Below, one piece after another: positions 1-32,933 of a stretch of DNA of 32,933 nt. The position numbers and the translations under genes were made by a program. Source of the DNA: Luteolibacter sp. (GTDB lineage Bacteria; Verrucomicrobiota; Verrucomicrobiia; Verrucomicrobiales; Akkermansiaceae); assembly GCA_021298895.1 (NCBI GenBank), contig JAJTHK010000112.1:1-32933 (forward strand), read 5' to 3'. The stretch's first letter is position 1; each line of letters starts with the position of its first letter. A model generated the notes under the pieces. That model saw only the letters and a program-made list of their open reading frames with translations, was not told the DNA's origin and ran no database searches.

Positions 1-23
1 ATCCGCCGCCACGATTATATAAC

Positions 24-57
24 AAAAAAACGCCCGACCTCACGAAGAGATCGGGCG
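24..57 (-). terminator. Rho-independent terminator of ilvC
   Basis: Read on the minus strand, an 11-bp GC-rich stem (CGCCCGATCTC pairing with GAGGTCGGGCG, one G-T pair) closes a TTCGT loop and is followed directly by seven T. It begins 19 bases past the ilvC stop codon, so it should end the ilvC transcript. There is no T run on the plus-strand side, so it looks one-directional. Confidence 0.92.
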
Positions 58-76
58 TTAATGAGATAATATTCGA

Positions 77-1123
77 TTACTTGGAGCTCGAGATAAGGCT
101 CGCTTGGCTTGCGCCTTTTTTGATCTTGGTGTGTTTGATCCAGCTCATGGTTGAGCGGAGTTTTTCACCCACTTTTTCGATCTGATGATTTGCGCCTTCT
201 TTGCGAAGCACATTGAACTTTTTGTAACCGCCTTCGTATTCAGCGATCCACTCTTTAGCAAATTTGCCAGACTCGATCTCTTTGAGCTGAGCTTTCATGC
301 GCTTCTTGACAGAAGCATCGATGATTTTTGGTCCGACAGAAACATCGCCCCACTCAGCAGTTTCGGAGATGGAGAAACGCATACCGGCGATGCCTTGCTC
401 GTTCATGAGGTCGACAATGAGTTTGAGCTCATGAAGGCACTCGAAGTAAGCCATCTCTGGTTGGTAACCTGCTTCAACGAGAACTTCGAAGCCTGCTTTG
501 ACGAGTGCGGATGCACCGCCGCAGAGGACGACTTGCTCACCGAAGAGATCGGTAACGGTTTCTTCACGGAAGTTGGTTTCGAAAATACCTGCACGTCCGC
601 TGCCGATACCGGCTGCCCATGCGAGAGCAGTTTCTTTAGCTTTGCCAGTCACATCTTGATGGATGGCGATGAGACCAGGAACGCCTTTTCCAGCCACAAA
701 TTGCGAGCGCACGGTGTGGCCTGGGCCTTTTGGTGCGACGAGAATCACATCGATGTTTTTCGGCAGCTTGATGGTTTTGAAATGAACTGCGAAACCGTGG
801 GAGAAAAGTAAGGTTTTACCTTTGGTGATGTTAGGCGCGATGTCCTTGTTGTAAACCGCAGGAATGACAGTATCTGGAGTCGCGACGAAAATGACGTCAG
901 CAGCTTTCACAGCATCCGCAGTGTCCATCACTTCGAAGCCAAGCTTCTTAGCAACTTCACGAGATTTGGATTTCTTATAAAGGCCGATGATGACCTTGAA
1001 TCCGCTGTCCTTGAGGTTAAGCGCGTGGGCGTGGCCTTGTGAGCCAAAGCCGATCACGGCGAGCGTCTTGTTTTTAAGCGATTTGAGATTCGCATCTTTG
1101 TTTGTATAAATCTTCGCAGCCAT
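77..1123 (-). CDS. ilvC: Ketol-acid reductoisomerase (NADP+), class I
   Basis: Acetohydroxyacid isomeroreductase, the second step of valine, leucine and isoleucine synthesis in the cytoplasm. It uses Mg2+ and NAD(P)H to isomerise and reduce acetolactate or acetohydroxybutyrate. Visible motifs are the Rossmann loop GFGSQG (residues 25-30), the cofactor-specificity loop around KKSKSR (50-55), PKGPGH (131-136), the metal-binding DLFGEQ (D192, E196) and [10 protein letters not shown] with E228/E232 in the helical C-terminal domain. The frame is open 52 codons further upstream to 1279, but that extension is not KARI-like. I chose the ATG at 1123, which gives [13 protein letters not shown] and 348 residues, close to the class I length of about 330-340. 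It is a single gene with its own terminator, divergent from the GreA/GreB-like gene. No ilvB/ilvN neighbour is present in the window. Confidence 0.96.
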
Positions 1124-1201
1124 ACCTAATCGATTTGTGAGTTCGTTTGTGCCGCCAGGATGCCACCAAGGCACCGACGGGGCGCACAAACTGCCTATCT
1201 C

Positions 1202-1213
1202 ACCCCGCGGGGT
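1202..1213. promoter_or_regulatory. GC-rich palindrome in the ilvC upstream region
   Basis: A perfect 12-bp palindrome, ACCCCGCGGGGT, lies in the 156-bp space between the divergent ilvC (start 1123) and the GreA/GreB-like gene (start 1280). It is about 80 bp from either start codon, and on the minus strand it directly follows a TTG. It could be an operator or a leader hairpin for ilvC. I see no amino-acid-rich leader peptide that would show attenuation, so the role is unproven. Confidence 0.3.
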
Positions 1214-1279
1214 CAAGCCTCCACTTACAGCAAAGTATTGTAAGATGCAGAAACCCTGTCGAAATGGCGCAGCGGACAC

Positions 1280-1744
1280 ATGAAATCTGAATTGGTCGAA
1301 CTAATATGTAGCGAATTGCGGGCGCGATTGGAGCGCTTGGCGAAGGCTGCCCTAGCGGCCCATGAGGCCGCGACCGATCCTGGCTCAAAGGCTGAAAGCA
1401 AATACGATACACGCAGCTTGGAGGAATCGTATCTCGCTACGGGTCAAGCACGGCAGGTAAAGGAACTGGGTGAAACCTTGCAGACTTTTGAAAATCTCAA
1501 GCTCAGGGATTTTTCCGAGATCGAACTCATCGACGCCGGCGCATTAGTGACCCTGCGCAAACCCGGCAAATCACAAAATATCTATTTTCTCCTAGCACCG
1601 GCTGCAGGCGGACTGGAGATCGTTTTCCAAAATAAAGAGATCACCTTACTCAGTCCTGAAAGCCCGCTATATGAAAAACTGCTGGGAAATACCGTTGGGA
1701 CAGAAATTGAGTCGCCAGATTTCGAGATCGTGGAAATCTGTTAG
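1280..1744 (+). CDS. GreA/GreB C-terminal-domain-like protein
   Basis: A 154-residue cytoplasmic protein. Its N-terminal half is a charged helix with the block [20 protein letters not shown] (about residues 38-57). This block is typical of a small conserved family often annotated as GreA/GreB-family elongation factor. The C-terminal half (about 70-150) is beta-rich, with ALVTL, a [10 protein letters not shown] segment and a [13 protein letters not shown] stretch. It resembles the FKBP-like C-terminal domain of GreA, which ends with SPxGxALLG-type motifs. The full N-terminal coiled coil that reaches into the RNA polymerase channel is absent or shortened, so transcript cleavage is doubtful. RNA polymerase binding is inference. 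It is divergent from ilvC, and its stop overlaps the stop of the convergent ROK kinase by 4 bases, leaving no room for a separate terminator. The family is recognised only from these motifs. Confidence 0.75.
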
Positions 1745-2682
1745 ATACCAGCTTCTTCAAGAGCCAAAGCCGCGGCACCTATCGTGCCCGCCTCATGACC
1801 GAACTGCGCGGGTAAGATTGCAAGGTTGTCTTTGAATGGACCGGATAGTTGCGAAAGCAGGTGCTCGCGAAACGGCTTGAAAAGCAACTCACCCGCACGT
1901 GCGACTCCACCGCCGATGATTAAGGCTTCGGGATTAAGCAACCAACACGCATTCATCATCGAAGTGGCCAGCAGGCGGCCGATGCGATTCCAACAACCCA
2001 ACGCGATTTCATCACCATGTTGTGCCGCCTCTGCAAGCGCGGCCGGTGAGCAGTCTTCGATGTCTTTTGAAATACCCGCCGCTTGGTAGGCTTGCTGCGC
2101 ATCGCTCGCGATTTCGCGATTTCCAATGTAATCTTCTAAAGCGCCTAGATTTCCGTAATGGCCCCGGCGGCCCTGAAAATCGATCGATGTCTGGCCGATT
2201 TCTCCCGCACCATAATTCGCACCACGTATCATTTGTCCGTTGGCGATCACACCTCCGCCGACACCTGTGCCTAATGACGCACATACCAAATGCTTATAAC
2301 CTCTACCTGCTCCAAACTTCCATTCAGCATATGCCATGCAATTGGCATCATTATCAGCGACAACAGGCAGATTCAGCTCTGATTGCAACAGCTCTTTGAG
2401 AGGAATATTTTGCCAGCCGCGAACATTGGTTAGATTGAACACGATGCCTTTTTCAAAATGTACGAATCCCGGCATACCCACACCCACCGCAACGATATTT
2501 GGATGTTTCAAACGTAGATCTTCAACCGTGCGAACCATGGTCGAGATCAATGCTTCCGGACCATCAAAATCCTGAGTCGAGATCGGAGGTGCGGAATCAA
2601 TGAGATCCGAACCACAGACGACTCCAATTTTCACACTGGTGCCACCGAAGTCGATGCCGATTGCTAAAGGAAGTTCACTCAT
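1741..2682 (-). CDS. ROK-family sugar kinase (probable glucokinase), zinc motif absent
   Basis: A 313-residue cytoplasmic kinase of the ROK family, whose members phosphorylate glucose, N-acyl sugars or related hexoses with ATP. It shows the phosphate-1 motif DFGGTSVK (11-18), VADNDANC with the catalytic base D112 (in the 110-112 DND), the ATP-binding SLGTGVGGG (137-144) and the adenosine segment IIGGGVARAG near the C-terminus. Most ROK proteins have GHxxxx...CxCGxxGCxE, which binds zinc. Here the region reads GEIGQ (160-164) followed by FQGRRGHYGNLGALE (169-183), so the family histidine is Gln and the three cysteines are missing. The start at 2682 is preferred over the ATG at 2706 because homology begins directly at SELPLAIGIDFGG. 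It follows coaX on the same strand after a repeat-bearing 165-bp gap. Glucose is the likeliest substrate but is not proven. Confidence 0.88.
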   Translation of the reverse strand: MSELPLAIGIDFGGTSVKIGVVCGSDLIDSAPPISTQDFDGPEALISTMVRTVEDLRLKHPNIVAVGVGMPGFVHFEKGIVFNLTNVRGWQNIPLKELLQSELNLPVVADNDANCMAYAEWKFGAGRGYKHLVCASLGTGVGGGVIANGQMIRGANYGAGEIGQTSIDFQGRRGHYGNLGALEDYIGNREIASDAQQAYQAAGISKDIEDCSPAALAEAAQHGDEIALGCWNRIGRLLATSMMNACWLLNPEALIIGGGVARAGELLFKPFREHLLSQLSGPFKDNLAILPAQFGHEAGTIGAAALALEEAGI

Positions 2683-2711
2683 TGCCGCGCACTGCCTAAA
2701 GAGCAAACAAG

Positions 2712-2735
2712 AAAAAATCTAGGATTAATCTAGAT
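2712..2735 (-). terminator. Possible weak AT-rich terminator after coaX
   Basis: ATCTAG (2717-2722), a 7-base loop and CTAGAT (2730-2735) form a short stem. On the minus strand the stem is followed by a run of T (complement of the A run 2712-2716). On the plus strand it is followed by ATTTTT. The stem is only 6 bp and AT-rich, so termination would be weak. It could separate the coaX transcript from the ROK gene. Confidence 0.35.
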
Positions 2736-2741
2736 ATTTTT

Positions 2742-2840
2742 ACCATGGAGAGCACGGAATACACGGAATGTAGAGATAACAAATGATCCACTAGTTCGTG
2801 CGTCAGCTCCCAATTCCGTGTATTCCGTGCCTTCCGTGGT
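2742..2840. repeat. Inverted intergenic repeat, CACGGAATACACGGAAT type
   Basis: Two 28-base arms (2742-2769 and 2813-2840) are reverse complements with a few mismatches, separated by 43 bases. The inner 18 bases GCACGGAATACACGGAAT match perfectly. Each arm is itself built from a repeated ACGGAA unit. It fills the gap between coaX and the ROK kinase and would fold into a long hairpin in RNA or single-stranded DNA. From memory, similar short dispersed repeats occur between genes in Verrucomicrobiota and some other environmental bacteria. Confidence 0.8.
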
Positions 2841-2847
2841 TAAGAAA

Positions 2848-3588
2848 TTATTCACCATCGAAAACTCTCCCTGCAACGAGTCGCAATCCCTCTAATGTCA
2901 GATCGATATCCACTGCGGAAATTTCTGGCAAGCCCTGGGCTGCGAAGGTCGCTCCTCCTCCCGTAGCAATTACTGTAATTTCACCGCCGATTTCTGAAAT
3001 CATCTCACGCAAAATTTCTCTAACCATTCCACGATGACCCGCGACAGCGCCGATCTGCATGGCGTCCATCGTATTTTTGCCAATGGCAGACGTGTATTCC
3101 TCAGGCTTCACTTGAGGCAACTGCGCGGTTTTTCTGAAAAGATATTCCGTCATGCAGTCCATCCCCGGTGCGATCACTCCGCCCGCGAAATTTCCTTCCT
3201 TTGAAATCACACTGAATGTCACTGCGGTTCCGAAATCAATCGCGATGCTCGGCGCACCATATCGTAGTTTTAAAGCGGCCACATTCGCCAAGCGGTCGTG
3301 GCCAATTTGCTCTGGTGCATCGAGATCAAATCCATAACCCAAAGGACTCTCATGCGTGAGGCTATGATAGGGCTGATTTTCAAAAACCTTTCGTAATAAT
3401 AATTCCTTTTCCGGCACCACTGAAGCGACCACCACTCCTGAAAAATCCAAGCCATCGATCAAACTGCGAATCGATCCGACGGTTAGATCTTGGGTCGGCA
3501 TGATCGCATTCCACTCCAGCAAACCGCCAGAATCACCTAAGCGAAACTTGGTGCGCGAGTTTGAGTTATCGATCAAAAGCCAAGCCAT
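2848..3588 (-). CDS. coaX: Type III pantothenate kinase
   Basis: The first step of coenzyme A synthesis: ATP-dependent phosphorylation of pantothenate in the cytoplasm. Type III enzymes belong to the ASKHA fold, need a monovalent cation and are not feedback-inhibited by CoA. Motifs in order are DNSNSRTK (7-14, the DxGNTxxK phosphate loop), the pantothenate-site GHDRLAN (96-102) with D98, IDFGTAVTF (117-125) and GGVIAPG (136-142), then an ATGGG turn near the C-terminus. The length of 246 residues is normal. The ATG at 3588 lies inside the end of the upstream small membrane-protein gene (16-base overlap), so translation of the two is probably coupled. No birA (the common partner) is seen next to it. 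Confidence 0.95.
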   Translation of the reverse strand: MAWLLIDNSNSRTKFRLGDSGGLLEWNAIMPTQDLTVGSIRSLIDGLDFSGVVVASVVPEKELLLRKVFENQPYHSLTHESPLGYGFDLDAPEQIGHDRLANVAALKLRYGAPSIAIDFGTAVTFSVISKEGNFAGGVIAPGMDCMTEYLFRKTAQLPQVKPEEYTSAIGKNTMDAMQIGAVAGHRGMVREILREMISEIGGEITVIATGGGATFAAQGLPEISAVDIDLTLEGLRLVAGRVFDGE

Positions 3589-4040
3589 GATTCCCAGTCT
3601 GAGGTTTTAAATACGGTTTCTTTGTCCTTACCAACCGCAGGTACAGCGTCAGAACTTTTAATTTTTAGAGTTCCTCCATTCATTTTAAGGTCTATCTGCC
3701 CCTTGAGTGCTTCTTGTTCCATCCAGAATTTGAACCAAATGTCAGTATATCCTGTTTTGGGACTACCTACAAAAGTCGTGTCAGCCGGCTCATGTTCTGA
3801 TCCATCTGCAAAGACCAATCGCACAGGCTTCTGCATATCATGATCCTCTTTTCCACTTCTTTTCAGATGTGCCTCAAGCCAGACATATCCCTTATCCTGT
3901 TTCAAACGAACTGCCTGAATTTCAAAACGCGCTTTGGGATCAGGCGAGGATTCATAGCTTCCCATCATCAACATCCCTAAAAATGTCGTGGAAACCACCA
4001 AGCCCACCGCCAAAAAAAACCTTAACGCCTGACGTTTCAT
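3573..4040 (-). CDS. Small membrane-anchored or secreted protein of unknown function
   Basis: 155 residues. The start MKRQALRFF, followed by a hydrophobic stretch (about 8-26, ending LGMLMMG), looks like a signal anchor or uncleaved signal peptide, placing the rest outside the inner membrane. The remainder is polar and beta-rich, with no cysteine and no motif I recognise. It overlaps coaX by 16 bases and begins downstream of the amtB terminator, so it is probably the first gene of a coaX transcript. A role in pantothenate or CoA metabolism cannot be inferred from position alone. Confidence 0.75.
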   Translation of the reverse strand: MKRQALRFFLAVGLVVSTTFLGMLMMGSYESSPDPKARFEIQAVRLKQDKGYVWLEAHLKRSGKEDHDMQKPVRLVFADGSEHEPADTTFVGSPKTGYTDIWFKFWMEQEALKGQIDLKMNGGTLKIKSSDAVPAVGKDKETVFKTSDWESWLGF

Positions 4041-4074
4041 ACCCTATTCCTATCTGAACTTCGTTTTCCCGCAA

Positions 4075-4108
4075 ATGAAAACGGGCGAGCCGTTACCAGC
4101 TCGCCCGT
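4075..4108 (-). terminator. Terminator of amtB
   Basis: A perfect 10-bp stem, ACGGGCGAGC (4081-4090) pairing with GCTCGCCCGT (4099-4108), with an 8-base loop. It lies 26 bases past the amtB stop. On the minus strand it is followed by TTTCATTTG, so the T run is short and interrupted but the stem is very stable. It separates amtB from the small membrane-protein gene. Confidence 0.8.
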
Positions 4109-4133
4109 AGGATTCAAATTCGATACACGAATA

Positions 4134-5678
4134 TTAGTAGTCGTAACCTTCCTCGCCGTGTTCGGTGATATCGAGACCTGCGGTCTCAGATTCAGGTGTT
4201 GGGCGAAGGCCGATGACTGCTTTGATGATCAAGGCTACTACGGCTGTCACAACCACAGAAAGAACGATCGTAATACCCGCAACGCAGAGGTGATTGATCA
4301 ACAATGCGCTGGTGGCTTTGCCAGTTTCTGGGTTAAACATCGCTTGCAAGCCGTTCACTTTGGCATAGGCATCGCTCACCAAGTTAGGATTTACTTTGCT
4401 GTTAGCGAAAACCGCAGTGAGCAAGGCTCCAAGGGTGCCGCCAACTCCGTGAATGCCGAAGGTATCGAGCGAGTCGTCGTAACCCATTTTGGATTTAAGA
4501 AAGGTGCAAGCGAAGTAAGGAACAACGCCAGCCAAGATTCCCATGATGAAGGCAGATTGCGCGGTAACGAAACCTGCCGCAGGGGTGATCACCACGAGAC
4601 CGGCCACAGCACCGGAGCAAAGACCGAGAACGCTGACTTTGCCTCTGAGAACCTTTTCAATAAGACCCCAGGTGAAGGCTGCTACGGCAGCTGCAATGGT
4701 GGTGGTCATAAATGCCTGAGATGCAAGGCCATCGGCCGCGAGAGCGGAACCGGCATTGAAACCATACCAGCCGACCCAAAGCATCCCAGTGCCGACCATG
4801 CAGAGAACCATGTTATGAGGAGACATTTTCTCCTTACCGAAGCCAAGGCGCTTGCCAAGGATGAGACAGAGCACAAGAGCGCTCCAGCCAGAAGTCATGT
4901 GAACCACAGTGCCACCAGCGAAGTCGATGCTCGGAATTTTCGCGCCGCCATTCCAGACGCCGTTGAAAAGACCATCGAAGCCCCAGACCATGTGAGCCAT
5001 TGGGAAATAAACGAGCACCATCCAGATGGCACAGAAAATCATGATTGCGGAGAATTTCATACGCTCAGCGATTGCTCCGACGATGAGGGCTGGTGTGATG
5101 ATTGCAAACATCAGCTGATACATCGCAAAAGTGCTGTGGGATGGCCACGCAGTGTAGTTGGTGTTTGGGGCTCCACCCACGTCTTTCAGGAACGCGTATT
5201 TACTGAAGTCACCAAAGATGCCAGCCCAGCTTGGTGCGCCTTCCGCATCATGCTCGCCGAAAACCATGGAGTAACCAAAAGCAAACCACATGATCGTGAC
5301 CAAGCCTGCTAGGCCGAGACACTGAGCCATCACAGAAAGGATGCTTTTCTTACGAACCAGACCTCCGTAGAAGAGCGCGAGACCTGGCAGTGTCATGAAC
5401 AAAACCAGAGCTGCGCAGACCATCAAGAAGGCATTGTGGCCTGGACCAGGAAGTCCGGCTAGCGGTCCTGTAGGCGCCACGTTGTTGAAATACGCAAGTG
5501 TGTCTGCTGCTACGGCTGCTGCATCTGGAGCTGCTGGAGCGGCTTCTGCGGCAGCTTCAGTTGGGGCAGGTGGAGCCTCTTCCTGACCGAGGACGGTCGC
5601 TGGCATGAGAGGCATGGCGAAACAAGCCATCGCCGCTAGGGCAAGAGCTCGCAATGTTGTTGGATGTCTTCTTATCAT
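4134..5678 (-). CDS. amtB: Ammonium transporter (Amt/Rh family)
   Basis: An inner-membrane trimeric channel protein that takes up ammonium or ammonia. It has 514 residues: a cleavable signal peptide (about 1-31, ending near VLG), an Ala/Pro/Glu-rich periplasmic tail (about 33-60) and the 11-helix Amt core. Diagnostic segments are PGLALFYGGLVRKKS in TM1, DFAGGTVVHMTSG with the first pore histidine, and FGIHGVGGTLGALL with the second pore histidine. The C-terminal tail ends in ESETAGLDITEHGEEGYDY, which resembles the part that contacts PII proteins in other Amt proteins. No glnK/glnB is adjacent, which is unusual because amtB is often cotranscribed with a PII gene. A sigma-54 promoter lies 72-89 bases upstream of the start, so expression under nitrogen limitation is likely. 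A strong hairpin follows the gene. Confidence 0.95.
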   Translation of the reverse strand: MIRRHPTTLRALALAAMACFAMPLMPATVLGQEEAPPAPTEAAAEAAPAAPDAAAVAADTLAYFNNVAPTGPLAGLPGPGHNAFLMVCAALVLFMTLPGLALFYGGLVRKKSILSVMAQCLGLAGLVTIMWFAFGYSMVFGEHDAEGAPSWAGIFGDFSKYAFLKDVGGAPNTNYTAWPSHSTFAMYQLMFAIITPALIVGAIAERMKFSAIMIFCAIWMVLVYFPMAHMVWGFDGLFNGVWNGGAKIPSIDFAGGTVVHMTSGWSALVLCLILGKRLGFGKEKMSPHNMVLCMVGTGMLWVGWYGFNAGSALAADGLASQAFMTTTIAAAVAAFTWGLIEKVLRGKVSVLGLCSGAVAGLVVITPAAGFVTAQSAFIMGILAGVVPYFACTFLKSKMGYDDSLDTFGIHGVGGTLGALLTAVFANSKVNPNLVSDAYAKVNGLQAMFNPETGKATSALLINHLCVAGITIVLSVVVTAVVALIIKAVIGLRPTPESETAGLDITEHGEEGYDY

Positions 5679-5749
5679 ATGAGTCAGGTTTGTCGGATGT
5701 TGAGCTGTTATTGCAGATTCATTGCCTGGAATACAGCATTGCTACCCCT

Positions 5750-5767
5750 AAGCAATGGACGTGCCAA
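5750..5767 (-). promoter_or_regulatory. Sigma-54 (RpoN) promoter of amtB
   Basis: On the minus strand the sequence is TTGGCACGTCCATTGCTT. This matches the sigma-54 consensus TGGCACG-N4-TTGC at every conserved position, with exactly 10 bases between the GG (-24) and GC (-12) pairs. Transcription would begin near 5741, giving a leader of about 60 bases before the amtB ATG at 5678. Sigma-54 promoters need an ATP-dependent enhancer-binding activator such as NtrC. For an ammonium transporter this points to induction under nitrogen limitation. Confidence 0.88.
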
Positions 5768-5889
5768 ATCCACGGAATCGCCATTCCCTCCTTATTTCAT
5801 CAATGAAAATCATAGATAAATACCTCCAAACAGCTGAAATAACCCTAACCCAGAAAATCATTTCCCCAGATTCCTCACCTTTTACCGGC

Positions 5890-5911
5890 AGCCAAAATGT
5901 GATTTTAGGCT
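5890..5911. promoter_or_regulatory. Imperfect dyad between the two sigma-54 promoters (possible activator site)
   Basis: AGCC-A-AAA-N6-TTT-A-GGCT forms an imperfect dyad of 22 bases. It sits about 120 bases upstream of the amtB -24 element and 60 bases upstream of the porin -24 element, within the usual distance for a bound sigma-54 activator. It does not match the enterobacterial NtrC consensus closely, so the assignment is tentative. The rest of the gap (5679-6065) shows no gene: a short minus-strand reading frame there lacks coding character. Confidence 0.3.
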
Positions 5912-5970
5912 GGACAGATCCTACGGATTGATTAAATAAGCGCTGCAACGGTTTGCCAGAAGTTTCTCCT

Positions 5971-5986
5971 TGGTACGCAGAATGCT
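5971..5986 (+). promoter_or_regulatory. Sigma-54 (RpoN) promoter of the TorF-like porin gene
   Basis: TGGTACGCAGAATGCT matches TGGCACG-N4-TTGCW with two changes. It keeps the invariant GG and GC pairs with the required 10-base spacing. Transcription would start near 5998, leaving a leader of about 68 bases before the ATG at 6066. The element overlaps any start codon near 5970, so it also argues against the longest reading frame of the porin gene. Confidence 0.75.
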
Positions 5987-6065
5987 AAGTTCTGTTCGCC
6001 ATATCTGTTCCATCAAGGATCAGTTTGGGATGCTAAAAGCAACTGAAACCAACAACAACAAAACT

Positions 6066-6821
6066 ATGCAAAACTACTACAAAACTATCGGTGCCCTCGT
6101 CGTAGCTTCCGCTCTCGCGGCAGGCAACGCTTCGGCAGAAGTCGAATCCGAGATCCACGCTGGATATACCAACGAGTATCTCTTCCGCGGACTTGACCTT
6201 GGTTCAAACCTCGTCGAAGCAGGTCTTGACGTCTCAACTGAATACAACGGTCTTGGCCTGAGTGCAGGTGCTTGGTATGGCTCATTTGACGCTCCTGTGC
6301 CGGCTGGTCTACCTGTAGCTGGTAGCTACAGCACATCAGAACTTGACCTCTACGCTGAAGTTTCCAAAGACCTTGGCTTCCTCACTGCAGCGGTCGGTTA
6401 CATCAAGTATATCAACGACGACACTTCTGCCGGTCTCGTTCCCAGCCCTACGAAAATCGACGACGCACAAGAAGTTTACTTCTCCCTTGCTAAGTCGCTC
6501 TACGGTGTTGATTTCTCCCTTACTTACTTCTGGGATATCGAAACCGACAACGATGGCTACGCAGAACTTGGTGCAAGCAAAAGCTTCGAACTCAGCCCAT
6601 GCCTTACCCTCAACACCGGCGCAGCTCTAGGTTACCTTGCTGAGCAAGGCCAAGTTGGTCACTTGACTGCAAAAGTCGCTCTCGACTATGCATATAGCGA
6701 AACAGCGACCATCTCGCCTTTCGTTGCGCATTCTTGGTCGCTTGGTGATGATAACGATACCGCTTATGAAAACACCGGTAACGAATTCGTTGCAGGCACC
6801 ATGCTTTCCGTTAGCTTCTAA
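6066..6821 (+). CDS. TorF-family putative porin
   Basis: A 251-residue secreted outer-membrane beta-barrel candidate. The signal peptide is clear (1-24, MQNYYKTIGALVV... ending GNASA, cleavage before EVES). The mature part begins with the family hallmark AGYTNEYLFRGLDLG, followed by alternating beta strands with glycine and aromatic residues (GLGLSAGAWYGSF). It ends in an aromatic residue (MLSVSF), as outer-membrane barrels do for BAM recognition. The frame is open back to 5970, but the upstream part overlaps the sigma-54 promoter. I chose the ATG at 6066 because the signal peptide starts there. An ATG at 6030 is a weaker option. Members of this family are small barrels of mostly unknown substrate. 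The shared intergenic region with amtB suggests passage of a nitrogen compound, which is inference. Confidence 0.85.
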   Translation: MQNYYKTIGALVVASALAAGNASAEVESEIHAGYTNEYLFRGLDLGSNLVEAGLDVSTEYNGLGLSAGAWYGSFDAPVPAGLPVAGSYSTSELDLYAEVSKDLGFLTAAVGYIKYINDDTSAGLVPSPTKIDDAQEVYFSLAKSLYGVDFSLTYFWDIETDNDGYAELGASKSFELSPCLTLNTGAALGYLAEQGQVGHLTAKVALDYAYSETATISPFVAHSWSLGDDNDTAYENTGNEFVAGTMLSVSF

Positions 6822-6849
6822 TCTGAAGTTTACGTAAACTGATTAACCT

Positions 6850-6882
6850 AAGAGCGGTTGCTTCGGCAGCCGCTCTTTTTTT
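6850..6882 (+). terminator. Rho-independent terminator of the porin gene
   Basis: A 12-bp stem with one G-T pair (6850-6861 with 6866-6877) closes a TTCG tetraloop and runs into a T tract ending at 6882. It starts 28 bases after the porin stop codon and isolates the porin from xylB. Confidence 0.93.
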
Positions 6883-6925
6883 GTTTCATCCTTGAACGTC
6901 TCGAAATTAACCGAAAACTCTCGGC

Positions 6926-8467
6926 ATGTTCCTAGGCTTCGATTCCTCCACTCAATCCCTCAGCGCAATCGTTCTCGATGCTGATCAAAATAAAATCATT
7001 GCCGAGGCTTCGGTCAATTTCGGCAAAGATCTCCCGCATTACTCAGCTCCCAGCGGTTTCATCCCTGGTGGTTCTTCTGGCGAAGTTCACGCAGATCCGA
7101 TGATGTGGATCGAAGCGCTTGATTTGGTCTTAGGAAAACTCTCCGCGCAGATCGACTTATCGAAAGTTACGATGATCGCCGGCTCCGGCCAACAACATGG
7201 ATCGGTCTATGTGAATGAGTCTTTCGACTCCATCATCGCGAATCTCGATCCGAGCTCCTCTCTTAAAGCACAACTCTCTGCTTCACTGACCCGCTCCACG
7301 TCTCCTATTTGGATGGATACTTCAACAGGTCAAGAGTGCAAGGAAATCGCAAGCGCTGTCGGCGGCAATGCTGAAGTCTGTGCGCGGTCGGGTTCCGTCA
7401 TGATCGAGCGGTTCACGGGTTCGCAAATACGAAAATTTTCCAAACAAAACCCATCCGCCTACGCCGCCACATCTCGCGTTCACTTGGTAAGCTCATTCAT
7501 CGCATCGGTTCTCGCGGGGAAATCTTTACCCATCGATTTCGGCGATGGCGCTGGCATGAACTTGTTGAATCTGAAAGATCTAACATGGGATAAAGATTTG
7601 GTGAATGCCACGGCATCAAACCTAACAGAAAAACTTTTGCCCACGGCTTCTTGCTTAAAGCCACAGGCAACGATCGGCTCCTACTTTATCGAAAAATACG
7701 GTTTCTCCAAAAACTGCCAAGTTTGCCCGTTCACCGGGGATAACCCCGCATCACTCGTCGGCATGGGAGCAACGACTCCAGGCCAAGTCGTTATTTCTCT
7801 CGGAACAAGCGATACATTTTTCGCAGCAATGGCTGAACCAAAAACCGACCCTCAAGGTTTTGGCCACGTATTCGGAAATCCTGCAGGAGGATTTATGTCA
7901 CTGATTTGTTTTCGCAACGGCTCACTTGCCCGCGAAGCCTTGCGCGATGAGCTCGGCGTAGATTGGAGTGCATTCGATCAAGATGCATTATCCTCATCCA
8001 AATCTTCTGCTGGAAAAAACCTCACTCTTCCTTTCTACGGTCCAGAGATAACACCTCGCCATGATTTCGAAAAACCCGTTACGGAGTTTTCAGAGCCACG
8101 AACGGATGCTATAAGTATCCGCTCTCTGTTAGAAGGTCAGTTCCTCAACATGCGTTTGCATTCACAATGGATGGGAATCGCTCCGCAACGCATTCTCCTC
8201 ACTGGTGGAGCATCCAAAAACAACGGGATCGCTCAAATAGTTGCCGATGTTTTTCAAGCGCCAGTCGAGCGCTTGGAAGTTGCCAACTCCGCCGCACTCG
8301 GGGCCGCGCTTATCGCAGCAACTGCCGCTGGAAACAACCTCGTTAACCTCCAATCCATTTTCTGTAAACCTTCGCCCGACTCTCGAATCCTACCAGAAAC
8401 GAGCCTAGCTTCCGCTTACGCAACCGCTCTCGATGCATTCAAAAGATTGCTACAAACCCAAATCTAA
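6926..8467 (+). CDS. xylB: Xylulokinase of the animal XYLB type (FGGY family)
   Basis: Phosphorylates D-xylulose to xylulose 5-phosphate, feeding the pentose phosphate pathway; cytoplasmic. 513 residues with two ASKHA halves. Visible motifs are GFDSSTQSLS (4-13, phosphate loop), SGQQHGS (87-93), SPIWMDTST (126-134), ERFTGSQI (161-168), FTGDNPASLVGM (269-280) with the likely catalytic base D272, VISLGTSDTFF and a C-terminal LLTGGASKN glycine loop. The long segments GSGQQHGSVY, IWMDTST and TGDNPASL match the mammalian xylulokinase pattern better than that of E. coli XylB. No xylA or xylose transporter is next to it, so another ketose is possible. It starts 43 bases after the porin terminator and is the first gene of a closely spaced run. 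Confidence 0.88.
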   Translation: MFLGFDSSTQSLSAIVLDADQNKIIAEASVNFGKDLPHYSAPSGFIPGGSSGEVHADPMMWIEALDLVLGKLSAQIDLSKVTMIAGSGQQHGSVYVNESFDSIIANLDPSSSLKAQLSASLTRSTSPIWMDTSTGQECKEIASAVGGNAEVCARSGSVMIERFTGSQIRKFSKQNPSAYAATSRVHLVSSFIASVLAGKSLPIDFGDGAGMNLLNLKDLTWDKDLVNATASNLTEKLLPTASCLKPQATIGSYFIEKYGFSKNCQVCPFTGDNPASLVGMGATTPGQVVISLGTSDTFFAAMAEPKTDPQGFGHVFGNPAGGFMSLICFRNGSLAREALRDELGVDWSAFDQDALSSSKSSAGKNLTLPFYGPEITPRHDFEKPVTEFSEPRTDAISIRSLLEGQFLNMRLHSQWMGIAPQRILLTGGASKNNGIAQIVADVFQAPVERLEVANSAALGAALIAATAAGNNLVNLQSIFCKPSPDSRILPETSLASAYATALDAFKRLLQTQI

Positions 8468-8493
8468 GCCTTTAATCCAACCAACACACCATT

Positions 8494-9237
8494 ATGCAAT
8501 TTAAAGACCAAGTCGTTGTCGTAACCGGCGCCGGAAGGGGTATCGGCCAAGAAATCGCTAGAGCCTTTGCCGCCGAGGGAGCAAAAGTCGCTTTGATCAG
8601 CCGTAGCGAATCAAGCTGCGGGAGCGCGGCAAATGAAATCAATCAGTCATTCCCAGGTTCTTGCACCGCTTATGCCGTGGATGTTTCCAACCACGATGCC
8701 GTTCAAGATGTCGCCAAACGTATCGGCGATGAAATCGGCGCAGTTTCTATTCTCGTCAACAATGCTGGAATCACCCGTGATGGTTTGCTCATGCGCATGA
8801 AAGAAGATGATTGGGACACCGTTCTCGATACGAATCTCAAAGGCGCGTTTAATACCGTGAAAGCCTTCATGCGACCCCTGATGAAGGGTGAGCACTCACG
8901 CATCATCAATATCGCTTCGGTCATCGGTTTGATCGGTAACGCCGGCCAAGCGAACTATTCTGCCAGTAAGGCCGGACTCATTGGTTTTACCAAAGCCGTT
9001 GCACGTGAACTCGCAGGTCGCGCCGTCACTTGCAACGCCATCGCGCCCGGCTTTATCACGACCGACATGACCGATGAACTTCCAGAAAATGTGAAAGAGG
9101 CCGTGATTTCAAAAATCCCTCTCGCAAGCTTCGGAACCACTGGAGATATTTCCAAAGCTGTATTATTCATCGCCAGCCGCAATGCGCGTTATATCACTGG
9201 CCAAGTTCTAGCTGTCGATGGCGGCATGACCATGTGA
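8494..9237 (+). CDS. fabG: 3-oxoacyl-[ACP] reductase
   Basis: NADPH-dependent reduction of 3-oxoacyl-ACP in fatty acid elongation (FASII); a cytoplasmic tetramer of the classical SDR family. 247 residues, the standard FabG length. Motifs are TGAGRGIG (11-18, cofactor loop), DVSNHDA near 63, NNAGITRDGLLMRM (89-102, typical of FabG rather than other SDRs), N114, S142, YSASK with Y155 and K159, the ITTDMTDELPE lid segment, and a C-terminal ITGQVLAVDGGMTM that forms the tetramer interface. It lies 26 bases after xylB. No fabD, acpP or fabF is next to it, unlike the common fab cluster, so another FabG may exist elsewhere in the genome. Confidence 0.93.
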   Translation: MQFKDQVVVVTGAGRGIGQEIARAFAAEGAKVALISRSESSCGSAANEINQSFPGSCTAYAVDVSNHDAVQDVAKRIGDEIGAVSILVNNAGITRDGLLMRMKEDDWDTVLDTNLKGAFNTVKAFMRPLMKGEHSRIINIASVIGLIGNAGQANYSASKAGLIGFTKAVARELAGRAVTCNAIAPGFITTDMTDELPENVKEAVISKIPLASFGTTGDISKAVLFIASRNARYITGQVLAVDGGMTM

Positions 9238-9271
9238 TGCCATCAAGCACTCGATAACCTCATCAGAACTC

Positions 9272-9757
9272 ATGAACCTTTTCCTCCTTCGTCACGGGAA
9301 CGCCGAAGATCGAAATGCGTTATCTCCAGACGACTTTTCCCGAGCGCTGTTGGAAAAAGGTCATCAACAAGCACGGAACGCTGCTCGCATTTTATCGAGT
9401 GCCACAATGTTGCCGGATATCGTGTTGTGCAGCCCTCTTGTCCGCGCGCGCGAGACCGCAGAATCATTCACCCAAGCGGCCAATATGCCGGGACCAGTCA
9501 TTCAATCATGGCTTGCTTGCGGTATGAATCCAGAAACCGCTCTCTCCGAACTGCAAGGGTTTTTGGATTTCAAAAGCGTCATGATCGTAGGCCATGAACC
9601 AGATTTTTCCGAATTCGCCCAATATCTCCTAGGCTGCAGCGCAGATACCATAGAAATCCGCAAAGGCTCGATTGCCTGTTTCGAGGTCTTTCCTCCTTCA
9701 CGAAAAGCCACTCTCCGCTTTCTCATTCCCTTCAAGCTCGCCAAACACATGGAATAA
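9272..9757 (+). CDS. sixA: SixA-type phosphohistidine phosphatase
   Basis: A 161-residue member of the histidine-phosphatase superfamily. SixA removes phosphate from histidine residues of phosphotransfer proteins: the ArcB HPt domain, or NPr of the nitrogen PTS in E. coli. Seen are FLLRHGNAED (4-13) with the nucleophile H8, CSPLVRARETAE (53-64) with the second arginine, and VGHEPDFSEFA (106-116) with H108. The small size without a lid insertion fits SixA rather than phosphoglycerate mutase. It starts 34 bases after fabG. The partner protein is not identifiable from the window. Confidence 0.88.
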   Translation: MNLFLLRHGNAEDRNALSPDDFSRALLEKGHQQARNAARILSSATMLPDIVLCSPLVRARETAESFTQAANMPGPVIQSWLACGMNPETALSELQGFLDFKSVMIVGHEPDFSEFAQYLLGCSADTIEIRKGSIACFEVFPPSRKATLRFLIPFKLAKHME

Positions 9758-9801
9758 GTCCACATTTCTGGTGTTCCTCACTTTCTTAACTCTCACAGTC
9801 C

Positions 9802-10890
9802 ATGTCATCGACCTTCGGTAAACTTTTCCGCATCCACACTTACGGTGAATCTCACGGTGGCGGCGTCGGCGTAATTATTGACGGCTGTCCGCCTCGCGTC
9901 CCGATTACCCAGGAAATCATCCAACGAGAGCTGGATCGTCGTCGTCCCGGACAATCCGAAATCGTCACTCCTCGCAAAGAACCTGACACCGCAGAAATCT
10001 TATCTGGAGTCCAAGATAACTTAACTTTGGGAACTCCGATTTCTATCATGGTGCGCAATACCGACCAGCGACCATCTGCCTACGACGAAATGTCAGAAAA
10101 ATACCGGCCGTCTCACGCAGATTTTACCTATGATGCAAAATATGGAATCCGTGCCGCATCAGGCGGTGGCCGAGCCTCAGCCCGCGAGACCATCGGGCGC
10201 GTCGCGGCTGCTGCTATCGGCAAACAAGTCATCAACCAACTCTGCCCCGGTATTGAAATCCTTGCTTGGGTCAAATCCATCCAACATATCCAAGCAAACG
10301 TCGATCCTAGTTCAGTGACCAGTGAGACGATCGAATCTAACATTGTTCGCACCGGTGATCCATTGGCTGCAGAAGAAATGATTTCACACATAAAAGCGAT
10401 TCGCTCCGATGGAAATTCTGTCGGCGGCGTGATCGAATGCGTGATTCGCAACTGCCCTCCGGGTCTAGGAGAACCCATTTTTGATAAACTCGAAGCCGAG
10501 CTCGCCAAGGCAATGCTTTCCATTCCCGCAACAAAGGGCTTCGAGATAGGCTCGGGCTTCTCTGGTACTTTGCTTACCGGCAAAGAACACAATGACCCTT
10601 TCGAGATGCGTGATGGTAAAATCCGAACCATTACTAATCACTCTGGCGGAATCCAAGGCGGTATATCTAATGGCGAAAATATCATATTCCGCGTCGCTTT
10701 CAAGCCAACCGCAACCATCATTTCCACTCAGGAAACCGTGACCAAAAAAGGCGAAAACTCCACGCTACAGGGTAAAGGCCGTCATGATGCCTGCGTATTA
10801 CCGCGTGCTGTACCCATCGTTGAAGCCATGGCGACTCTTGTCCTAATTGATCACCTAATGCTACAGCGCGCCAGTGGACCAATCTGTTAG
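9802..10890 (+). CDS. aroC: Chorismate synthase
   Basis: The last step of the shikimate pathway: anti-1,4 elimination of phosphate from EPSP to give chorismate, using reduced FMN. 362 residues, the normal length. Family signatures are [12 protein letters not shown] (13-24) with H18, RRRPGQS (46-52), [10 protein letters not shown] (101-110) with the second catalytic histidine, and the FMN-site block [19 protein letters not shown] (121-139). Near the end come [13 protein letters not shown] and the [12 protein letters not shown] segment. It is followed after 3 bases by a membrane-protein gene on the same strand. Confidence 0.97.
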
Positions 10891-10893
10891 AAC

Positions 10894-11673
10894 ATGGAGG
10901 CTCTATCCCAGATCTCTCTCGGTGCTGCCGTGCTGCTTATATTTGCAGTCTGCGTCCTCTACATGCTGATCCGTGGCCTCCTCCGAACCATGACCAATCT
11001 AACAGTTATCGCACTGAGCTTATGGATAGGATTTTTAACATGGCAAAAAGCCCCTACACTCGCCTACCAGTGGACCAACCAAACTTCCTCTCTGATCACT
11101 ACTGGATTGCCTATTCTTGCATTTGTCATATCATTTATCTTGATCCGGAAAATTCTCAAATTTTTCTTCACCCCCATTTACACTCAGCCCGAAGAATACG
11201 AAGACGAACCGCCCCCATCCCGCTCTCTCGTAGGTAAACTCTTCATCACTTTCATTTTTGCCTCCGCTCTTTGCTTGATCGCAGCAGCTATGCTTCATCA
11301 CTTCACTTCTATCGCTGAAATTCGAGATCACGCCAAAAACGGTAACTTACAAAATGACTTTCCCAGCTTCGCTGTACGCTTAAAAAATTCTCTCTCAAAT
11401 GCGATACCGGATTCACTGATGGATAAACTCGACCCACTCGCATCTAAGCCCAGAGTCGAACTCGCAAAATGGATCACAAGCGCTTCTAAAACCCCATCAC
11501 AAGTCAAAATCGACCCTAAAACCGTCGACCCCCTGCCCCGAGCCGCTGTGATCGACAACCCAGAACTCCTCTCCCTTGCAAAGAAAGGCCGTTTCAGCAC
11601 CCTGCTACGTCATCCTTTGCTTACCCAAGCCATCAACGATCCCGCGATAAAAAAGGCTCTTGGGGTCAAATGA
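10894..11673 (+). CDS. CvpA-like four-helix membrane protein
   Basis: A 259-residue inner-membrane protein with four predicted hydrophobic helices: about 9-31, 33-50, 68-88 and 113-134. The third and fourth helices are separated by an acidic, proline-rich loop around TQPEEYEDEPPPS. After residue 140 comes a soluble tail of about 120 residues with no motif I recognise. The four-helix layout recalls the CvpA family (colicin V production, envelope maintenance), but sequence signatures are weak. It starts 3 bases after aroC, so the two are cotranscribed and probably translationally coupled. Next comes the outer-membrane LptD-like gene, which is compatible with an envelope role (inference). Confidence 0.65.
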   Translation: MEALSQISLGAAVLLIFAVCVLYMLIRGLLRTMTNLTVIALSLWIGFLTWQKAPTLAYQWTNQTSSLITTGLPILAFVISFILIRKILKFFFTPIYTQPEEYEDEPPPSRSLVGKLFITFIFASALCLIAAAMLHHFTSIAEIRDHAKNGNLQNDFPSFAVRLKNSLSNAIPDSLMDKLDPLASKPRVELAKWITSASKTPSQVKIDPKTVDPLPRAAVIDNPELLSLAKKGRFSTLLRHPLLTQAINDPAIKKALGVK

Positions 11674-11760
11674 CATATTTCCTAGCTGTGGCAGTTCAAT
11701 CGTTCAGGACTCATCTTGCGCCTTTACTTACCCACCTCCCATCTTGTTGACTCTGCGGTG

Positions 11761-14229
11761 ATGTCACACTTCCGTTTCTCCATAACCACTCTGTCATCGC
11801 TAGGATTCTTGCTTTTAATTCTTAAAGCCCAAGAAAGTCCTGTGCTACCTGATAATGAAGCTGTGCCAACTCCAGTAGAGAAAATTCAACCTGTTCCAGC
11901 CCCAGAAATTCCTCTGGGTGAACTCCAAGAAGCCCCAGCCTTACCTGAAAATCTCAAAATTAATAACCACGGTGGGACGATCGAAGGAAATCTTGAAGAG
12001 GGCATCCGTCTAGGCGGACCCGTCCATGTCACTGGTGATAATGGATTGGAAATTTTCGCTAAACGCGCAGGCGTTGACCTAAAAGCGAAGTCTGTGACTT
12101 TTGATGAAGATGTTTCCGTCTACCAAGGCACTATATTACAACGGGGAAAACGTGCAGTTTACTTTTACGAAACCGGGATTATCGACGCATCTGAACTGCG
12201 CATATCGATGGATTCGATCTTGTTAGAATCTGGAAGATTTACCAGCAAAAGCGAAGGGCCTGACCGAGTATTCATTGGTAGAAACGCAGGCATCTCAACT
12301 GATGACGTCCAAGATCCTAGTTTTTGGGTTAGATCAAATAAAACCACAGTTTATCCTGGCGAGCGCGTCACTTTTCAAAATCTCAAATTATATGCAGGTG
12401 ACACAAGCGTGTTTTGGTTACCTTATTTGAGCCAACCTCTCAATGGGGAACTCGGTTATCAATTCGTCCCTGGCGCCAGGAGCAACTGGGGACCTTTCCT
12501 ACTCAATACATATGGAACCATGCTCGGCGGCGAAATTAACCCTCTGACAGGTGAAAAAGAAGACGCATGGTTACTCTCTAGATGGAAACTTGATCTACGA
12601 TCCACACGTGGCGCTGCATTTGGCCTAGATCTTGTCGACACTCGACAAAACTACCGAGATGAAATCAGTGGCTTCAGTATATATTACGCTCACGATCAAG
12701 AGCCTACAGATTCTCGAACTAATATCTCTCGCACATCCATCCATACAGAACGTCTCGAAATTGAACTGAAAACACGTTACGAATTAGAGTTAGAGCAAGA
12801 TGCCAATTGGAGACTGGATACCAACTTGAATTACCTCTCCGACAAGTATTATCTCGAAGATTTCGATCCCCGCCTCTATCGAACCAACCCAGCACCAGAT
12901 AATACAATTGGATTCTATCGCAGAGATGAGGGTTCTTTACTTTCGCTCTTCGGACGATTTCGTGTGAACAACTTTTATCGCACTGACACCCAATCGCCTG
13001 AGATTGCTTTTGATCAAGCACGTAGGTCTATTCTTGGCAGCCCTATTCTTCATGAAGGCCAAACATCATTTTCCATTCGTGGAGAAGAAGCAGCAGATAT
13101 CACACGAAATAATATTATAAATCCCCTACTCTCAATGCCCGTTGCCGATCCTGACCTACTCCGACAACTTAATGGATATGAAAGAAATCTCGTAGAACAG
13201 ATAAGAGCTTTAGATGCGATAAATCCATTAGACCCGCGCATTCCACTTTTAAGAGCCCAATTATTAGATACTGGATACAATCGTTTTCACACCAATCACT
13301 CTTTCTCAGCTCCGTTTACTTACGAAGATTGGTTCACACTCACTCCCCATATTGGAGGTGCATATACTCACTACTCAGCAGTGCAAGGCCCAGCCGTTTC
13401 AGATGCACGCTTTATGCTCCACGGCGGCACAGAAGCAGCACTTAAATTTTCGAAAAACTATGGAAATATCAGAAATAGAGACCTCGGTATAGATGGCCTG
13501 CTTCACATCTTCCAACCATATGTAAATTGGTCCGTCACCTCAGTTGATGAGCTGGATCAAGATTACCCTAAAATTGACCACCTGACATTCACCACACGAC
13601 CACGCTCACTCGATCCTTTGCGATACACAGCTATCGATGAATATGAAAGCTGGAACATCATCAGGATGGGCGGACGCCATCAACTCATCACTCGCCGAGA
13701 TGATCAATCTCATGAATGGCTCTATCTAGACACCTACATGGATTCATACATCGATGATCCTGAAGGCAACCGAGATTACTCGAACCTATACAACGACATA
13801 CGTTGGCAACCTCTCCCTTGGCTAGGGATTGATCTGGAAACCCAGCTTCCAGTATTTGATAGAGGATCTGGATTCTCGGAGCTAAGCACCAGAGTCCGAT
13901 TTATGCCAAATGAAAACTGGGAGTTCTCTATAGCTTACCGCGAACTCAATAACCACCCAGTTTTATTAGACTCAAATCGTATCGACCTGAGCACTTATAT
14001 ACGTCTCAGTGAAAACTGGGGCGTTGGATCTCGTCATATTTTTGAAATGGATGACGGAACTATGGAGCTCCAACAATACACCCTCCAAAGAGAGCTTGGA
14101 GACTGGGTTGCTGGTGTAGGGTTAAGCCATATGAACAACCGCTATGAAGACGAATTCGCACTCATATTTAGCCTCTCTCTAAAAAGCTTCCCATCCGCAT
14201 CCCTCCCACTAAGTTTAGGACAAAACTAG
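11761..14229 (+). CDS. LptD/OstA-like outer-membrane protein
   Basis: Probably the LPS-assembly translocon of the outer membrane, which inserts lipopolysaccharide delivered across the periplasm. 822 residues from the ATG at 11761. The frame is open to 11716, but the signal peptide (MSHFRFSITTLSSLGFLLLILKAQ) starts here. Then comes a proline/glutamate-rich linker, and an OstA-type beta-jellyroll around residues 90-160 with repeated short strands (VTFDEDVSVYQG, RGKRAVYFYETG). A large C-terminal beta-barrel follows (about 190-822) with alternating strands such as RWKLDLRSTRGAAFGLDLVDT. I see no obvious LptD cysteine pairs, so the disulfide-controlled assembly of E. coli LptD may not apply. Use of LptD for LPS export here is inferred from family; a related organic-solvent-tolerance protein is the alternative. 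Confidence 0.8.
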   Translation: MSHFRFSITTLSSLGFLLLILKAQESPVLPDNEAVPTPVEKIQPVPAPEIPLGELQEAPALPENLKINNHGGTIEGNLEEGIRLGGPVHVTGDNGLEIFAKRAGVDLKAKSVTFDEDVSVYQGTILQRGKRAVYFYETGIIDASELRISMDSILLESGRFTSKSEGPDRVFIGRNAGISTDDVQDPSFWVRSNKTTVYPGERVTFQNLKLYAGDTSVFWLPYLSQPLNGELGYQFVPGARSNWGPFLLNTYGTMLGGEINPLTGEKEDAWLLSRWKLDLRSTRGAAFGLDLVDTRQNYRDEISGFSIYYAHDQEPTDSRTNISRTSIHTERLEIELKTRYELELEQDANWRLDTNLNYLSDKYYLEDFDPRLYRTNPAPDNTIGFYRRDEGSLLSLFGRFRVNNFYRTDTQSPEIAFDQARRSILGSPILHEGQTSFSIRGEEAADITRNNIINPLLSMPVADPDLLRQLNGYERNLVEQIRALDAINPLDPRIPLLRAQLLDTGYNRFHTNHSFSAPFTYEDWFTLTPHIGGAYTHYSAVQGPAVSDARFMLHGGTEAALKFSKNYGNIRNRDLGIDGLLHIFQPYVNWSVTSVDELDQDYPKIDHLTFTTRPRSLDPLRYTAIDEYESWNIIRMGGRHQLITRRDDQSHEWLYLDTYMDSYIDDPEGNRDYSNLYNDIRWQPLPWLGIDLETQLPVFDRGSGFSELSTRVRFMPNENWEFSIAYRELNNHPVLLDSNRIDLSTYIRLSENWGVGSRHIFEMDDGTMELQQYTLQRELGDWVAGVGLSHMNNRYEDEFALIFSLSLKSFPSASLPLSLGQN

Positions 14230-14238
14230 ATCAATATC

Positions 14239-14883
14239 ATGCCAATCACACCAACTGCTCTTTTAGATTCCCTAAACTATAGATATGCAACAAAAGTTTT
14301 CGACCCCACACGCAAGATAAATGCGGAAACCTTATTAGCGTTAAAGACGTGCTTAACTCTAACACCATCATCTTTTGGTTTACAGCCGTGGAAATTTATC
14401 GTGGTAGATTCACCAGAAATCCGTGAAAAGCTAAAATCAGCCTCATGGGGACAGCCCCAAGTTACAGACGCTTCTCACCTTGTCGTTCTGACCACGCGGA
14501 CGAATCTTACCCAGAAGGATATTGATAAGTGGATTACTCGACTCTCAGAAGTTCAAGAAACTCCTCTAGAAAATCTCGCGGGATACGCAGGCATGATCTC
14601 CTCCTTTACCAGCAACATGAGCGAAGTCGAAAAACAGGCATGGAATACTCGCCAGGTCTACATCGCTCTTGGCCAGCTGATGACTGCAGCTGCAGTGATA
14701 GGCGTAGATACTTGCCCGCTTGAAGGTATTTCTCCGAACGACTATGACGAAATACTCGGCTTAAAAGGCTCCGGATACGCAACCGCGGTCGCATGTGCTC
14801 TGGGCTATCGTTCCACAGAAGATAAATATGCAGATGCTAAAAAAGCAAGATTCCCATCGAGTGACCTCATCGCGCACATCTAA
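14239..14883 (+). CDS. NAD(P)H-dependent nitroreductase-family oxidoreductase
   Basis: A 214-residue FMN-dependent flavoprotein of the nitroreductase superfamily, cytoplasmic. Members reduce nitroaromatics, quinones or flavins. Visible are LNYRYATKVFDPTRKI near the N-terminus (the FMN phosphate R-Y region), LTPSSFGLQPWKFIVV (39-54; the S-S-x-G-x-Q-P-W signature of NfsB-like enzymes), the internal dimer helix, and VDTCPLEGISPNDYDEIL with a C-terminal ACALGYRSTEDKYADAKKAR segment. It starts 9 bases after the lptD-like gene and ends overlapping the convergent methyltransferase by 4 bases. The substrate cannot be read from the sequence. Confidence 0.88.
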   Translation: MPITPTALLDSLNYRYATKVFDPTRKINAETLLALKTCLTLTPSSFGLQPWKFIVVDSPEIREKLKSASWGQPQVTDASHLVVLTTRTNLTQKDIDKWITRLSEVQETPLENLAGYAGMISSFTSNMSEVEKQAWNTRQVYIALGQLMTAAAVIGVDTCPLEGISPNDYDEILGLKGSGYATAVACALGYRSTEDKYADAKKARFPSSDLIAHI

Positions 14884-15473
14884 ATTTTTCTCCAGATTCC
14901 GATCCATCTATCTACGCTTTTTCCTTCCGCATCTGGAAGATATCTAGATTTACTATTTCTAACATTTAGAACTAGTTTCGCATCGCGCTCGCGCATGCTA
15001 GCCAAGAAGAGATCGTGCTCTAAATCAAAATAGGAAGTGCACACCAATAATCCATTGGACTTCATGGCTAAAAGCGATTCATCCAATATTCCCTCCCACA
15101 CCATAGGCTCATGCCAATAGTTTTGATGACGAATAAAAACCAAATCAAACTCGGGTAAGGTTTTCATTCTTCCAAGCATGGCCGCATTACCCTCCATAAA
15201 ATAAACCTCACAATCAGTTGATTTCCAACGACGCGCAGCCTCTTCAATCGCATCTGCTCTTATATCAATACCGAGATAAAAGCCAACACGTGCAGGGCTC
15301 AATGCATTCACCAATACTCCTGTTTCATCTGCACGTCCGCAGGCAAGATTGAGAACTGATATTTTATTATCAAAATTCAAATCACATGCGGATAATGAAT
15401 CTTTCAATAAAAAACCCAACCGCTGGACATCTCCATCAATTCCTTCGTATGAAAAAGGCATTTGCTGAATCAT
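14880..15473 (-). CDS. Class I SAM-dependent methyltransferase
   Basis: A 197-residue soluble protein with a Rossmann methyltransferase fold. Motif I reads VLNLACGRADETGV (about 39-52), motif II is LGIDIRADAIEEA (about 68-80), VYFMEGNAAML is the adenine-contact strand, and FDLVFIRHQNYWHEP fits motif IV. The motif I glycine pattern is reduced (NLACG rather than DxGxGxG). The substrate is unknown; the IRHQNYWHEP segment is unusual. It starts 6 bases after the DUF4340 gene, so it belongs to that operon. Its job there is not evident. Confidence 0.78.
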   Translation of the reverse strand: MIQQMPFSYEGIDGDVQRLGFLLKDSLSACDLNFDNKISVLNLACGRADETGVLVNALSPARVGFYLGIDIRADAIEEAARRWKSTDCEVYFMEGNAAMLGRMKTLPEFDLVFIRHQNYWHEPMVWEGILDESLLAMKSNGLLVCTSYFDLEHDLFLASMRERDAKLVLNVRNSKSRYLPDAEGKSVDRWIGIWRKI

Positions 15474-15479
15474 ATGCGT

Positions 15480-17360
15480 TTATTCATCTAACAAAGGTAT
15501 ACTTAACTTAAGAACCGTCTCATCGGAGATACTGAAATATAAATTTTCAGATGATTTCTTTCCGAAAATTTTACCCGTAATTTTATTTGAGCCAAATACA
15601 ATCACTTCGGTTGCCTCGCCCGTTTCATCACCAAATTCATCTACCAAACGTTGCTTGATTTCAAAAGTCATCAATGGATTTTGAAGTGCCGACTTAGCTT
15701 CTTCATCCTCTTCATCAAGCCAATTTGTGACTTCCAATCCTTCAACAACACCCATTAAGAAATTCGCTTTAAGCGGATCCAAATTTGCTGATACATCTTT
15801 TCCTCCGCGTTTCGCTTTCCAACTATCATCCCTAACATCATAACTCAATTCGAATGGCTCAGATTGATTGTCTGATCGCTTCAAATATTTAAGATCAACG
15901 CGATTGAAAGAACCCAACCTCGCATGCCTCCATTCATGCTGACGTACTGCAATTTTCTCTAAAAATTTAACATCCAAAGACATGATGCTCACACCACCTT
16001 TCCGCATCGCAAACAGATTTCCTTTCTTATCCAGGCCGAAGTGAATGGCGAGTGATTGATGATTTGCCGCCAAGAAGACCAGCTTTAGAATAGGACGATC
16101 TAATCCCCATGGACTTAGATCTTCAGGTGCCGAATCCGTCACGAATAACAATGCACGAGCTTCGGTCACTGCTTTCAATAATTCAAAAAGACGCTGCTCG
16201 TTAGCGATCTGCTCCTTATTGCCTATCGTTACAATCCATGGTTCGGGCGGCTCTCTAGAGATCAATATAGTTGGCGAAGCAATGGATTCGATCGCAATTC
16301 CTCTAATTGAGGCGATATTCAGATTTGTCAGAGAAGATTCACGCAACTCATTCACTGTAAGTGGCAAATCCGAAATCGAAATTAGGTCCGGCTCTGATTT
16401 TAACGGTATTTCAAAAACCGTTTCTGGACGATCACTTACTATCGCTTGTGAAGTGCGCGCTGCGGGATCATCTGATGGAAATATTTTAAGAACCGATTCA
16501 TAATTAGATCCAAAGTCCGATATCGATATTTCCATCTTATTTGAACTAGTGCCCTCTGCTGTAAAGGTTACCTCGGATCGGTCACTTAATTTAATAGCTT
16601 GAAGCTCAAATAATTTCTCTAACAAACCTTTCATTATCGTTGGATCAGTCGCCAAATTGAGCGGCTTCACAATTCGCCATGGAGAACTTAGATTTTCGCG
16701 TCCTAATGTTAATTCACCTTCTGATGTCTTAATACGGATTTTTTGAAGATTTAGTGGATTAAAATAGAGCGGACGATGATCTCGAAGAAATTTATAATTG
16801 TCTTTAAATAAAGGTAAAATATCTCCCGCTGCTGCATAAACATGCGATTTCCTGGCGTTTTCTAAGGGAAGGAGATAAATGGTCGGTGCGGGGTTTGCAC
16901 CCTCATTCCGCGATAAATGCTCCCATGGTGTCCTCCGACCTAAGCGATAATATGCTATCATCTCGCCTTTAGAATTCTTGATGCATACATCATGGCGCGC
17001 TGTAACCAAGCCGGCCAACTCTGGGTCAAGCTTGTCGCGAGACACGCGATCTTCAGCTATCGTACTACTTGTGAATGCAATGATCGCCATCGCTGCGCGA
17101 AAATCCATCCTATCCTGCCATGGCTTGGTAGAGCGCCATCCAAGTGGCGTCTTGATAAAGGCAGCCTCAATCCCTTCAGATACTAGACTTATCGATGCAG
17201 CTTCATTTGGATCAAAATCAGGAAATATTCTCTCTCCAATCTCTACAGGTGGCTGCCCCAGCATGCGATGCAAATTCCCATCCCGAAGCTGCCACAGTGC
17301 CAGTGCACCCAATATGAGTGCAATGAAAGCTATCGTTAATGTGAAAAGAATAGAGCGCAC
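15480..17360 (-). CDS. DUF4340 domain-containing protein of a Gld-type ABC cluster
   Basis: 626 residues with one N-terminal transmembrane helix (about 5-24) and a large periplasmic part. It contains repeated DUF4340-like modules, with blocks such as KIRIKTSEGELTLGRENLSSPWRIVKPL and LSPWGLDRPILKLVF. It sits just after the GldG-like gene with an 18-base gap. DUF4340 proteins are regularly found with GldF/GldG-type ABC transporters, and the function is not established. The start is GTG (17358-17360), since no ATG fits before the signal anchor. It probably forms an envelope complex with the GldG-like protein and the permease. Confidence 0.85.
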   Translation of the reverse strand: MRSILFTLTIAFIALILGALALWQLRDGNLHRMLGQPPVEIGERIFPDFDPNEAASISLVSEGIEAAFIKTPLGWRSTKPWQDRMDFRAAMAIIAFTSSTIAEDRVSRDKLDPELAGLVTARHDVCIKNSKGEMIAYYRLGRRTPWEHLSRNEGANPAPTIYLLPLENARKSHVYAAAGDILPLFKDNYKFLRDHRPLYFNPLNLQKIRIKTSEGELTLGRENLSSPWRIVKPLNLATDPTIMKGLLEKLFELQAIKLSDRSEVTFTAEGTSSNKMEISISDFGSNYESVLKIFPSDDPAARTSQAIVSDRPETVFEIPLKSEPDLISISDLPLTVNELRESSLTNLNIASIRGIAIESIASPTILISREPPEPWIVTIGNKEQIANEQRLFELLKAVTEARALLFVTDSAPEDLSPWGLDRPILKLVFLAANHQSLAIHFGLDKKGNLFAMRKGGVSIMSLDVKFLEKIAVRQHEWRHARLGSFNRVDLKYLKRSDNQSEPFELSYDVRDDSWKAKRGGKDVSANLDPLKANFLMGVVEGLEVTNWLDEEDEEAKSALQNPLMTFEIKQRLVDEFGDETGEATEVIVFGSNKITGKIFGKKSSENLYFSISDETVLKLSIPLLDE

Positions 17361-17378
17361 GATGAAAATTTTGAATAC

Positions 17379-18929
17379 CTATGAACGCCTTGAGGAATAT
17401 ACTAGCCCACCAATTAGGAGAAATGCCAACGGTGCGAAAATTAGATTTAAGCGGTTGATAAATGACACTTGTGCCTGAAGTAAGGGTAATTTCCATGTGC
17501 CAATAGTTCGCGGAAGCATGCCAATCAAAGATTCTCGCATCACTAACCAATTCGATGAGGCAGCGAGAAAATCCATGTTTTCAGCACGTTGGCGGTTACT
17601 CTGTAAAAAGTCCGTATTCGATATTAATACCATACGCGAGGTCTCAGCTGCAAATCGATCATCATTTGCAGCCCCTCTTGTTACTGCAGCAGCGATATAA
17701 AGCGGCAGCGGATTATCTCTGACTGAATCATAGGTCTCACCCGCACTAATTTCTCCACTTTGATTTCCGAAATCTGACTCACCCCAATAACCATCCATCA
17801 CTTGGATCAGCGGCATCGGTGAAAGTTTACGAACCATCAAATCATCCGCGTTCTCACGGACTTCAATAGAAGATGAAGCTCCCTCAAAGACAGCAGATTG
17901 TCCCTCCAGCCCTTTTAAAAACGAAATGCCTGAAGTGAAATTTCCACGCACCGTTGTCGTTACCCGCATCTCTTCTTTCGTGATGACTCTATCCTTGCGT
18001 GGCGTCAGCCCTTTTGATCGCAAAAATTTTTTTAATTTAGGCGGACATTCTCCCGATTCCAATAAAATCAATAATGCAGCTTTAGGTGCGCTCCAATATG
18101 CCTCCAAAGTTGCAATCTCCTCATCCGTAAAATCATATGTCGGTGCGATTAGTGCGACGCCATTCACATCTACTGGGATCTCCTTCAAGCCAGCTAAATT
18201 CACAGGCTTAAGCTGGATGTTTTGGTAAAGAAGAACCTTAGAAAGATTATTCCATGGAGAATCTTCTCCATCCGCATCGACTCGAGATTTATCTGCTAGA
18301 AACAATAATGTCTTTGGCTTACCCTCAATACTTTCAACTAATCGCGAAGTCAGCAAATCCTCCCCTCGAAACTTATCCGGGCGACGCTGATCTTTTTCAT
18401 CCACCGCGTAGGTAATCATTTCCTCAACCAGTGCCAGTGTGATATGTGGATTGAGCGCAGGCGTTCCGGTTTGGGATTCAGTTGTTAGAGGAGTATCATC
18501 GGTTGGCCTCCCATCGATTAAAATCATATCGCGAATCAACTTCAAATTATAAGCCGCCGCAAACTGTTGAGCTCGATCTACAGCGCGAATTGGATCGATT
18601 ACTTCCAATTCAATTTTACCGCCTGATTGTCTCTCATACTCTTCCACTAGAACACGCACCCTTTCGTATATCGGCGAAGATCGACGAAACACCATAGTCA
18701 ACTTCACGGGCCGCTCGCGTTTGGATATCTCCTCACTTTTTATGTAATTCACTGACCAGCTTGATAGGCTGTAATCCGCAGCACGGGAGTAATCCACACG
18801 AGTGTAATTATGAGATGAAATATAATTCAAACATATCACCGCGAATAACAGCAGGGATATTTGCAGAACTGACAGAAACCCCATACCGAAGCGGTTTGGT
18901 CGAGATGAGCGATTCGATGATGATGCCAT
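17379..18929 (-). CDS. GldG-like ABC-type auxiliary protein
   Basis: 516 residues of the GldG/ABC_transp_aux family. There is an N-terminal transmembrane helix (about 19-39), a periplasmic domain with the characteristic IYERVRVLVEEYERQSGGKIELEVIDP stretch (about 87-113), a middle segment GVALIAPTYDFTDEEIATLEAYW (about 250-272) and a C-terminal helix (about 490-510). GldG is the partner of the GldF permease in gliding bacteroidetes. Relatives across many phyla form putative ABC exporters of unknown cargo. It lies 18 bases after the permease gene and 18 bases before DUF4340. No gliding-specific genes are near, so motility is not implied. Confidence 0.85.
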   Translation of the reverse strand: MASSSNRSSRPNRFGMGFLSVLQISLLLFAVICLNYISSHNYTRVDYSRAADYSLSSWSVNYIKSEEISKRERPVKLTMVFRRSSPIYERVRVLVEEYERQSGGKIELEVIDPIRAVDRAQQFAAAYNLKLIRDMILIDGRPTDDTPLTTESQTGTPALNPHITLALVEEMITYAVDEKDQRRPDKFRGEDLLTSRLVESIEGKPKTLLFLADKSRVDADGEDSPWNNLSKVLLYQNIQLKPVNLAGLKEIPVDVNGVALIAPTYDFTDEEIATLEAYWSAPKAALLILLESGECPPKLKKFLRSKGLTPRKDRVITKEEMRVTTTVRGNFTSGISFLKGLEGQSAVFEGASSSIEVRENADDLMVRKLSPMPLIQVMDGYWGESDFGNQSGEISAGETYDSVRDNPLPLYIAAAVTRGAANDDRFAAETSRMVLISNTDFLQSNRQRAENMDFLAASSNWLVMRESLIGMLPRTIGTWKLPLLQAQVSFINRLNLIFAPLAFLLIGGLVYSSRRS

Positions 18930-18947
18930 GATAATGAAATATTTGCG

Positions 18948-19700
18948 TTATGGACGCCAGCGGCGCAAATCAATCACTTGATGCGTGAGAAATAAGAAAA
19001 AAAATGTTAGAGACAGATAGTAAACCACTGGCTTCGTATCAAGCAGGCCGTTGGCAAAATAATGCAGATGCTTTTGCGAGGAAATATAATGAAACATTCC
19101 AGCGCCGGAAAATGACTCACCCCAAATGATCGTCACGAAGCCGAGGAAATAAAGCATCACCAAAGCCGTGATAGTAATAATCCCCGCTACAATCTGACTG
19201 GATGTCAAAGCTGAAGCCAAGCAACCGATCGCAGTGAACGCACAACCCATCAAAAATATAATCAGAAAACTTCCCCACAACGCGCCCTCGGAATAAGCCG
19301 GCGGAATATCCGTTAGCCATGAAAAGGCTTTAATCTGAAAAAATGCCGGAATCCACAAGATCACATAAAAGATCATCGCCGCAAAATATTTGGACAAAAC
19401 CACCTGCCAGGTCCGGACCGGCGCAGTCAGTAATGTTTCCAAAGTTCCACTACGCTCTTCATCCGCGAAAAGCCGCATTGTGATTAACGGAAAAATAAAG
19501 ATGAAATAAAACCAAAATAGCGGATTATGAAAAACCACGTAAACTAAGCTGTCCTTTACCGGCGTATCTCGAAAGCCCTTCATCGCCGATGACAGGGAAA
19601 GCCCCTGCATCAACACCACAAATGCCAGCACCACCCAGCCAAAGGGGGTCAGAAAATAGGTATTGAGTTCTTTTCTCGTGAGAATCCGAAGTATGCGCAT
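18948..19700 (-). CDS. ABC-2 type transporter permease (GldF-like)
   Basis: A 250-residue inner-membrane protein with six hydrophobic helices. It begins MRILRILTRKELNTYFLTPFGWVVLAFVV, the usual start of ABC-2 permeases in which the R/K-E-L helix precedes TM1. The segment ITMRLFADEERSGTLETLLTAPVRTW (about 73-98) is the conserved coupling-helix region. It should pair with an ATPase, but none is present in this window on either side. It is followed by the GldG-like gene in the same direction. Confidence 0.9.
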   Translation of the reverse strand: MRILRILTRKELNTYFLTPFGWVVLAFVVLMQGLSLSSAMKGFRDTPVKDSLVYVVFHNPLFWFYFIFIFPLITMRLFADEERSGTLETLLTAPVRTWQVVLSKYFAAMIFYVILWIPAFFQIKAFSWLTDIPPAYSEGALWGSFLIIFLMGCAFTAIGCLASALTSSQIVAGIITITALVMLYFLGFVTIIWGESFSGAGMFHYISSQKHLHYFANGLLDTKPVVYYLSLTFFFLFLTHQVIDLRRWRP

Positions 19701-19761
19701 CTGGGAAGAGATTGAACGCCTAAGTCGATTCGTCCAACCCAGAAATGCATCTTATGCGAAC

Positions 19762-20184
19762 TTACTTCCTTAACTCATCCCTCCATACGGGACGTTCTTG
19801 TCCTACAGGTATTGGCGGCGGATTTACCCCCAACAATGGCTTCTCCCCCCGCTCCCGCAGTTTTGCAAAGATCGCCATGTTTAAAAAGTGCATCAAACCC
19901 AACACCAACAAGACCACCCCGATCTTGCTGCTCAAGGCCTCAAATATCCCCGTCGTTCCCACCACAAGCTTTTCTAATTTCAAAAACAAAATCACAAATC
20001 CGAGATTCACCAAATAAAACCCTACCAAAAGCAAATGATTCACGCTGTCCGCCAATTCCTCATTCTCCTCAAAACAACTCACTAAGAATACCCTGCCGTT
20101 CTTGTGCAGGGTGCGGGCTACCCAAATCGTTACTGGGACTGCGATGGCTAGATAGATGGCGTAGGTAATGACAGTTTCGTTCAT
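19762..20184 (-). CDS. Small integral membrane protein of unknown function
   Basis: 140 residues with three hydrophobic helices: about 5-23, 48-68 and 85-107. Between the first two is FLVSCFEENEELADSVNHLLLVGFYLVNLGFV, which recalls a conserved family of uncharacterised integral membrane proteins in other phyla, where the pattern is NG-RxFL--F----ELADSVNxLL-VGFYLxNLG. The polar tail ends PVWRDELRK. The ATG at 20184 is the only good start. It lies 61 bases upstream of the permease gene and could head that operon. Function unknown. Confidence 0.75.
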   Translation of the reverse strand: MNETVITYAIYLAIAVPVTIWVARTLHKNGRVFLVSCFEENEELADSVNHLLLVGFYLVNLGFVILFLKLEKLVVGTTGIFEALSSKIGVVLLVLGLMHFLNMAIFAKLRERGEKPLLGVNPPPIPVGQERPVWRDELRK

Positions 20185-20359
20185 GATATTTTTTCCTTTC
20201 GATTACACAATACTTTCAGAATTTATTGAAAATAAGAAAAATATTTAACAGCATAAAAAAATGCCCTCCATCCAAAACACACCCCAGCTTAGATAGTTAA
20301 ACCTTCAATATGTTAGCTCTACAATGGTCAAATGCTGTCCATCTGCTCGCTCTTTTTAT

Positions 20360-20388
20360 TTGACCCAAGGCCAATATCTTTCAATATC
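20360..20388 (+). promoter_or_regulatory. Possible sigma-70-type promoter of the TonB-system operon
   Basis: TTGACC (20360-20365), a 17-base spacer and AATATC (20383-20388) resemble -35 and -10 elements; the -10 is poor. The spacing is right and the position, 50 bases before the start of the DUF3450 gene, is suitable. The rest of the 254-base gap between 20184 and 20439 is AT-rich and holds no gene that I can see. Confidence 0.35.
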
Positions 20389-20399
20389 ACCTCCCCGAG

Positions 20400-20416
20400 T
20401 TGAGACTTAATCTCAA
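20400..20416. promoter_or_regulatory. Palindromic operator candidate upstream of the TonB-system operon
   Basis: TTGAGACTTAATCTCAA is a 17-base near-perfect palindrome (arms TTGAGA and TCTCAA, one mismatch inside). It lies just downstream of the predicted promoter and 23 bases before the ATG at 20439. A repressor bound here would block initiation or early elongation. It is not a classical Fur box, so the regulator is unknown. Confidence 0.4.
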
Positions 20417-20438
20417 TAAGCATTATCAAAGTCGTGCC

Positions 20439-21173
20439 ATGTCCCGCATCCTTTTAACCATCTCATTCTTGAGCATTTCACTCGTGCATGCGGAACCAGA
20501 AGACGCTGCCGTCGTCGAACTCCGTGAAACGATTTCCAAAGTCGTCGATGTCCAGACGACTGAGTCTGAAGAGCGGCTCAATTGGAAAGCGCGCAAAGAC
20601 GAATTCGCAGCCTTACTCGACCTACAAACTCGCGAACTCAAACTCTTGGATGAAGAACTGAATAAAGCTGGCCAATCCGCTCCCAGCCATGCGGAAGCGA
20701 CCGAGGAAATTAAAACCGAAATCGCTGCCCTGAAACAAGCACGCAGCCTTGCCACCGAGGCGGTTTCCAGAAATCTCCCTCGCGTTACCAGCCTCGCAAA
20801 ACGTTTTCCCCAACCCCTGCTTAAAGAGGCCGAAATTGAGATCGCCACTCTTGCTGCATGGAAGCCAACCGATGAGCCGCGCGATGCCTTACGATCTATT
20901 CTTGCACTACTCGCAAAGGCCGAGCAATTCAACCGACGCTTCACCCGATCTATCGAAGTCCATGATGGCCGCGAGGTGAAAGTTCTCTACCTCGGCCTCG
21001 CACAAGCGTATTACATGGATCTAAAAGATCAGGCTGGCATCGGCCAACCTGGAGCGAATGGATGGGAATGGAAATCGAAACCTGAAATCCGCTCTGAACT
21101 CAATGCGGCATTCGAAACTCTCGATAAGAAACGTCCCCCAACCATGGTCATCTTACCCTTGGAAATCCGCTAA
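20439..21173 (+). CDS. DUF3450 family periplasmic protein of the TonB system
   Basis: 244 residues from the ATG at 20439; the frame opens 13 codons earlier, but the signal peptide MSRILLTISFLSISLVHA starts here. The mature protein begins with a long coiled coil (about 25-110) and ends with a globular part holding the DUF3450 signature VKVLYLGLAQAYYMDL (about 183-198) and a final MVILPLEIR. In many Gram-negative bacteria this gene opens a cluster with two ExbB-like proteins, ExbD, TonB and a TPR protein, exactly as here. Its role in that complex is not established. The next gene starts 12 bases after its stop. Confidence 0.88.
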   Translation: MSRILLTISFLSISLVHAEPEDAAVVELRETISKVVDVQTTESEERLNWKARKDEFAALLDLQTRELKLLDEELNKAGQSAPSHAEATEEIKTEIAALKQARSLATEAVSRNLPRVTSLAKRFPQPLLKEAEIEIATLAAWKPTDEPRDALRSILALLAKAEQFNRRFTRSIEVHDGREVKVLYLGLAQAYYMDLKDQAGIGQPGANGWEWKSKPEIRSELNAAFETLDKKRPPTMVILPLEIR

Positions 21174-21185
21174 CCTGCAACGACC

Positions 21186-22562
21186 ATGTTCCTTTCCAAT
21201 CTAACATTTTTTCGTCTTTGCATTCTGGCCTTTGTGCTTGGCGTAACTTCTCTACAGGCACAAAACGAAATTCCTGCCGCACTCAAACAAGCGGAAAACG
21301 ATCTCAAGCAAGCCATCGCCGATCTCGAAAAAACCCGCCAAGCGATCGCCACTGAGAAACCGAAACTCACCGAAGATTTCAGAAAAATCGAAAAAGATTT
21401 GTTAGAAAAACGCAGACTGGTTCGCATCGCCCGCCTGAGCAAAGATGATCGCGCCCAAGAACTCCGGCAGCTTCAAACCGATCTCTCCACACGCCGCCAA
21501 GACGCCAACTATCTTTCAAGCCTTCTCAAAGATCATGCGTTGAAAACCACCACGCTCTCCAGCCCCGGCTCACCAAATCTCAAAATTAATCCCACAATCA
21601 TCGCCGCTGAAATGGATAATCCATCCAGTTCGTTGCAAGAACGTCTCGCGATTCTCGACGCATCCGTCACCCATCTCGAACAACTCCTTGGAGGCTCTAC
21701 TGCTCCTGGAAAAGCCGCTGATCCTTCCGGAAACATCGCCGAAGGCACATTCGCAGCAGTAGGCCCTGTTTCTTATTTCCTCTCAGAAAATAAAACTTCA
21801 GGCGGTGATGTCATTCCATCTAAGACCGGCGAAATCCCCCATTACATCCCAGGCAACGAGTCGAATGTATCTGCACTCATCAGCGGCACTTCCACCACTC
21901 TTCCACTCGACCCCACAGGAGGAAACGCCCGCGCGATGGATGAAATCGACGGCGGCTTCATCGACATGGTCAACAAAGGCGGCCTCTGGGTTTGGCCTAT
22001 CATGTTCCTTGCACTGCTCTCACTCGCCTTTGGTTTGGTGAAACTTGCACAATTCTCCCGCTTCCGCGAACCGACGGATGCATGGGTCACCGCTATCCTC
22101 GCCGCACTCCGCACAGGAGATCGCGATAAAGCCCTGCAACTCGCCAGCGAACGCAATCACCCAGCTGGTGTCGTCTTGGCTAAACTCATTACCGTTTCGG
22201 AAAACTCCACCGACCTTGTTGAAGAAACTCTCTACGAACAACTCATGTCCGTGCAAAGCAAAGCATCCTCGCTACTCTCCGTGATCGCAATCACCGCAGC
22301 AACTTCTCCGCTCCTCGGTTTGCTCGGCACCGTTTCTGGAATGATCGCCACCTTCAACCTCATCACCCTCTTTGGCTCAGGCGACCCCAAACCTCTTGCC
22401 GGCGGTATCTCTGAAGCGCTCATCACCACCCTTTTCGGCCTCGTCGTAGCTATCCCAGCCCTCATCCTCCACGCCTTCTTATCACGCCGCGCACAAGGCA
22501 TTGTTCAAACTACCGAACGCCTCGGCCTCTCCTTCGTCAACGGCCTGCGAGCTAAACTTTAA
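21186..22562 (+). CDS. ExbB/TolQ/MotA-family proton channel with N-terminal coiled coil
   Basis: 458 residues, roughly twice a normal ExbB. Order: signal peptide (about 1-26, ending LQAQ), periplasmic coiled coil (about 30-130), a linker, the first MotA/ExbB transmembrane helix GGLWVWPIMFLALLSLAFGLV (about 264-284), and then the channel domain with LLSVIAITAATSPLLGLLGTVSGMIATF and GISEALITTLFGLVVAIPALI in the C-terminal 100 residues. These two helices are the conserved proton-channel pair of ExbB and MotA. It works with ExbD to convert proton-motive force into TonB movement. It is the larger of two ExbB proteins, typical of TonB2-like systems. The last codons run into an AT-rich spacer related to the repeats downstream. 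Confidence 0.9.
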   Translation: MFLSNLTFFRLCILAFVLGVTSLQAQNEIPAALKQAENDLKQAIADLEKTRQAIATEKPKLTEDFRKIEKDLLEKRRLVRIARLSKDDRAQELRQLQTDLSTRRQDANYLSSLLKDHALKTTTLSSPGSPNLKINPTIIAAEMDNPSSSLQERLAILDASVTHLEQLLGGSTAPGKAADPSGNIAEGTFAAVGPVSYFLSENKTSGGDVIPSKTGEIPHYIPGNESNVSALISGTSTTLPLDPTGGNARAMDEIDGGFIDMVNKGGLWVWPIMFLALLSLAFGLVKLAQFSRFREPTDAWVTAILAALRTGDRDKALQLASERNHPAGVVLAKLITVSENSTDLVEETLYEQLMSVQSKASSLLSVIAITAATSPLLGLLGTVSGMIATFNLITLFGSGDPKPLAGGISEALITTLFGLVVAIPALILHAFLSRRAQGIVQTTERLGLSFVNGLRAKL

Positions 22563-22693
22563 TTTTTAAACTCTAAACCTCAATTTCTTCAATAAGAACG
22601 CACCACTACGTCACTCTGATTTCTGTTTAGATTCCCCTAGCAACACACTACTCCCATCTCTTCCTTGAGATTTAAAGTTTAACGTTTAAAATT

Positions 22694-23245
22694 TTGAAGC
22701 ACGCCATCCAACAAACCCTGCACGAAGGCGGACTCACGCTCTGGGCCCTGCTGGCACTGACGGTTGCAATATACTCCATTCTTTTTAAAGTTTGGAGAAT
22801 GCTTTCATCTACTAGAAATGCAGTATCCGAGAAAAAATGGGCAACTCCAACTTTAGTGGACAAAGCTCTACCATGGGAAAGACAATTGCCCACGTCGCGT
22901 GAAATTCAAAGATCTTACGCCTCGTTCGAACTTGATCAAATGGCACGCGTGGAACGTCGATTACCATTCCTAGCTGTCCTCATTGCATCCGCACCTTTGC
23001 TCGGTCTCCTCGGAACAGTTGCAGGAATGTTAGTGACATTTGCCGGCATGGCCGCAGGCAATGATGCGCCCATCGACACTATCTCATCGGGAATTTCCAC
23101 TGCGCTCGTTACGACCGAAGCCGGGTTAGTGATCGCGATCCCCGCAGCATTTATCCTCGCCCTACTCAAACGCCAAACCGAAACCACTCACCTCGAACTA
23201 CAAAAGCAGCTCCACGCACGCCTAGCCGAAAACTCTAAACTCTAA
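22694..23245 (+). CDS. exbB: Second ExbB/TolQ-family proton channel
   Basis: A 183-residue inner-membrane protein with three transmembrane helices in normal ExbB arrangement. LTLWALLALTVAIYSILFKVW forms TM1; the pair PLLGLLGTVAGMLVTFAGM and ISTALVTTEAGLVIAIPAAFIL forms TM2-TM3. The start is TTG at 22694, because an in-frame stop lies just upstream and the first downstream ATG would remove TM1. A 131-base gap from exbB1 contains AT-rich sequence but no gene. The final residues NSKL and the stop are encoded by the AACTCTA repeat that starts at 23231. With ExbD and TonB it forms the energising complex at the inner membrane. Confidence 0.9.
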   Translation: MKHAIQQTLHEGGLTLWALLALTVAIYSILFKVWRMLSSTRNAVSEKKWATPTLVDKALPWERQLPTSREIQRSYASFELDQMARVERRLPFLAVLIASAPLLGLLGTVAGMLVTFAGMAAGNDAPIDTISSGISTALVTTEAGLVIAIPAAFILALLKRQTETTHLELQKQLHARLAENSKL

Positions 23246-23251
23246 ACTCTA
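23231..23251. repeat. Heptamer tandem repeat AACTCTA x3 over the exbB stop codon
   Basis: Three perfect copies of AACTCTA occupy 23231-23251, followed by degraded copies (AATCTCA, AATTAAA). The repeat supplies the last residues and TAA stop of exbB. Related AT-rich TAAACTCTAAA strings occur after exbB1 (22567-22579) and before tonB. It is too short for a CRISPR and has no spacers. Confidence 0.75.
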
Positions 23252-23271
23252 AATCTCAAATTAAAATGCAT

Positions 23272-23309
23272 CTCTGCGACCCTCCGCGACCTCTGCGGCT
23301 TTGCGGTGT
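23272..23309. repeat. Short CTCTGCGAC-type intergenic repeat
   Basis: Four adjacent degenerate units (CTCTGCGAC, CCTCCGCGAC, CTCTGCGGC, TTTGCGGTG) precede exbD. From memory, GC-rich CTCTGCG units like these are scattered between genes in Verrucomicrobiota and other environmental bacteria. They take up most of the 88-base gap between exbB and exbD. The function is unknown. Confidence 0.6.
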
Positions 23310-23333
23310 AAAATTTAGAACCCGACCAAACTA

Positions 23334-23738
23334 ATGCGAAGATTCCGTCACAGCACGAACACAGAAAACAGCAGCAGCATCGATATCTCGCCGCTGATCG
23401 ATGTCGTGTTCCTTCTGCTGATTTTCTTTATCGTCACTACAGTATTCGTTAAAGAAACTGGAGTCGAAATTTCGAAGCCGCGCGCCGCATCCTCAGAAGA
23501 TCTTGATCGACAGGCAATCCTCATCGCGGTCACTACAGAATCCCGCGTATGGCATGGAGGACGTGAAATCGGACAAGACGGAGTTCGTGCAGTAGTTGCC
23601 GCACTGTTAGAAGAAATCCCAGATTGTCCTGTCATTATCCGTGCCGATGCCACCGCACCCACCGAGGCCACCGTCCGCGTCATCGACTCCGCAAAACTTG
23701 CTGGAGCCACTTCCGTCTCACTTGCCACAGAGAGGTAA
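23334..23738 (+). CDS. exbD: ExbD/TolR-family biopolymer transport protein
   Basis: A 134-residue protein with one N-terminal transmembrane helix (about 22-41) inside SSIDISPLIDVVFLLLIFFIVTTVF. The Asp in PLIDVVF (D23) is the proton-carrying residue conserved in ExbD and TolR. The rest is a periplasmic domain that ends SAKLAGATSVSLATER. It forms the proton channel with the two ExbB proteins. It is preceded by a repeat-filled gap and followed after 12 bases by tonB. Confidence 0.92.
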   Translation: MRRFRHSTNTENSSSIDISPLIDVVFLLLIFFIVTTVFVKETGVEISKPRAASSEDLDRQAILIAVTTESRVWHGGREIGQDGVRAVVAALLEEIPDCPVIIRADATAPTEATVRVIDSAKLAGATSVSLATER

Positions 23739-23749
23739 ACTTTAAATTT

Positions 23750-24442
23750 TTGAATTTTAGATCGACCATCATTGGCATTGCTGCTTCCGCCATTCTACTG
23801 GCGGTTTTGGGAATGGCGCGCTTGTTTACGATTGAAGCGGACGTGCCCGATCTGACGATTCGTGAAGTGGATATCGCTACGTTTCAGCCTCCACCACCTC
23901 CACCTCCGATAGACGAACCACCACCAGATATTTCTCCACCTCCAACGCCGGCGCTCACCGAAGTCAGCGCTCTGCCCGACCCCACTCGAGTACCGATACC
24001 TCAAGCACAAGTGCCGATGGATATCACCGCTCCCGTGGAAAATTTCTTCACCGATCTCGCACCTGCTCCCCTACCCGTTGAGCCAGAAAAGGTGTCGCCA
24101 CGCACGACCATCCCAGCCCGTGTTCCAGCAAACCTGCCTCCTGTTAAAAAAACATATTACAATCCCAACGAACTCGATGGTATCCCGCGATTACTCCGCC
24201 ACGGATCTACAACTTTTCCTGAAAGCCTGGCTAAACAAGGTGTGAAAAGCGGAACTGTCACCTTTGAAGTCGAACTCTCTACCACCGGCTCGGTAAGCGT
24301 CCGCAGCGTCATCTCTTCCACCCATAAGGAACTCGTCGAACCCGCCCGCAAAGTCGCCGCTAGCGCCCGCTTCACCCCACCCAAACGCAACGGCCAAGCC
24401 GTCAAAGCCATCATGCGCTGGCCCATCGTCATCGAAAAATAA
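23750..24442 (+). CDS. tonB: TonB family protein
   Basis: Transfers energy from the ExbB-ExbD complex to outer-membrane TonB-dependent receptors. 230 residues with the three classical parts: an N-terminal signal anchor (about 6-25, IIGIAASAILLAVLGMARLF), a proline-rich periplasm-spanning stretch (about 48-130, with PPPPPPP and PPPDISPPPTP), and a C-terminal TonB domain (about 150-230, FPESLAKQGVKSGTVTFEV...RFTPPKRNG). The start is TTG at 23750. The frame is open to an ATG at 23624, but that extension overlaps exbD and is Cys/His/Arg-rich noise, while the next ATG (23813) would delete the membrane anchor. No TonB-dependent receptor is encoded in the window. Confidence 0.9.
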   Translation: MNFRSTIIGIAASAILLAVLGMARLFTIEADVPDLTIREVDIATFQPPPPPPPIDEPPPDISPPPTPALTEVSALPDPTRVPIPQAQVPMDITAPVENFFTDLAPAPLPVEPEKVSPRTTIPARVPANLPPVKKTYYNPNELDGIPRLLRHGSTTFPESLAKQGVKSGTVTFEVELSTTGSVSVRSVISSTHKELVEPARKVAASARFTPPKRNGQAVKAIMRWPIVIEK

Positions 24443-24449
24443 ATTTCCT

Positions 24450-25811
24450 ATGAACTCCCTAACAAAAATCTTCACTCTCGTTTCTGGCCTCTTGTTTCTG
24501 GTCTCTTCATTATCTTTCTCCGCAGACCCCCTCCCTCTCTCCACCTCTTACTGGAAAGACGAAGCCTTTTTAAAATCCTTCAACGGTTCCTACCGCATCG
24601 AAGCACGCATCGAACCCAACGTCTCCACCGAAGAACGCGGAATACTGGTTGAAATCCAAAACCTGATGGCAGAGGACAAACGCACTGCTGCTTTGGAAAA
24701 ACTGAAATCGAGCGAACTCACCAAATCCTCCCCCGCATTAACTTTCAATCTCGCAAACCTTTATTTCGAAACGGGTGATATCAAAAACGCGATCACCTCC
24801 TACCAATCCGCACTTAAAGAATACCCATCTTTCCGCCGCGCGCATCGCAACCTCGCACTCGCATACGTGCGCGAAAACGATCTTAAAAACGCCCTGACTC
24901 ACCTCACCGAATCCATCCAACTCGGCGACGCCGAAGGCTCAACTTACGGTTTGTTAGGTTATTGCCGACTATCTCGCGAAGAGTTCGACAGTGCCTTACA
25001 AGCGTATCGCCTGGCTCAAGTCACCGAACCCGATGTCGCTGAATGGAAGGCAGGAATCGCTCAATGCCTCCAACACCTCGATCAGAATACTGAAGCGATC
25101 GCACTGTTAGAAGAAGTCATCCGCCAACGCCCTCTGGAATCCTCCTACTCCATTCTCAAAGCCAACATCCACCTTGAGCTCGATCAACTCGATGATGCGG
25201 TCAAAGCACTCGAACTTCCCTTCCGCCTCAAATTACTTCCACCGGATCCAACCTTGCTGCTCGCCGATCTTCATCTCCGCGCCAATCGAAAAACATCCGC
25301 CCAAACCACCATCGAAGCGGCGTTTTCTAACAAGACAAGTCCGCCATCCACCTCAGCCATCCTACGCGTTATTAACACCGCCAGCTCACAGGAAGATTGG
25401 AAACTCGTGAAATCCCTTTTCGAACAGACCCAATCCGAAAAATCCGACCGTGCACTCGGCATCGCAAAAGCCCGTTATCTCATTGCCTCCAATGAAGACA
25501 TCGCCGCAGGTGTTGCAGCACTTCGCAAACTCACTCAAGAAGACCCCACCGACGGCCAAGCCCTCCTTGCTCTCGCCAAACATTTGGCAGAAACCAAACA
25601 ACCCGAGTCCGCCGAACTGATGTTCGAACGCGCCACCGCAGACCCCACTACCGCCTACGAAGCATTTGTGGAACTCGCCCGCCTCCACGTTTCCCAATCC
25701 CACTACGCCGAGGCCCTCGCTGCCATCGACAAAGCCCTAGCCCTTAACCCCACCGAGTCCCTCCGCACCTACCGCCAGGCCCTTCAGAAAACCCTAGCGG
25801 CGGCCGAGTGA
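24450..25811 (+). CDS. TPR-repeat periplasmic protein of the TonB cluster
   Basis: 453 residues with a signal peptide (about 1-25, ending SFSA) and many tetratricopeptide repeats. Clear copies start near ALTFNLANLYFETGDIKNAI (about 97-116), RAHRNLALAYVRENDLKNAL (about 131-150), STYGLLGYCRLSREEFDSAL and EWKAGIAQCLQHLDQNTEAI. A last one, AFVELARLHVSQSHYAEALAAIDKALALNP, lies near the C-terminus. It ends the DUF3450-ExbB-ExbB-ExbD-TonB series, 7 bases after tonB. Such proteins are required by TonB2-type systems in some marine bacteria. It converges with darG, leaving only 29 bases between their stops and no clear terminator. Confidence 0.88.
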   Translation: MNSLTKIFTLVSGLLFLVSSLSFSADPLPLSTSYWKDEAFLKSFNGSYRIEARIEPNVSTEERGILVEIQNLMAEDKRTAALEKLKSSELTKSSPALTFNLANLYFETGDIKNAITSYQSALKEYPSFRRAHRNLALAYVRENDLKNALTHLTESIQLGDAEGSTYGLLGYCRLSREEFDSALQAYRLAQVTEPDVAEWKAGIAQCLQHLDQNTEAIALLEEVIRQRPLESSYSILKANIHLELDQLDDAVKALELPFRLKLLPPDPTLLLADLHLRANRKTSAQTTIEAAFSNKTSPPSTSAILRVINTASSQEDWKLVKSLFEQTQSEKSDRALGIAKARYLIASNEDIAAGVAALRKLTQEDPTDGQALLALAKHLAETKQPESAELMFERATADPTTAYEAFVELARLHVSQSHYAEALAAIDKALALNPTESLRTYRQALQKTLAAAE

Positions 25812-25840
25812 CAGGACAACAAAGGATAAACTGTTCAGAG

Positions 25841-26944
25841 CTAACTATCAGAATGCATATCTGGTGTAGCATCGATCCAGCCCAGCATATTAAGACTCAT
25901 GATCCCTTCCCGGATGGCAATCTTACCCTGATCGTTGTCCCATTGCGGCTTCCAGTGGAGTATATAATCCAAAATCTGTCCCTCGGTCATGGCCGCACCG
26001 GCCTTTTCCGCGAGTTGCCTTGAAGCGAATAGCACCGTGGAAACCTCCTCGGCTTGGGCCGTCGAGCCTATACGGCTAAAAAGATCCACCGTCTTTGAAA
26101 TTTGCGGTTCATATGCCTCAAGCTCTTTGCGGAACGTACTGACTTCCTTCGCGAATTTTTCGGATACGCGGATTCGCTTCATCGAGCCTAGGGATTCCTC
26201 TACCCACCAATTCTTATTTGCAAGAACGGTCAACAACTCACTCATCTCAGCTGCGAACGGCCCGAAACTCCCCTTCCCATATTCCAAACCAGTTGGGATT
26301 CCTTGATCTGTGAGAATGTATCCGATTTTCTGGAATATCGTCCTGCCTACCGGGCGAGCATAAGACTGCTCTTGCAACCTCCTTACGACCTCAAGCATGG
26401 CAACCCAGCCCGGTTGGATTCTGCCGCGCTGACGACCACGCTCCGCGCTCGGTATCAGGGAATCCTGTGCCAGAAACTCCTTGGTCAAGTGCTGTTTCGG
26501 AGTTCCAAAAGGAGCGTAAACTTCAATCTCAATATCGAGACCACCCAACTTCCTATAAATCAGCGGGCCGACATCGGACCACTCCAGCCCTCCGTTACCA
26601 CAGCCGAGGGGAGGAAAAGCCACCGATCTGATGCCCCATTGCTTGGCATGTTTGGCGAAGCAATCCAGACCTGCCTCGATATCGGACATCCGGGAAGCGG
26701 ACTTCCAGTGATCTTTCGTTGGAAAATTCACGATCGAGGCTCCAGCAAGATCCTTATAAATGTATGGTTCACCCAGACGAACCTCATTTGCATCGCAGCG
26801 GTGCCGATAGTCTTCATACATGGCCGGATAACGATTCTTGAAAGTCTCCGCCACCCCTTTACCCATGATACCGACACAGTTTACCGTATTAACCAGGGTT
26901 TCTACCTTGGTCTGGAATAGGTCGCCTACGAGGAATCGAATCAT
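25841..26944 (-). CDS. darG: DarG: macro-domain antitoxin, DNA ADP-ribosyl hydrolase
   Basis: Antitoxin of the DarTG system: it removes ADP-ribose that DarT attaches to DNA bases and also binds the toxin. 367 residues. The N-terminal macrodomain (about 1-155) shows VGDLFQ (6-11), NTVNCVGIMGKGVAETF (19-35), FPTKDHWK (74-81) with K77, the position of the catalytic lysine in characterised DarG, and PPLGCGNGGLEW (111-122). The C-terminal half (about 190-367) matches the conserved DarG extension, starting LEVVRRLQEQ and YARPVGRTIFQKIGYILTDQGIP. The start at 26944 gives the canonical MIRFLVGDLF. It follows darT after 15 bases on the same strand, the usual toxin-antitoxin order. Confidence 0.93.
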   Translation of the reverse strand: MIRFLVGDLFQTKVETLVNTVNCVGIMGKGVAETFKNRYPAMYEDYRHRCDANEVRLGEPYIYKDLAGASIVNFPTKDHWKSASRMSDIEAGLDCFAKHAKQWGIRSVAFPPLGCGNGGLEWSDVGPLIYRKLGGLDIEIEVYAPFGTPKQHLTKEFLAQDSLIPSAERGRQRGRIQPGWVAMLEVVRRLQEQSYARPVGRTIFQKIGYILTDQGIPTGLEYGKGSFGPFAAEMSELLTVLANKNWWVEESLGSMKRIRVSEKFAKEVSTFRKELEAYEPQISKTVDLFSRIGSTAQAEEVSTVLFASRQLAEKAGAAMTEGQILDYILHWKPQWDNDQGKIAIREGIMSLNMLGWIDATPDMHSDS

Positions 26945-26959
26945 TTGTTCAAAAGAACA

Positions 26960-27544
26960 CTATAAAAAGAAAAACGGACTGTCGATAGTTATTTCGCCTG
27001 AAAATCCAAGCCCTGCCAAGGAGTATTTTGCGGATTCGTTCGCCACCAATGCCCCGTAAATCATTTCCGGTGGCACCCGCCCAGGCACGAGGATCTCGGC
27101 GCATTTATGAAACTTCAGCCGACTTTTTTCCCGAGGATCGGGATGGTTCCAATCCGTGCAGTAAATTTCCTCAAAAGGCAGTTGCTTGATTTCGCTGTAT
27201 CCGAAAAAGCGCTGGTATCTTCTGCTACCTGCATTTCCATCCGTAAAGACCACCCCCGCACTGCGCCCAATGCGGGAATCTACTCTGAGTACGCACAGTG
27301 CGTCGCGATCTGCTCGCCTTTTGTAAAGCATAGGATTGCGCGCGTGGAAATAGAGGTTCGCATACTGGTGGAGGAGAAGACCCCCGGGAACCTCCTTATC
27401 GTGCCGCACCGCCTGCACTTCTTCCATCGCGACCGACTCGTGTTCCAGCTTTGCCGCTTCCTCGTTGCAAAGAATGCCATGCAGCATCACCGATGGCACA
27501 TTTGCTATCGGCATAATGCAGTGGAATTCCGTGATCTTACGCAT
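26960..27544 (-). CDS. darT: DarT: DNA ADP-ribosyltransferase toxin
   Basis: DUF4433-family toxin that uses NAD+ to ADP-ribosylate bases on single-stranded DNA, blocking replication; known to act as a phage-defence or abortive-infection toxin. 194 residues, slightly short for the family. Seen are FHCIMPIANVPSVMLHGIL (7-25; the NAD-binding His region), a conserved arginine near R47 with VPGG (52-55), NPMLY (70-74), FTDGNA (100-105), and the catalytic KCAEILVP (147-154), in which E150 corresponds to the invariant glutamate. The subgroup (DarT1 or DarT2, guanine or thymine target) cannot be read with confidence. The gene is separated from the large protein gene upstream by 138 bases, enough for its own promoter. 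Confidence 0.92.
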   Translation of the reverse strand: MRKITEFHCIMPIANVPSVMLHGILCNEEAAKLEHESVAMEEVQAVRHDKEVPGGLLLHQYANLYFHARNPMLYKRRADRDALCVLRVDSRIGRSAGVVFTDGNAGSRRYQRFFGYSEIKQLPFEEIYCTDWNHPDPREKSRLKFHKCAEILVPGRVPPEMIYGALVANESAKYSLAGLGFSGEITIDSPFFFL

Positions 27545-27682
27545 CGGTTTGTGTGTTGGAGGAAACCTATCTATTCAGTATCAGCATAGCCGACAACAGC
27601 CAGCCATGAAAGATTCGTGATACGCTTAATCTGACTGCGACTGCGCATTCCATCAATTCCAAAACCGAGATAACGTGTTTAA

Positions 27683-30600
27683 TCACTCATTTTCATGTCT
27701 CTCCTCATCCATCAAAAACTCAAAGCATCCTCGGCGTAGGAGAATTTCTTGAACTTCTGTGGCGTGTTGTTGGGTTTGTGGATCTTCGGAGTTCAGGGCG
27801 CTTTTCAGGACTGGGATCAGTTCTTTGTCTCGGTAATACCAAGTGTTGCTGTCATTACTTAGTTGTAGAATGTGTTTGAAGATTTCAAGGCGTCCTTTGA
27901 GTTCGTTTGGCTCTGTGTGTTGATTAAGCAAGTCGCGGATGTAGATCAAATGCTCTGGGGCTTTTTTGCATAGTTTCAACGCGCGGACGATTTGCTCATG
28001 TCTCCATGTGAAATCCATGGCTTGGATTTCGATCCAGCGGATGAAGCTTCCAACCTCTTTGAGAATATCCTCATCGGTCAATTCTTCGGACTTTTGCTTT
28101 TCCTCAATATCCTGAATCCTTAGATCCCAGATCTGCTTGAGACGATGCAACATCTGCGTCAGATCATCACTGGCTTTTTCGTTTTTGAAGATGCGGGAGA
28201 TTTCGCCGATGGTTTCTGCTCGTTGATGAGGATTCGCGATTCTGAAGAAGCGTTTCAAGATACGAACGCCGCTTTCTGGCGTGCCATACATGTCATTCCA
28301 AAAATAGAAGCATAGATGCAGACCCAAACGCCCACCGTAATCGTTTCGATCACGCTCATCTTCTTCCGTCTCCAAATTTTTAGCGTGGAGTAAGCCTAAG
28401 GCTCTGTCGGGATAATCGGGAAAGACTTCAAGAAGCTGGTTCACCCAAGTTCCATATTTGATATGTGCGACGATAAAGGCTTCCGTCATCTCCGGCTTGT
28501 CATTAGGCATGAGGACTTCCGGCTCTTGTTTGAATTGCTCCGCATAGAGATAAAGCACAGCCCGTAAGCGAGCCCCCATGACGGCGAATAAAGCCGGTGA
28601 AACATCAGAATCGCACAAAACCTTGCAGATCGTCTCGTAAATCCACGTTTCAGGAGGAACCTTTTTGCTGTTCTTTTGTCTGATGGCTAAAGCCAACAAA
28701 GCCTCTAGTGCCGAGCCTTTTACGCTGTTAATGGCGTAAGACAGCCAATCATCGAGATTAGGATTCTCCCTGCTTTCGGTGAGGTCTGGTTTGAGCAAAA
28801 TCGTTTGTAAAACCTCACCCACGCGTTTTTCATAGCCTTGAGGGATTCCTTGCTCCCTTTGGATGACATTCTCCATAAATTGGACAACGACACGTCGAGG
28901 CCAGTTCCAGACGTTCTGTTTATATTCATCCAATGCAGCCGGAGAATCATCATTTGAAAGCTCCAGAATCCGATCCACGATCCCGAACCAAGCAACCCAC
29001 TGATCGGGCTTGGGCTCTTCAGTGGAGGGTGCTGCTTTTTTCTCTGATGTAATTCTCTGCGTTGCGGCATCCAGCAATTTGGATAAAATTTCGGGACGCT
29101 TGATGTTTTTCCACCACTCAGAGCTCGCTGAAAATCGCTCAGGGTTCTGCGTAAATAAATTCGAAAACTCACGGCCGAGTTCGCCTACCGTTTCTTCGAT
29201 CGCTTCGCCGCCAGTTTCGCGCCAGTCATTCTTTGGAAGCCAGTCATTCAAAAATTTCCAGATAGCCATATCGTTCATTGCTGCCAACTCTACTGTTGTC
29301 GCTGGCGTAACCGATTTTACCGAGTAGGCCCTGCCGGATTTGAAAGGCTTGTAATCTTGTAGGGCAAGCTCGCCGGGAAACTCTTTGGTGAGCTCTTCAT
29401 AAACCACTTTTTGTTCCTGAGAGAGCAACGGCGCGATTGGCTGGAGTTGCCTCCGTTGGAAGCGCCGTATCATGACATCATCGATATCCGTTTTCTCATT
29501 CTTTTCGATAGGTCCTTCCATGACTTTTTCGAAAAAGTCATTCACCTCACTCTGGGTGAGAAATTCGGATCCATATTTTTTCACATGGGCATCGAGAAGC
29601 TGTGCCATTTCGTAGCCATGCGAACCATTGTAGGAATTCATCGAGGGTATTTCTGCTAAGACATCGGCTTTTGCCCATGCCAGAGATTGCTCTGGAAAAT
29701 CCGCGTATAGTTGCCAGCGCAGGCGTTTGAAAAGCTCCCAACTGTTCGAACGAAGAAGTTGATCAAATTCGCCGATTTGTTGTTCATCTTGTTTGAGATA
29801 AATAGCCCTTCCGAGCTGATAAAGACGCTTTAACAAAATGCCAGCTTGGAAGTGATCGTGAAAAACCGTCTGCTTAAAATCTTGAAACCAGTAGGTATAT
29901 TTGTCGTAGGTCTGTTGATTCTGAAGACGTCTCCAGAATTTTAGTGCATAGAAATAAATGTTTCGGAATTCTTGCTCACGTGCGACTTCCAGCGGCACAA
30001 GGAACTTACTTTCGATCTGCTCCAACAAGTATTTCGTCATCATGCGATCCTGTGGATCAGGATGCATCATGTTGCAGATGTATTTTTCGAGGATTTTCAA
30101 TACCACCGTGTAACATCCCTGACGCACCCAGTTCGCAAGGACGTCTTCCAGAAATACGTAACGCCCAGCTTTATCCCGTAAAAGATTACATAACACTTTT
30201 GCGCAACGCTCAGAGTATGTTGCATCTGGGATGCTCGCCATGCATCGCATGATTTGATCCATATTAAATTCACCAAGATCCTTGGGTAGGCTTTCTAAAA
30301 TGCTGCATACCTCATCAGGAGCAATGGGGGCTAAACGTACCAGGGTATTCAGAACCGGATCGTAGCGTCGCGCGGCTGCTTGGTCGACTTTCCCGCCAAA
30401 ATCCAGAAGCCCGATTCCTTTGCAAAACTTCAACCAAACGGGGTCTTCGATTTTTTGAAGAAAAAACAGTAGGTTAGAGGGATTATGTGTGATCAGCCAT
30501 TTCAATCTTACCTCACTCTCCTTATCGCCAGGATTTTGAATAATGCCTGTTATCTCTCTTTGCTGCTCAGCTGTCGCAGGACTTAAATATGAAATGATGA

Positions 30601-31177
30601 GCTGTTCGAATAACGATAGTTTGGCTTGAAAATCTTCCTTCGAGGGGTGGATGTTATGATGCGCTACTCCCTGAAAGAAACTCACTGTATCTTTAAATTC
30701 ATCATCTTTATCCTTTCGTAAAAGTTCAGCTTGTAATTCCGCGCTAGGATGATGTTTTGAAAATGCTACTCCAAGTCGACGGGTACGAGGAGTAGCTTCC
30801 GCTACTTTACGTAGTGCATCCAACCGACTGAGTTGTTTGGCTAGGGCTTTATTAATCTCTTTATCATTCCAACCCTCTTTGTAGCTTGCGTCTTTGATTC
30901 TTAGGATCGCAACCGCCACATCACGAGCGACCGGAAGCGGGCTATCATATGCAGTTATCCCAAGCCTACTCGGCAAACAGTCGGTAATTTCTCTAAGTGA
31001 GTGTGCTGCTTGAGCAATTGCGTCCTCACCGTTTGCCCGAAGGGTCAATAATGCGCCTAAATACCATCTACCAAACTGATTCTCCCCTTCAGATAAATTC
31101 TCCAATATTCCGTAAACTCTGTTTTCCTGTGTAGTGAGGATAATCGGTTTAGGATTTGACTCGGGAAGACTATCCAT
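27683..31177 (-). CDS. Large helical protein of unknown function in the hsdMS operon
   Basis: 1164 residues, soluble, almost entirely helical by composition. I do not recognise a named family. About residues 15-205 form an N-terminal module with QAAHSLREITDCLP (56-69) and VSFFQGVAHHNIHPSKEDF (165-183). I recall similar segments in N-terminal domains of large defence-island proteins, but cannot confirm it. From about 220 on there are helical repeat-like segments (THNPSNLLFFLQKIEDPVWLKF at 230-251), ending in a block with LNSEDPQTQQHATEVQEILLRRG. No Walker A, nuclease, helicase, TIR, SIR2 or protease motif is seen. No HEPN Rx4-6H motif is visible in the N-terminal module either. The start is 3 bases after hsdS, so it is translationally coupled to a type I specificity gene. 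A sensor or effector role in defence is plausible but is inference. Confidence 0.8.
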   Translation of the reverse strand: MDSLPESNPKPIILTTQENRVYGILENLSEGENQFGRWYLGALLTLRANGEDAIAQAAHSLREITDCLPSRLGITAYDSPLPVARDVAVAILRIKDASYKEGWNDKEINKALAKQLSRLDALRKVAEATPRTRRLGVAFSKHHPSAELQAELLRKDKDDEFKDTVSFFQGVAHHNIHPSKEDFQAKLSLFEQLIISYLSPATAEQQREITGIIQNPGDKESEVRLKWLITHNPSNLLFFLQKIEDPVWLKFCKGIGLLDFGGKVDQAAARRYDPVLNTLVRLAPIAPDEVCSILESLPKDLGEFNMDQIMRCMASIPDATYSERCAKVLCNLLRDKAGRYVFLEDVLANWVRQGCYTVVLKILEKYICNMMHPDPQDRMMTKYLLEQIESKFLVPLEVAREQEFRNIYFYALKFWRRLQNQQTYDKYTYWFQDFKQTVFHDHFQAGILLKRLYQLGRAIYLKQDEQQIGEFDQLLRSNSWELFKRLRWQLYADFPEQSLAWAKADVLAEIPSMNSYNGSHGYEMAQLLDAHVKKYGSEFLTQSEVNDFFEKVMEGPIEKNEKTDIDDVMIRRFQRRQLQPIAPLLSQEQKVVYEELTKEFPGELALQDYKPFKSGRAYSVKSVTPATTVELAAMNDMAIWKFLNDWLPKNDWRETGGEAIEETVGELGREFSNLFTQNPERFSASSEWWKNIKRPEILSKLLDAATQRITSEKKAAPSTEEPKPDQWVAWFGIVDRILELSNDDSPAALDEYKQNVWNWPRRVVVQFMENVIQREQGIPQGYEKRVGEVLQTILLKPDLTESRENPNLDDWLSYAINSVKGSALEALLALAIRQKNSKKVPPETWIYETICKVLCDSDVSPALFAVMGARLRAVLYLYAEQFKQEPEVLMPNDKPEMTEAFIVAHIKYGTWVNQLLEVFPDYPDRALGLLHAKNLETEEDERDRNDYGGRLGLHLCFYFWNDMYGTPESGVRILKRFFRIANPHQRAETIGEISRIFKNEKASDDLTQMLHRLKQIWDLRIQDIEEKQKSEELTDEDILKEVGSFIRWIEIQAMDFTWRHEQIVRALKLCKKAPEHLIYIRDLLNQHTEPNELKGRLEIFKHILQLSNDSNTWYYRDKELIPVLKSALNSEDPQTQQHATEVQEILLRRGCFEFLMDEERHENE

Positions 31178-31180
31178 AAT

Positions 31181-32452
31181 CTAAGTTGTAGTGGTATCAA
31201 CTCTCACCTGCCCGTTCATGAGCATCGGCAGGAGCCAGTCGCGGAGTTGGGCGAGTTCTTGGTTTTGTTGGTGGTTGTTGAAGATCATTTGATGGGTTGA
31301 ACCAATTGCAGATTCGTAGGCTTTCAATAGTTCGTCGTCGGGCGGCATGGTAACTTTTAATGTGCGTAAGTCATCGCGATTGATGGAACCAAAGGTTGTG
31401 CCGTCTCCGTTGCGTCGCGCGAAGACAGATTGAAGGTTTTGTAGAACTTGGAGTAAAAAGCTCTCGTGAGAAGTCTTGCTTGAGAGAGCTGCTAAACCTC
31501 GACCTATCGCACAATCTTCTGGAGCGATATTGAGTGTTCCAACGGGAGCTCGTACGCTCAGAAGAATTGAGCCTTTATGTGCGTGGCGCGTCGGTGCAGT
31601 CGTGAATTGACGCGGTGTTGGGAAACGCCATCCAAAGTCAGTCGATCCCTGAAAGAAAAGGTATCCTTTGCCTTCCTCATTGTAGGTGTTACCTGGAGGT
31701 GATTGGCCCATTGTGACATTTGCAATATCGGCAAGCTCTTTCACCTCCCACCCCACCGGGATCTCGCGTTTGAGTTGGGGATCAAAGACCATGGGGCAGC
31801 CGGAGGAGCGGTAGGGTTTTCCGGTGAGGTGGGGTTTGCCGAGGGCGGCGGCTTGGGCGGCGCTGATCGGGAAATCATGCTGCACGAACCAATAGTCGTA
31901 GAGCAACTTCGCCATTCCCTCCAACTCGGCGTTGATGCGGTTGTTGAGTTCGATCTTGGCGTCGAGGGCGGAGAGGACGGCTGCAATACGACTTTGCTCA
32001 GCTAATGGAGGGTAATTAAACTCCACTTGTTTGAGAGAATATCCGGTCAGGTGCTTGATGGTTGACCCAATGAAATGCTTTGACAGTTCACCGCTCCTTC
32101 CAGCAAGCAGGAAGCGATAATAGACGAACTCGTTACTGTAATTCTTATTGGTGCGAACTCTATGAATTGCCTTCTGAATTTTCATTTGGGGGACTTCCCC
32201 TCTCCAGATTGCACAGCGTCCGGGTTCGCCGCCCTCGCAAACAACAAGGTCTCCAGATTCCAAGCCGTAACGCTCACTCTCGCTCTCCTCAAAGCGCATT
32301 GTGCTCAGATTTGAGAGATCGAAGCCACCCCAACGGAGGTTAACATTCGCCAGATATGGTTGCAGTTCTCCCTTGTTCTTTTCCTTGTCCAGCATCTTTC
32401 CAAGACACATCTCGGCAATATCACCGAGCTTAGCGGATTTCCACTCACTCAT
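31181..32452 (-). CDS. hsdS: Type I restriction-modification specificity subunit
   Basis: DNA-recognition subunit of a type I methyltransferase; it sets the split target of HsdM2S. 423 residues with two target-recognition domains and two conserved helical spacers. TRD1 is at about 5-150, ending IKHLTGYSLKQVEFNYPPLAEQ. The central helices LSALDAKIELNNRINAELEGMAKLLYDYWFV are at about 160-195. TRD2 is at about 230-380, with ANVTMGQSPPGNTYNEEGKG and FQGSTDFGW. The C-terminal helix ends LRDWLLPMLMNGQVRV. The start overlaps the hsdM stop by 8 bases (ATGAGTGA), the common coupling in these operons. The target sequence cannot be inferred. Confidence 0.94.
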   Translation of the reverse strand: MSEWKSAKLGDIAEMCLGKMLDKEKNKGELQPYLANVNLRWGGFDLSNLSTMRFEESESERYGLESGDLVVCEGGEPGRCAIWRGEVPQMKIQKAIHRVRTNKNYSNEFVYYRFLLAGRSGELSKHFIGSTIKHLTGYSLKQVEFNYPPLAEQSRIAAVLSALDAKIELNNRINAELEGMAKLLYDYWFVQHDFPISAAQAAALGKPHLTGKPYRSSGCPMVFDPQLKREIPVGWEVKELADIANVTMGQSPPGNTYNEEGKGYLFFQGSTDFGWRFPTPRQFTTAPTRHAHKGSILLSVRAPVGTLNIAPEDCAIGRGLAALSSKTSHESFLLQVLQNLQSVFARRNGDGTTFGSINRDDLRTLKVTMPPDDELLKAYESAIGSTHQMIFNNHQQNQELAQLRDWLLPMLMNGQVRVDTTTT

Positions 32453-32933
32453 ATTTTAGTCCCTCCAAACGCTTAAAAATATCCTTCTCAAGGTTCTTTG
32501 AATACTGAAGTAAAGCGACCAACCGCTCTCGGCTCTCGGCTAGTTTTTTTCCGAATTGCTTCGGCGTGATCGCCACATGCTCCACCTTCACATCAAAATA
32601 CTGCCCGGCGCTGAGTGAATGATTTTTGGCCGCAATTTCATCGTAAGTGACGGCCACGGAGAAATCTTTAATGGCTTCCTTGGCGTTGAAGACGCGGATG
32701 ATTTGGTCTTCTTCTTCGGTGGAGAGTAAGGTTTTTTGGTTTTTGCCGTCCTTTACTTTGGTGCCGAGGTTGGAAGCATCGATCAGGACGATGTGTTCCT
32801 TGTTTGCTGCGTCTAGGAAAAGGATGGAGACGTTGGTGCCGGTAGTGGCGAAGATGTTGCTGGGCATGGAGACCACACCGGCGAGTATTTTCTTTTCGAC
32901 AAGGTGCTCGCGGATTTTGCGTTCAATGCCGGA
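32445..32933 (-). CDS. hsdM: Type I restriction-modification DNA methyltransferase subunit, C-terminal part (runs off the window)
   Basis: Adenine-N6 methyltransferase subunit; only the last 162 residues are inside the window. The reading frame is open through the end at 32933. The visible part starts SGIERKIREHLVEKKILAG, then VSMPSNIFATTGTNVSILFLD. This is the conserved region after the NPPF catalytic motif in HsdM (N6_Mtase) proteins. It ends with the charged helical tail ESRERLVALLQYSKNLEKDIFKRLEGL, which packs on HsdS. The upstream part with SAM-binding and NPPF motifs lies outside. The GTG at 32876 is internal and is not the start. hsdR is not seen downstream and, if present, would be upstream. 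Confidence 0.93.
   Translation of the reverse strand, partial: SGIERKIREHLVEKKILAGVVSMPSNIFATTGTNVSILFLDAANKEHIVLIDASNLGTKVKDGKNQKTLLSTEEEDQIIRVFNAKEAIKDFSVAVTYDEIAAKNHSLSAGQYFDVKVEHVAITPKQFGKKLAESRERLVALLQYSKNLEKDIFKRLEGLKYE

Follow-up and report, generated by a model that had tools for sequence, protein, structure and literature searches.

The window analyzed here, a 32,933 nt stretch of a Luteolibacter sp. (Akkermansiaceae) genome (GCA_021298895.1, contig JAJTHK010000112.1, forward strand, positions 1-32,933), contains a divergent pair of genes encoding an amtB-type ammonium transporter (4134-5678, minus strand; 514 aa) and an outer membrane porin (6066-6821, plus strand; 251 aa including a signal peptide), the latter predicted to form a 12-strand beta-barrel. 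The AmtB protein passes the TIGR00836 model (409.4 bits against a cut-off of 343.3), matches PF00909, is the only Amt in the assembly (single match in a genome search), and carries a long, signal peptide-like extension ahead of the Amt core. The porin start was placed at the ATG at 6066 because this codon and the C/A-rich leader directly 5' of it (GCAACTGAAACCAACAACAACAAAACT, 6039-6065, plus strand) are conserved in relatives; an in-frame ATG at 6030 is not and was rejected. Downstream of the porin gene, a terminator-like hairpin with a T run (6850-6885, plus strand), read directly from the sequence, suggests a one-gene transcript.

Each of the two genes is preceded by its own sigma-54-type element. 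Both promoter sequences given in a preliminary description of the locus are present, at 5766-5751 (minus strand) and 5971-5986 (plus strand), with the GG-N10-GC spacing intact. That description called the promoters face-to-face, which is incorrect: they diverge, back to back, with about 205 bp between their -24 elements. Taken alone, the GG-N10-GC frame is uninformative (264 occurrences in the window vs 245 expected), and sites were scored against the consensus TGGCACN5TTGCW. The promoter of amtB, TGGCACGTCCATTGCT (5751-5766, minus strand), matches this consensus perfectly and lies 73 nt from the amtB ATG (5678). The 2.76 Mb assembly has only three further perfect sites, and no perfect site appeared in 2000 dinucleotide shuffles of the intergenic region; this rarity in the genome and in the shuffles, together with conservation in relatives (see below), rules out a chance match. 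The porin-ward site, TGGTACGCAGAATGCT (5971-5986, plus strand), deviates from the consensus at two positions, with T for C in the -24 element and A for T in the -12 element, and its -12 C is 80 nt from the porin ATG, within the position cluster of the relatives. About 16 sites with two or fewer mismatches are expected in the window, so that the quality of this site is marginal on its own; with GG and GC fixed, a porin-strand site with at most two mismatches arises in 4.3% of shuffled intergenic regions. The porin-ward site is convincing by its family-conserved position rather than by its own sequence: a chance match is rejected at the family level by enrichment, and the window alone does not exclude it. 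No such site precedes the second porin homolog of this genome, which is encoded on contig 62 and not next to amt.

A screen of the family recovered the porin gene from 148 of 260 genomes. The divergent arrangement, which the preliminary description proposed to look for in related genomes, is common: in 85 of the 107 porin upstream regions sampled from Akkermansiaceae, an amt gene in divergent orientation is found no more than 3.5 kb away. Every one of these 85 pairs retains an amt-ward site with two or fewer mismatches (none in 51, one in 30). The porin strand carries a site with at most two mismatches in 46 of the 99 non-redundant upstream regions, compared to a shuffle mean of 2.3 (maximum 6), and most of these sites fall into two narrow distance bands before the start codon (40 vs 0.29 expected), a cluster at 74-88 nt and a lower band at 8-18 nt, all of these being simple consensus counts over related sequences that are not independent. 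The lower band probably reflects start codons picked too far upstream. Overall, the amt-ward site is better conserved than the porin-ward site, which about half of the relatives have in decayed form, several of them with the GG lost, and which is degenerate even in members of the same genus (L039, L041, L042). At two loci (L051 and L052), the porin has moved off amt to a position beside a histidine biosynthesis gene, and a two-mismatch site persists. Two Amt types, about 30% identical to each other, occur as the partner, indicating that the divergent arrangement outlived exchange of the Amt. In L036, the Amt is 98% identical to that of the window and the intergenic region is nearly identical, whereas the porin is just 57% identical, so that sequence divergence or exchange proceeds much faster in the porin than in the Amt. 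In another relative (L032:2533-4173), two extra genes, by eye encoding a coiled coil-like and a further porin-like protein, lie between amt and the porin.

Alignment of 40 intergenic regions showed conservation of the amt promoter, a block CTGGACAnnTCCTnnGGAaaNGTNAAatAt with its partner CAACGGAnnGnnTCCAGC, the porin promoter and the C/A-rich leader. In the window, the block reads CTGGACAGATCCTACGGATTGATTAAATA (5910-5938, plus strand); it contains a GGA-N4-TCC palindrome and, judging from the alignments of relatives, is a candidate activator (enhancer) site. Its right-hand partner, with the consensus CAACGGA..G..TCCAGC in relatives, appears to be represented here by the degenerate GTTTGCCAG (5951-5959, plus strand), and the left and right copies are, by reading of the alignment, about four helical turns apart. 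Palindromes of the form GGA-N4/5-TCC number 30, compared to 5.2 in shuffled sequences (shuffle maximum 12), again as simple counts over related sequences. The simplest reading of the block would be a single enhancer through which one activator serves both promoters. Without mismatch, the block occurs once in its own genome, and a search at the promoters of the PII and GlnII genes of this genome did not find it. A general nitrogen-activator motif is thus unsupported, given this uniqueness and the different upstream element of the PII promoters, and the block may not be the site of the general nitrogen activator. In L133, L138, L141, L157 and others, a reversed TTTGGCACG-like copy is located just upstream of the CTGGACA block; it reads CGTGCCAAA toward the porin, that is, an amt-facing -24 look-alike with an apparent N9 spacing, which roughly mirrors the placement of the porin -24 element and is degenerate in the window. 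No other part of the intergenic alignment is as conserved as the leader; this GCAACCGAAAACCAACAACA-like sequence could be a translation element or a small-RNA target, and an Rfam search of the leader and intergenic region yielded nothing near a gathering score.

The genome encodes one RpoN, the absence of which the preliminary description had named as an argument against its proposal, along with one Amt, one PII protein and two full sigma-54 activators, each of which contains a receiver domain. Three of the four perfect sigma-54 sites precede amtB, the PII gene and the gene for a GlnII-type glutamine synthetase, and the fourth falls inside a coding frame. The site of the PII gene is 30 nt from its ATG, and all 30 genomes of the genus that were examined, this one included, have a site with no or one mismatch 26-42 nt upstream of this gene. 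Judged by gene content, this is a sigma-54 nitrogen regulon, nitrogen control being deduced from what Amt, PII and glutamine synthetase are known to do. Both activators are denoted NtrC-like only, because their scores against the NtrC equivalog model TIGR01818 (429.1 and 409.6 bits) are below its cut-off of 558.6. The activator gene on contig 62 follows a gene for a PAS histidine kinase, and this NtrC-like activator and kinase (L081/L281) are about 9 kb from the second porin homolog of the genome. In a sigma-54 activator on contig 150 of the same assembly (L080:1063-2445), the phospho-acceptor Asp of the receiver appears to be missing (VVSAISLQPFDG), and Pfam detects no Fis-type DNA-binding domain. 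Across Akkermansiaceae, rpoN was found in 235 of 254 genomes. One genome (G107; locus L053) combines a perfect amt-ward site with no rpoN match at 98% completeness, which implies that either rpoN fell into a gap of the assembly or the sigma factor was lost.

The preliminary description assigned the porin to the TorF type, and this assignment holds only as remote similarity. A structure model built from seventy family sequences has 12 strands (mean pLDDT 87.9), in agreement with the outer membrane beta-barrel of about 240 residues with a signal peptide expected of TorF, but the TIGR02001 (TorF) score of 25.7 bits is under the curated cut-off of 47.15, and a Pfam search of the window porin gave no match, Gcw_chp (PF09694) included. 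The protein is therefore best regarded as a remote TorF/Gcw_chp relative that shares length, signal peptide and barrel with that group. Among the relatives, PF09694 matches 20 of 70 porins at E-values up to 0.01, and about half of the family members give weak TIGR02001 matches. A sequence search against the PDB with the porin gave no meaningful match; among solved structures, the closest folds are those of KdgM, PcoB and NanC (Z 16.5-17.6), with KdgM at Z 17.6 and 11% identity, a resemblance in fold only. The mature porin has a net charge of -26, which is compatible with cation passage and proves nothing. Its acidity exceeds that of the window's LptD-like protein, and order-level homologs are acidic as well, so that acidity is weak evidence of cation choice.

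The link between this porin group and ammonium transport extends beyond the divergent promoter pair. The family porin profile was searched against 194 genomes of the phylum, and 25 loci outside the order were inspected. In 13 of these, amt and/or PII genes lie within 1.5 kb of the porin gene, 11 of them with amt, PII and porin following one another in this order on the same strand, which further supports the nitrogen role suggested for the porin in the preliminary description. Four amt-PII-porin loci have a sigma-54 site with no or one mismatch shortly before the first amt; others show no such site. Several Akkermansiaceae genera show the order amt-amt-porin, which brings the gene orders of the association to at least three (divergent, amt-amt-porin and amt-PII-porin). 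By genomic comparison, the recurrence of this linkage in varied arrangements is stronger evidence of a functional tie than a single promoter pair. Distant homologs from the same order that are located away from amt (L059, L063, L068, L073, L074 and L075) have sigma-54 sites with no or one mismatch upstream, and sigma-54 control of the porin group may accordingly exceed nitrogen uptake. Genes of TorF proteins may lie near glnK-amtB in some Proteobacteria, which we take as a lead only; a search for porin homologs on plasmids found none, and the four plasmid amt regions inspected contain no annotated TorF porin.

Taken together, these comparisons suggest that the preliminary description recorded a real feature of the locus under a mistaken geometry, and they strengthen its interpretation short of proof. 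The sigma-54 coupling of amtB and the porin appears well supported by comparison, given the presence of rpoN, the retention of the amt-ward site in all pairs, and the occurrence of the porin-ward site above chance at a fixed position; the porin-ward half is the weaker one, with its imperfect site here and decay in about half of the relatives, and the original interpretation as a whole is best described as partly supported.

We consider it likely that the locus is the uptake module of a sigma-54 nitrogen regulon in this Akkermansiaceae bacterium, in which amtB and the porin are jointly raised. Under this scenario, nitrogen limitation, the presumed signal, would activate an NtrC-like activator, presumably one shared by both genes and probably bound at the conserved block (5910-5938) as an enhancer; this activator would open RNA polymerase-sigma-54 at the two divergent promoters, AmtB in the inner membrane and the small acidic 12-strand porin in the outer membrane would rise together, and scarce ammonium or small amines might pass the porin, presumably as cations or ammonium, and reach AmtB. 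A broader and more tentative proposal, to which we give somewhat less than even weight, is that the porin group is a dedicated, phylum-wide outer membrane partner of Amt-PII, a nitrogen-induced pore for ammonium or small amines encoded either in a shared string or in a divergent sigma-54 pair with its own enhancer.

The strongest challenge concerns the substrate. It is possible, if not the reading we favor, that the porin passes an organic amine, an amino acid or an acidic oligosaccharide and is induced by nitrogen limitation for general scavenging rather than acting as a partner of Amt. Nitrogen depletion induces the porin BCAL3473 of Burkholderia cenocepacia, which is linked to sigma-54/NtrC and lets amines through (PMC10117139), and the nearest folds are the oligosaccharide porins KdgM and NanC; a fold match, however, says nothing about the substrate, and the repeated linkage is specifically to amt and PII. 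The second challenge concerns the promoter: amtB alone would be under sigma-54 control and the porin would be transcribed from another, for example, sigma-70-like, promoter, the -24/-12-like site being a vestige or a coincidence. The enhancer reading has its main competitor in a sigma-70 promoter inside the block. A TGGACA-N16/17-TAAATA-like spacing is present there (5911-5938), and the two mismatches of the porin-ward site here and its loss in about half of the relatives fit as well. Nevertheless, the -10 half of the block has no consistent TANNNT, the porin-ward sites are enriched (46 vs 2.3) and clustered (40 vs 0.29), and they persist in L051 and L052 where the porin left amt, so we regard this explanation as unlikely. 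Equally improbable, in our view, is control of both genes by sigma-54 through different activators or signals, as neighbors without joint switching: two activators in the genome, the lack of the block at the PII and GlnII promoters and the better conservation of the amt-ward site would fit it, but the two promoters have a single conserved block between them, suitably spaced from each, and distant relatives string amt, PII and the porin co-directionally.

Control of PII and Amt by sigma-54 is textbook knowledge. The joint-uptake reading resembles the glnK-amtB operon (NtrC, sigma-54) in that sigma-54 promoters stand before Amt and PII and the genome has rpoN and NtrC-like activators, and differs in that PII is encoded elsewhere in the genome and the divergent partner is an outer membrane porin. 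General porins are the route by which ammonium is usually assumed to enter through the outer membrane, and we know of no assigned substrate for outer membrane proteins of this group. KdgM and NanC, small monomeric 12-strand porins and the best structural matches (Z 17.6 and 16.5), share about 10% sequence identity with the window porin and pass anionic sugars, whereas the latter is strongly acidic. BCAL3473 is similarly an outer membrane porin tied to sigma-54 and nitrogen, which is known for that protein and surmised for the window porin; no pairing with amtB is described for it, its -24/-12 spacer is over-long, and it is under small-RNA control. In a verrucomicrobial methanotroph, amtB is up three- to fourfold when fixing N2 (PMC3404531), and a sigma-54 regulon survey that covers Verrucomicrobiota mentions no porin (PMC12316311). 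Our literature search found no paper that joins TorF, Gcw_chp or the present porin group with ammonium.

The analysis outlines a sigma-54 nitrogen regulon comprising amt, PII, GlnII and the porin in a phylum on which the searched literature says little in this respect. The conserved pairing of a porin wired to nitrogen with Amt and PII would give an uncharacterized porin group a specific, testable role.
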